From positions 1 through 43,212 of the forward strand of contig ONMZ01000013.1 in the NCBI GenBank assembly GCA_900319075.1: a stretch of DNA of 43,212 nucleotides, written 5' to 3'. The notes below the pieces were generated by a model, which did not search any database, was not told the origin of the DNA, and was given only the letters and a program-made list of their open reading frames with translations. This DNA is from an uncultured Eubacteriales bacterium. Lineage in GTDB: Bacteria; Bacillota; Clostridia; Oscillospirales; Ruminococcaceae. Positions 1-43,212 of the stretch are shown piece by piece. Each line of letters begins with the position of its first letter. Position 1 is the stretch's first letter. The position numbers and the translations under genes were made by a program.

Positions 1-45
1 AGTTTGCATAGAACACTGAATTTTGTTTTATCTGAGCAGACAAAT

Positions 46-88
46 AATAAAATAATGCCCCGGAGCAATTTGATTTGCTTCGGGGCAA
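46..88 (-). terminator. Terminator of the ABC-F gene
   Basis: Read on the minus strand, a GC-rich hairpin (GCCCCGaAGCAA pairing with TTGCTcCGGGGC) is followed by a T-rich run. It lies just past the stop of the minus-strand ABC-F gene. A second small hairpin (GGGTAT/ATACCC) sits at about 101-119. Confidence 0.8.
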
Positions 89-137
89 AACTTCTATATG
101 GGTATTCGGCTTATACCCACGCTCTTTTTTATAGCCT

Positions 138-2072
138 TTATACCTTGTCTGCCAGCTCCGCCCACAGTTCCATGTCCTGTTCAAGGGTCTGACGTGCTTC
201 GTCAAGCTGAGAGCATTTTTCGTTTATTGCCGAGTAATCCGATGCCACCGCCGGGTCGGAGATCTCTTTTTCCAGCTTTGAGATAAGCTCCTCGGTCAGC
301 TCTATTTTTTTCTCCAGCTGCCTTATCTGTTCACGCCTTTTTGCATCAAGAGCACGCTGCTGCTTGGATTTGTGGCTTTGCTGTTTGTTTTGCTCGTATG
401 CAGCCTTCTTTTGCTGTTCCGCCTGAGCCTGCAAAGCCTGCTGCTGTAAGGTGTATTCACGATAATATGCGTCGAAATTTCCGTCGTAAGACTTCACACC
501 CTCAGGTGATACCTCCAGGATCCTTGTGGCGACCTTGTTGAGAAGATATCTGTCGTGGGAAACAAGAATGATCGTGCCCTCAAAGGCGGCAAGAGCATCT
601 TCCAGCACCTCCTTGGTCATCATGTCAAGGTGGTTTGTAGGTTCGTCAAGAACAAGTACGTTCCCACGGTTCAGAGCCATTATGGCAAAGTACAGCTTTG
701 CCCGCTCACCGCCTGAAATGACCGAGACAGGCTTGAAAACATCCTCGCCACGGATCAGCACGGAAGCAAGTACATTTCTTGCATCTCCATCAGAGAGCCT
801 GGGGTTTTTCCGCTGTATCTCACCGATAACCGTGTTGTGCCTGTCGATCGCTTTGTGTTCCTGGTCGAAATAAGAGATCTTTACGTTGTTTCCCCAGCTT
901 ACGCTGCCCCCGTCATGTGGAATAAGCCCCTGTATGAGCTTTAATATCGAGGATTTGCCGATCCCGTTAGGGCCGATTATGCCAATATGCTCTCCACGGC
1001 GGACATTAAAACTGAGGTCTTTTATGAGCAGTCTTTTTTGTTCACCCTCTCCCACTTCAAGAGGACATTGTAAGACCTTCACTATGTCCTTTGTAGGTTC
1101 AATATCATAGCAAAGATCTATTTTCGGCGGTCTGATAAAGCTTGAAGGCTTATCCAGCCTCTCTATCCTGTCCAGCATATGCTGGCGTGACTTTGCCATT
1201 TTTGCCGTAGAAGCACGTACTTTGTTGCGTGCGATATAATCCTCAAGCTTTGCGATCTCTTTCTGCTGGGCTTCATATTCTTTTATCATACGCTCGTCAC
1301 GCATTTTCCTCTGAACAAGATATGCGCTGTAATCACCTTTGTAGCTGTAAATATGTCCATGCTCGATCTCGCATATCCTTGTACAGATCCGGTCAATAAA
1401 GTATCTGTCGTGAGAAACCACCAAAACAGAACCTTTGTAGCTTTTAATATGCTCTTCAAGCCACATAATGGTGTTAAGATCAAGGTGGTTTGTAGGCTCG
1501 TCAAGGATAAGAAGATCAGGCTCTTCCAACAGAAGCTTTGCAAGAGCAAGCCTTGTTTTTTCGCCGCCGGAAAGTGTATCCACTATCTGAGATGTGTCCG
1601 TTCCACCAAATCCCATACCGCTGAGCACCTGCTTTATCCTTACGTCTATGCGGTATCCGTCCCGGGCTTCAAAATATGCGTTCAGCTCCGAATACTCATG
1701 ACTGATCATTTCAAGTTCCTCGCCTTGGGCTGTAAGCATCTGTCTTGACAGAATATCCATTCTTTCCTTGGTGCTTATAAGCCGTTCAAAGCAGCTCCGC
1801 ATCTCTTCCTCTATCGTTCTGTGAGATTCAAGTCCGCTGTTTTGCCGCAGATACCCCACCACTGCCCTTGGGTCAACAGATATGCTTCCCGAACCGTCCG
1901 CAGCTTTGTCAAATCCCTCACTGCCGGTGATAATATTCAAAAGAGTAGTCTTTCCGCAGCCGTTTGAGCCGATAAGTCCCACTGTCTCTTTTTCCTCAAT
2001 AGTCAGTGAAACGTCTCTAAGCAGAGGTTCACCGTTGAAGTATTTGTTTATGCTTTCTATGCTTACTATCAT
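138..2072 (-). CDS. ABC-F family ATP-binding protein (YdiF/Uup-like)
   Basis: Soluble protein of 644 aa with two ABC ATPase domains and no membrane segment, the layout of ABC-F ribosome-associated ATPases, which act on stalled or antibiotic-bound ribosomes rather than in transport. Domain 1 has Walker A GSNGCGKT (about residues 35-42), signature LSGGEKTRLALAKLL and Walker B LLILDEPTNHLD. Domain 2 has GPNGIGKSS, ISGGERAKLYFAI and VLVLDEPTNHLD. A charged linker joins the two domains, and a Lys/Glu/Gln-rich coiled-coil tail follows, as in Uup/YdiF. The ATG is preceded by AGGAGG. It is monocistronic, with its own sigma-A promoter and a terminator. Length and tail fit YdiF-type housekeeping members better than the antibiotic-resistance subgroups, but the subgroup cannot be fixed by eye. 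Confidence 0.93.
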   Translation of the reverse strand: MIVSIESINKYFNGEPLLRDVSLTIEEKETVGLIGSNGCGKTTLLNIITGSEGFDKAADGSGSISVDPRAVVGYLRQNSGLESHRTIEEEMRSCFERLISTKERMDILSRQMLTAQGEELEMISHEYSELNAYFEARDGYRIDVRIKQVLSGMGFGGTDTSQIVDTLSGGEKTRLALAKLLLEEPDLLILDEPTNHLDLNTIMWLEEHIKSYKGSVLVVSHDRYFIDRICTRICEIEHGHIYSYKGDYSAYLVQRKMRDERMIKEYEAQQKEIAKLEDYIARNKVRASTAKMAKSRQHMLDRIERLDKPSSFIRPPKIDLCYDIEPTKDIVKVLQCPLEVGEGEQKRLLIKDLSFNVRRGEHIGIIGPNGIGKSSILKLIQGLIPHDGGSVSWGNNVKISYFDQEHKAIDRHNTVIGEIQRKNPRLSDGDARNVLASVLIRGEDVFKPVSVISGGERAKLYFAIMALNRGNVLVLDEPTNHLDMMTKEVLEDALAAFEGTIILVSHDRYLLNKVATRILEVSPEGVKSYDGNFDAYYREYTLQQQALQAQAEQQKKAAYEQNKQQSHKSKQQRALDAKRREQIRQLEKKIELTEELISKLEKEISDPAVASDYSAINEKCSQLDEARQTLEQDMELWAELADKV

Positions 2073-2106
2073 GATGATCCTCCTGCTTGTACTTTGTGTT
2101 ATTACT

Positions 2107-2135
2107 ATTATAACTTATACAACCGTTTTTTTCAA
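2107..2135 (-). promoter_or_regulatory. Sigma-A promoter of the ABC-F gene
   Basis: Minus-strand TTGAAA (plus 2130-2135), 17-bp spacer, TATAAT (plus 2107-2112). It lies about 35 bp upstream of the ABC-F start codon. Confidence 0.85.
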
Positions 2136-2270
2136 TAGGCAGGTAATGAATGCCGGCTTATCAGTTTATAATAGTTGTAAATATACACAAAATTCATGGC
2201 GGTAATAAATGTAAAAGCTGTGCAATCATACAAAAAGCAACAGAAAAATGTTAATTCTGTTCAAATGAGG

Positions 2271-2299
2271 TTGTAATTTGGGTCACAATTTGTTAAAAT
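2271..2299 (+). promoter_or_regulatory. Sigma-A promoter of the EIIA-like gene
   Basis: TTGTAA (2271-2276), 17-bp spacer, TAAAAT (2294-2299). The spacer contains GGTCACAATTTGT, a motif resembling AATTTGTAAT elements seen upstream of other genes in this window. Confidence 0.65.
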
Positions 2300-2342
2300 A
2301 ATATCAAACAGGTGTTATTTTCATAATTATAGGAGAGGAGGG

Positions 2343-2825
2343 GTGACGTTGAAACTTTTTGGAGAAAAACAGTCCGATGAAAAGGGTAAAGGAAAATTAT
2401 ATGCCTGCTGTAAGGGAGAGCTTTGCACTCTTGAGGATACGGGAGATGACATAATGTCCTCCGGGATACTTGGAGTGGGATATGGTATATATCCTGATTT
2501 TGAAGATGGATACGCACAGATCGTAAGCCCTGTAAGCGCAAGGGTGATCGATGTATCCACAAAGCCCGATGCGGCGGTTGTGAAAACCGATGACGGATTG
2601 AAGGTGCTTATCAGCTTCAGCGCCTTTTCGCTCCGGGAGACAAAGCTTACGATAAAAAGCGGTGACAATGTGGAAATAGGCGACAAAATGGCTGTGGTTA
2701 CCCCGGAGGATGATAAAAAACGTGCAGTGTTCGTTGTTGTGGAAAACAGTGATCTGCTCATGGATTATAAAGTAAGAAAAGGTAATGTTGCTTCATCTGA
2801 TCCGGCTATGAAATATTCTGTATAA
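2343..2825 (+). CDS. EIIA-glucose-like domain protein lacking the active-site histidines
   Basis: Stand-alone protein of 160 aa that follows the fold pattern of the sugar phosphotransferase EIIA(Glc)/Crr domain: SPVSARVIDV near residue 62, a VKTDDGLKVLI strand, a KSGDNVEIGD turn, then a beta-rich end. In true EIIA(Glc), a supporting His (NHAF) and the phosphorylated His (LFVHFG) are essential. By alignment they are Asp77 and Ser91 here, so the protein should not carry phosphate. A role as a sensor or allosteric partner is inference. The GTG at 2343 overlaps the SD run AGGAGAGGAGG; the TTG at 2349 has better spacing and is a serious alternative start. No other PTS gene is nearby. The gene stands alone, with its own promoter and terminator. 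Confidence 0.75.
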   Translation: MTLKLFGEKQSDEKGKGKLYACCKGELCTLEDTGDDIMSSGILGVGYGIYPDFEDGYAQIVSPVSARVIDVSTKPDAAVVKTDDGLKVLISFSAFSLRETKLTIKSGDNVEIGDKMAVVTPEDDKKRAVFVVVENSDLLMDYKVRKGNVASSDPAMKYSV

Positions 2826-2837
2826 TATGCTGATAAA

Positions 2838-2871
2838 CGTCCCTGAAAAGGTAACTTCGGGGACGCTTTTA
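2838..2871 (+). terminator. Terminator after the EIIA-like gene
   Basis: A 10-bp stem CGTCCCTGAA / TTCGGGGACG (one G-U pair) is followed by CTTTTAATTT. Confidence 0.8.
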
Positions 2872-2975
2872 ATTTACACGCAAAGCACAGCGGTTAAAAG
2901 CGTAAAGACAGGAAAAAATAAATTATGAAAATAATAAAAAAAGTTTGTAAAACTATGTACTTTTATAAAGAAGTG

Positions 2976-2984
2976 TGATATAAT
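2976..2984 (+). promoter_or_regulatory. Extended -10 promoter of the polyamine operon
   Basis: TGATATAAT gives an extended -10 (TGnTATAAT) at 2976-2984. The -35 is poor (TGTACT at 2956-2961), which fits an extended -10 promoter. The start site would fall near 2991, about 50 nt before speD. Confidence 0.65.
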
Positions 2985-3042
2985 CATACTGCATATATGT
3001 ACCCTGTGGACGTTGTGCTGTATTTTATCCGGAGAGGACGGG

Positions 3043-3855
3043 ATGATAGGGTTGGAGCAGAAGCTTTCACTGTATGGATTCAATAATCTTACGAAAACTC
3101 TTAGCTTTAATATCTATGATGTATGCTATGCAAAAACGGAAAGAGAACAAAAGGGCTATATAGCCTATATCGACGAACAGTATAATTCCGAGCGCCTTAC
3201 AAAGATACTGTGTGATGTTACGGAAATGATAGGCGCAAGAGTGCTGAATATATCAAAGCAGGACTATGAGCCTCAGGGTGCATCGGTCAATGTTCTTATT
3301 GCCGAAAAAGCCTTGGATGAGGACTCCATCGACCCATCCTGCAACCAGGGAGTGCTGCCTGAGGCAAAACCCAGAACGGTAGCCGCACATCTTGATAAGA
3401 GTCATGTTACAGTTCATACCTTCCCTGAGTACCACCCGGATAACGCTATTTCCACATTCAGAGTGGATATAGATGTTTCCACCTGCGGTATGATATCACC
3501 GCTGAACGCCCTGAATTATCTTATAAGCAGCTTTGATTCGGATATTATAACTATTGACTACCGTGTCAGAGGATTTACAAGGGACGTTCTTGGGAAAAAG
3601 TTTTTTATAGATCATAATATCACATCTATACAGGACTATATCGACAACGACACCTTGACCAGGTACGATGCTATCGACGTTAATATGTACCAGTCAAATA
3701 TATTCCATACAAAGCTTCTTATAAAGGATATAGAACTGCAAAACTATCTTTTCAAGACCGATGCTTTGGAGCTTACACCAAAGCAAAGACTGGATATAAC
3801 CGATGCTTTGAGGCGTGAAATGATAGAAATATACAGCGGTATGAATATATATTAA
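3043..3855 (+). CDS. speD: S-adenosylmethionine decarboxylase proenzyme, E. coli-type
   Basis: Makes decarboxylated SAM, the aminopropyl donor for spermidine synthase. The sequence follows the long bacterial class 1A SpeD closely: [38 protein letters not shown] and [16 protein letters not shown]. The self-cleavage site is DKSH. Its Ser (residue 120 counted from the chosen start) becomes the pyruvoyl cofactor when the chain splits into beta and alpha subunits. I chose the ATG at 3043 (270 aa) because GGAGAGG lies 5-8 nt upstream and because E. coli SpeD begins at this point; an in-frame GTG-type start at 3013 would add ten unrelated residues. It is the first gene of the polyamine operon, 22 bp before the decarboxylase gene. 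Confidence 0.95.
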
Positions 3856-3877
3856 AACAGCAGGATCGTGATGAAGT

Positions 3878-5326
3878 TTGGAGCTTACACAGAGCAATGC
3901 GCCGGTATATGAGGCGCTGACAAAGCACATGAAAAACCGTGTGGTAAGGCTTGACGTTCCGGGTCATAAGGGAGGCAGGATGAACAAGCCTCTTCGTGAT
4001 TTTCTTGGGGAGCAGTGCCTGCGGTGCGATGTGAATTCAATGAAAAATCTTGATAACCTCTGTCACCCCACCGGGGTCATAAAGCAGGCTGAAAGCCTTG
4101 CGGCAGAGGCTTTTGGCGCTCATAATGCCTTTTTTATAGTCAACGGCACCACCGCCGCTGTGCAGACTATGGTTTTTACAGCCTGCAAGGCGGGGGAGAA
4201 GATAATTATGCCCAGAAACGTCCACAGAAGCGCAATAAATGCCCTTGTTGTCTGCGGAGCTGTGCCTGTATACGTAAACCCCGGGACTGACAAAAAGCTT
4301 GGAATACCCCTGGGTATGTCGGTTGAGGACGTTGAAAAAGCAATTGAAGAAAACCCCGACGCAAAAGCCGTGCTGGTGAATAACCCTACCTATTACGGCA
4401 TATGTTCGGATATCAGGAGGATCGTGGACATCGCCCACAAGCACGGAATGCTGGTGCTTGCCGACGAAGCTCACGGCACTCATTTTTATTTTGGAGATAA
4501 CCTGCCGATGAACGCAATGGAGGCAGGTGCGGATATGGCTGCGGTGTCGATCCATAAAACGGGAGGCAGCCTTACCCAGTCGTCACTTCTCCTTTGCGGA
4601 AAAAATATCTCCGAGGGCTATGTGCGGCAGATAATCAACCTTACCCAGACCACAAGCGGCTCGTATCTGCTTATGGTATCTCTTGATATGGCAAGGCGAA
4701 ATCTTGCCCTCAACGGTAAGGATATGTTTGCAAAGGCGTGTGATTATGTTAGCTACGCAAGGGGAGAGATAAACAAGATAGGCGGTTATTACGCTTTCGG
4801 GCAGGATCTTGTGAACGGAAAGGACATATTTGCATTTGACGATACAAAGCTTTCGGTGCATACAAGGGCTGTGGGTCTTGCAGGTGTCGAGGTGTACGAT
4901 CTTTTGCGTGACGAGTACGATATACAGATAGAGTTCGGCGACATCGGAAATATCCTTGCGATAGTTTCCGCAGGGGACAGAGAGCTTGAGATAGAGCGCT
5001 TCATTTCAGCGCTCAGCGAGATAAAAAGGCTTTACCATAAAGACCCGGCAGGACTTTTTGATCACGAGTATATCAACCCCATAGTCAGAGTTACACCACA
5101 AAAAGCCTTTTATAGCGAAAAAAAGGCTGTACCCGTAAAGGACAGCTGCGGCAAGGTGTGCGCAGAGTTTGTAATGTGCTACCCGCCGGGGATACCGATA
5201 CTTGCCCCGGGGGAAATGATAACAACGGACATAATCAACTATATAAATTACTGTAAAGAAAAGGGCTGCCTTATGACAGGCACAGAGGATCTTGAGATAA
5301 ACTATATAAACGTCATTGACGAGTAG
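3878..5326 (+). CDS. speA: Orn/Lys/Arg decarboxylase, probable arginine decarboxylase
   Basis: PLP-dependent fold-I (aminotransferase-like) decarboxylase of 482 aa, the short Bacillus SpeA/YaaO type without the large wing domain. Visible features are VPGHKGG near residue 28, LADEAHG with the cofactor-binding Asp196, and SIHKTGGSLTQSS with Lys227 as the Schiff-base lysine. A C-terminal Orn/Lys/Arg-decarboxylase domain carries CYPPGIPILAPGE. The TTG start fits the family N-terminus (APVYEALTKHMK). The earlier ATG at 3871 is out of frame. Substrate cannot be read from the sequence. Arginine is inferred because an agmatinase-type gene follows in the same operon, giving arginine to agmatine to putrescine. 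Lysine or ornithine are alternatives. Confidence 0.88.
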   Translation: MELTQSNAPVYEALTKHMKNRVVRLDVPGHKGGRMNKPLRDFLGEQCLRCDVNSMKNLDNLCHPTGVIKQAESLAAEAFGAHNAFFIVNGTTAAVQTMVFTACKAGEKIIMPRNVHRSAINALVVCGAVPVYVNPGTDKKLGIPLGMSVEDVEKAIEENPDAKAVLVNNPTYYGICSDIRRIVDIAHKHGMLVLADEAHGTHFYFGDNLPMNAMEAGADMAAVSIHKTGGSLTQSSLLLCGKNISEGYVRQIINLTQTTSGSYLLMVSLDMARRNLALNGKDMFAKACDYVSYARGEINKIGGYYAFGQDLVNGKDIFAFDDTKLSVHTRAVGLAGVEVYDLLRDEYDIQIEFGDIGNILAIVSAGDRELEIERFISALSEIKRLYHKDPAGLFDHEYINPIVRVTPQKAFYSEKKAVPVKDSCGKVCAEFVMCYPPGIPILAPGEMITTDIINYINYCKEKGCLMTGTEDLEINYINVIDE

Positions 5327-5355
5327 AACAAAGAGCAGCTTTTGGAGATAAAACA

Positions 5356-5805
5356 ATGGATAATGATATGTTTGAGCAGGAAGATGAGACTCTGGCGAAA
5401 GAGCGTAAAACAGGCTGCGGCTGCGGCTGCTTAACTGCGGTTGTTATTGTGATTGTTTTAATAATGTCTGTTCCTTTGCTAATTCATCTGATAGACAGCT
5501 GGCCGATAACAGTTGACAGTAAGAGCAATAATGGCTGGAAAGTTGAACTTCAAGCAATCGGAAGCCCGATTTGGCCGTTTGGTCCGCAGGACGGGCGAGT
5601 TTGGCTTAAACTTGGTTCGTTTAAAATATGCAGTGAGGATTTCGTGCTGCACAACGACGGCAAGGGTATGGACGAGTATAACTGGAAGGTCGATTGGAAA
5701 GACGACAGAGTGCTGATAACGATAATCGGAGAGGAACAGGCGGACGAACACATCAGTCTTTACTATGACGGAAAGACTGAAAGTGACACCGGAACAGTGT
5801 TTTAG
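5356..5805 (+). CDS. Unknown single-pass membrane protein in the polyamine operon
   Basis: I do not recognise this 149-aa protein. The first 20 residues are acidic/charged. A Cys/Gly cluster (TGCGCGC, residues 19-25) comes just before one membrane helix (about 26-48). The remaining 100 residues would lie outside and are rich in Trp, Asp and Gly, with alternating hydrophobic residues that suggest a beta-sandwich. The start has GGAG 8 nt upstream. It sits between the decarboxylase (29-bp gap) and speE (30-bp gap) and should be co-transcribed with them. The Cys-rich stretch next to the helix could be a lipidation or metal site; this is speculative. No function is assigned. Confidence 0.8.
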   Translation: MDNDMFEQEDETLAKERKTGCGCGCLTAVVIVIVLIMSVPLLIHLIDSWPITVDSKSNNGWKVELQAIGSPIWPFGPQDGRVWLKLGSFKICSEDFVLHNDGKGMDEYNWKVDWKDDRVLITIIGEEQADEHISLYYDGKTESDTGTVF

Positions 5806-5835
5806 CACAATAATGCAATGAAAGGAGAACCTACC

Positions 5836-6684
5836 ATGGACTTATGGTTTACCGAAAAGCACACTGATGATGTGAATTTCACGATAAAAGTTAAAAAGCA
5901 GCTGTACAGCGGCAAAAGCTATTACCAGCAGATCGACGTATTTGATACCTACGAGTTCGGCAGAGTGCTGGTGCTGGACGGCTTTATTATGCTCACCGAA
6001 AAGGACGAGTATATCTATCACGAAATGGTCACTGCCGTGCCTATGGCGGTCAATCCCGAGATAAAGAGCGTGCTCGTTATCGGCGCAGGTGACGGCGGAA
6101 CGATACGGGAGCTGACACGCTATGATTCAATAGAAAATATTGATATGGTGGAGATAGACCGGCAGGTCGTTGAGGTATGCAAGGAATATTTGCCCCAGAC
6201 CGCCTGCAAATTCGATGATGAGCGTGTGCACCTTTTCTTTGAGGACGGGCTTAAATTTGTCCGCCGCAAGGAGAATGAATACGACCTTATAATCGTAGAT
6301 TCCACCGATCCTTTCGGACCCGGCGAGGGGCTTTTCACAAAGGAGTTTTACGGCAACTGCTCAAAGGCGCTGAGTGATAAGGGCATACTTATCAACCAGC
6401 ACGAAAGCACATATTACGATTCCTATGTGGATATGGTAAAGCGCACCCATAAGCGCATCAGCAGTGCTTTACCTGTATCTATGGTCTATCAGGCGCATAT
6501 CCCGACATACCCCTCGGGGCATTGGCTCTTTGGCTTTGCATCAAAGAATCTCCACCCCGTATATGATCTCAAAGCGCAGGAGTGGGAGAATTTCGGCATA
6601 GACACAAAATACTATAACACCGAGCTGCATAAGGGCTGCTTTGCCCTGCCAAACTACGTAAAGGAGATACTCGCCGATGAATAA
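5836..6684 (+). CDS. speE: Spermidine synthase (polyamine aminopropyltransferase)
   Basis: Transfers the aminopropyl group of decarboxylated SAM to putrescine. The 282-aa protein has the standard layout: an N-terminal beta domain (YYQQIDVFDTYEFGRVLVLDG) and a Rossmann methyltransferase-like core with VIGAGDGGTIRE (SAM-binding loop). Then come the acidic MVEID ribose contact, the catalytic DSTDPFGPGEGLF gate segment, and a conserved end (PTYPSGHWLFGFASK). I took the ATG at 5836 because AAAGGAG lies 11 nt upstream and the protein then begins like its family; the ATG at 5818 precedes the SD. The end overlaps speB by 8 nt, implying translational coupling. Confidence 0.95.
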   Translation: MDLWFTEKHTDDVNFTIKVKKQLYSGKSYYQQIDVFDTYEFGRVLVLDGFIMLTEKDEYIYHEMVTAVPMAVNPEIKSVLVIGAGDGGTIRELTRYDSIENIDMVEIDRQVVEVCKEYLPQTACKFDDERVHLFFEDGLKFVRRKENEYDLIIVDSTDPFGPGEGLFTKEFYGNCSKALSDKGILINQHESTYYDSYVDMVKRTHKRISSALPVSMVYQAHIPTYPSGHWLFGFASKNLHPVYDLKAQEWENFGIDTKYYNTELHKGCFALPNYVKEILADE

Positions 6685-7522
6685 GAACGTGTTTACCTTT
6701 ATCGGCTGCGACTGCGAGTACGATGAGGCGAAGATCGTGCTTTTCGGAGCGCCCTTTGACTCAACCACATCTTTTCGTCCCGGCACACGCTTTGCGTCAA
6801 GTGCGATACGAAATGAGAGCTTCGGCATCGAGACGTTTTCCCCCTATCAGGATAAGGATCTGCTCGACTGCAAGGTCTTTGACAGCGGCGATCTGGAGCT
6901 GCCCTTCGGCAGTCCTGAGCAGGCTTTAAAGGATATTGAGGGCACAGCAAGTCAGATACTTGACGACGGAAAGATACCCTTTATGATCGGCGGAGAGCAT
7001 CTTGTAACCCTGGGCGAGTTCAGAGCCGTTGCGAAAAAGTACCCCGATGTGCATATCATACACTTTGATGCGCACTGCGACCTGCGAGATGATTACCTGG
7101 GCGTAAAGCTTTCACATGCCTGCGTGCTGAGAAGATGTCACGATATAGTCGGTGACGGACGCATCTTCCAGTTTGGTATCAGAAGCGGAGACAGAGACGA
7201 ATTTGAGTTCGCAAAAACGCACACCTGTCTGCACCGCTTTGACCTTGAAACACTTGATGAGGTGGTGGAAAAACTCAAAGGAAAGCCGGTGTATTTCACC
7301 CTTGACCTTGATGTTCTCGACCCGTCTGAGTTCCCCGGAACAGGTACGCCCGAGGCGGGCGGCGTGAGCTTCAAAGAGCTTCACAAGGCGATAATGCTGC
7401 TTTCAAAGCTCAACATTGTAGGACTTGATATGAACGAGCTTTCGCCTGTTTACGATCCGTCGGGCAGGAGCACAGCCCTTGCCTGCAAGCTGCTGCGAGA
7501 GATACTGCTTGCGATACTGTGA
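6677..7522 (+). CDS. speB: Agmatinase (ureohydrolase family)
   Basis: Hydrolyses agmatine to putrescine and urea. The manganese-binding residues of the arginase/agmatinase fold are all present: His108 (GGEHLV), DAHCD (Asp131, His133, Asp135) and LDLDVLDP (Asp210, Asp212). The usual GTGTPEAGG substrate loop follows. Length (281 aa) is typical of agmatinase. It overlaps speE by 8 nt. With the decarboxylase and speE it completes arginine to putrescine to spermidine. Formiminoglutamase or proclavaminate-type activities are possible for the fold, but the operon makes agmatinase by far the best call. Confidence 0.92.
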   Translation: MNKNVFTFIGCDCEYDEAKIVLFGAPFDSTTSFRPGTRFASSAIRNESFGIETFSPYQDKDLLDCKVFDSGDLELPFGSPEQALKDIEGTASQILDDGKIPFMIGGEHLVTLGEFRAVAKKYPDVHIIHFDAHCDLRDDYLGVKLSHACVLRRCHDIVGDGRIFQFGIRSGDRDEFEFAKTHTCLHRFDLETLDEVVEKLKGKPVYFTLDLDVLDPSEFPGTGTPEAGGVSFKELHKAIMLLSKLNIVGLDMNELSPVYDPSGRSTALACKLLREILLAIL

Positions 7523-7536
7523 GGAGATGAACGCAA

Positions 7537-7920
7537 ATGTGCGACGACCTTGGTTTTATTTTCCCAGAAGATGATTCTTGGATAGATGCACTTATTCTGG
7601 CATTTGCAATAAGTGCTGTTCTGATTCCTGTCGGCGTAATCACCATTTTTGTGTTGAATATAAAAAAACAGCGTACCAAGGCAATGTTTGCAGGCTTTGG
7701 TACAGCGGTAGTTTGCTTTATCATAGCTTTGATATTTAAACTCTTTTTCGTGGGAATGTCGGGCGTAGGCTTTCTGATATATGCCGCTACTGTCAATTCA
7801 CATGGGTGTGCTAAAGATGATAATAGCGATAAAGTTCAGGAAACAAGTGAAAGCGTTGTTGAAGAAAAAAATAATAGTTATAAACTCGAAGATAAAAATG
7901 ATGACTGGGATTTCTTATGA
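7537..7920 (+). CDS. Unknown two-helix membrane protein in the polyamine operon
   Basis: I do not recognise this 127-aa protein. An acidic start (about 16 residues) is followed by two membrane helices (about 19-41 and 50-84, the second stretch perhaps containing two short helices). The soluble tail of roughly 40 residues is rich in Asp, Glu, Lys and Ser. The ATG follows GAGGAG. It lies 14 bp after speB and 34 bp before the dehydrogenase gene, so it is an operon member. A link to polyamine movement or sensing is inferred from position only. Confidence 0.75.
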   Translation: MCDDLGFIFPEDDSWIDALILAFAISAVLIPVGVITIFVLNIKKQRTKAMFAGFGTAVVCFIIALIFKLFFVGMSGVGFLIYAATVNSHGCAKDDNSDKVQETSESVVEEKNNSYKLEDKNDDWDFL

Positions 7921-7954
7921 TGATATTTAATTAAACTGAAAGGAATGATGAATA

Positions 7955-9157
7955 ATGGGAAGAGCATTGATAATTGGTGCCGGCGGAGTTGCAGGTGTGG
8001 TTATACACAAGTGCTGCCAGAACAGCGAGGTCTTTGAGGAGATATGCATCGCAAGCCGCACTAAATCAAAGTGCGACAAGTTCAAAGCTGAGCTTGAAGG
8101 AAAGACAAAGACTAAGATAACTACTGCACAGGTGGACGCTGACAACGTTCCCGAGCTTGTCAAGCTTATGAAAGAGTACAAGCCGGATATCTGCATAAAT
8201 GTTGCACTGCCGTATCAGGATCTGCACATCATGGATGCTTGCCTTGAATGTAAGGTGGACTACGTTGATACCGCAAACTATGAGCCTGAGGACACGGCTA
8301 AGTTTGAGTATTCCTGGCAGTGGGCTTACAGAGAGCGCTTTGAAAAGGCAGGCATAACAGCGCTGCTCGGTTCGGGCTTTGACCCCGGTGTTACAGGCGT
8401 TTTCTGTGCATACGCTCAGAAGCACTACTTTGACGAGATAAACTATATCGACATTCTCGACTGCAACGGCGGCGACCACGGCTATCCGTTTGCAACTAAT
8501 TTTAACCCTGAGATAAACATTCGTGAGGTCTCCGCTAAAGGCTCATACATTCAGGACGGCAAGTGGGTCGAGACCGAGCCTATGGAGATCAAGAGAGTTT
8601 ACAACTTTGACCAGGTGGGCGAAAAGGATATGTACCTTTTGCACCACGAGGAGCTTGAATCTCTGGCGCTGAACATCAAGGGCATCAAGCGCATCAGATT
8701 CTTCATGACCTTCGGACAGAGCTATCTGACCCACCTCAAATGCCTTGAAAATGTGGGTATGACCTCTATCGAGCCTATCGACTTTGAGGGCAAGAAGATA
8801 GTTCCGCTTCAGTTCTTAAAGGCTGTTCTGCCCGATCCTGCAAGCCTTGGTCCGAGAACAAAGGGCAAGACCAACATTGGCTGCATCTGCCAGGGAAAAA
8901 AGGACGGCAAGGACGTTAAATACTACGTTTACAACGTTTGCGATCACCAGGAATGTTACAAAGAGGTCGGCTCCCAGGCTATCAGCTACACAACAGGTGT
9001 TCCTGCAATGATCGGTGCAATGATGGTTATGACAGGCAAGTGGAAAAAGCCGGGCGTTTACAACATTGAAGAGTTTGATCCCGATCCGTTCATGGAAGCT
9101 CTTAACAAGTGGGGTTTGCCGTGGAAAGAAAACTTTGACCCGGTGCTCGTAGACTGA
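7955..9157 (+). CDS. Carboxynorspermidine/carboxyspermidine dehydrogenase (saccharopine dehydrogenase family)
   Basis: NADPH-dependent enzyme that condenses a diamine or polyamine with aspartate semialdehyde to give carboxynorspermidine, carboxyspermidine or a larger carboxy-polyamine. The 400-aa chain begins with a Rossmann dinucleotide loop (RALIIGAGGVAGVV). It continues with the saccharopine-reductase-like segments NVALPYQDLHIMDACL, VDYVDTANYEP and LLGSGFDPGVTGVF typical of CANSDH/CASDH, and ends in a dimerisation/substrate domain (IGAMMVMTGKWKKPGVYNIEEF). Pairing with nspC in the same operon separates it from lysine-pathway saccharopine dehydrogenases. Whether the acceptor is diaminopropane, putrescine or spermidine cannot be read from the sequence. 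AAAGGA precedes the ATG. Confidence 0.9.
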   Translation: MGRALIIGAGGVAGVVIHKCCQNSEVFEEICIASRTKSKCDKFKAELEGKTKTKITTAQVDADNVPELVKLMKEYKPDICINVALPYQDLHIMDACLECKVDYVDTANYEPEDTAKFEYSWQWAYRERFEKAGITALLGSGFDPGVTGVFCAYAQKHYFDEINYIDILDCNGGDHGYPFATNFNPEINIREVSAKGSYIQDGKWVETEPMEIKRVYNFDQVGEKDMYLLHHEELESLALNIKGIKRIRFFMTFGQSYLTHLKCLENVGMTSIEPIDFEGKKIVPLQFLKAVLPDPASLGPRTKGKTNIGCICQGKKDGKDVKYYVYNVCDHQECYKEVGSQAISYTTGVPAMIGAMMVMTGKWKKPGVYNIEEFDPDPFMEALNKWGLPWKENFDPVLVD

Positions 9158-9168
9158 CAGGTGAAATA

Positions 9169-9438
9169 ATGGCAAGAATAAGACGTAAAAACGGCAGACG
9201 CAGACTGCTGATAATGCTTGTTGTGGTGCTGCTCTTTGCATGGTACCTGGCAGTGGGCGTAATAATGTCATATATGAAAATATCTATGCTCCCAAAGATA
9301 TTTGCCCTTACGCTGCCGTCGTTTTTTATGGGTGTGGCGGTCACGCTTCTGGTGCTGGATATACGCTACGGCACACATCTGAAACGGCGTAGGAAAGAAA
9401 GAGAAAGCGGTGATGAAAATGCTGATAATGATCGATGA
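9169..9438 (+). CDS. Unknown small membrane protein, basic at both ends
   Basis: This 89-aa protein is not recognised. An Arg/Lys-rich start (residues 2-12) is followed by two membrane helices (about 13-34 and 43-66) and a basic-then-acidic tail. The positive ends suggest both termini are cytoplasmic. SD AGGTGA precedes the ATG. It starts 11 bp after the dehydrogenase gene, and its last codons overlap the start of the barstar-like gene by about 26 nt, so the two are probably translationally coupled. Confidence 0.75.
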   Translation: MARIRRKNGRRRLLIMLVVVLLFAWYLAVGVIMSYMKISMLPKIFALTLPSFFMGVAVTLLVLDIRYGTHLKRRRKERESGDENADNDR

Positions 9439-9697
9439 TGTACAGTTTGAAAGCAGGGAAAGGTTCTTTGACTATATCAGCAAGGCGCTGGGCTGCGGCG
9501 AAGGGAAAATAAACTCTGTGTCAAAGCTTTTTGATGTGCTTTGCGATTTTGAAGATGAAGCAGAGGTCACATTCTACGACACGGACGAGATAAGTGATGA
9601 AATGAAGTCCTTTGCCGAGGAGGTACTCGCTGCATTTATGAATGCAAAAAACACCAACGAAAAGCTTTCCGTTAAATTTGAAAAAACAACGGTTTAG
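9413..9697 (+). CDS. Barstar-like protein without a visible barnase partner
   Basis: This 94-aa acidic protein has the order of barstar (RNase inhibitor) family elements: MIDDVQFESRERFFDYISKAL, a Gly-rich turn, SVSKLFDVLCDF (compare the NLDALWDCL helix of barstar), a strand EVTFYD, then a long helix and a final strand LSVKFEK. The match is by pattern only and is weaker than in true barstar, because the Tyr/Gly/Asn before the LDAL helix are not kept. Possible starts are GTG 9410, ATG 9413 and ATG 9419. No ribonuclease gene is adjacent. It lies inside the polyamine operon, 9 bp before nspC. Confidence 0.6.
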   Translation: MKMLIMIDDVQFESRERFFDYISKALGCGEGKINSVSKLFDVLCDFEDEAEVTFYDTDEISDEMKSFAEEVLAAFMNAKNTNEKLSVKFEKTTV

Positions 9698-9706
9698 GGA
9701 GAAAAG

Positions 9707-10837
9707 ATGTTTGATATAAACAAAGTTAAAACGCCTTGTTACGTTATCAGCGAGGCGGCACTTCAAAAAAATACCCGGATACTTGACGGTGTGATGAAAC
9801 GCACCGGGTGCAGGATACTGCTGGCGCAAAAGGCGTTTTCAAACTATGCTGTGTATCCTCTTTTGTCAAAGACACTTTGCGGAACAACTGCCAGCGGTCT
9901 TTACGAGGCAAAGCTGGGCAGGGAAGAATTTGGCGGCGAGGTGCACGTTTACAGCCCGGCGTATACAGAGCATGATATGGACGAGCTTGTGAAAATAGCA
10001 GACCATATTGTTTTCAACAGCTTTTCACAGTGGGAAAAGCACCGTGATATCATTAGAAAAAGCGAGAGAAAAATATCCTGCGGACTGCGCTGCAACCCTG
10101 AGTATTCCGAGATAGAAACTGATATTTATAACCCTTGCTTTAAAAATTCAAGGCTTGGCATAACCCTTGATAATTTCGACGAAAGTGAGCTTGAAGGCAT
10201 TGAAGGACTGCATTTTCACACAATGTGTGAGCAGGGCGCAGATGTGCTTGAGCGCACCATACCCCATATCGAGGAGAAATTCGGCAAATATCTTGGGCAG
10301 ATGAAATGGGTAAACCTCGGCGGAGGGCACCACATAACCAAAGAGGGATACGATCTTGAAAAGCTCGAAAAGTGCGTGAGATATTTGCAGGAAAAGTACG
10401 GTGTTACGGTGTACCTTGAACCGGGTGAGGCTGTTGCCCTCAATGCAGGCTGGCTTGTTGCGACAGTTCTTGATACGTTCAAAAATGGCATGGATCTTGC
10501 CATAGTTGATACCTCGGCAGCCTGTCATATGCCAGATGTGCTTGAAATGCCGTACCGTCCCATGATAATCGGATCGGGGGAAGCAGGTGAAAAGGCATAT
10601 ACCTACCGTCTTGGGGGACCTACCTGCCTTGCAGGGGATATTATCGGTGATTATTCCTTTGATGCGCCTCTTAAAGAGGGCGACAGGCTTGTTTTCACCG
10701 ATATGGCTATCTACACGACTGTAAAGAACAATACCTTCAACGGTATGCCCCTTCCGAGCATTTATGTTGAAAAGACAGACGGTAGTATTGAGCTTGTGCG
10801 TGAGTTTGGATATAACGATTTTAAACAAAGACTGTAA
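9707..10837 (+). CDS. nspC: Carboxynorspermidine decarboxylase
   Basis: PLP-dependent fold-III (alanine-racemase-like) decarboxylase that converts carboxy(nor)spermidine to (nor)spermidine, the second step of the aspartate-semialdehyde route. In the 376 aa, Lys42 in LLAQKAFS is the Schiff-base lysine. GLHFHTMCEQ, the phosphate-binding WVNLGGGHHIT, LEPGEAVALNAG and the C-terminal DTSAACHMPDVLE (with the catalytic-site Cys) are characteristic of NspC/CANSDC rather than of lysine or diaminopimelate decarboxylase. GGGAG lies upstream of the ATG. It is the last gene of the polyamine operon, followed by a terminator. Confidence 0.94.
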   Translation: MFDINKVKTPCYVISEAALQKNTRILDGVMKRTGCRILLAQKAFSNYAVYPLLSKTLCGTTASGLYEAKLGREEFGGEVHVYSPAYTEHDMDELVKIADHIVFNSFSQWEKHRDIIRKSERKISCGLRCNPEYSEIETDIYNPCFKNSRLGITLDNFDESELEGIEGLHFHTMCEQGADVLERTIPHIEEKFGKYLGQMKWVNLGGGHHITKEGYDLEKLEKCVRYLQEKYGVTVYLEPGEAVALNAGWLVATVLDTFKNGMDLAIVDTSAACHMPDVLEMPYRPMIIGSGEAGEKAYTYRLGGPTCLAGDIIGDYSFDAPLKEGDRLVFTDMAIYTTVKNNTFNGMPLPSIYVEKTDGSIELVREFGYNDFKQRL

Positions 10838-10843
10838 AGCTAT

Positions 10844-10877
10844 AATTCCTTTCTGCATTTTGCGGAGAGGAATTTTT
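10844..10877 (+). terminator. Terminator of the polyamine operon
   Basis: A 13-bp stem (AATTCCTTTCTGC with GCGGAGAGGAATT, two G-U pairs) and a short loop, followed by TTT. Confidence 0.75.
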
Positions 10878-10909
10878 AATAAATCTATGATATATGGGAG
10901 GTAATGAAA

Positions 10910-11449
10910 ATGAAAGCACTTATCATCAACTGTTCACCCGTCAGGGACGGAGCGACCGCAGAGCTCGCAAGCATTATCTCAGGTGAGCTGTCCGGAAGAT
11001 ATGAAACAAAGCAGGTATGCATCGACGATTATGACATCGCCTTTTGCAAAGGCTGCCGCAGCTGCCACAGCACAGCGAAATGCGTTATGACCGATGGGGC
11101 ACAGCAGCTTATGGATGAATTTGAGCAGGCGGATATAATTATCTGCGCTGCTCCGTCCTATTGGGCAGATGTTCCGGGTCAGTTCAAGGCTTTCATTGAC
11201 CGCTGCACCCCTTACAGCAACACCCACGAGCCCCACGCAAGCCTTAGCGCAGGGAAAAGAGGTTATGCCGTCGTGCTTCGTACAGGACCTAACATGAAAG
11301 AGTGTGAGCGCCTCATACAGACGATCGAGCACTTTTACGGACACCTTGAGATACAGTGCTGCGGCAGCCTTGGACTTTGCAGTGTCGAAAACAGAGAAGC
11401 GCTGCTGCCGAGGGCTCAGGAGCTAAGAGAATTTTGCAAGGGGATATAA
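10910..11449 (+). CDS. NAD(P)H-dependent FMN reductase-like flavodoxin-fold protein
   Basis: Flavoprotein of 179 aa with a flavodoxin-like fold: ALIINCSPVRDGATAELA forms the FMN-phosphate loop and APSYWADVPGQFKAFIDR the second flavin contact. Between them, CKGCRSCHSTAKC has a Cys cluster seen in iron-sulfur-flavoprotein-like NAD(P)H oxidoreductases of anaerobes. Substrate is unknown. GGGAGG is 8 nt from the ATG at 10910 but only 2 nt from the in-frame ATG at 10904, so 10910 is the better start. It follows the polyamine terminator, so it is probably transcribed separately, although no clear promoter is visible. Confidence 0.85.
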   Translation: MKALIINCSPVRDGATAELASIISGELSGRYETKQVCIDDYDIAFCKGCRSCHSTAKCVMTDGAQQLMDEFEQADIIICAAPSYWADVPGQFKAFIDRCTPYSNTHEPHASLSAGKRGYAVVLRTGPNMKECERLIQTIEHFYGHLEIQCCGSLGLCSVENREALLPRAQELREFCKGI

Positions 11450-11481
11450 AAAAACTGTGCCGCTTGTATCAGCAGCACAGT
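11447..11481 (-). terminator. Terminator of the HAD phosphatase gene
   Basis: On the minus strand, stem ACTGTGC / GCACAGT is followed by seven T. It lies between two convergent genes. Confidence 0.65.
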
Positions 11482-11504
11482 ATATAAACACATATCATTT
11501 ATAA

Positions 11505-12287
11505 TTATTGCAAACAGTATTTTTTGACCTCTTTCATCACGCTGTTATCGTTGTTTGAGCCTGTGATGAAGTTTGCTGCACGCTTTACCGAGTTGTGGGC
11601 GTTTGACATAGCAAAGCTATAATATGCACAGCCAAGCATATCCACGTCGTTAAGATAATCGCCGAATGCCATTACTTCGTTGTATCCCACTCCAAGACGG
11701 TTGCAGATCTTTGAAAGGGCAGATCCTTTGTTTATACCGCTGTTCATAATATCGACCCAGTATTTATCCGAAAGCTGAACTGTGCTGCCGGAGAAAACCT
11801 CTCCCATTGCATCGTACTGTAATTCCGAATAACCTTCTTTGTAAAATACAGCGACTTTGAAGATCTCATCGCTGCAGCTGTGCAGGTCTTCAATAAAATG
11901 ACAGTCAACATAGTACTTTGCTATCTCATCAGCAAAGTCAGCACTTGAGGTGCTGTACCAGGTACCCTGTTTTCCGCAAAGAAGCACCGAGTATCCCTGC
12001 TTTTCGCAGTAGCTGATAATGCTGTCGACGGTGGATTTTTCCATTACAGAAACACTTAAAACATTGCCACGGTCAACGATATATGCGCCGTTGTCACAGA
12101 TAAAAGTTAGGCTGTCAAGGTAGCCGTTGAACTGTTTTTTCAGCGCACCAAAGCTTCTCCCGCTTGATATAACAAAGCGAATATTCTTTTTGAGCAGCTT
12201 GTGGATAACATCCTCAAAGTTTTCCGGGAGCTGCTTTTTATCATCAAGAAGTGTACCATCCATATCTGTGGCGATTATTTTTATCAT
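11505..12287 (-). CDS. HAD-superfamily hydrolase, Cof subfamily
   Basis: Phosphatase of the HAD IIB (Cof/YbjI) group, 260 aa, usually acting on sugar or coenzyme phosphates. Motif I is DMDGTLLDD near the start (nucleophile and acid Asp). Motif II is in FVISSGRSF, and motif IV is MAFGDYLNDVDML with SFAMSNAHNSVK behind it. The cap sits between motifs II and III. The start is the ATG ending at 12287, with GGAGGA 6-9 nt upstream; an in-frame extension further upstream has no family match and crosses the promoter. Specific substrate cannot be told from sequence. Confidence 0.92.
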   Translation of the reverse strand: MIKIIATDMDGTLLDDKKQLPENFEDVIHKLLKKNIRFVISSGRSFGALKKQFNGYLDSLTFICDNGAYIVDRGNVLSVSVMEKSTVDSIISYCEKQGYSVLLCGKQGTWYSTSSADFADEIAKYYVDCHFIEDLHSCSDEIFKVAVFYKEGYSELQYDAMGEVFSGSTVQLSDKYWVDIMNSGINKGSALSKICNRLGVGYNEVMAFGDYLNDVDMLGCAYYSFAMSNAHNSVKRAANFITGSNNDNSVMKEVKKYCLQ

Positions 12288-12317
12288 AAGTATCCTCCGC
12301 TTTGTTTTTCTGCTTAG

Positions 12318-12346
12318 ATTATAATATAAAAACCACCCTTTGGCAA
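12318..12346 (-). promoter_or_regulatory. Sigma-A promoter of the HAD gene
   Basis: Minus-strand TTGCCA (plus 12341-12346), 17-bp spacer, TATAAT (plus 12318-12323). Confidence 0.8.
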
Positions 12347-12437
12347 TGATTTTCGACAAGGTTCTGAAAGTTTGTAGACTTACATATTTTTTATTAAACC
12401 CCATCATTTTTATTGAGCTTAATTGACAAAAGGCAAA

Positions 12438-12502
12438 AGGCAGGAAAAATAAGGTGCGCTCTTAATGCATTTATTTAATAAATGGTGCTCTCTTTGCTGC
12501 CT
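12438..12502. repeat. Imperfect inverted repeat between the divergent HAD and LTA synthase promoters
   Basis: Outer arms AGGCAG / CTGCCT (6 bp) enclose inner arms ATTTATT / AATAAAT (7 bp) and partly matching GGTGCGCTC / GGTGCTC segments. It lies in a gene-free stretch (12288-12648) that otherwise holds only the two promoters. No known riboswitch is recognised here. Confidence 0.4.
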
Positions 12503-12538
12503 ATTTTTAGTCAAAGTTATAAAAAGAGGGGCTAAATC

Positions 12539-12567
12539 TTGACTTTCAGCGCATCTGATATTATAAT
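12539..12567 (+). promoter_or_regulatory. Sigma-A promoter of the LTA synthase-like gene
   Basis: TTGACT (12539-12544), 17-bp spacer, TATAAT (12562-12567). The leader is about 75 nt and ends in AAGGAG before the ATG. Confidence 0.85.
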
Positions 12568-12648
12568 AATGGTGTATTTCAGCGGAAGAATGTTTATTTT
12601 TATATAAAGTGTCGGAACAAACCTGATCATAAGGAGAAAGATAGGACA

Positions 12649-14931
12649 ATGAAAGATAAATGCAAAAAAGTGGGTATAATTATCCATGATTATGCCCGTG
12701 ACAATATGCTGCCTTTGATATTTGTACTGTCGGCAGTCATAAATGGCTTTATCCTCAGAGCTTTCACAGTAAAATTTGAATATAACCAGATAAAACCCCT
12801 GCTGGCAGATATAGGAATGTGCCTGTTTATCGGTTCGCTGGCTGTTTTTATCAAAAAGCCCAAAAGACAGTTTATTTTTCTTTTGGTACTCACAATAATT
12901 CTGGATGTTATCTGCGCCGGAAACTCCATATATTATACAAACTTCAGATCATTCATGTCCATATCCATGCTTTCCACTGCCTCACAGCTTGGCGGCGTTA
13001 TGGATGCGGTGACAAAAAACATCATGGAGATAAAAGATCTGACGTTTTTGTGGTCTATCCCTGCAATTATCGTAAGCTATATACTGATAAAGAAAAAGAC
13101 CAAGGGTTATACCAACCAGAATAAGGAGAAAAAGCACCGCAGGCTTGCAGGTCTTGCAACATTTGTGCTTTCCCTGTGCTTTATTGGCATCGCAGCCACC
13201 CTTATGACCGGCACCGATTATTCAAGATTGCAAAAACAGTGGAACAGAGAGTATGTTCTTGCCACATTCGGTGTTTATACATATCATGTGAGCGATGCGG
13301 TTTCCTGTGCAAATGCCCAGCTTAACATGATGTTCGGTTATTCAGACAGCGAGGAGCTTTTTAACAAGTTCTATGATAACAAGGCTGTTGAGGACGTAAA
13401 TGCACAGGTGAAGAAAAATAAGTATTCCAATATGTTTGCAGGCAAGAACCTTATCTTTATCCACGCAGAAAGCGTACAGGGCTTTACCCTTGATACATAC
13501 ATTAACGGTGAACCCCTTACTCCAACCATAAATAAGCTTGCAAAAGAGGGTATCTATTTCACCAATTTCTATGCACAGGAAAGCGTTGGAACCACCTCTG
13601 ATACAGAGTTTACTCTTTCCACATCGCTTATGCCGGCATCAAGCGGCACTGTGGCAATAAATTACTGGGACAGAGATTATACCACCACACAGAAACTGCT
13701 CAAGTCTATGGGCTATTATGTGTTCAGTATGCATGGAAACAACGGTTCCTACTGGAACAGGCTCAATGTGCATAAGTCCTACGGATACGATAAGTTCTAT
13801 AATTCAACCACAGATTTCAAAGTTGATGAGACCATAGGTCTGGGTCTGTCCGATAAGTCCATGTTCAAACAGGCGATACCTATGATAAAGGAAATAGCCC
13901 AAAAGAACAAAAACTGGATGGGTGAGATACTTATGCTCACCAACCATACACCTTTCACCGACATAGAAAGAGTAAGTGATTATAAGGTAGATTTCAAGTA
14001 TAAGAAATATAACGAAAAGACAGGTCTTTATGACGAGGTCAGCGCCCCGTTCCTTGAGGGCAGAAAGCTTGGATCGTATTTCAAATCCGTCCATTATGCA
14101 GATGAGGCGATAAAGCAGTTCCTTGACGATATGGACAAAGAGGGAATGCTGGACAATGCTGTTGTTATCCTGTACGGTGACCACGACGCAAAGATAAAAG
14201 AAGAAGAATTCGAGTATTATTATAACTACGACCCCTTCAACGACAAGGTGCTTTCATCCGGGGATCCGGGATATATCCCTGTTGACCCGTTCTGTTACAA
14301 TATCAACCGTAAAGTGCCGCTTATAATCTGGAGCAAAGACGGTGGATATGAGCCAAAAGAGATCGATAAGGTGATGGGTATGTACGATGTGCAGCCTACC
14401 GTGGGAAATATGATGGGCTTTGAAAACAAATACGCCCTTGGACACGATATATTCTCTATTGACGAGAAGGAAGATAACGTTGTTATTTTCCCAAATGGCA
14501 ACTATATCACCGATAAGGTGTATTATGACAGCCAGAAGGACGCATACTTTGACCTTGAAGGCTACAGAAATGTGGCAAAGTTTGCCTCATGCAACCAGAT
14601 CTTTAAAGAGGAGCCTTCGCCCCTTTACAACGAAAAGATAAAAAGCAAATATAAGGTTGCAGCCGATGCCGAGTATAGCGAAGAGGTGCTGCAAAAGCGC
14701 AGAAATAACGAAAGAGTCGACCGGCAGTATATCAAGAAATACTGTGACTATGCCGACGAGAGAATAGATATCTCCAACGCCATAATCTATTTTGATATGA
14801 TAAACAAGACAGAGGAGGGCTTCGCAGGAAAGGGCAAGCAGAGTGCCCCCAAGTCGTCTGATTCAGGCGACAGTGAAACTCTGTTCTCTCCGCCTTCAAT
14901 ACGAAAGGACAGATATCTGTACGCTGTGTAA
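12649..14931 (+). CDS. LTA synthase family sulfatase-fold membrane enzyme
   Basis: Membrane enzyme of 760 aa resembling lipoteichoic acid synthase or a related glycerol-phosphate/phosphoethanolamine transferase. About five membrane helices lie in residues 20-190, followed by a large external sulfatase-fold domain. Metal and catalytic motifs are visible: IHAESVQG (Glu274), the nucleophile segment SVGTTSDTEF (Thr316 just before SD, as in LtaS), SMHGNNGSYWNR and LYGDHDA. The 160 residues after the catalytic domain are longer than in LtaS and end in a polar, disordered stretch. It stands alone. Building polyglycerol phosphate is the likely role but is not proven by sequence. Confidence 0.9.
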   Translation: MKDKCKKVGIIIHDYARDNMLPLIFVLSAVINGFILRAFTVKFEYNQIKPLLADIGMCLFIGSLAVFIKKPKRQFIFLLVLTIILDVICAGNSIYYTNFRSFMSISMLSTASQLGGVMDAVTKNIMEIKDLTFLWSIPAIIVSYILIKKKTKGYTNQNKEKKHRRLAGLATFVLSLCFIGIAATLMTGTDYSRLQKQWNREYVLATFGVYTYHVSDAVSCANAQLNMMFGYSDSEELFNKFYDNKAVEDVNAQVKKNKYSNMFAGKNLIFIHAESVQGFTLDTYINGEPLTPTINKLAKEGIYFTNFYAQESVGTTSDTEFTLSTSLMPASSGTVAINYWDRDYTTTQKLLKSMGYYVFSMHGNNGSYWNRLNVHKSYGYDKFYNSTTDFKVDETIGLGLSDKSMFKQAIPMIKEIAQKNKNWMGEILMLTNHTPFTDIERVSDYKVDFKYKKYNEKTGLYDEVSAPFLEGRKLGSYFKSVHYADEAIKQFLDDMDKEGMLDNAVVILYGDHDAKIKEEEFEYYYNYDPFNDKVLSSGDPGYIPVDPFCYNINRKVPLIIWSKDGGYEPKEIDKVMGMYDVQPTVGNMMGFENKYALGHDIFSIDEKEDNVVIFPNGNYITDKVYYDSQKDAYFDLEGYRNVAKFASCNQIFKEEPSPLYNEKIKSKYKVAADAEYSEEVLQKRRNNERVDRQYIKKYCDYADERIDISNAIIYFDMINKTEEGFAGKGKQSAPKSSDSGDSETLFSPPSIRKDRYLYAV

Positions 14932-14948
14932 GTCATATAAATAATAAC

Positions 14949-14986
14949 AGACTGCCTGAGACATATGCTCTCAGCGCAGTCTTTTT
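14949..14986 (+). terminator. Terminator of the LTA synthase-like gene
   Basis: Stem AGACTGC / GCAGTCT with a nested GAGA/TCTC pair, followed by TTTTT. Confidence 0.8.
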
Positions 14987-15007
14987 GTGCTTGCGGGAAA
15001 TTCGGGA

Positions 15008-15040
15008 CAAAAAAAGACTGACCCCCTAAAGGTCAGCCTG
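15008..15040 (-). terminator. Terminator of rpmB
   Basis: Minus-strand stem GGCTGACC / GGTCAGTC followed by a run of seven T. Confidence 0.85.
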
Positions 15041-15079
15041 TTTTTACGTTTTAACATATAAAGGGCAAGAGAAAGAAGC

Positions 15080-15265
15080 TTACGCTCTCTCTACCTTTCC
15101 GGAACGCAAGCATCTTGAGCAAGCGTAAACATGACAAGGAGTACCGTTTACAATAGCCTTTACTCTCTTAACGTTTGGCTTCCATGTTCTGTTGGATCTT
15201 CTGTGAGAGTGGGAGACCTTGATACCGAAAGTTACACCCTTTCCGCAAATATCACACTTTGCCAT
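15080..15265 (-). CDS. rpmB: 50S ribosomal protein L28
   Basis: Structural protein of the large ribosomal subunit, 61 aa, normal length for Gram-positive L28. It begins AKCDICGKG and has VSHSHRRSNRTWKPN and CSRCLRSGKV. The two CxxC pairs show the zinc-binding (C+) form. AAAGGAGG precedes the ATG. It is monocistronic, with a clear promoter and terminator. Confidence 0.97.
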   Translation of the reverse strand: MAKCDICGKGVTFGIKVSHSHRRSNRTWKPNVKRVKAIVNGTPCHVYACSRCLRSGKVERA

Positions 15266-15312
15266 TAGTTTGCACCTCCTTTAACTTAATAACTAAATTC
15301 GCAACGTAAGTT

Positions 15313-15341
15313 ATTATAGCACACCCGACAGGAAAATGCAA
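15313..15341 (-). promoter_or_regulatory. Sigma-A promoter of rpmB
   Basis: Minus-strand TTGCAT (plus 15336-15341), 17-bp spacer, TATAAT (plus 15313-15318). The leader is only about 40 nt. Confidence 0.85.
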
Positions 15342-15411
15342 GTGTTTTTTTGCGTTTTTTTCAAAAATCATAAAAAGTTAATATATTTGTGGCAAAAGAG
15401 CACAATAATAC

Positions 15412-15440
15412 TTGAAATCTTTTTTAAAATAGTGTATAAT
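15412..15440 (+). promoter_or_regulatory. Sigma-A promoter of the M50 protease-scpAB operon
   Basis: TTGAAA (15412-15417), 17-bp spacer, TATAAT (15435-15440), about 50 bp before the first gene. Confidence 0.85.
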
Positions 15441-15490
15441 AAAACGTGGTATGTTCTTTGGAGAATGTACGTTTGGGAGGCGACGAGATC

Positions 15491-16162
15491 TTGACTTTTA
15501 CGGTGGAAACAATTTTAAAATACGGTGCAAGAATAATGATCGTTTTTATGATCATTCCCCTGCACGAGTTTGCTCATGCCTGGTCGGCGCACAAAATGGG
15601 TGACCCCACTCCAAGACTTCAGAACAGACTGAACCTTAACCCTTTTAACCATATAGATCCCATAGGCGGACTTATGATACTTGTGTCAGGGTTTGGCTGG
15701 GGCAGACCTGTCCAGGTAAACCCAAATTATTTCAAAAAGCCCAGAAAGGGCATGGCTCTGAGCGCAGCGGCAGGACCTATCGCCAATGTTATCGCCGCAG
15801 TTGTGGGAGTTATTATCTACAAGGTGATGTATTACGCCTATTATGCCAACCCGTCAGATGTACTTTTCTGGATGACGCTGCTTTTCAGATTTTTTACCCA
15901 GATAAATCTGGGACTGGCAATATTCAACCTTATTCCTATTCCGCCTCTTGACGGCTCAAAGATACTGAGCTATTTTACCAGCTATAAAATAGACAGAAAA
16001 ATCGAGCAGTACAGCTTATACATTATGATAGGCTTTGTTCTGCTGGTGTTCTCCGGGCTGCTTGACAGACCTTTGGGCGCAGTAAATGATGCACTGTTCT
16101 GGATCATAGATAAGCTTACCTTCTGGGTAGATCCCATTATGAGGTCAATATTCGGTCTGTAG
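15491..16162 (+). CDS. Site-2 protease family zinc metallopeptidase (M50)
   Basis: Membrane metalloprotease of about 223 aa, of the small M50 type common in Firmicutes. Zinc ligands and catalytic Glu are in HEFAH (His25, Glu26, His29). The second family motif, LIPIPPLDGSKIL, supplies the Asp ligand. Four to five membrane helices are visible, and there is no PDZ domain. Its substrate is unknown. I chose the TTG at 15491 because GGGAGG lies 10 nt upstream; the in-frame GTG at 15446 would put 15 unrelated residues ahead and lies within a few bases of the predicted transcription start. It begins the operon that continues with scpA 38 bp later. Confidence 0.9.
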   Translation: MTFTVETILKYGARIMIVFMIIPLHEFAHAWSAHKMGDPTPRLQNRLNLNPFNHIDPIGGLMILVSGFGWGRPVQVNPNYFKKPRKGMALSAAAGPIANVIAAVVGVIIYKVMYYAYYANPSDVLFWMTLLFRFFTQINLGLAIFNLIPIPPLDGSKILSYFTSYKIDRKIEQYSLYIMIGFVLLVFSGLLDRPLGAVNDALFWIIDKLTFWVDPIMRSIFGL

Positions 16163-16200
16163 TGATACAACCATAAATGAAATCGAAAGGATAGAACCAA

Positions 16201-17631
16201 ATGTCTTCAGCACAGTTCAAGCTTGATATGTTCGAGGGACCGCTGGACCTGCTGCTCCACCTTATATCAAAGCACAAACTGAATATACACGATATCGAGA
16301 TATCGCTGCTGCTGGAGCAATATCTGGAATATATGCATCAGCTTGACCATGAGGATCTGGAGGATGCTGCGGATTTCCTTGAAATGGCAGCAAGGCTGAT
16401 ATATATAAAGACAGTATCCCTGCTGCCTCAGGACGAGGAAGCGGTGGAGCTTAAAAAGGAGCTTGAGGGAAGACTTATCGAGTATTCCCAGTGTAAGCTG
16501 CTGGCAAAGGAGCTTGGCAGGGTGTACGCAGGGGGCGATATTTTTGTGCGCAAGCCTGTGGTGATACCCGTTGACAAGACCTATACCCGTGAGCATGACC
16601 CACAGGTGCTCCTTGAAGCCTATTTCGGGCTTTCGGAAAAGGCAAGGAACGAGAAGCCTATAAATGCAAAGATATTCCAGCCCATTGTATCATACAAAGT
16701 GGTGTCGGTGGGCTCAAAGATAGTTTATGTGCTTAAAAAGCTGTATACCGTAGGGGTGTGCGATCTTTCCCATATCTACGACGGAATGGAAACAAAAAGC
16801 GAGAGAGTGGCTACTTTTCTGGCTATTCTGGAACTTACAAAATCCGGAAGGATATGCCTTAACGACGACAATACGCAGATATTTTTCAGCGAAAAGAGCA
16901 GAAAGCGCAAAAAACACCTTGATAACCCGGAGGATACCAGCTCGGCTGACGTGCTGCCTGCTGAGGATATCGCAGAGGAAATACCGCTGCAGCAGGAAAG
17001 TGCGGAAGACTCTGAGACAGAGCAAATTCAGGCACAGCAGATGCCTCGGGACAGCGAGCTTGACTGTGATGAAGCTGACGGACAGGCCGAGGAAAACAGC
17101 GTGATTACTGAACCGGCAGAGGAACTTGCTGCCGTACAAGAGCAAACTGAAGCTCTGCAGGCTGAATTACCTGTACAGATAGATGATACGGACGAAACCG
17201 AAGAAATCGAGCAAGCTTCTCAGAAGCCTGTGCAGGACAAAATGTGTGAAACCGAATCACCCGTGGAGGATATCCCTGTCTTTGTGCCGGACGACGTGGT
17301 GTATACCCCGTCGGAAGCTGTTAAAACGAACAAGCCCAAAGGCGAGAACAGACCTGCTGCGGAGCGTGTGCGTGAAAGCAGTGCGCTGATTTATAAGCCT
17401 GCGGCGGTGAAAAAAACAGTTGCCGAAAAACCTGACTATGAACAGATCGTACCACAGGTGAGCGAACCTGTCCAAGAGGAATTTGTGCCCGGCGAAAGTG
17501 AACAGACCGGGACAGACAAAGTGAACTGCGGGTTTAAACCGAATTACTGGAACAGGCTTCGCTGGTACTGGGCAAGGGTATCTGTTGGTGACGACGCTGT
17601 GGGAAATTACTGGAGATACGGAAAATCATAA
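16201..17631 (+). CDS. scpA: Segregation and condensation protein A with a long acidic C-terminal extension
   Basis: Kleisin subunit of the SMC-ScpA-ScpB chromosome condensin. Residues 1-232 are a complete ScpA: the SMC-neck-binding N-terminus (FKLDMFEGPLDLLLHLISKH), DIEISLLLEQYLEYM, LEMAARLIYIKTVSLLP, and the C-terminal winged helix (VATFLAILELTKSGRICL). Usual length is about 250 aa; this one has 476. Residues 233-476 start with a basic patch (KSRKRKKH). About 200 Glu/Asp/Gln/Pro-rich, probably disordered residues follow. The last 33 residues are aromatic and basic (FKPNYWNRLRWYWARVSVG, then GNYWRYGKS). The reading frame is open throughout and ends 18 bp before scpB, so this is not a frameshift artefact. 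Confidence 0.93.
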   Translation: MSSAQFKLDMFEGPLDLLLHLISKHKLNIHDIEISLLLEQYLEYMHQLDHEDLEDAADFLEMAARLIYIKTVSLLPQDEEAVELKKELEGRLIEYSQCKLLAKELGRVYAGGDIFVRKPVVIPVDKTYTREHDPQVLLEAYFGLSEKARNEKPINAKIFQPIVSYKVVSVGSKIVYVLKKLYTVGVCDLSHIYDGMETKSERVATFLAILELTKSGRICLNDDNTQIFFSEKSRKRKKHLDNPEDTSSADVLPAEDIAEEIPLQQESAEDSETEQIQAQQMPRDSELDCDEADGQAEENSVITEPAEELAAVQEQTEALQAELPVQIDDTDETEEIEQASQKPVQDKMCETESPVEDIPVFVPDDVVYTPSEAVKTNKPKGENRPAAERVRESSALIYKPAAVKKTVAEKPDYEQIVPQVSEPVQEEFVPGESEQTGTDKVNCGFKPNYWNRLRWYWARVSVGDDAVGNYWRYGKS

Positions 17632-17649
17632 TGATTTGAGAGGATAAGT

Positions 17650-18222
17650 ATGGAATTTGAAGATATGGTGCCTGTTGTTGAGGCTGTGCTGTTTGCAGGG
17701 GGAGAGCCTGTTGAGGCATCAAGGCTTTGTGAGATCACAGGGCTTGTAAAACAGGAGCTTGAGCAGGTCATATCTGCCCTTGAGGACAGATATAAAGACC
17801 CGGGCAGCGGAATTGAACTGCTGAGGCTGAACGATTCTTATCAGCTTGCAACAAAACAGGAGTTTGCAGCGTACATAAAATCTGCACTGGAGATAAAAAA
17901 GAACTCGCAGCTTTCTCCGGCGGCGCTTGAAACGCTGACCATAATCGCATATAACCAGCCTGTAACAAAGGGTTTCGTCGAGAACGTCAGAGGAGTGGAT
18001 TCTTCGGGAGTGGTAAACTCGCTGGTTGAAAAGGATCTGCTGGCAGAGGCAGGCAGACTTGACCTTCCGGGCAGACCTATAGCGTATAAGACCACCGAGA
18101 ATTTTCTCAGAGCTTTCAGGCTTTCCAGTCTTAAAGATCTTCCGCCCTTGCCGGAGCCCAGCGAACAGGTAACTATTGACGAGATACTTGAAAATTCCCG
18201 TAACGAACAAAACGGGGAATAA
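17650..18222 (+). CDS. scpB: Segregation and condensation protein B
   Basis: Dimeric winged-helix protein that binds ScpA in the bacterial condensin. The 190 aa match ScpB: VVEAVLFAGGEPVEASRL, DRYKDPGSGIELLRL, LSPAALETLTIIAYNQPV, VRGVDSSGVVNSLVEKDL and GRPIAYKTTENFLRAFRL. Length is normal. It follows scpA directly, as in most Firmicutes. SD GAGAGGA precedes the ATG. Confidence 0.96.
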   Translation: MEFEDMVPVVEAVLFAGGEPVEASRLCEITGLVKQELEQVISALEDRYKDPGSGIELLRLNDSYQLATKQEFAAYIKSALEIKKNSQLSPAALETLTIIAYNQPVTKGFVENVRGVDSSGVVNSLVEKDLLAEAGRLDLPGRPIAYKTTENFLRAFRLSSLKDLPPLPEPSEQVTIDEILENSRNEQNGE

Positions 18223-18254
18223 AGAATTTACTTGTAATACTATGAAAGGAGCTG

Positions 18255-19157
18255 ATGACTATAATAGTATTATATATACTGCTTGGCATAATAGCCCTTA
18301 TCGTCATTTTGCTCCATTTTTCCGTTAGAGCTACGATAAAGGCAAGCAAGCAGGGTGCGGAAATAAAGGTCAAATGGCTTTTCTTTACCCTATATCCAAG
18401 AAAGCCGAAGAAGCCAAAAAAATCAAAAAAGAAAAAAGGCGAGGCTGAAACGGCTGATGAGCAGCCTGAGAGCCAACAGACCGATCTTTCGGAGGAATCT
18501 CTGGAGGAGTTTATAAAACAGGCCGAGCAGACAAGTGAACCACCGGAGCACTCTGATGAGCCGGAGACTTCGCCGGAAAAAGAGCCCGATACCACACAAG
18601 AGCCGGAAAAGACAGATAAACAGCAGGCAAAGAAAGCTAAAAAGGAAAAAAGAAAAAAACAGCATGAGCCTGATATCGAACCGGCGGAGGGCAAAAAGGA
18701 AAAAGGCAAGCTCGCCCAGCTCAAGGACAAATTCAATATGGTCAAGCCCTATATCCCTTTGGGCTGGAAGTACTTTAGGAAAATATTGAAAAAGATACGT
18801 ATCACCGATGTTCAGGCGGATGTTACCGTGGGTAAGGAAGATGCCTATGAAGCTGCGCTGTGGTACGGCAAAGTTCAGGGCTTTTTGTTCTCAACGATGG
18901 GTTGGCTGGGCTGTATTTTCACTATAAAGCTAAAACGGCTGGATGTCCATTGTGAGTTCAACGAGAAGGTAATGGACGGGGAAATATATCTGAAAGTAAA
19001 GATCAGACCAAGCACCATGATACACATAGCCTTTTGTATGGCGATAAAGGCGCTTTGTATCTTTATAAGGCAGAAAAAAGAACAAAAGCTCAAAGCTCAG
19101 GCTGCACGGAAAAGGCATGAACAGCAACAAAAACAACAGCAGAAAAAAGCTGCATAG
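18255..19157 (+). CDS. DUF2953 protein (YtfI-like)
   Basis: Function unknown. One N-terminal membrane helix (residues 2-22) is followed by a short beta segment (IKVKWLFFTLYP), a basic run, and then about 110 very Glu/Lys-rich residues likely to be disordered. The DUF2953 domain lies around residues 170-270 (ITDVQADVTVGKEDAYEAAL, FEFNEKV-like strands). Its position directly before gerW/ytfJ repeats the ytfI-ytfJ neighbourhood of sporulating Firmicutes, which supports a role linked to spores. SD AAAGGAG is 5 nt from the ATG. The C-terminus is a Gln/Lys-rich tail. Confidence 0.85.
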   Translation: MTIIVLYILLGIIALIVILLHFSVRATIKASKQGAEIKVKWLFFTLYPRKPKKPKKSKKKKGEAETADEQPESQQTDLSEESLEEFIKQAEQTSEPPEHSDEPETSPEKEPDTTQEPEKTDKQQAKKAKKEKRKKQHEPDIEPAEGKKEKGKLAQLKDKFNMVKPYIPLGWKYFRKILKKIRITDVQADVTVGKEDAYEAALWYGKVQGFLFSTMGWLGCIFTIKLKRLDVHCEFNEKVMDGEIYLKVKIRPSTMIHIAFCMAIKALCIFIRQKKEQKLKAQAARKRHEQQQKQQQKKAA

Positions 19158-19198
19158 ACCAAAATAACAAAGACTAATATACAGAAAGGTTGATAGAT

Positions 19199-19588
19199 AT
19201 GAATTCAAACTCAAAGATCGAAGCTCTGGTAAACACCGCCATGTCAAAGCTGCGTGAGATCGCAGACTGTCAGACTATTGTGGGAAAGGAAGTTGTGACC
19301 GCTGACGGAACAACTATCATTCCTATCTCAAAGGTGTCGTTCGGTTTTGCCTCGGGCGGAAGTGACCTTCCTACAAAGGCAAAGGATACCTTCGGCGGCG
19401 GATCAGGCGGCGGAGTTTCCATTCAGCCAATGGCTTTTATCGTTATCTCCGGCGGTGAGGTAAAGCTCCTTCAGATGACTGCAAATGCAGATAAGGGCAA
19501 CGCTATCGTTAATATGGTACCTGAGGTGATCGATAAGATCACGGATTTTCTCGGCAAAAAGAAAGAGGGAAATGATTCCGCCGAATAA
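19199..19588 (+). CDS. ytfJ: GerW family sporulation protein
   Basis: Spore protein needed in Bacillus for normal germination and lysozyme resistance of spores. The 129 aa show the GerW/YtfJ pattern: LREIADCQTIVGKEVVTADG, IPISKVSFGFASGG, a Gly-rich stretch (FGGGSGGGVSIQPMAF) and VPEVIDKITDFLGKKK. The ATG at 19199 is preferred over the in-frame TTG at 19190, because the AGAAAGG SD is only 2 nt from the TTG. It is co-oriented and operon-linked with the DUF2953 gene. Confidence 0.93.
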   Translation: MNSNSKIEALVNTAMSKLREIADCQTIVGKEVVTADGTTIIPISKVSFGFASGGSDLPTKAKDTFGGGSGGGVSIQPMAFIVISGGEVKLLQMTANADKGNAIVNMVPEVIDKITDFLGKKKEGNDSAE

Positions 19589-19653
19589 GCTGTATTTATA
19601 AGACGTTTGTGCACAGAATATCTATTGATGATCTGTGTAAGGACGTGAACATT

Positions 19654-20802
19654 ATGAGAAAACTGCTTAGTAGGGTCTTTTGCGCCTTTGCGGCTTTATG
19701 TACAATTTTTTGTACTTGTCCGGACGCAAAAGCGGATAATTTACCATCGGTCAGTGCAAAGGGCGCAGTGGTAATCAATGCATCCACAGGAGAGGTGCTT
19801 TACAGCCACTTTGCGGAGAAAAGCCTGCCTATGGCAAGCACAACTAAAATAATGACCACCATACTTGCCATTGAACACGGTGACCTTGACAGCAGGTTTA
19901 CCGTTGACCCTGTGGCGGTAAGGGTGGAAGGCTCATCTATGGGCTTGAAGGAAAATGACAAGGTGACTCTTAGAGACCTGTGCTACGGAATGATGCTCCC
20001 CAGCGGCAATGATGCGGCAAACTGCACTGCCGTAAGAGTGGGAGGTAGCATTGAAAACTTTGTACGGCTGATGAACGATAAGGCAAAACAGCTGGGGCTT
20101 GAAAATACCCACTTTGTCACACCATCAGGACTTGATGACTATACCCAGGATCACTATTCCTCAGCCCTTGATATGGCAAGACTTACCCGTTATGCCATGA
20201 AGAATAAGGAGTTCAGAAAGATATGCTCCGCCAAAAGCGTCAAACTCAGCTTCGGCGACCCGCCCTATGACAGGTGGCTGACAAACACGAATAAGCTTCT
20301 CAAGACCTGTCACGGCGTTATCGGTGTAAAGACAGGATTTACCGACAAGGCTGGACGATGCCTTGTGTCCTGCTGTTCAAGAGGAGGCACAGAGCTTATT
20401 TGCGTTACTCTGGGTGACAGAAATGACTGGCAGGATCATAGCAGGCTTTATGACAGCTGCTTTCCTCTGGTTGCAAGGCAGGAGCTTTCCTGCGGCACAA
20501 AGGGCTTTGTTCTGAATGTGGCAGGGGGAGAGTGTGACAAAATAAGGTGCAGGATCCAACCTGCATATGCCTGTATATCAAAGGACAGCAGGGACAGTGT
20601 CCGGCCTGTGGTACATCTTCCCATGTTTGTATATGCCCCGGTGAAAAAGGGAGATGCTGTGGGCAGAGTGGATTTTTGGTATAAAGGCGAATTGATAGCT
20701 CAAAGTGCTATTTATGCCGACGAGGATTGCCCCTTGGCAAAAGGACAGGATAAGGGCTTTGTGGATAAATTGAAACAAAAGCTGATTTTGTGGCTTTCGT
20801 AA
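19654..20802 (+). CDS. dacF: D-alanyl-D-alanine carboxypeptidase (DacF type)
   Basis: Secreted serine peptidase (penicillin-binding protein, S11) that trims the terminal D-Ala of peptidoglycan side chains. With the start at 19654 (AAGGA upstream), a signal peptide covers residues 1-28. The catalytic triad motifs are in order: STTK (Ser62, Lys65), SGN (Ser117) and KTG (Lys226). The C-terminal beta domain is present and the last residues (VDKLKQKLILWLS) form an amphipathic anchor. Its place behind gerW and before rluB is as in other Clostridia. DacF in Bacillus acts during spore cortex formation. Confidence 0.94.
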   Translation: MRKLLSRVFCAFAALCTIFCTCPDAKADNLPSVSAKGAVVINASTGEVLYSHFAEKSLPMASTTKIMTTILAIEHGDLDSRFTVDPVAVRVEGSSMGLKENDKVTLRDLCYGMMLPSGNDAANCTAVRVGGSIENFVRLMNDKAKQLGLENTHFVTPSGLDDYTQDHYSSALDMARLTRYAMKNKEFRKICSAKSVKLSFGDPPYDRWLTNTNKLLKTCHGVIGVKTGFTDKAGRCLVSCCSRGGTELICVTLGDRNDWQDHSRLYDSCFPLVARQELSCGTKGFVLNVAGGECDKIRCRIQPAYACISKDSRDSVRPVVHLPMFVYAPVKKGDAVGRVDFWYKGELIAQSAIYADEDCPLAKGQDKGFVDKLKQKLILWLS

Positions 20803-20853
20803 AAACGATCTCTTTGCGGATCATATCTGCAAGGGGGTACATAAGGAGATAAA

Positions 20854-21591
20854 ATGGAAAAAGTCAGGATACAAAAGATAATTGCCGATAGCGGACTTTG
20901 CTCTCGAAGAAAAGCAGAGGAGCTTATCGAAAAGGGCAAGGTAAAGGTGAACGGTCACCCATGTAAGCTTGGAGATAAGGCTTTGCCGGGCAAGGATATG
21001 ATCACCGTCGGCGGAGAGCTCATAACGGTGGATAAGCGCAGAAAACTGTATTACATAATGCTGCACAAGCCACGTGGATATGTGACAACTACAAGCGATG
21101 AGCTTGGCAGAAAATGCGTGACAGAGCTGCTTGAAAATATACCTGAAAGGGTCTATCCGATAGGTCGGCTCGATAAGGATTCTGAGGGACTGCTCCTTTT
21201 TACCAACGACGGCGGCTTTGCAAACGATATGATGCACCCCTCACGGCATATCTCAAAAACCTACCGTGTTACAGTACGGCCGGATATTACCGAGCAGCAG
21301 CTGGTGCAGCTTGCCTCGGGTGTGGAGATAGACGGAAGAAAGACAGCCGAGTGTAATGTGGTCGTGCTTGATAAACAAGTGGGCAGAGTAGTTTTGCAAA
21401 TGACCATATTTGAGGGCAGAAACAGACAGATAAGAAAAATGTGCGAGGCGGTAGGTCTTGAGGTCGCAAGGCTGAAACGAACAGCTGTGGGACCGGTGAA
21501 GCTTGGAATGCTCAAGCCGGGCAGCTTCAGAGAGCTTAAACCGGACGAGCTCAGAGCGCTTAGAAATGCAGTTACAAAAAAGCAGGGTTAA
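20854..21591 (+). CDS. rluB: rRNA pseudouridine synthase, RluB/RsuA family
   Basis: Converts a specific rRNA uridine to pseudouridine. An N-terminal S4 RNA-binding domain (IQKIIADSGLCSRRKAEELI, residues 6-50) is followed by the catalytic domain. The catalytic Asp107 is in GRLDKDSEGLLLFTNDG. The later motif FEGRNRQIRKMCEAVGLEV is typical of RsuA/RluB/E/F. Its 245 aa and gene order fit the 23S-modifying RluB, but the exact target cannot be read. SD AAGGAG precedes the ATG. Confidence 0.93.
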   Translation: MEKVRIQKIIADSGLCSRRKAEELIEKGKVKVNGHPCKLGDKALPGKDMITVGGELITVDKRRKLYYIMLHKPRGYVTTTSDELGRKCVTELLENIPERVYPIGRLDKDSEGLLLFTNDGGFANDMMHPSRHISKTYRVTVRPDITEQQLVQLASGVEIDGRKTAECNVVVLDKQVGRVVLQMTIFEGRNRQIRKMCEAVGLEVARLKRTAVGPVKLGMLKPGSFRELKPDELRALRNAVTKKQG

Positions 21592-21623
21592 TTGTAAAAT
21601 TAAAGTGAACTCTGTAAAACTGC

Positions 21624-21652
21624 TTGTAAAAAATGCAAATAAATAGTATAAT
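21624..21652 (+). promoter_or_regulatory. Sigma-A promoter of the transcarboxylase operon
   Basis: TTGTAA (21624-21629), 17-bp spacer, TATAAT (21647-21652). The leader is about 45 nt. Confidence 0.8.
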
Positions 21653-21704
21653 GGTTTTGTATGATGATTATGCTTTTAATATAATTTGATTGGAGGATAT
21701 CTGT

Positions 21705-23087
21705 ATGTCTGACAAGTTGACAACTCTTGCTGAACTTACTGCTGCGGCGAGCCGTGACAGCCAAGCAAGAAACAGGCTTACATATTTGTTTGATGAGGGG
21801 AAATTCACCGAGCTGGATCCTTATGCAATGAGCGGCGATGACCTTTCGGGAGTTATTACAGCCTTTGGCTATGTGGATCAGAACCCGGTTTACGCTTTTT
21901 CTCAGGATATTTCTGTAAAGAAAGGCGCAATGACAGAGGCTCATGCAAAGAAGATCTCAAAGGTATATAGCCTTGCGGCTAAAACAGGAGTACCGGTTGT
22001 GGGTATCTACGATTCATTTGGCGCCGATGTTACGGATCCGTCAAGTGCGCTTACCGCCTATGGTTACCTTCTTTCCAAAGTCGCTAACCTTTCAGGGGTG
22101 GTTCCCCAGATCGCTGTTGTGGCTGGTACCTGTGCAGGCTGTGCAGCTATGCTTGCCGAGTCCGCAGATCTTACTGTAATAACAAAGCAGGGAGAGCTTT
22201 ATGTGGCTCCCAATGCTGATATAAAGGATTTGGCTGAAAACGCAGTGAAAAACGGCACAGCTTGTGCTTTATGCGAGGATGATAAGCAGGCTTGTGAGTT
22301 TGCCGGAGAGCTTATCGCAAAGCTTCCTCAGAACAACCTCTCACCTGTGCCTATGTATGAGTTTGAAGAGCCTGCTTTTACAGGAGCAGACAATGCACAA
22401 AACACAGTAGATAGCATTTTTGATGCAGATAGTGCAGCAGAGCTTTATGCTGGCTTGGGCAAGGCTTCCTACACAGCTCTTGCAACTCTTGGGGGAGCAA
22501 CAGTAGGCGTTGTTGCTACAAATAAGACAGAGGATAAGCTTACAAGTGCGGACTGCTCAAAGATAGCAAGGTTTGTAAGACTCTGTGATTCCTTCGCAGT
22601 TCCCGTTGTAACATTTGTGGATACCCAGGGATTTGAGGCTAACGATTCCACAGAGATGCTGGGGGCAGTCAAGGATATGACCAAGCTTGCCAGTGCATAT
22701 GCAGAGGCAACAACGATAAAGCTTAGCGTTGTTACAGGAAAAGCTTATGGTCCTGCGTTTGTAGCCCTTGCAGGAAGAGGAGCAAATGCAGACCTTGTGT
22801 ATGCCTGTGAAAATGCTGTTATAAGTGCACTTGATCCGTTGACCGCTGTGGAATTTATGCAGCATGACCAGCTTAAAGGTGCAAATGACCTGACAGCTAA
22901 GAGAAATGAGCTTGCACAGCAGTATATCAAGGAAAATGCAAGCGCAGTCCTTGCTGCGGCAAATGGATGCGTTGACAGCGTTATTTCTCAGAGCGCTATC
23001 CGCAGGACCCTTTTAGATTCTATAGAGATAATGGCAGGCAAGAGAGTTACAAATCTTCCTAAGAAGCACAGCAACATCCAGCTTTAA
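21705..23087 (+). CDS. Acyl-CoA carboxyltransferase subunit (12S/MmdA-like, divergent and short)
   Basis: Crotonase-fold carboxyltransferase of 460 aa that moves carboxyl groups between biotin and an acyl-CoA such as (methyl)malonyl-CoA. Family segments are clear: FDEGKFTELDPYA, VYAFSQDISVKKGAMTEAHA, SGVVPQIAVVAGTCAGCAA, LPQNNLSPVP, VVTFVDTQGFEAN and GKAYGPAFVALAG. It is about 50 residues shorter than MmdA/12S: the loop normally holding GP(D/E)VI...GEEVT and SGVAH is replaced by a short APNADIKDLAEN segment. The oxyanion motif DSGGAR reads DSFGAD. These changes may alter acyl-CoA choice. The ATG at 21705 follows GGAGG. It is the first of three co-transcribed carboxylation genes. Confidence 0.87.
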   Translation: MSDKLTTLAELTAAASRDSQARNRLTYLFDEGKFTELDPYAMSGDDLSGVITAFGYVDQNPVYAFSQDISVKKGAMTEAHAKKISKVYSLAAKTGVPVVGIYDSFGADVTDPSSALTAYGYLLSKVANLSGVVPQIAVVAGTCAGCAAMLAESADLTVITKQGELYVAPNADIKDLAENAVKNGTACALCEDDKQACEFAGELIAKLPQNNLSPVPMYEFEEPAFTGADNAQNTVDSIFDADSAAELYAGLGKASYTALATLGGATVGVVATNKTEDKLTSADCSKIARFVRLCDSFAVPVVTFVDTQGFEANDSTEMLGAVKDMTKLASAYAEATTIKLSVVTGKAYGPAFVALAGRGANADLVYACENAVISALDPLTAVEFMQHDQLKGANDLTAKRNELAQQYIKENASAVLAAANGCVDSVISQSAIRRTLLDSIEIMAGKRVTNLPKKHSNIQL

Positions 23088-23121
23088 TAAAAGAATATTA
23101 TACAGATTGGTGGTTTTATAA

Positions 23122-23487
23122 ATGAAAAGATACAATATTACAGTAAACGGAAAGACTTATGACGTAGCAGTTGAAGAGACAGATGCAGCCGGCGCTTCTG
23201 CACCTGTTGCAGCAGCTCCTGTGGCTGCGGCACCGGCAGCAGCTCCCGCAGCGGCACCTGCACCTGTTGCAGAGGGAACAAAGGTGACTGCTCCAATGCC
23301 GGGTACTATCCTTGATATCAAGGTAGCGGTGGGCGATACAGTTGCATCGGGTCAGGCAATTTGCGTGCTTGAGGCTATGAAGATGGAAAACGATGTGAAT
23401 GCTCCCTGTGCAGGCAAGGTGCTCAGCATCAATACCACCAAGGGCTCGGCTGTTGAAACAGGCGCAGTTCTTGCTGTTATCGGATAA
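23122..23487 (+). CDS. Biotin carboxyl carrier protein (1.3S/GcdC-like)
   Basis: Carries biotin and shuttles CO2 between the two carboxyltransferases. In the 121 aa, a short N-terminal strand region (MKRYNITVNGKTYDV) leads to a flexible Ala/Pro linker (about residues 26-50). The biotinyl domain ends the protein, with EAMKMEND and Lys87 as the biotin site. This layout matches the 1.3S subunit of transcarboxylase and the small carrier subunits of anaerobic decarboxylases. It starts 34 bp after the acyl-CoA subunit gene, with GGTGG upstream. Confidence 0.94.
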   Translation: MKRYNITVNGKTYDVAVEETDAAGASAPVAAAPVAAAPAAAPAAAPAPVAEGTKVTAPMPGTILDIKVAVGDTVASGQAICVLEAMKMENDVNAPCAGKVLSINTTKGSAVETGAVLAVIG

Positions 23488-23531
23488 TCTCTCACCACTT
23501 ACTACATATTAACGAAAGGACATAATGGATA

Positions 23532-24929
23532 ATGGCAAAGCTTAATATAACAGAAACCGTACTTCGTGACGCACACCAGTCCCTGCTTGCAACAAGAATG
23601 TCCATAAATGACATGATAGATATTCTTCCTGAGCTTGATAAAGTCGGCTTTTATTCCGCTGAGGTATGGGGAGGAGCAACTTTTGACTCCTGTATAAGAT
23701 TTCTCAATGAGGACCCTTGGGAAAGATTGAGGATAATCAGAAGAGAGATGCCAAATACCAAGCTCCAGATGCTTTTCAGAGGACAGAATATGCTGGGTTA
23801 TCGTCACTATGCGGACGATCTGGTTGAATATTTCGTTCAGAAATCTATTGCAAACGGTATTGACATAATAAGGATCTTTGACGCGCTTAACGATATAAGA
23901 AATCTTGAAACTGCCATTAAGGCAGCGAATAAAGAGGGCGGCCACGCACAGGTAGCTATCAGCTATACCACAGGCGAGGTATTCACTCATGAGTATTATG
24001 TTGATTATGCAAAGCGTATAGAAGCTGCCGGAGCAAAATCTCTGTGTATCAAGGATATGGCTGCGCTGCTCACACCTTATGAGGCTTCCACACTTGTAAA
24101 GGATCTTAAAGCAGCGGTAAAGATACCTGTTCAGCTGCATACACACTACACATCAGGTCTTGCATCAATGTGTATCATGAAGGCTGCCGAGGCAGGTGTT
24201 GACGGCGTTGATACTGCAATGTCACCTCTTGCAAACGGTACGTCACACGCTCCGACCGAGTCTGTTGTGGCTGCTTTCCAGGGTACAGAGTATGATACAG
24301 GTCTTGACCTTGTAAAGCTCAATGAGATCAGAGAATACTTTATGGGGCTGAGAAAGAAGTACATAGACAGCGGTCTGCTTGACCCGTCAATGCTGGCTTC
24401 AAATACAAAGGCTCTGCTTTATCAGGTGCCCGGCGGAATGCTCTCAAATCTCCTTTCACAGCTTAAACAGGCAGGTAAGGCAGATCAGCTTGAAGAGGTG
24501 CTCAAGGAAGTGCCGAGAGTTCGTAAGGATTCCGGATTCCCGCCGCTTGTTACACCAACCTCTCAGATCGTCGGAACACAGGCTGTGTTCAACGTTATCA
24601 CAGGGGAGAGATATAAGACAGTTACCAAGGAGTTCAAGGGACTTGTTAAGGGCGAGTACGGAAAGACTCCTGTGGATATAGACCCCCAGTTCCAAAAGCA
24701 GATACTCAAGGACGAAAAACCTATTACCTGTCGTCCTGCCGACCTGCTTGAGCCTGAGTTTGAGACGATGAAGAAAGAAGCTGCTGAGTGGACAGAGCAG
24801 GAGGAGGACGTTCTCACCTACGCTATGTTCCCCAAGGTCGCTCCAAACTTCTTCAAGGCAAGAAGAGATAAAAAGTACGGCGTTGATTCCAACCACTCCG
24901 ATGCTGAAAATAAAGTCCATCCAGTCTGA
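23532..24929 (+). CDS. Oxaloacetate/pyruvate carboxyltransferase subunit (OadA/5S-like)
   Basis: TIM-barrel carboxyltransferase of 465 aa for oxaloacetate and pyruvate. The metal site and carbamylated lysine are visible: Asp13 in LRDAHQSLLATRM, Lys174 in SLCIKDMAALL, and His203/His205 in LHTHYTSGLASM. The C-terminal PYC/OADA domain follows (PGGMLSNLLSQLKQAG). It ends without the biotin domain that OadA usually carries, because the carrier is a separate gene here; that is the 5S arrangement of transcarboxylase. A decoy ATG at 23524 is out of frame; the gene starts at 23532 with AAAGG about 12 nt before. A strong terminator follows, and there is no OadB-like membrane subunit. Confidence 0.93.
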   Translation: MAKLNITETVLRDAHQSLLATRMSINDMIDILPELDKVGFYSAEVWGGATFDSCIRFLNEDPWERLRIIRREMPNTKLQMLFRGQNMLGYRHYADDLVEYFVQKSIANGIDIIRIFDALNDIRNLETAIKAANKEGGHAQVAISYTTGEVFTHEYYVDYAKRIEAAGAKSLCIKDMAALLTPYEASTLVKDLKAAVKIPVQLHTHYTSGLASMCIMKAAEAGVDGVDTAMSPLANGTSHAPTESVVAAFQGTEYDTGLDLVKLNEIREYFMGLRKKYIDSGLLDPSMLASNTKALLYQVPGGMLSNLLSQLKQAGKADQLEEVLKEVPRVRKDSGFPPLVTPTSQIVGTQAVFNVITGERYKTVTKEFKGLVKGEYGKTPVDIDPQFQKQILKDEKPITCRPADLLEPEFETMKKEAAEWTEQEEDVLTYAMFPKVAPNFFKARRDKKYGVDSNHSDAENKVHPV

Positions 24930-24936
24930 AAAATAT

Positions 24937-24969
24937 CAGCCGACAATCGAAAACTGTCGGCTGTTTTTT
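24937..24969 (+). terminator. Terminator of the transcarboxylase operon
   Basis: Perfect 9-bp stem CAGCCGACA / TGTCGGCTG followed by six T. Confidence 0.92.
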
Positions 24970-24970
24970 G

Positions 24971-24999
24971 TTGCAAAAAGATCTGAAATATGGTATACT
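24971..24999 (+). promoter_or_regulatory. Sigma-A promoter of the DUF4317 gene
   Basis: TTGCAA (24971-24976), 17-bp spacer, TATACT (24994-24999). It begins right after the preceding terminator. Confidence 0.78.
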
Positions 25000-25033
25000 G
25001 TTAATCAGCTACTAAAACGGAGGAACAGGATAA

Positions 25034-26182
25034 ATGAATAAAAAAGAGATAAACGAGATAAAAAGGAATCTTGACAAGGACAGCGGCTTTTTTACCATAA
25101 ATCACGTGGTCACAGCCTGTGTTGATGCGGAAAAAAAGGTCAAGTGTATGACAAACCGTATGAATAATCTGATACCAGAGGATGAAAGCGAGCTGATCGT
25201 TGCGTATCTTAAAAAGATACTTTCCGGATCTATCGGCAAGAACCTGCTTGAGTATCATTTCCCCAAGGACGCTTACCTTGAGGGAGGAGCGCAGATTTTT
25301 ATGAATGAAGTGCTCAGAAGCAAGCTTTCAGATGAGTCGCTGGTGAACAGGTATATTCAGCGTATTATCGAGAAAATGGAGTATATCTCCACTTATACCG
25401 TCTTTGTTGCTCATTGTACATATGCGGTGATAAGCAAGAATAAAAATCTTGAAAGCGATCTTGAAAGCGATAACAACTATAATTTTATCATAACGGCGAT
25501 CTGTCCGGTAAATCTGCGTATCGACGGACTTATCTATGACGAGGAGAGTAACTCTATCGCTAAAAAGGAAACTGCCGACAGAATAGTTGATCCCCCCACA
25601 GACGGTTTTTTGTTCCCGTTATTCTCCGACAGACAGTCTGACATCAACGGGGTGCTGTATTATACCAAAAATGCAAAGAAGCCCAATTCGTCTATTGTAC
25701 AGGAGCTTCTGGGGTGTGAATACTCCATGAGCGGAGTGAGCGAAAAGGTAACATTCCATGCTATTATGAATAATGTCTGCGGAGATGAGCTTGATCTTAA
25801 TGTTATCAACAGCGTAAATAACAAGATCCAGGACATAATCGACCGAAGTGCACATGACACAGAGATACCAACGGTGAACAGCAGGGATATTTCCTCTATA
25901 CTCTGGGAATCGGGTATCAGCCAGCAGAAGCTGGAGCATTTGCCGAAAGTCTATGAAACAGCTCTTGGTGAAAAAGAGCTTACCTGTGCAAACCTTGTGG
26001 ATAAAAAAACTGTTTTGTCTGTGCCCGGAGTAACGGTGAACATTTCCAAAGAGGGAATGGATAAGGTCCGTACCCAGACTGTCGGGGGCAAAAAGTGCCT
26101 TGTTATAGAGCTGGACGATAAAATGTCCGTAAACGGACTTGAAACAGCCATTGAAGAGAATAAGATAACTGAGCCGGTATAA
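25034..26182 (+). CDS. DUF4317 domain protein
   Basis: Protein of unknown function, 382 aa, of the DUF4317 family common in Clostridia. Recognisable parts are NKKEINEIKRNLDKDSGFF and a Cys-containing VVTACVDAEKKVKC segment. A mixed alpha/beta body follows, and a C-terminal domain with VPGVTVNISKEGMDKVRTQ. There is no signal peptide, membrane segment or catalytic motif I can name. GGAGG lies about 10 nt before the ATG. It is a single gene with its own promoter and terminator. Confidence 0.85.
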   Translation: MNKKEINEIKRNLDKDSGFFTINHVVTACVDAEKKVKCMTNRMNNLIPEDESELIVAYLKKILSGSIGKNLLEYHFPKDAYLEGGAQIFMNEVLRSKLSDESLVNRYIQRIIEKMEYISTYTVFVAHCTYAVISKNKNLESDLESDNNYNFIITAICPVNLRIDGLIYDEESNSIAKKETADRIVDPPTDGFLFPLFSDRQSDINGVLYYTKNAKKPNSSIVQELLGCEYSMSGVSEKVTFHAIMNNVCGDELDLNVINSVNNKIQDIIDRSAHDTEIPTVNSRDISSILWESGISQQKLEHLPKVYETALGEKELTCANLVDKKTVLSVPGVTVNISKEGMDKVRTQTVGGKKCLVIELDDKMSVNGLETAIEENKITEPV

Positions 26183-26187
26183 TAAAT

Positions 26188-26212
26188 AAACCACCCTGAT
26201 GGGTGGTTTTTT
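26188..26212 (+). terminator. Terminator of the DUF4317 gene
   Basis: Stem AAACCACCC / GGGTGGTTT with a 5-nt loop and a T run. The A-rich 5' side could let it work for the opposing yfcE gene too. Confidence 0.88.
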
Positions 26213-26213
26213 G

Positions 26214-26729
26214 CTATTCAAGTGACATAAGGCGGAATTGTCCGTTTTCAAAAATAATATAGCTGTGTGAGGAGTTCTCCTTTGGCATAGCAATAGATCC
26301 GCAGTTCACATAAGTATAGTCGCCCATATCCTTGATTACAGGTACATGGGTGTGACCGTTAAGGAGAAAATCGCCGTTTGAAAGGGGAGGGAGCTGCTGT
26401 GGGTTAAAGCGATGCCCGTGGGTGAGAAAAAGCTTACAGCCGTCTGCGTAAACCCAGCAATAATCTGCCAGAACAGGGAAGTCCAGTACCATCTGGTCGA
26501 CCTCCGTGTCACAGTTGCCTCGCACGCAAAGTATCCTGTCCTTTAACGGGTTGAGCATGGCGATCACCTGTTGAGGGTCGTATTCTTCAGGCAGCCGGTT
26601 CCTTGGTCCGTGATAAAGAATATCCCCAAGGATCACAAGTTTTTCCGCACCGCTTTGCTCAAAAGCGTCCAGCATCTTTCTGCACCAGTGAGCCGAACCG
26701 TGAATATCAGATGCAATAAACAGTTTCAT
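26214..26729 (-). CDS. yfcE: YfcE family phosphodiesterase (metallophosphoesterase)
   Basis: Two-metal phosphodiesterase of 171 aa. Motifs in order are ASDIHGS (metal Asp and His), LGDILYHGPRN, RGNCDTE, LTHGHRF and LNGHTHVP. These are the calcineurin-like ligands as arranged in YfcE. Natural substrate is unknown; E. coli YfcE works on artificial phosphodiesters. The ATG overlaps the stop of the upstream PIN-like gene (ATGA), so the two are translationally coupled. Confidence 0.93.
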   Translation of the reverse strand: MKLFIASDIHGSAHWCRKMLDAFEQSGAEKLVILGDILYHGPRNRLPEEYDPQQVIAMLNPLKDRILCVRGNCDTEVDQMVLDFPVLADYCWVYADGCKLFLTHGHRFNPQQLPPLSNGDFLLNGHTHVPVIKDMGDYTYVNCGSIAMPKENSSHSYIIFENGQFRLMSLE

Positions 26730-27718
26730 TGGTTTTCACGAACTTTCTGTGCTATTTCGCTGTAATAGGGCTTTATTATATTATAATACTCACAGCCCTT
26801 TTTCTTCTGAAATTCCTTTACCATGCTTATGTAAAGCTCTTTTTTGCTTGCGGTGCTTTCAATGCACTTACGGATGCGCTGTATGCTTTCCGCAGGGCAG
26901 CTTTGAGAAAGTATCTCGTCAAGCTTGTCGTTTGTATGTTCATGCTGTGGCACAGCTGCATTTTCAAGCTCCTTTTCCAGTTTTTCTTTGAGCTTGATAT
27001 ATCTTGATTTCACAGCCTTATATATTTCCGTACCGTCCTGTTTATACTCTTTGGCAAGGGCGTTGTGAAATTCCTCTTTTGTTTGTGAGTGGATAAAAAG
27101 TTCCTTTACGATGCCATAGCTGTTTTCGTCGCAGGCACTTTTTAAAAGTCCCTTGAAAGTGGTGTCAAAGTCCTGTGATCTCCTTGAAGAAGACCTGGGT
27201 CTTGCGGGAGCTTCGTTTTTTTCCTCTGCGGTGCTATCCCCGGCAGACTGCTGTGTTTTACGGGGTGCAGCATCGTTGACCTCTTCCTCTGGGGCAGCTG
27301 ATGCCTCGGCTTTCCTGTTTGAGGATTCGTTTATTACGTATTCGATAGCTCCGCTTATGGTTTTTGTCCTGTAAACATGGGTCTTGGGAGTGTCAATATA
27401 GCTGCCGCCCCAGAAGGCGTGCAGAAAGTCAAACCCCTTGTCGTTGCTTATAACAAAAATGTGAGAGTATGTCTCCTTTGCAACCATGTATCCCAGAAGT
27501 GTGGAAAGCTGGAAATCAAGAGCATTCTTGCCGCCCACACTAACTTTGAAGTATTCTATATCAGCCTTTGACGACAGCACCTTCTGGTGCATTTCAAAGC
27601 TTAGGGTATCTGAGTTTTCACTGAAAAAAATGATAACGCTGTCTGTCTCGCTGAGTTTGTCAACTCCTTCAAGTCCTTTTGATTTGACGTTCTCAAAATC
27701 AACAAGATATATTTTCAT
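26726..27718 (-). CDS. PIN-like domain protein with duplicated C-terminal helical module
   Basis: Residues 1-130 form a PIN/NYN-like nuclease-type fold: YLVDFENVK (Asp7, Glu9, Asn10), NALDFQLSTLLGYMV (Asp68) and VISNDKGFDFL (Asp93, Asp97) give a cluster of acidic residues like a metal-dependent RNase site. Residues 135-180 are a polar, disordered linker. Two similar helical modules follow (about 190-241 and 269-320). Each has a Ser/Cys pair near its start, then (T/S)xKxE, KE(Y/F), GxE(I/Y)Y and a final K-x-x-Y. RNA cleavage is inferred from the fold; the target is unknown. It lies between the GDSL lipase gene (25-bp gap) and yfcE (4-bp overlap). Confidence 0.82.
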   Translation of the reverse strand: MKIYLVDFENVKSKGLEGVDKLSETDSVIIFFSENSDTLSFEMHQKVLSSKADIEYFKVSVGGKNALDFQLSTLLGYMVAKETYSHIFVISNDKGFDFLHAFWGGSYIDTPKTHVYRTKTISGAIEYVINESSNRKAEASAAPEEEVNDAAPRKTQQSAGDSTAEEKNEAPARPRSSSRRSQDFDTTFKGLLKSACDENSYGIVKELFIHSQTKEEFHNALAKEYKQDGTEIYKAVKSRYIKLKEKLEKELENAAVPQHEHTNDKLDEILSQSCPAESIQRIRKCIESTASKKELYISMVKEFQKKKGCEYYNIIKPYYSEIAQKVRENQ

Positions 27719-27743
27719 TCTTTCCCGCCTTTCGGTTCAATTT

Positions 27744-28910
27744 TTATCTGCTTTTTTTAAACTTTATCATAACAATGGCAAACACAGCAATAAATCCCCC
27801 GAAGAAAAGTCCAAGGGTAACATAAAGTGTAGTTTTATCCATTTTGTTGCTGTGTATCTCGCTGTCATCAGAACTTGAAGAGTCCGCCCGGCTTTCGTTA
27901 GAGCTGTCCTTGTCCTGCTGAGATGATACCTCCTGTGACGCAGCGCTGCTGTTATCCGCCCGGGATACAGACTCAGGTGCTGAGCTTGAACTCTCATCCG
28001 GGGATGAGGAGGTCAATGCAGGTTTTGTTTCAATGCTGTATTTTGCGGTCTTTATTACCTTGTCAAGCTCTTGTGCGATGAGTTTGTGTCCTGCCGCAGA
28101 GGGGTGGATATCAAGCTTACCTATGTTTGTAAGCTCAGCTGACTTGCCTGCGAAGGCGGCTGATATATCGCATACGGTATAATTCTTCCCTGTATCCGAG
28201 CAATCATTTATCGCCTTGTTCAGCTCTCCCAGTTTTTCACCGACGATCTTTGATAGGTCTGCGTATCCGGGCTCCGAGTCAAGCGGATTGTATACCGTCT
28301 GGACAATGATACGTGCGTCGGTTTTGCTGTGGATGATCTCTGTTATTTTTTTTATGTTTTTGGTAAAGGCAGTAATGTTCATTGTGATCGCTGCCAGAGT
28401 CGGTTTCATTTTCAGCTCGGTTTTGGGATCGGAAAAGACCTTTGGATCAAGCTTATTCATATCCTCCGGTGATTTGACACCAAGTCCCACATAAACAAAC
28501 GCAAGCAAAGGTCCCATAACATCATTTCCGCCTGCTGAGATGACCACCACATCGCTGTCTGTAAGCTGTTCCAGGGTCTGCTTATCCTCAAGGCTGCTGA
28601 GCACCTGTGACGAGGTGTATCCGGAAACTGCAAGATTGACCATCTGAGCCTGTGTTACGTCTGAAAGCTCGTTTTTATATTTCTCTCCAAGTATACTTGC
28701 ATAGCTGTCCTTTGGACTTGCTGATGATGTGCCGGTGTAGCCTGCAAGACCGTAACCTGCAGCGATAGAGTCTCCAAGAAAAACTATCTTTCCCGGTGCA
28801 TCCGTCTGAGTCATGCTTGCAGTCTGTGAGCTGTCGTCTGCAAATGCGCTGAATGACCAGGTGAAAGTAAATATACAGATCAAAAATAAGCTCAGTATTT
28901 TTCTTTTCAT
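27744..28910 (-). CDS. Secreted SGNH/GDSL hydrolase with C-terminal membrane anchor
   Basis: Extracellular esterase/lipase-type enzyme of 388 aa. A signal peptide covers residues 1-24 and ends in SAFA. The SGNH blocks are FLGDSIAAGYG (Ser48), a Gly in LAVSGYTSSQV, SAGGNDVMG and LDIHPSAAGH (Asp, His). A Ser/Asp/Glu-rich stalk of about 70 residues leads to one membrane helix (about 363-383) and a basic KFKKSR end, so the enzyme is displayed on the outer face of the membrane. Substrate (lipid or cell-wall acetyl groups) cannot be told. It is the first gene of the three-gene minus operon. Confidence 0.92.
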   Translation of the reverse strand: MKRKILSLFLICIFTFTWSFSAFADDSSQTASMTQTDAPGKIVFLGDSIAAGYGLAGYTGTSSASPKDSYASILGEKYKNELSDVTQAQMVNLAVSGYTSSQVLSSLEDKQTLEQLTDSDVVVISAGGNDVMGPLLAFVYVGLGVKSPEDMNKLDPKVFSDPKTELKMKPTLAAITMNITAFTKNIKKITEIIHSKTDARIIVQTVYNPLDSEPGYADLSKIVGEKLGELNKAINDCSDTGKNYTVCDISAAFAGKSAELTNIGKLDIHPSAAGHKLIAQELDKVIKTAKYSIETKPALTSSSPDESSSSAPESVSRADNSSAASQEVSSQQDKDSSNESRADSSSSDDSEIHSNKMDKTTLYVTLGLFFGGFIAVFAIVMIKFKKSR

Positions 28911-28955
28911 GTTATGACCCCCTTCGGGCTAAAAAGGGACTTTCCTACCTAACAC

Positions 28956-28984
28956 ATTATATCACAAATGATAATTTTCTTCAA
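28956..28984 (-). promoter_or_regulatory. Sigma-A promoter of the GDSL-PIN-yfcE operon
   Basis: Minus-strand TTGAAG (plus 28979-28984), 17-bp spacer, TATAAT (plus 28956-28961). It is back to back with the divergent promoter at 29002. Confidence 0.82.
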
Positions 28985-29001
28985 GTGCTTTGCTAAAATT
29001 C

Positions 29002-29030
29002 TTGAAAAGGACACAGAGTTGTGGTATAAT
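29002..29030 (+). promoter_or_regulatory. Sigma-A promoter of the 97-aa gene and rarA
   Basis: TTGAAA (29002-29007), 17-bp spacer, TATAAT (29025-29030). The -35 boxes of the two divergent promoters are only 17 bp apart. Confidence 0.85.
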
Positions 29031-29065
29031 TATCTTTAAAGATAAAAAAAGGAGGTCTTTTAGCC

Positions 29066-29359
29066 GTGAATGCAGTTCTTGAAGAGTTTTTGGAGCAGGA
29101 AGTGACCGACGCAACCTATGAGGATCTTTTTAACTTTGTAAGTTCCCGCCATGTTTGCCGTGGTACCTTTGAGTGTCTTAACCATGTTCTTATGAAGGTA
29201 AGTTCATCGCAGCTGATAATCTATAAGAACTTTGTGGGTGTTGAGAACACCAAGGCTCAGGATGCTGTGCTCGTGGCAAGGGAGTATCTGCTTTTGAAGA
29301 TCAACAGCCGTGCTTATAAAATGAATTTCAGCATGATCAAAAATGTACTTGATGAATGA
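29066..29359 (+). CDS. Unknown 97-aa protein upstream of rarA
   Basis: I do not recognise this small, probably all-helical, slightly acidic protein. It has two Cys in a HVCRGTFECLNHVLM segment and no signal peptide or membrane helix. The GTG start is supported by AAAGGAGG about 10 nt upstream. It is 16 bp before rarA and shares its promoter, so it may act with RarA in replication-fork repair; this rests on position only. Confidence 0.75.
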   Translation: MNAVLEEFLEQEVTDATYEDLFNFVSSRHVCRGTFECLNHVLMKVSSSQLIIYKNFVGVENTKAQDAVLVAREYLLLKINSRAYKMNFSMIKNVLDE

Positions 29360-29375
29360 CAGGCAGGAATAAAAA

Positions 29376-30638
29376 ATGGGAACACCACTTGCAGAAAGAA
29401 TAAGACCCACGGCCCTTGATGATGTGGTGGGACAGACACATCTCGTAGGCGAGGGCAAGCCGCTTCGCAGGATAATAGAAAGCGGCAGGATACCAAATAT
29501 GATCTTTTACGGGCCGTCAGGCGTGGGCAAAACAACTATTGCCAGGATAATTGCAAAGCGCACGGATATGGAGCTGCATAAGCTCAACGGTACATCGGCG
29601 TCCATTTCCGATATAAAAGAGATAATCGCCCAGACACAGACTTTCGGAGGAATAAACGGGATACTGCTGTATCTTGACGAGATCCAGTACCTTAACAAAA
29701 AGCAGCAGCAGTCCCTTCTTGAATATATCGAAGACGGAAGCATAACCCTTATTGCATCGACTACCGAAAACCCTTATTTTTACGTTTACAATGCTATAAT
29801 AAGCCGCTGCACTATGTTTGAGTTCAAACCGGTTGACCCGGACGATATACGATCGGCTGTGAGGAGAGCTTTTCAGTTTATGGCAGATGAGCTGGGAAGA
29901 AAGCTTCAGCTTTCCGGCGGCGTTGTGGAACATATTTCTCACGGCTGCGGCGGTGATGTAAGAAAGGCAATGAATACTGTGGAGCTTTGTCTGCTGAGCG
30001 CCGACGATGACGGCAGCGTGCTCAAAGTTACCATGGACACGGCAAACGCCCTTACTCAGCGCAGCAATATGCGTTATGACCGGGACGGAGACGAACATTA
30101 CGATACCCTTTCTGCCCTGCAAAAGTCTATCAGAGGATCTGATCCCGACGCAGCGGTGCATTATGCAGCAAGGCTTTGTGAGGCGGGAGATATAATATCC
30201 TTGAGCAGACGGCTTCTGGTCATTGCAAGCGAGGATATAGGCCTTGCATATCCAATGGCTGTACCTATAGTGAAGGCTTGCGTTGACAGCGCTATGCAGC
30301 TTGGACTGCCCGAGGCAAGACTGCCTCTTGCGGAAGCTGCAATACTGCTTGCCACGGCACCTAAATCAAACAGCGCCATTATGGCAGTTGATATGGCACT
30401 TTCAGATGTCAGGAAAGGTGAAGCTACCGGCTTTCCAAGGGCACTTCAGAATAAGCACTTTGACGGTGATGAAGCAGCTGAAAAAGGACAGCACTATCTT
30501 TATCCCCATGATTTCCCCAACCATTGGGTGCAGCAGCAGTACCTTCCGGATAATCTGGCGGGCAGGAAATATTATGAGTATGGTGACAATAAGACCGAGC
30601 AGATGTCAAAGGCTTATTGGGAAAAAATAAAAAAGTAG
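29376..30638 (+). CDS. rarA: Replication-associated recombination protein A (AAA+ ATPase)
   Basis: AAA+ clamp-loader-like ATPase (MgsA/RarA) acting at stalled replication forks. In the 420 aa, Walker A is GPSGVGKTT (46-54) and Walker B is LLYLDEIQYLNKKQQ (Asp101, Glu102). Sensor 1 lies in LIASTTENPYF. The lid and the tetramerisation domain follow, the latter with SEDIGLAYPMA and a typical FPRALQNKHFDGD...YLYPHDFPNHW tail split over residues 350-385. Walker B reads DEIQ where many homologues have DEIH. The ATG follows AGGCAGGA. Confidence 0.94.
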   Translation: MGTPLAERIRPTALDDVVGQTHLVGEGKPLRRIIESGRIPNMIFYGPSGVGKTTIARIIAKRTDMELHKLNGTSASISDIKEIIAQTQTFGGINGILLYLDEIQYLNKKQQQSLLEYIEDGSITLIASTTENPYFYVYNAIISRCTMFEFKPVDPDDIRSAVRRAFQFMADELGRKLQLSGGVVEHISHGCGGDVRKAMNTVELCLLSADDDGSVLKVTMDTANALTQRSNMRYDRDGDEHYDTLSALQKSIRGSDPDAAVHYAARLCEAGDIISLSRRLLVIASEDIGLAYPMAVPIVKACVDSAMQLGLPEARLPLAEAAILLATAPKSNSAIMAVDMALSDVRKGEATGFPRALQNKHFDGDEAAEKGQHYLYPHDFPNHWVQQQYLPDNLAGRKYYEYGDNKTEQMSKAYWEKIKK

Positions 30639-30747
30639 GTCGTAGATATGTCTTCCATAAATTGTAACAGCTATGTAATTAAATTGCACAGAAAAAATAT
30701 TACAAACGGTAACAATTTGTAATAAATGTATAGCAGTGATCTTCTTA

Positions 30748-30769
30748 TATATACTATATATAGTATATA
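30748..30769. repeat. 22-bp perfect AT palindrome
   Basis: Two-fold symmetric sequence centred on ACTATA|TATAGT in the gene-free stretch after rarA. A second inverted repeat, ATTACAAA / TTTGTAAT, lies about 50 bp upstream. It could be a cruciform or a protein site. No gene in 30639-30824 is visible. Confidence 0.6.
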
Positions 30770-30786
30770 ATACTATAATACATTGT

Positions 30787-30821
30787 AAGCCGCATCAGAG
30801 CTTTGCTCCGGTGCGGCTTTT
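30787..30821. terminator. Terminator between rarA and the convergent S1-domain gene
   Basis: Stem AAGCCGCATCaGAGC / GCTCcGGTGCGGCTT with a TTT loop. The T run is on the plus strand, but the stem could also stop minus-strand transcription from the S1 gene. Confidence 0.75.
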
Positions 30822-30824
30822 GTG

Positions 30825-31742
30825 TTAAAACTCGGTAGAAATATACTTGTTGGCATTTGATGTGGAGTATATCCAGCTGTCCATATGTCCCGAGGTGACA
30901 AAGTAATCATATTTTGCCGGAAATGCACAGTTTTCAAAAACATCTATGATTATCAGCTTTACCTTCATTCTGTCAGGTATTATTGCCTTTATGTATACGC
31001 TTGCCGATTGTCCCGGGTGTAAACCTGTCTGCGGCTCTGCAAGCCCTGCAAGATTCGGCGTAAGTTCCACAAATACACCGTATTCTTCAACCGAGCGTAT
31101 TATTCCCCCTACTGTGTCGCCGGGATGAAAAAGAGCGGCGTTTTGCTCCCATGTTCCCAGAAGTTCCTTGTGGGAAAGGGTTATTCTGTCCTGAGAAATG
31201 TCCTTAACTACGGCAAATATATCCTGCCCGTTGAAAAAACGATCACAGGGATGTGCGATCCTCGACACGGATATGGAGTCTATGGGTATAAGAGAAACGA
31301 TCCCGCAGCCGATGTCAACAAAACATCCGAAAGGCTCAAGATGCGTGATCCTGGCAGGTATGACATCTCCACGTTTGAGCGTATCTGTGTATTTTCTCCT
31401 GCATTCCTCCTGTGCCTTGCGCCGTGAAAGGATATATGCGGTTTCGCCGCCGCTTCGGGTTATTTCCATGATCTTAAAGCATACTGTCTTATTGACACGG
31501 GAAAGCAGAGCAATATCCCTCACAGATCCCTCTTCAATTCCAATAGCTCCCTCGCTGCGGGGAATTATCCCCTTTCCGAATGGCAGTTCAACTATAAGAT
31601 CATGCTTTGGGTCACACATTAGTGCGTGACTTTCCAATATCAGATCCTGCTTTTTTGCCTCCTCAAATGTGGCTGCATCACGAAGATAATACTTGTTCTG
31701 AGGGGTGTTTAAAAGCCGTCCTTCGGGTAGATAATTCCTCAT
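30825..31742 (-). CDS. S1 RNA-binding domain protein
   Basis: RNA-binding protein of 305 aa with up to three OB-fold S1 repeats: a weak one at about 40-105 (ALMCDPKHDLIVELPFGKG), a clear one at about 120-195 (RGDVIPARITHLEPFGCFVD), and a clear one at about 205-275 (HPGDTVGGIIRSVEEYGVFV). It resembles the shortened S1 homologues of Clostridia rather than the four- to six-repeat ribosomal S1. The role in translation or RNA turnover is unknown. The last 30 residues do not belong to an S1 fold. The start codon lies near a poor SD (AAGAGG). A possible promoter, TTGCTG-17-TATCCT, lies on the minus strand around 31815-31845. Confidence 0.83.
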   Translation of the reverse strand: MRNYLPEGRLLNTPQNKYYLRDAATFEEAKKQDLILESHALMCDPKHDLIVELPFGKGIIPRSEGAIGIEEGSVRDIALLSRVNKTVCFKIMEITRSGGETAYILSRRKAQEECRRKYTDTLKRGDVIPARITHLEPFGCFVDIGCGIVSLIPIDSISVSRIAHPCDRFFNGQDIFAVVKDISQDRITLSHKELLGTWEQNAALFHPGDTVGGIIRSVEEYGVFVELTPNLAGLAEPQTGLHPGQSASVYIKAIIPDRMKVKLIIIDVFENCAFPAKYDYFVTSGHMDSWIYSTSNANKYISTEF

Positions 31743-32060
31743 AAAATAGCCTCTTTTCCCACTAAAAAGTGATTTTTTAACTTTTTAAATGTAAATTTTC
31801 TGTTAATAGGATAGAATTTTGTGTAAAAACCAGCAATTTAACGAAAAGTGCGTAAATACGCTGTTTTACCTGTATATTTAATTTTATGCAGGTTTTTGAG
31901 ATTTTATTCTTGTTGGTCTGAAATTGAATGTTAACACTTTTCAACAATGAAAGAGTTGACAAAAAAGAAATGATGTGTTACAATTGCTACACTGTTTGTA
32001 ATCAATTTGTAATCATACAGGTCAAGATTTTACAAAACAGAAAATAACACAGTAATATTT
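31743..32060. other. AT-rich intergenic region
   Basis: No coding potential. It holds a plus-strand hairpin with the arms ACCTG / CAGGT followed by five T (about 31867-31900), a small GCGTA/TACGC hairpin, a possible weak promoter for the S1 gene and the plus-strand promoter at 31956. Confidence 0.5.
31956..31984 (+). promoter_or_regulatory. Sigma-A promoter of the SleB-like gene
   Basis: Consensus TTGACA (31956-31961), 17-bp spacer, TACAAT (31979-31984). AATTTGTAAT-type repeats follow directly downstream (31995-32016). Confidence 0.82.
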
Positions 32061-32160
32061 AATGAAAAGCGGGGATATACATTTAATAGCTTTTCAAAGA
32101 AGAAAGGGTGTGAATCTTCGGCAGCTTACCGCAAAGATCACTTTTGGTTGCCGAAAAATT
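31991..32160 (+). promoter_or_regulatory. Structured 5' leader of the SleB-like gene, possible riboswitch
   Basis: The predicted leader is about 170 nt. It contains GAAAAGC / GCTTTTC (32064-32095) and TTCGGCA / TGCCGAA (32117-32155), the latter ending just before the probable start codon. Segments such as AGCGGGGA and GGGTGTGAATC recall parts of the ydaO-type cyclic-di-AMP aptamer, which often controls cell wall hydrolases. The order and completeness do not clearly match, so identity is open. Confidence 0.35.
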
Positions 32161-33426
32161 ATGGTTAAGGAAAACAGATCAAGGAAACTTGTATCCAGAT
32201 GTGTTATTGCAGCGATGGCAGTTGTAATTACAATGAGCTGTGCCGCTGATACCTCTAACTCATCGGATGCTGTGAAAGCCGCTGATGCTTCAGAAGCTGC
32301 ACAGGCAACCTTTGCAGGCAATGCAGGCGATGTCACAGACAGTACGGTCGCATTGAGTATGTCGACCTTCCAAGCTTCTCAGAATGCTTCTACCAGTTCA
32401 GTATTCAGTGCGGCACAGACCGGGCTGATGTCAGCTGTTTCCACAACAGCAGTCAAGACAAGTGAAAAGAGTGCTTCCACCACAGCTGCAAAGCCGGCGC
32501 AGACAACTGCGGCTTCCACAGTAAAGACCACAGCAGCTGCAAAGGCGGCTGTAACAACAAAGGCTGCTCCTGTTACTACAGCTAAAAAGGTTGTTGCAAC
32601 CACAACAAAGGCGACCACAGCAGCACCTGCTCCTGTGAGCACCACCGTTGTTCCGCTGGTGGGAAACAATAAGGGCGCAGCCCTTATGATCGCTGAAAAG
32701 ACATATGATACGGAATATACACATCCGTACAATGCTCAGACAAATAAGATACACGTTCATTGGAATCCGGTTGCAGGCGCATCAAAATATATGCTCTTTG
32801 TCAAGGGCGGTCAGTATGCTGACTGGACAAATATAGCAACTGTTGCAGCTACTGATTATATGGCATCCGGTCTTAGAAGAGATACAACGTATGCGTTTGC
32901 AGTTAAGTCTGTTGACGCTTCCGGAAAGGCATCAGAGCTTTCCAAATCAATAAATATAAAGACAGCAAGAATGGATTATTCCGCAGCAGGCTGGCAGGCA
33001 ATGTGCCGCATTGTTTTCCATGAGGTAGGCGGAGCGTCAGGTTCCTTCTGGGATAAGCCTATCGTTTATGTTGCTGACTGTGTAACAAACCAGTATGTAT
33101 GTGCTAAGTACACATACAAAGGCAACTGGGCATCATATTACAGAAGATACTCAAGTGTTGAAAGTATAATCTATACCAGCGGCGGATTTGCTTCCGATGC
33201 GACCCTTGCAGCTCGTGGAGCTACCTATGCAAGAGTTACAGACAAGGTAAAAAGAGCAGTATGGGGCGCAGCTTACGGCATCACATACTACAACAACATC
33301 GCCAATGATTACAACATTTACTATTGGAACAGCACATCATATGCAGTTTCAAGTCCAAAACTCGGCTACTCCTTCAGGACCCCTTGGGGCAACTACGTAA
33401 ACATCTGGAGACAGTACTGGGGCTAA
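32161..33426 (+). CDS. Secreted SleB-like cell wall protein with fibronectin III-like domain
   Basis: Extracellular protein, about 421 aa from the chosen start. A signal peptide (residues 1-28) is followed by a Ser-rich part, then a 100-residue Ala/Thr/Lys linker (low complexity, typical of wall-spanning spacers). A fibronectin III-like domain comes next (HVHWNPVAGASKYMLFVKGG to SINIKTA). The C-terminal domain of about 150 residues resembles cell wall hydrolase SleB/CwlJ: CRIVFHEVGG supplies the probable catalytic Glu, followed by ADCVTNQYVCAK and SSVESIIYTSGGFAS. It is rich in Tyr and Trp. The start is uncertain: ATG 32161 fits the signal peptide but lacks an SD, while ATG 32062 and GTG 32110 are in frame upstream. 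Confidence 0.78.
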   Translation: MVKENRSRKLVSRCVIAAMAVVITMSCAADTSNSSDAVKAADASEAAQATFAGNAGDVTDSTVALSMSTFQASQNASTSSVFSAAQTGLMSAVSTTAVKTSEKSASTTAAKPAQTTAASTVKTTAAAKAAVTTKAAPVTTAKKVVATTTKATTAAPAPVSTTVVPLVGNNKGAALMIAEKTYDTEYTHPYNAQTNKIHVHWNPVAGASKYMLFVKGGQYADWTNIATVAATDYMASGLRRDTTYAFAVKSVDASGKASELSKSINIKTARMDYSAAGWQAMCRIVFHEVGGASGSFWDKPIVYVADCVTNQYVCAKYTYKGNWASYYRRYSSVESIIYTSGGFASDATLAARGATYARVTDKVKRAVWGAAYGITYYNNIANDYNIYYWNSTSYAVSSPKLGYSFRTPWGNYVNIWRQYWG

Positions 33427-33433
33427 AAAATAC

Positions 33434-33460
33434 AGAGTTCGGTTCGCCGGACTCTTTTTT
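33434..33460 (+). terminator. Terminator of the SleB-like gene
   Basis: Stem AGAGTTCGG / CCGGACTCT closed by a stable TTCG tetraloop, then six T. Confidence 0.92.
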
Positions 33461-33465
33461 GTTGC

Positions 33466-33494
33466 TTGACAGTTTTTTGAATGTGTGGTATAAT
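33466..33494 (+). promoter_or_regulatory. Consensus promoter of the tRNA-Leu transcript
   Basis: Perfect TTGACA (33466-33471), 17-bp spacer, perfect TATAAT (33489-33494). Transcription would begin near 33501, about 177 nt before the tRNA. Confidence 0.88.
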
Positions 33495-33509
33495 CACATT
33501 GCTGTGTAA

Positions 33510-33660
33510 ATTGTGCGCCTTCATAGGCATTGGCATACACATCAGCTTTAGGCAGCGTTACAACAGTGGTACTTTTCCAGACTATTCCAAAATGGCTGAA
33601 AATCAAAAATTGAATAATATGCGGGTGTGTGTGAACACGCTTGCTGATGCAAGCAGGGCA
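33510..33660 (+). pseudogene. Degenerate tRNA-Leu-like sequence
   Basis: ATTGGCATACAC (33529-33540) and TTTAGG (33547-33552) repeat the D-arm and anticodon loop of the downstream tRNA-Leu with identical spacing. The anticodon stem and T-arm no longer pair. Further on, GCGGGTGTG (33621-33629) repeats the acceptor start of the real tRNA. It looks like decayed or partial tRNA copies inside the leader. Confidence 0.5.
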
Positions 33661-33677
33661 TACACAGCAAAATATAT

Positions 33678-33759
33678 GCGGGTGTGGTGAAATTGGCATA
33701 CACGGCAGTTTTAGGTGCTGCTTCCGAGAGGAGTGCAGGTTCAAGTCCTGTCACCCGCA
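33678..33759 (+). tRNA. tRNA-Leu (anticodon UAG)
   Basis: Class II tRNA, 82 nt. Acceptor arms GCGGGTG / CACCCGC with discriminator A, D-loop with TTGGCATA, and anticodon stem GCAGT/GCTGC around loop TTTAGGT (anticodon at 33712-33714). There is a variable arm of the leucine type (CTTCCGAGAGGAG), and the T-arm GCAGG-TTCAAGT-CCTGT. The 3' CCA is not encoded. It decodes CUA and other CUN codons. Confidence 0.95.
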
Positions 33760-33765
33760 TCATTT

Positions 33766-33792
33766 GAAGAGGCTCATCAGAGCTTCTTTTTT
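33766..33792 (+). terminator. Terminator of tRNA-Leu
   Basis: Bulged stem GAAG-AG-GCTC / GAGC-TTC followed by six T, starting just 6 nt past the tRNA. Confidence 0.75.
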
Positions 33793-33809
33793 GCTTTTTA
33801 TTAAAAGTA

Positions 33810-33838
33810 TTGCAATCCGATATACATTGTGGTATAAT
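33810..33838 (+). promoter_or_regulatory. Sigma-A promoter of the toxin-antitoxin pair
   Basis: TTGCAA (33810-33815), 17-bp spacer, TATAAT (33833-33838), about 25 bp before the antitoxin start. Confidence 0.82.
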
Positions 33839-33862
33839 AATATCAGGAAAGGTGGTGGCATT

Positions 33863-34180
33863 ATGGCTGTTAAAAGTTCAAATGTAATTGCAAGGGTAGA
33901 ACCGGAGATAAAGGAACAAGCAGAAGCCATACTTTCAAAACTCGGTATTTCTGCATCTAATGCAATAAATATGTTTTACAGACAGATAATTCTTTGGAAT
34001 GGGTTGCCGTTCAGACCTTCAATACCTTACAGTGCTCCAAAAGCTCTTGATGAAATGAGTAAAGAAGAATTTGATGCCAAGCTGTCAAGAGGACTTGAGC
34101 AGGCTAAAGCCGGAGAGGGAGTACAAGCAGACGAGTTTTTTGATTCTCTGAAAGAGGAGATATTGAAGTCTTATGTCTGA
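33863..34180 (+). CDS. RelB/DinJ family antitoxin
   Basis: Antitoxin of 105 aa. The N-terminus (SSNVIARVEPEIKEQAEAIL, then KLGISASNAINMFYRQI) is the ribbon-helix-helix DNA-binding domain of RelB/DinJ. The RLPFRPS-like segment (here NGLPFRPSIP) and the acidic, flexible C-terminal half that would wrap the toxin follow. The SD AAAGGTGG precedes the ATG at 33863; any longer reading frame upstream would run through the tRNA. It overlaps the toxin gene by 8 nt. It should repress its own promoter 25 bp upstream. Confidence 0.92.
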   Translation: MAVKSSNVIARVEPEIKEQAEAILSKLGISASNAINMFYRQIILWNGLPFRPSIPYSAPKALDEMSKEEFDAKLSRGLEQAKAGEGVQADEFFDSLKEEILKSYV

Positions 34181-34511
34181 ATCGTATAGCGTTATTATTA
34201 CGCCTGAGGCTCAGAGTGATATTTCTAAGATCATTCACTATATCGCTGGGGAGTTGAAAGCTCCGCAGGCTGCTGTTAATTTGAATGATCTGTTTTTAAA
34301 GAGTATCAAAGATCTGGCTGTTTTTCCAAAACGTAATATGGTCATAGATGAAGAACCTTGGGGCAGTGAAAAAATCAGAAAGCTTATCGTAAAGAATTAT
34401 TATGTCTATTACAATGTAAATGATTTAACTCGAACCATTAGCATTATCGCTGTCATATATGCTGGAATGGATCAAACAAAACAAATAAATAAACGCAGCA
34501 AAACTAAATAG
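34173..34511 (+). CDS. RelE/ParE family toxin
   Basis: Toxin of 112 aa with the RelE/ParE fold: YSVIITPEAQSDISKIIHYI, then a helix pair, KRNMVIDEEPWGSEKIRKLIV and YYVYYNVNDLTRTISIIAV, ending in the strand that holds YAGMDQ. RelE-type members cleave mRNA in the ribosome, while ParE-type members poison gyrase. The sequence alone does not decide; the RelB/DinJ-type partner favours the mRNA-cleaving kind. Translation is coupled to the antitoxin through the 8-nt overlap. Confidence 0.9.
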   Translation: MSESYSVIITPEAQSDISKIIHYIAGELKAPQAAVNLNDLFLKSIKDLAVFPKRNMVIDEEPWGSEKIRKLIVKNYYVYYNVNDLTRTISIIAVIYAGMDQTKQINKRSKTK

Positions 34512-34521
34512 TAAATAACAT

Positions 34522-34550
34522 AGGCTGATGCAATCTGATTGCACCAGCCT
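34522..34550. repeat. Dispersed hairpin, copy 1 (terminator after the toxin gene)
   Basis: AGGCTGaTGCAAT / ATTGCAcCAGCCT with a CTG loop. It shares the outer stem with copies at 35957 and 42779, while the inner stem differs with compensating changes. It probably ends the toxin-antitoxin transcript. Confidence 0.75.
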
Positions 34551-34570
34551 TGTATTATTTTATTTGCCTA

Positions 34571-34599
34571 TTGACTTGTTTGTTCTGCCGTGATATAAT
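34571..34599 (+). promoter_or_regulatory. Sigma-A promoter of the fluoride-riboswitch transcript
   Basis: TTGACT (34571-34576), 17-bp spacer, TATAAT (34594-34599). The start site is near 34606, a few bases before the aptamer. Confidence 0.85.
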
Positions 34600-34617
34600 G
34601 AATGCAGACAATTTGAT

Positions 34618-34677
34618 ATGGGAATGATGTTCTCCCCTGGGAAACCTAAACCGCTTATTCAAGCTGATGACTTCTGC
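34618..34677 (+). promoter_or_regulatory. Fluoride riboswitch aptamer (crcB motif)
   Basis: First stem-loop GGGAATGATGTTCTCCC, then AAACCGC, a small stem CTT/AAG, and the 3' conserved CTGATGACTTCTGC. This matches the fluoride aptamer layout GGGxGATGxxxxCCC, AAACyGC, stem, GCTGATGrCxxCT. Pseudoknot pairing is possible between GATGTT (loop) and GACTTC (3' part), with one mismatch. The linker before AAAC is longer than in the crystallised Thermotoga RNA. Confidence 0.87.
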
Positions 34678-34707
34678 GTTTTACGCAATAGTTATCGGCT
34701 CTTTTTT
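34662..34707 (+). terminator. Riboswitch-controlled intrinsic terminator
   Basis: An 11-bp stem, AGCTGATGACT / AGTTATCGGCT (two G-U pairs), with an inner TGCG/ACGCA hairpin is followed by six T. Its 5' arm is the CTGATGACT part of the aptamer, so aptamer folding with fluoride should block the terminator and switch the gene on. Confidence 0.85.
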
Positions 34708-34728
34708 ATTCTGTTTGGAGGTATTATT

Positions 34729-35973
34729 ATGATTTTATCACTTGCGGTCATTTTTCTTGTCGGTTTGTCTGCCGCTGCAATATTTGAGAAAATAGGATTG
34801 CCTCGTATAATTGGTATGCTTGGCGTAGGAATCGTGGTAAGTCCATATGTTCTTGACCTGCTCGACTCGAAAATACTCGGCATATCCTCAGAGCTTCGGC
34901 AGATAGCACTTATCATTATACTGATAAAAGCGGGATTGTCGCTTAACCTTTCAGACTTGAAGAAGGTTGGCAGATCTGCTGTGATGATGTCATTTGTTCC
35001 TGCATGCTGTGAGATAGTCGGATATATTCTGTTCGCTCCGCTTCTGCTCGGTGTGAACCGTATTGAATCAGCTGTCATGGGTGCGGTACTGAGTGCTGTC
35101 TCTCCTGCAGTCGTCGTGCCGAGAATGGTGAAACTGATAGAAGAAAAATGTGGAACACAGAAAAGCATTCCGCAGATGATTCTTGCAGGAGCGTCCTGTG
35201 ATGATATCTTCGTTATCGTGCTGTTCTCCACATTTGTGACGATGGCGCAGGGCGGCTCGGCAAAAGTCACTGACTTTTTGAATATCCCCATATCCATAGT
35301 TCTCGGCGTTCTGCTCGGTGCGGCAGTCGGACTTCTGATTTATTTTCTCTTTGAAAAATCATACCAGAACAAGCTCAAAATCAGAAACAGCACAAAGGTC
35401 ATTATCCTGCTCGGAACATCCTTTTTGCTGATGAGTGTTGAAAATCTTGTGAAGCCCTATGTTGCCATGTCGGGATTGCTTGCTGTTGTAGCTATGGCTT
35501 GCGTGGTGAAGCTGAAAGCCAACAAGAGCGTTTGTGCAAGACTGTCTGAAAAGTTCGGCAAGCTGTGGATAGCCGCCGAAATAATGCTGTTCGTGCTTGT
35601 AGGTGCTGCTGTTGATGTTCGCTACACACTTACGGCAGGCGGTATGGCGGTTCTGATGATATTCATAGCTCTCGCTTTCAGGTCTGTGGGTGTAGTCTTA
35701 TGTATGGTCGGCACGGAGCTTAACACAAAAGAACGTTTCTTCTGTGTGATAGCCTATCTTCCGAAAGCAACGGTGCAGGCAGCTATAGGCTCGGTACCGC
35801 TGTCGCTTGGTCTGCCATGCGGAAAGATAGTGTTATCAGTTGCGGTGCTTGCGATTCTGATCACAGCTCCGCTTGGCGCTCTAGGAATCGACCGCAGCTA
35901 TTCTTTCCTTTTATCGACCGATATCGGTACTGAAAACAATAGAAGACAAAAAAGTAAGGCTGATGCAGTTTGA
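34729..35973 (+). CDS. CPA-family cation:proton antiporter under fluoride control
   Basis: Membrane transporter of 414 aa with 11-12 helices in the Na+/H+ antiporter (CPA) fold. GLPRIIGMLGVGIVVSP is the typical first crossover region, and ILAGASCDDIFVIVLFS holds the acidic pair (DD) of the ion site. AYLPKATVQAAIGSVPLSLG is the conserved late helix. The ATG at 34729 follows TTTGGAGG; the longer frame from 34618 is the riboswitch itself. Because a fluoride riboswitch controls it, it probably helps expel fluoride or keeps cell pH during fluoride stress. The last five codons (KADAV) run into the hairpin repeat at 35957. Confidence 0.9.
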   Translation: MILSLAVIFLVGLSAAAIFEKIGLPRIIGMLGVGIVVSPYVLDLLDSKILGISSELRQIALIIILIKAGLSLNLSDLKKVGRSAVMMSFVPACCEIVGYILFAPLLLGVNRIESAVMGAVLSAVSPAVVVPRMVKLIEEKCGTQKSIPQMILAGASCDDIFVIVLFSTFVTMAQGGSAKVTDFLNIPISIVLGVLLGAAVGLLIYFLFEKSYQNKLKIRNSTKVIILLGTSFLLMSVENLVKPYVAMSGLLAVVAMACVVKLKANKSVCARLSEKFGKLWIAAEIMLFVLVGAAVDVRYTLTAGGMAVLMIFIALAFRSVGVVLCMVGTELNTKERFFCVIAYLPKATVQAAIGSVPLSLGLPCGKIVLSVAVLAILITAPLGALGIDRSYSFLLSTDIGTENNRRQKSKADAV

Positions 35974-35986
35974 TCTGCACCAGCCT
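35957..35986. repeat. Dispersed hairpin, copy 2
   Basis: AAGGCTGaTGCAG / CTGCAcCAGCCTT with T runs on both strands, so it can end both the antiporter transcript and the opposing recombinase relic. The antiporter stop codon lies in its loop. Confidence 0.8.
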
Positions 35987-35992
35987 TTCTTT

Positions 35993-36253
35993 TTATACCT
36001 GTTCGTCATCATACTTTGTCACGCTCTGCTCGAATGCACCGCCCCGGATAAACTGTACATCAAGGCTCTTGTCCTCGTTTTGATGCACAAGCACCTTTTG
36101 CACCAGCATTCGCAGATCGGAATCCGATATCTTCGGCATGAAATACAAGCGTTCCGCCTACTGTATCAAAGCAAGCTGCGCCAGTCTTTTGCCTTCTTCA
36201 ATGCTTTTCGGATCAGCGATCCGCAGATCTACCATTTCCTCTTCACAGATCAT
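35993..36253 (-). pseudogene. Serine recombinase C-terminal relic with in-frame stop
   Basis: Minus-strand frame with a good start (GAGGTGAG, then ATG ending at 36253). It encodes 31 residues (MICEEEMVDLRIADP...) and reaches a TAG at 36158. The same frame then continues for 54 residues (SDSDLRMLVQKVLVHQNEDK, then a strand-like stretch ending TKYDDEQV). This latter part looks like the C-terminal end of a serine site-specific recombinase. It lies directly behind the alcohol dehydrogenase gene. The shared end with the copy at 42779 supports a mobile-element origin. Confidence 0.5.
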
Positions 36254-36281
36254 TTCAAACTCACCTCGTTTTTTTAAGAAA

Positions 36282-37457
36282 TTACAGGCACATCTTGAAT
36301 ATCTCCTCAACATCGGCAGGGGTGAGCGTTGTAAATCCGACCAGCTTGCCCTTTGCACCGCAGGCTTTCTTTGCCATGAGTGCGAAATTCTTATCGTCAA
36401 TGCCCAGGTCGCTCAGTCGGCTCTGAAGTCCGAGTGTCTCAAAGTAGAATTTCTCCAGAGCCTTGATCGCAGCCTTTGCGCCGTCCATATCGGAAAGTGA
36501 CGCATCTACACCGAGGACATTCACACCGAAACGCTTGATCTTCGGTGCTGTCTTTTCGCTGAGAATATAGGTCAGCCATCTCGGAATAACAATAGCAAGT
36601 CCGTGACCGTGGGTGATGTTGTAGAAAGCGGAAAGCTCATGCTCGATCATGTGAGCGATAGCGTCCTGAGAAACGCCGCTGAACAAGAAACCATTGAGCG
36701 CCCAGCTCGATGCCCACATCAGATTGGAACGTGCTTCGTAATCATCGGGCTTTTCGATAGCGACAGGTGCGTACTTGACAACCGTTTTCAGCACCTCCTC
36801 CTGCATACGGGTGAGCATATCCATTTCTTCCTGATCGGTGAAATATGCCACATCAAAAACGTGCGCCATAATATCCGCACTTCCGCTTGCGGTCTGGTAT
36901 GCGTTTACGCTGAATGTATTTGTAGGATCGAGGAAGGAAACGTTCGGTCTTAATGTCGGTCCGAAAATAGGCTGCTTTTCGTTAAGCTCAACATTGCTGA
37001 TAACACCGCCTATGTCCATTTCGGAACCCGTTGCCGAAAGGGTAAGCACCGATACGATTGGCAGATTGTCGGGCACGAAAGCCTTGCCTGTGATGATGTC
37101 CCAGCAATCGTCACCCTCGTATTTTGCAGTTGCAGCCATAGCCTTTGTTGCGTCGATCGTCGAGCCGCCGCCGACTGCGAGAAGTACATCAATGCCTTCC
37201 TTTTTGCAAAGCGCAGCACCCTTGTTGACGGTAGTGTGGTGCGGATTAGGCTCAACGCCGCCAAGCTCAAACACCGTCATATCAGCCTTTTTCAGTTCAG
37301 CCATCACCTTATCGTACAAGCCGATCTTTTTGATAGAGCCGCCGCCGTAAACCAGCAGGACTTTCTTGCCGAACTTGGCTATCTCCTCACTCAGATGATG
37401 GAGCTGATCCTTGCCGAAATAAACCTTTGTTGTGTTGCTGAATACAAAATCTTTCAT
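36282..37457 (-). CDS. Iron-containing alcohol dehydrogenase (butanol dehydrogenase type)
   Basis: NAD(P)H-dependent alcohol dehydrogenase of 391 aa, type III (YqhD/BdhA/YugJ group). It begins FVFSNTTKVYFGKDQL. The nucleotide-binding part has VYGGGSIKKIGLY and GGGSTIDATKAMA. The metal ligands are in the conserved segments SADIMAHVFD (Asp, His), HMIEHELSAF (His) and THGHGLAIVIP (His). It reduces medium-chain aldehydes or makes butanol/ethanol in related Clostridia; the in-vivo substrate here is unknown. It follows the TetR gene by 18 bp on the same strand, so it is probably the regulated target. Confidence 0.94.
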   Translation of the reverse strand: MKDFVFSNTTKVYFGKDQLHHLSEEIAKFGKKVLLVYGGGSIKKIGLYDKVMAELKKADMTVFELGGVEPNPHHTTVNKGAALCKKEGIDVLLAVGGGSTIDATKAMAATAKYEGDDCWDIITGKAFVPDNLPIVSVLTLSATGSEMDIGGVISNVELNEKQPIFGPTLRPNVSFLDPTNTFSVNAYQTASGSADIMAHVFDVAYFTDQEEMDMLTRMQEEVLKTVVKYAPVAIEKPDDYEARSNLMWASSWALNGFLFSGVSQDAIAHMIEHELSAFYNITHGHGLAIVIPRWLTYILSEKTAPKIKRFGVNVLGVDASLSDMDGAKAAIKALEKFYFETLGLQSRLSDLGIDDKNFALMAKKACGAKGKLVGFTTLTPADVEEIFKMCL

Positions 37458-37475
37458 ACCGTACCTCCTGTTAAA

Positions 37476-38102
37476 TCATAATTTGTACGGCATAAGTGCC
37501 GGTCTCAAAATGGTATCAAAAAAAACATCGGTTTTCTCCGAGCCGACTACCGAAGCATCGCTCATGCACCAAGCGACCATAAGTCCGTAAAGCTGTGTGT
37601 TGATAAAAAGTGCAAGTTTGTCAGCGGGAACATTCTCTGTAAGCTCGCCTCTGCTCACACCTTCCTCTATCAGCGACCTCATCGCAAGGTGATCGTGGTC
37701 ATACTTCGTGGTCTCCTTGCCCGAGATAACTATCCTGACGGGAGCGATATTGTTGCGTATCCACTGCCTGCAGATCTCTATCCCGACACGTTCGATCTCA
37801 GCCAGAAATTCACGGCAGTAGTATTTCAGCCGTTCATCAAGATCCTTGTCCGTCATCTCATTGGTTATCTCCGCAAGGCGATAAAAGTTCGACTGATTCA
37901 GCTCCTCGATAATATCCTCTTTCTTTTTGAAATAAGTATAAAACGAGCCTGTCGATACCTCGGCTTGTTTGGCAATATCCTCGATAGATACGTTCTCAAA
38001 GCCGTTTTCCGTGATAAGTTTTTTTGCTGCCGAAACTATTCTTTTTCGAGTTTCAGCTGCTCTTACCTGCCTGATCTTAACTTTTTTCTCCAGTGTTCCC
38101 AC
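37476..38102 (-). CDS. TetR family transcriptional regulator
   Basis: DNA-binding regulator of 208 aa. The helix-turn-helix is at residues 17-63 (TRKRIVSAAKKLI, then IEDIAKQAEVSTGSFYTYFK). The remaining helical domain would bind an effector. It shares an operon with the alcohol dehydrogenase and probably represses it and itself through the inverted repeat upstream. The GTG start is adjacent to AGGGGG, unusually close; a non-standard CTG four codons later has better spacing, so the exact start is uncertain. Confidence 0.93.
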   Translation of the reverse strand: MGTLEKKVKIRQVRAAETRKRIVSAAKKLITENGFENVSIEDIAKQAEVSTGSFYTYFKKKEDIIEELNQSNFYRLAEITNEMTDKDLDERLKYYCREFLAEIERVGIEICRQWIRNNIAPVRIVISGKETTKYDHDHLAMRSLIEEGVSRGELTENVPADKLALFINTQLYGLMVAWCMSDASVVGSEKTDVFFDTILRPALMPYKL

Positions 38103-38126
38103 CCCCTGATATTTTATCTTGAGAAC

Positions 38127-38155
38127 AGTCTATCACAAAACTGAATTGAAGTCAA
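38127..38155 (-). promoter_or_regulatory. Promoter of the tetR-adh operon
   Basis: Minus-strand TTGACT (plus 38150-38155), 17-bp spacer, TAGACT (plus 38127-38132). Confidence 0.8.
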
Positions 38156-38170
38156 TGAATTGCATTCAGT
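38140..38170. promoter_or_regulatory. Probable TetR operator
   Basis: Outer arms ACTGAAT / ATTCAGT (31 nt end to end) enclose two AATTCA direct repeats and the -35 box of the tetR promoter. Overlap with the promoter is as expected for self-repression. Confidence 0.55.
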
Positions 38171-38292
38171 ATTTACGGAATCATAATATTTACTCGGTAT
38201 ATTTCACTTAAAAGTACGGGTAAATACATTAGCAGCGCACATGAACCTTAGTGCGCCATAAAGCTTTTCTTATCGTGAAATCGTTATGGGGG

Positions 38293-38391
38293 ATTTTGAA
38301 AAGGGCATAAAAATGCCCCCTTTCGTTAGATTAATAATTGGTATATTTCTATTATACCACATTGTCTAACAAAAGGGGAGCATTTCAAAAT
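38293..38391. repeat. 99-bp nested palindromic element
   Basis: Nested arms ATTTTGAAA/TTTCAAAAT, CCCCTTTcGTTAGA/TCTAACaAAAGGGG and GGTATA/TATACC fold the whole stretch into one long hairpin. A side hairpin GGGCAT/ATGCCC sits on the left arm only. It lies in the gene-free region 38171-38442 and has the form of a miniature inverted-repeat element or a decayed terminator pair. Confidence 0.6.
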
Positions 38392-38442
38392 AGGTCCGGG
38401 CAGGGCTTGTTACCGTTGTCAATAAGTTTTTCCGGTATAGAT

Positions 38443-40365
38443 TTAATCCATGTCTTTTTTCTTGACAGCCAGTGAACCAACAGCTATCAGAAGTACCGCA
38501 GCTGTTATAGTGTCACCAACATGACCTGTCGGCGGAGCAGCATCCTTGTCAACAACTGCCTTTGCAGGCTCTACCTTTGCCTGCTGAGGAGTTTCCTCGG
38601 GAGCAGCTTCCTGTGTAACGCCGTAGAACTTGTCGATGCACTCCTCCAGCTTTGCAAAATCATAAAATCCCAGGTAGCTTGTGGTTCCGTCTGCATTCTT
38701 TGCCGTGAGGTCAAAATCAACCGCTGCGCCGGCGTCCAGATCCGTGCCATCCTTGCGATTCATAGTGTAAAGTCCCGCAGCTGCAAAGTAAACACTGTCA
38801 GCGTAACGATGCTGACTTCCCATACAAGTTCCTCCGCCTGATGTTTCGCCCAGGATCAGTATGCCATTATCCTTTGCCAGACATGGCAGCATATTTGCGC
38901 TTGAGAAAGATGATTTAGACGTAAGTATAGCATAGTTGAAATCATAGTATACGCTCTTGTCCTTATCGTCTATCGTACCGTTGTGGTCAAGGTCCAATAC
39001 ATATTTAGTGTTGATGGTGTTGCCGGTTGGCGCACTATGCATTTTTGTAACGACCGCATTGTTGTTTTTCTGCTTGTTAGCCATCATAGCATTAATAAAG
39101 TGTGCGATCGTTTCTTCTCCGCCTCCGTTAGCAGCTACATCTATAACAAAATTCTTTACGCCGTTTTTAGAAGCGTAATCCAGCGACCATACGAAATCAT
39201 CAACAACAGGATGTATAAAGCCGGCAAATTGGAACAGTGCCGTTTTACCGTTAACGTAAAGAGCTACTCCGTCCTCAGGCCATTCCTTTACCTTTGTGGC
39301 ATTTTTCAGCTTTTCTTCTCTTGCAGCCTGGACCCTATCCCGAGTGTTGTCAGGCGTCTTCATTTTTGCGATCTGCTCCTGCGCCTTTAACGATTCCTGT
39401 ATCCGAACAATATACTCCCCGATCAGATTATCCTTCTGGTCTTCAGGGAATATCTGCAAATCTCCGAATATGCCATAATACATTGCCGTATGTCCGCCGT
39501 CATCGGTTGCATCGTCCAGCAAAAGCGTACCAAGATGGAAATCAGCACGGCTCTTTGACAAAAGCAGCTGCTTTATCTCAGGATAATCATCATCAAGTGC
39601 CTTATCGAACCCTTTTTCCGCAATAGCCTTTGAGATTATAGCATTGGACGGTTTGCCGAAGAAATAATCCATATACACGCACAGCTCATTGTAGGTATAA
39701 TCTATCATTGCCTGTGAACGCTCTTTTTTCAAATAGATCGGTGAACGGTCATAGTATCCGCTTCCCGTACCTGACCGTGACATAACCGATGTAAAGTACA
39801 GATTGCCGTTTATATATTCAGCCAGACGGTATACGCAGTCAAAAATATTTGAAATTGATGTCAATGGTAAATACAGCTTTCCGTCGTCACCTATAAGGTC
39901 GATCTTGTACTTTGAATAATCAATGGAAACCGGCTTTTCTGTACCGTCTATGGATGCCTCCGGCTCAGTGACGTATTCAGGATTATCTTCCTTTTTTTCA
40001 AGCTCAAGTATATTCAACTGGAAGTTTGAATCAAATCCGTTGATAGTGAGCGTTTCCTTAGCTGTATCCGCAACAATGGTCATGCCGTTTCCGCTTACGG
40101 TGTAAACATCACCATCTGCCGAGGTAGTAAAATCCTTTGTGTATATACTGTCAAGGTAAGCCTCAACATCTACATACGGAACGTCCGGCAGATCATTCAA
40201 GAACAGGCATTGCATTTTTTCGCTCTTATCCATGCTGTACTTGTAAGCAGTAACTTCCCTTTTTTCGTATTTCGCTTCCTTGTCGGCAAAAGCGGAAAGC
40301 GGAAAGACTGAAACTGCAAGCATCGTAGCCGCTGCCACTGCGACCAGCCTTTTTTTGATCGTCAT
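38443..40365 (-). CDS. Secreted S41 family peptidase with EF-hand-like loop and C-terminal anchor
   Basis: Extracellular protease of 640 aa. Signal peptide at 1-27 (ends SAFA). Residues 30-200 look like a copper-amine-oxidase-N-like/beta region (YKIDLIGDDGKLYLPLTSIS). The S41 catalytic domain lies at about 365-560: FVIDVAANGGGEETI, then LTSKSSFSSANMLPC with the nucleophile at about Ser488, and GETSGGGTCMGS. No PDZ domain is visible. An insertion at 458-469 (DLDHNGTIDDKD) fits an EF-hand/dockerin calcium loop exactly. The tail APPTGHVGD, a hydrophobic helix and KKKDMD look like a sortase-type or membrane anchor, with a non-standard motif. Substrate is unknown. GGAGGAG precedes the ATG. Confidence 0.86.
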   Translation of the reverse strand: MTIKKRLVAVAAATMLAVSVFPLSAFADKEAKYEKREVTAYKYSMDKSEKMQCLFLNDLPDVPYVDVEAYLDSIYTKDFTTSADGDVYTVSGNGMTIVADTAKETLTINGFDSNFQLNILELEKKEDNPEYVTEPEASIDGTEKPVSIDYSKYKIDLIGDDGKLYLPLTSISNIFDCVYRLAEYINGNLYFTSVMSRSGTGSGYYDRSPIYLKKERSQAMIDYTYNELCVYMDYFFGKPSNAIISKAIAEKGFDKALDDDYPEIKQLLLSKSRADFHLGTLLLDDATDDGGHTAMYYGIFGDLQIFPEDQKDNLIGEYIVRIQESLKAQEQIAKMKTPDNTRDRVQAAREEKLKNATKVKEWPEDGVALYVNGKTALFQFAGFIHPVVDDFVWSLDYASKNGVKNFVIDVAANGGGEETIAHFINAMMANKQKNNNAVVTKMHSAPTGNTINTKYVLDLDHNGTIDDKDKSVYYDFNYAILTSKSSFSSANMLPCLAKDNGILILGETSGGGTCMGSQHRYADSVYFAAAGLYTMNRKDGTDLDAGAAVDFDLTAKNADGTTSYLGFYDFAKLEECIDKFYGVTQEAAPEETPQQAKVEPAKAVVDKDAAPPTGHVGDTITAAVLLIAVGSLAVKKKDMD

Positions 40366-40445
40366 CTTTTTCTCCTCCTGATTCTGTTATTAACGCCCAT
40401 GTTTTTACAACTTCGGCATTTTTTAGAGAGTATTTGCCCGACATC

Positions 40446-40474
40446 ATTATAACACTTTTGTTTCTAAAAGTCAA
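40446..40474 (-). promoter_or_regulatory. Sigma-A promoter of the S41 peptidase gene
   Basis: Minus-strand TTGACT (plus 40469-40474), 17-bp spacer, TATAAT (plus 40446-40451). Confidence 0.85.
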
Positions 40475-40533
40475 CTATTTAATATTAAAAACAAAAATAA
40501 TAAATCTATTGTTTTAACTATCGTAATATAAAT

Positions 40534-40563
40534 AAAAAGCTTCTCCGTGAAAACAGAGAAGCC
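40534..40563 (-). terminator. Terminator of the flavodoxin-AKR-lysR-relic operon
   Basis: Minus-strand stem GCTTCTCTGT / ACGGAGAAGC followed by five T. Confidence 0.82.
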
Positions 40564-40590
40564 TGTGTATCCGTTATTATGTATCAAGGC

Positions 40591-40797
40591 TTATTTGTCG
40601 TCCTTGATAGGCGGAGTGATCTTCGGACCCTTAGCCGCCGGAATTACCGAAGCGTTGCTGTTGGGACCTGCGATCTTTTCAAGAGCCTTTATTTGCTGTG
40701 AGATCGCAGACTGCGAAATAAAATGCTCCTCTGCGGCAGCTGTGAAGCTGCCAAGCCGCACCACCGACTGAAAATAGCGTATCTGTTTTAGCATCAT
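40591..40797 (-). pseudogene. Truncated LysR-type regulator (DNA-binding part only)
   Basis: The first 42 residues are a normal LysR helix-turn-helix (IRYFQSVVRLGSFTAAAEEH, then FISQSAISQQIKALEK). The chain then switches to about 25 unrelated residues (NSNASVIPAAKGPKITPP...) and stops at 68 aa. The effector-binding domain and dimer linker helix are missing. An AGGTGAT SD and a clean start 6 bp behind the NTF2-like gene remain, so a short peptide may still be made. I take it as a deletion relic of a divergent or operon regulator. Confidence 0.75.
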
Positions 40798-40803
40798 ATC
40801 ACC

Positions 40804-41190
40804 TCAATAGGTCGAGGCGCTCGCAAGTGCAAAGCGCCACTCGCTGTTTTTCTTCACAAGCTGAAACCTAAGCTGCAACCGCCAGGTATGCTTTCCGCCT
40901 CCGAATACCGCAGCCGTAACTTTGCTTTTGCCGATGAGTACAGCAGTATTGCCCTTGATGTCCGCCTGCATATCTTCATGTTCGGCAGAATAATAATTCA
41001 GCGTACCGTCCATGATCGAGCTTATGTAGACCTCTTTCGGCTGGCGCATACCTGTCATGTGGACAAGCACAAAGCTGTCATCATGGACACGTTCAAGCTC
41101 TGCTCTGTCCTTGTTCACCATTGCGGTGTACATCTCTTTGTAGAGCTGTATGATCTGTTCCTTGTCGGTCATAGTATCACCATCAGTCAT
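40804..41190 (-). CDS. NTF2-like/SnoaL-like (DUF4440-type) protein
   Basis: Small cone-fold protein of 128 aa: EQIIQLYKEMYTAMVNKDRA, then LERVHDDSFVLVHMTGM, and strands VLIGKSKVTAAVF and WRLQLRFQLVKKNSEWRF. The family includes isomerases, small-molecule binders and immunity proteins; no specific role can be read here. The ATG at 41190 overlaps the aldo/keto reductase stop by 8 nt, suggesting coupled translation. ATG 41172 is an alternative with no better SD. Confidence 0.85.
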   Translation of the reverse strand: MTDGDTMTDKEQIIQLYKEMYTAMVNKDRAELERVHDDSFVLVHMTGMRQPKEVYISSIMDGTLNYYSAEHEDMQADIKGNTAVLIGKSKVTAAVFGGGKHTWRLQLRFQLVKKNSEWRFALASASTY

Positions 41191-42034
41191 GAATTTTGTA
41201 ATTGTTCAGCAGCATTTCGCCAACACCCGGAGCTTCGGGATCGTGGGAACCCTTGCCTGTATCGAGCGCACGGATAGTATCCATTTCCTCAGCGGTCAGT
41301 TCAAAGTCAAAAATGTCGATGTTGCCCTTGATACGCTCGGGATTTGTGGACTTCGGCAGAACGATGAAGCACTCCTGCACCTCAAATCGCAGAATGATCT
41401 GTCCTGCGTTCTTGCCGTACTTTTCAGCAAGTGCTGTGATCGCCGGGTTTTCAAGCAGTGACTTGTCACCGTGACCGAGGGGATACCACGCTTCTAGCTT
41501 TACATCGTCTTTTGCAAGCACCTCTCGCAGAGCCTTCTGCTGGAAAAGCGGATTGCATTCAACCTGATTTACCGCAGGCTTTGTTGCAAAATCAGCAGTC
41601 AGTTCGGTGTAGAGCTTTGGTGTCATATTGCTTACACCGATAGAACGTATCTTACCCTGTGCTTTTGCTTCTTCAAGAGCCTTCCACGCACCTGCCACAT
41701 CGCCATAAGGCTGGTGGAGCAGATAGAGGTCGATATAGTCAAGACCCAGCTTGGAAAGCGACGCATCAATGCCTTTCTTTGCTGCTTCATAGCCGTAGTC
41801 CTGAAGCCACAGCTTGCTCGTGACGAAGATCTCCTCACGGGGAATTCCGCTGTCACGGACAGCCTTGCCGACTTCCGCTTCGTTGAAATATGCGGCAGCC
41901 GTGTCAATGTGGCGGTAGCCGACCTTCAGCGCTTCAAGCACTGCCTTGTATGTCGAGCCGTCGGCAGGGATCATGAACACGCCGAAACCTACCGCTGGGA
42001 TCTTGTTGCCGTCATTCAAAGTAATGTAATTCAT
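41183..42034 (-). CDS. Aldo/keto reductase
   Basis: NADPH-dependent (alpha/beta)8 oxidoreductase of 283 aa. The catalytic tetrad is complete: Asp44 and Tyr49 (HIDTAAAYFNE), Lys74 (TSKLW) and His107 (YLLHQPYG). The cofactor-binding end has VLPKSTNPERIKGN. It is closest in pattern to the YvgN/2,5-diketogluconate reductase type; substrate is unknown. It lies 12 bp behind the flavodoxin gene. Confidence 0.95.
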   Translation of the reverse strand: MNYITLNDGNKIPAVGFGVFMIPADGSTYKAVLEALKVGYRHIDTAAAYFNEAEVGKAVRDSGIPREEIFVTSKLWLQDYGYEAAKKGIDASLSKLGLDYIDLYLLHQPYGDVAGAWKALEEAKAQGKIRSIGVSNMTPKLYTELTADFATKPAVNQVECNPLFQQKALREVLAKDDVKLEAWYPLGHGDKSLLENPAITALAEKYGKNAGQIILRFEVQECFIVLPKSTNPERIKGNIDIFDFELTAEEMDTIRALDTGKGSHDPEAPGVGEMLLNNYKIHD

Positions 42035-42046
42035 AATAGTTCCTCC

Positions 42047-42562
42047 TCAGACAGATTTCTTCGCCCACGCAGCGACTTTGCTTTCGCTCTCGGCGGCTTC
42101 TGCACCGTGAACAGAAAGCCCGGCCTTGACCGTCGCGCCCTTACAGAGATTTTTAAGGTCACGCTCGCTTGAACCCATACCGCTGCCCTCGTTGGTGCAG
42201 AACGGTATGATCGTCTTGCCCGACAGATCATACTTTTCAAGCAGTGTGAACATACACATCGGCATCGTTCCCCACCAGTTAGGATAGCCCACAAAGATAG
42301 TGTCGTAGTCCTCAAAGTTTTCGGGATAAGCCTTGATCTCCGGGCGAGCCTTTGCACGAAGCTCCTGCTTTGCCTCCTCGATGCAGGTCATATAGCTCTC
42401 GGAATAGGGCTTTACGGTGTCCACCTCAAACAGATCACCGCCCACAGCGTTTTGGATAAATTCTGCAACTCTCTCGGTGTTGCCCTTTGCAATAGTTTTA
42501 AGACCGCCGTTCCAGTAGTTTTCGCCCTTGCGTGAATAGTAAACGATAAGAATGTTAGCCAT
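42047..42562 (-). CDS. Flavodoxin
   Basis: FMN-binding electron carrier of 171 aa. LIVYYSRKGEN and GNTERVAEFIQ form the phosphate loop, split by an insertion as in the Flavodoxin_4 type. FVGYPNWWGTMPMCMFTLLE is the conserved flavin-stacking segment, and IIPFCTNEGSGMGSSERDL the second loop. GGAGG precedes the ATG. It is first in an operon with the aldo/keto reductase and NTF2-like genes. The promoter is not clear: two ACTATAAT boxes (around 42590-42615) lack a good -35. Confidence 0.94.
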   Translation of the reverse strand: MANILIVYYSRKGENYWNGGLKTIAKGNTERVAEFIQNAVGGDLFEVDTVKPYSESYMTCIEEAKQELRAKARPEIKAYPENFEDYDTIFVGYPNWWGTMPMCMFTLLEKYDLSGKTIIPFCTNEGSGMGSSERDLKNLCKGATVKAGLSVHGAEAAESESKVAAWAKKSV

Positions 42563-42778
42563 AAGTGTTACCTCCGTTATTTATTTGATAATTATAGTTT
42601 ATTATAGTTTTTCAAATAAATCAATCTGAATTTCGGATAAATTAGATAAGTTTTTCTTATGCAAACTTGAAGAGAAGTCAATATTACATCTCTTCGTGCC
42701 TGAAATCACCCCTTTCGATAGGAGAGCAGGTCCAAGTTGCGGGCGTTCACATAACGGCTGCACCCACATAAAAAAGTG

Positions 42779-42808
42779 AGGCTGATGCGATCTGATACGC
42801 ACCAGCCT
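42779..42808. repeat. Dispersed hairpin, copy 3
   Basis: AGGCTGaTGCG / CGCAcCAGCCT with the same outer stem as copies 1 and 2. It and copy 2 also share about 45 further bases on the plus-strand right side (TACCxxTTCGTCA, then TGTCACG), the reverse of a recombinase gene end. Confidence 0.8.
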
Positions 42809-42837
42809 TTCTTATACCTTTTCGTCACCATACTATG

Positions 42838-42984
42838 TCACGTTTTGCGCTCTATGATAGCCTGCATCTTGTTGAAGGTCACCTTGTCGATGATCGCAGG
42901 GACAAAGTTTTTGTGTCGGAATCTTTCTTCCCCGGGAACAACTCGCTTAGTGTCGCTCCCGTTTTTTTTCGTATTGTGGATTGA
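42838..42984 (-). pseudogene. Serine recombinase internal relic
   Basis: The minus-strand frame reads ...ERFRHKNFVPAIIDKVTFNK, then MQAIIERKT and stop. AIID-x-x-TF-x-x-(M/V)Q is the standard 'recombinase domain' signature of large serine recombinases. Immediately after, in another frame, comes the same gene end as at 35993 (VT-x-Y-x-DE-x-V), so an internal piece has been deleted. No start is visible. Confidence 0.6.
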
Positions 42985-43009
42985 AAATCGGGGCTGATTA
43001 TGGTATAAT
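42981..43009 (+). promoter_or_regulatory. Sigma-A promoter of the EamA transporter gene
   Basis: TTGAAA (42981-42986), 17-bp spacer, TATAAT (43004-43009). The leader of about 105 nt holds a perfect 8-bp hairpin TGTGCGAG/CTCGCACA (about 43025-43044) and a second weaker one. Confidence 0.85.
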
Positions 43010-43119
43010 AGTTAATATAATCAATGTGCGAGAATGCTCGCACAAATCGGAATTTCTCTTAGAGATAATTGATGGACGAGAATTACCAGAGTATATGACA
43101 ATGAATAAGGGGAGAAGAT

Positions 43120-43212
43120 ATGTGGCTGATCATGGCGGCTTTGTCCGCGCTCTTTGCCGGACTTACGGCGATACTTGCGAAATGCGGGATCAAAAAGACT
43201 GATTCAGACGTG
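43120..43212 (+). CDS. EamA/DMT family transporter, N-terminal part (cut by window edge)
   Basis: Only 31 codons are present. The start MWLIMAALSALFAGLTAILA followed by KCGIKKTDSDV matches the first helix and first loop of EamA (drug/metabolite) transporters. GGGGAGA lies 5-8 nt upstream of the ATG. Substrate cannot be inferred. Confidence 0.75.
   Translation, partial: MWLIMAALSALFAGLTAILAKCGIKKTDSDV

Follow-up and report, generated by a model that had tools for sequence, protein, structure and literature searches.

Two sets of genes for aminopropyl transfer lie side by side in an uncultured Eubacteriales bacterium: speD and speE on the one hand, and a CASDH-type dehydrogenase gene and nspC on the other. 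Why would one bacterium carry both, and if both are used, which of them acts first? We addressed these questions for a DNA stretch of 43,212 nucleotides (the window), its host genome and the genomes of relatives. The host is a Ruminococcus near Ruminococcus sp. FC2018: its dehydrogenase shares 98-99% identity with that of this strain and with those of an uncultured Ruminococcus assembly and an uncultured Clostridia assembly. Judged by gene content, the operon is another copy of the hybrid spermine system published for Clostridium leptum. The hybrid pathway is already known; what is added here is the genus, the finding that the two routes co-occur almost without exception in the sampled order, and the presence of small open reading frames (ORFs) inserted into the operon.

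Gene content and boundaries of the probable operon

Six genes are located on the + strand between positions 3043 and 10837, in the order speD, a short OKR-type decarboxylase gene, speE, speB, a CASDH-type dehydrogenase gene and nspC (Table 1). The first-pass annotation had listed these six genes, and the ORFs and curated models confirmed all of them. Including the four small ORFs, the successive spacings from speD to nspC are 22, 29, 12, -8, 14, 34, 11, -26 and 9 bases. Because all gaps and overlaps are below 40 bases when the small ORFs are counted, a single transcript is plausible. The TATAAT of the promoter box is conserved in 5/5 aligned speD leaders. In a consensus scan, the sole other + strand hairpin of similar stem length before the end of nspC was found at 5417-5444, within a small ORF and with a poor T tail. 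An Rfam search gave zero matches within the operon. The claim that the genes form one operon is favored by their close spacing and recurrent order, but consensus promoter-like matches also occur inside it, and internal promoters are possible. We conclude that the six genes probably form one operon. A phage search gave a single unannotated match (25.6%).

Table 1. Features of the operon and its upstream region in the window.
Feature	Positions	Strand	Basis
Terminator-like hairpin, upstream of operon	2838-2865	+	Consensus match only
Extended -10 promoter box TGATATAAT, with TATAAT	2976-2984	+	Read from sequence 5' of speD
speD, S-adenosylmethionine decarboxylase, E. coli class	3043-3855	+	TIGR03331, 433 bits (cut-off 255.8)
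Short AAT-fold decarboxylase, 482 aa, TTG start	3878-5326	+	PF01276, 249.4 bits (cut-off 27)
Small membrane ORF, one hydrophobic stretch	5356-5805	+	ORF reading
speE, aminopropyltransferase	5818-6684	+	TIGR00417, 320.7 bits (cut-off 249.55)
speB, agmatinase-family ureohydrolase	6677-7522	+	TIGR01230, 281.1 bits (cut-off 174.3)
Small membrane ORF	7537-7920	+	ORF reading, Pfam search
CASDH-type dehydrogenase, short form, 400 aa	7955-9157	+	PF16653 and PF03435
Small membrane ORF, 89 aa	9169-9438	+	ORF reading
Small soluble ORF, weakly Barstar-like	9413-9697	+	PF01337, E 0.0017, 18.7 bits (under cut-off 23.4)
nspC, carboxy(nor)spermidine decarboxylase family	9707-10837	+	TIGR01047, 515.6 bits (cut-off 409.05)

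SpeD carries the motif DKSHVTVHT at residue 118; its reading frame is open back to a TTG at 3013, which could serve as an alternative start. We dismissed a repurposed SpeD with ornithine or arginine decarboxylase activity, as the cut-off of TIGR03331 for the E. coli class is far exceeded. The 482-aa decarboxylase is most likely the arginine decarboxylase SpeA. The host genome contains one further PF01276 gene, a YaaO-like paralogue located elsewhere, whose adjoining ORF we take to be YaaQ. The operon gene sits among polyamine genes and not beside tmk/yaaQ, and thus lacks the placement of a YaaO-type gene, a decarboxylase type outside polyamine synthesis. SpeE has the motifs GAGDGG, MVEID and VDSTDP and is predicted to be a spermine synthase, whereas SpeB is predicted to act on both N1-aminopropylagmatine and agmatine. 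The dehydrogenase has the structural relatives 4rl6, 4ina, 8deb and 8h4z in the PDB, of which 8deb is labelled carboxyspermidine dehydrogenase, and contains His-Glu-Glu within HHEEL at residue 230. It scored 407.4 bits against the carboxynorspermidine synthase model NF043000, below the cut-off of 800. We predict that it is a carboxyaminopropylagmatine dehydrogenase, and that NspC, which shares 64% identity (238/370) with the C. leptum enzyme 9eaf, is a carboxyaminopropylagmatine decarboxylase. Among the small ORFs, the one at 5356-5805 matched no Pfam family above cut-off, and the 89-aa ORF recurs in four of the CASDH loci searched (L031-L034).

The host assembly, of which the window is contig 41, comprises 2.26 Mb and is 86.65% complete, so that the missing ~13% limits every call of absence. 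In this assembly, PF01564 matched the operon speE and, weakly (36 bits), one other ORF, which lacks the N-terminal domain PF17284 and, as read by eye, a GGGD-type motif. The operon speE is thus the one full aminopropyltransferase of the 86.65% complete genome. Similarly, the arginase family PF00491 matched the operon speB alone. Agmatine deiminase (PF04371) and the PF00282 decarboxylase gave zero matches in the 86.65% complete genome, while 5/14 and 8/14 control genomes, respectively, were positive. The presence of a ureohydrolase, with zero matches to these two families in the 86.65% complete genome, is the gene context that supports the predicted synthesis of N1-aminopropylagmatine from agmatine by the dehydrogenase and NspC.

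Distribution of the two routes among relatives

We compared 80 named CASDH loci among the matches listed, of which 55 contain speE. Fifty of the loci among these matches were well flanked, meaning that no less than 7.5 kb of upstream and 3.5 kb of downstream sequence was available. Among these well-flanked matches, speE was present in 33/50 loci, and the full six-gene order on one strand in 23/50. So frequent a recurrence indicates that this arrangement did not arise by chance. The other 17 well-flanked loci among the matches listed lack speE; ten of them have CASDH with nspC (nine Bacilli, by record title, and one Selenomonas), and seven have CASDH alone, in assemblies titled Ruminococcus, Oscillospiraceae or Clostridia. 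Furthermore, seven well-flanked loci among the listed matches have speE without speB in the locus. By-eye reading of the ORFs after nspC in three of these seven (L066, L072 and L096) recognised no agmatine deiminase.

Within the host family, a 19-residue insertion splits the dehydrogenases into two length forms. In 20 chosen family loci, ten per length form, the full order was found in 11; five of the 20 had no SpeE beside CASDH, and their genomes carry SpeE elsewhere. Use of the insertion as a functional marker was dropped, as both length forms occupy the same operon slot.

The pairing was also counted at the level of whole genomes. In 119 sampled genomes of the host family, 58 had both routes, none had CASDH only, one had SpeE only (G033, 97% complete) and 60 had neither, with kinship ignored. 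In 295 sampled genomes of the host order, where NspC was used in place of CASDH, 88 had both, three had NspC only, six had SpeE only and 198 had neither, again with kinship ignored. The two samples overlap in some genomes, and Fisher values calculated for the pairing are not to be read as probabilities. Weak rows were scored as absent (G116 at 27% identity, G061 at 28%, and NspC rows with E >1e-40, 35/126), and best SpeE matches with one internal stop codon were scored as present (9/59 in the family, 7/94 in the order). Within the sampled order, the hybrid gene set is the rule rather than an oddity. The first-pass annotation had taken the two routes to be normally alternatives to each other; with 88 genomes carrying both among the 295 sampled, and few carrying one, this premise does not describe the sampled order.

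Nine members of the order sample are exceptions to the pairing. The three with NspC only are G183, G209 and G370 (62, 90 and 72% complete), and the six with SpeE only are G145, G150, G168, G196, G313 and G392 (90, 76, 60, 94, 87 and 100% complete).

Predicted order of the two aminopropyl transfers

A hybrid route in which the carboxy half leads from agmatine to spermidine and SpeE continues to spermine, as in C. leptum, is the reading that we consider likely. In this scheme, the decarboxylase would convert arginine to agmatine, and the dehydrogenase would join agmatine and aspartate semialdehyde with NADPH. NspC would decarboxylate the product to N1-aminopropylagmatine, from which SpeB would remove urea to yield spermidine. 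SpeD would supply decarboxylated S-adenosylmethionine, and SpeE would transfer from it the second aminopropyl group to give spermine. SpeE might itself form some aminopropylagmatine or spermidine.

The C. leptum model was carried over to the window on the basis of gene content and order, the 64% identity of NspC, and the agmatine-type gene set. The published operon of C. leptum has the identical gene set and order (PMC10413350, 2023, legend of Fig. 1B), and its enzymes were tested in E. coli as a hybrid aspartate-semialdehyde/decarboxylated-AdoMet spermine pathway (PMC11999265, 2025). According to the latter paper, C. leptum CASDH/CASDC produced about half as much spermidine as the Agrobacterium pair but ~150 times as much N1-aminopropylagmatine. 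For this transfer to hold, C. leptum CASDH would have to belong to the short form, or the two length forms would have to act alike; in loci found with C. leptum NspC, the dehydrogenase was short in 14/17, long in 1/17 and of unread pattern in 2/17. No identical match to C. leptum NspC (9eaf) was present in the 295 order genomes, where the best match reached 73%. In three further family samples, 87 genomes gave none at E 1e-185, 250 genomes a best match of 72%, and four genomes a best match of 73%. By this analogy we infer that the Ruminococcus enzymes have the specificities of those of C. leptum and that the cell makes spermine. The SpeE sequence fits the published pattern of spermine synthases, with Asp, Gly two positions on, and Glu. 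However, PMC11107197 in one place treats Asp-x-Gly plus Glu as the signature of spermine synthases, yet in others states that the motifs fail to distinguish these from spermidine synthases; in view of this ambiguity in the source itself, the matched pattern was set aside as proof of specificity.

The first-pass annotation had suggested that the two complete routes work in series towards spermine. Both gene sets are indeed present and a series is plausible, but the order that it put first, in which SpeE makes spermidine and the carboxy route adds the second group, found no support and is highly improbable. Such a step does exist in Agrobacterium, Paracoccus and Brucella, where CASDH/CASDC turn spermidine into spermine and thermospermine, although these bacteria reportedly have no SpeD/SpeE and use ornithine decarboxylase (PMC11999265). 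The C. leptum pair, in contrast, is reported to have formed neither spermine nor thermospermine, while C. leptum SpeE made spermine, and spermidine too (PMC11999265). The option of the reverse order, added in the same annotation, covers what was published for C. leptum, except that the start there is agmatine (PMC11999265).

Could the two routes instead be redundant, both yielding only spermidine from putrescine according to the supply of methionine or aspartate semialdehyde, with SpeB as an agmatinase? SpeB does score as agmatinase with TIGR01230, some spermidine comes from C. leptum SpeE (PMC11999265), and purified C. leptum CASDH accepted putrescine and diaminopropane about equally in vitro (74 and 71 M-1 s-1; PMC10413350). 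The authors of PMC10413350 regarded putrescine as the likely substrate, with agmatine outside the assay described there. We nevertheless regard redundancy as rather unlikely. If the routes were interchangeable, one of them should often be lost alone, and the near-complete co-occurrence speaks against this; moreover, C. leptum SpeE yields spermine (PMC11999265). The use of diaminopropane in vitro, and the naming of the matched models as carboxynorspermidine enzymes, would also suit a carboxy route from diaminopropane to norspermidine, giving a cell with mixed triamines, as the first-pass annotation had proposed. Since the PF00282 decarboxylase is unmatched in the 86.65% complete host genome, and the dehydrogenase stays well under the NF043000 cut-off, a norspermidine mix appears extremely improbable. 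An extension of the hybrid route is also highly improbable: here both halves would be obligately coupled throughout this order of Clostridia, the carboxy half would feed aminopropylagmatine or spermidine to a SpeE that makes mainly spermine, neither half would be retained by itself, and the small membrane ORFs of the Ruminococcus operon would link the pathway with export or with the membrane.

Comparison with known polyamine pathways

Several known systems share parts of the hybrid route that we favor. The carboxyaminopropylagmatine route of Synechocystis, cited in PMC11999265, proceeds from agmatine by a dehydrogenase, a decarboxylase and a ureohydrolase, and the same steps are predicted for the window. 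Unlike in Synechocystis, the carboxy enzymes of the window share a putative operon with SpeD and SpeE. The dehydrogenase and decarboxylase are also homologous to those of the Agrobacterium/Paracoccus spermine route, which uses aspartate semialdehyde only; that route starts at putrescine and operates without SpeD/SpeE, whereas the window has both (PMC11999265). Homology extends to the enzymes of the Vibrio-type carboxynorspermidine pathway (NF043000) as well, from which the window differs in the low model score of its dehydrogenase and in the PF00282 decarboxylase, which gave no match in the 86.65% complete genome.

Among the papers listed on spermidine and spermine in Ruminococcus albus, on carboxyspermidine in Ruminococcus and on the hybrid pathway, none had a title on the Ruminococcus operon. 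Firmicutes clusters with speA, speB, speD, speE and casdh appear in a figure legend of PMC8503589, and a CASDC of Ruminococcus flavefaciens is already included in the comparison of PMC11866407, which is cited here for the solved C. leptum enzyme 9eaf.

The closest counterpart is the hybrid pathway of C. leptum, proposed in 2025 as a source of gut-bacterial spermine (PMC11999265). The genome of the window encodes its full gene set, i.e. AdoMet decarboxylase, aminopropyltransferase, CASDH and CASDC; by order and spacing, these are probably combined in one operon with an agmatine-type ureohydrolase and a decarboxylase that is presumably specific for arginine. Six genes are thus shared, and the two systems differ in the small ORFs inserted into the Ruminococcus operon. 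The products of the C. leptum enzymes are known from E. coli, whereas the specificities in Ruminococcus are deduced from its genes. The co-occurrence in the sampled order brings no new mechanism but broadens the C. leptum result: the counts suggest that the two halves of the hybrid travel together across the sampled order, so that Ruminococcus and many of its relatives may be makers of spermine.

Leader and small open reading frames of the operon

Upstream of the speD -10 box in the window lies an inverted repeat, AGTTTGTAAAACT, which is intact in three of the five aligned leaders (the window and the loci L032 and L033) and is possibly an operator. The polyamine genes of the window are interspersed with small, fast-changing open reading frames (ORFs), and the Ruminococcus loci L032-L035, L037 and L063 carry small ORFs in the same intergenic gaps. 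Several of these ORFs contain hydrophobic stretches.

Features of the window
Feature	Position	Remark
Inverted repeat	2942-2954	AGTTTGTAAAACT
Small ORF region	5356-5805	
Small ORF region	7537-7920	
Dehydrogenase gene	7955-9157	
Small ORF region	9169-9697	
ORF	9413-9697	Weak Barstar likeness in domain search (E 0.0017, under the cut-off)
tRNA	33678-33759	
Fluoride riboswitch	34611-34683	RF01734, 50.1 bits

Loci and genomes with a reduced gene set

Seven well-flanked loci (L056, L065, L066, L072, L077, L095 and L096) had no speB match within the locus, and ADC, speE and CASDH were all present in them; the L095 and L096 loci also had no speD match. Among the sampled genomes, the fairly complete G033 (97%) and G392 (100%) have SpeE without a match to CASDH or NspC; one internal stop codon interrupts the SpeE match of G392. 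These two natural exceptions could be informative on the product of SpeE.

Length forms of the dehydrogenase

Comparison of L133, L134, L137, L139, L140 and L142 with the window revealed dehydrogenases of 400 versus 419 amino acids in the identical operon slot within one bacterial family, the difference being a 19-residue insertion after NYEPED. For the related solved structure 4rl6, PMC10413350 remarks on an additional helix.
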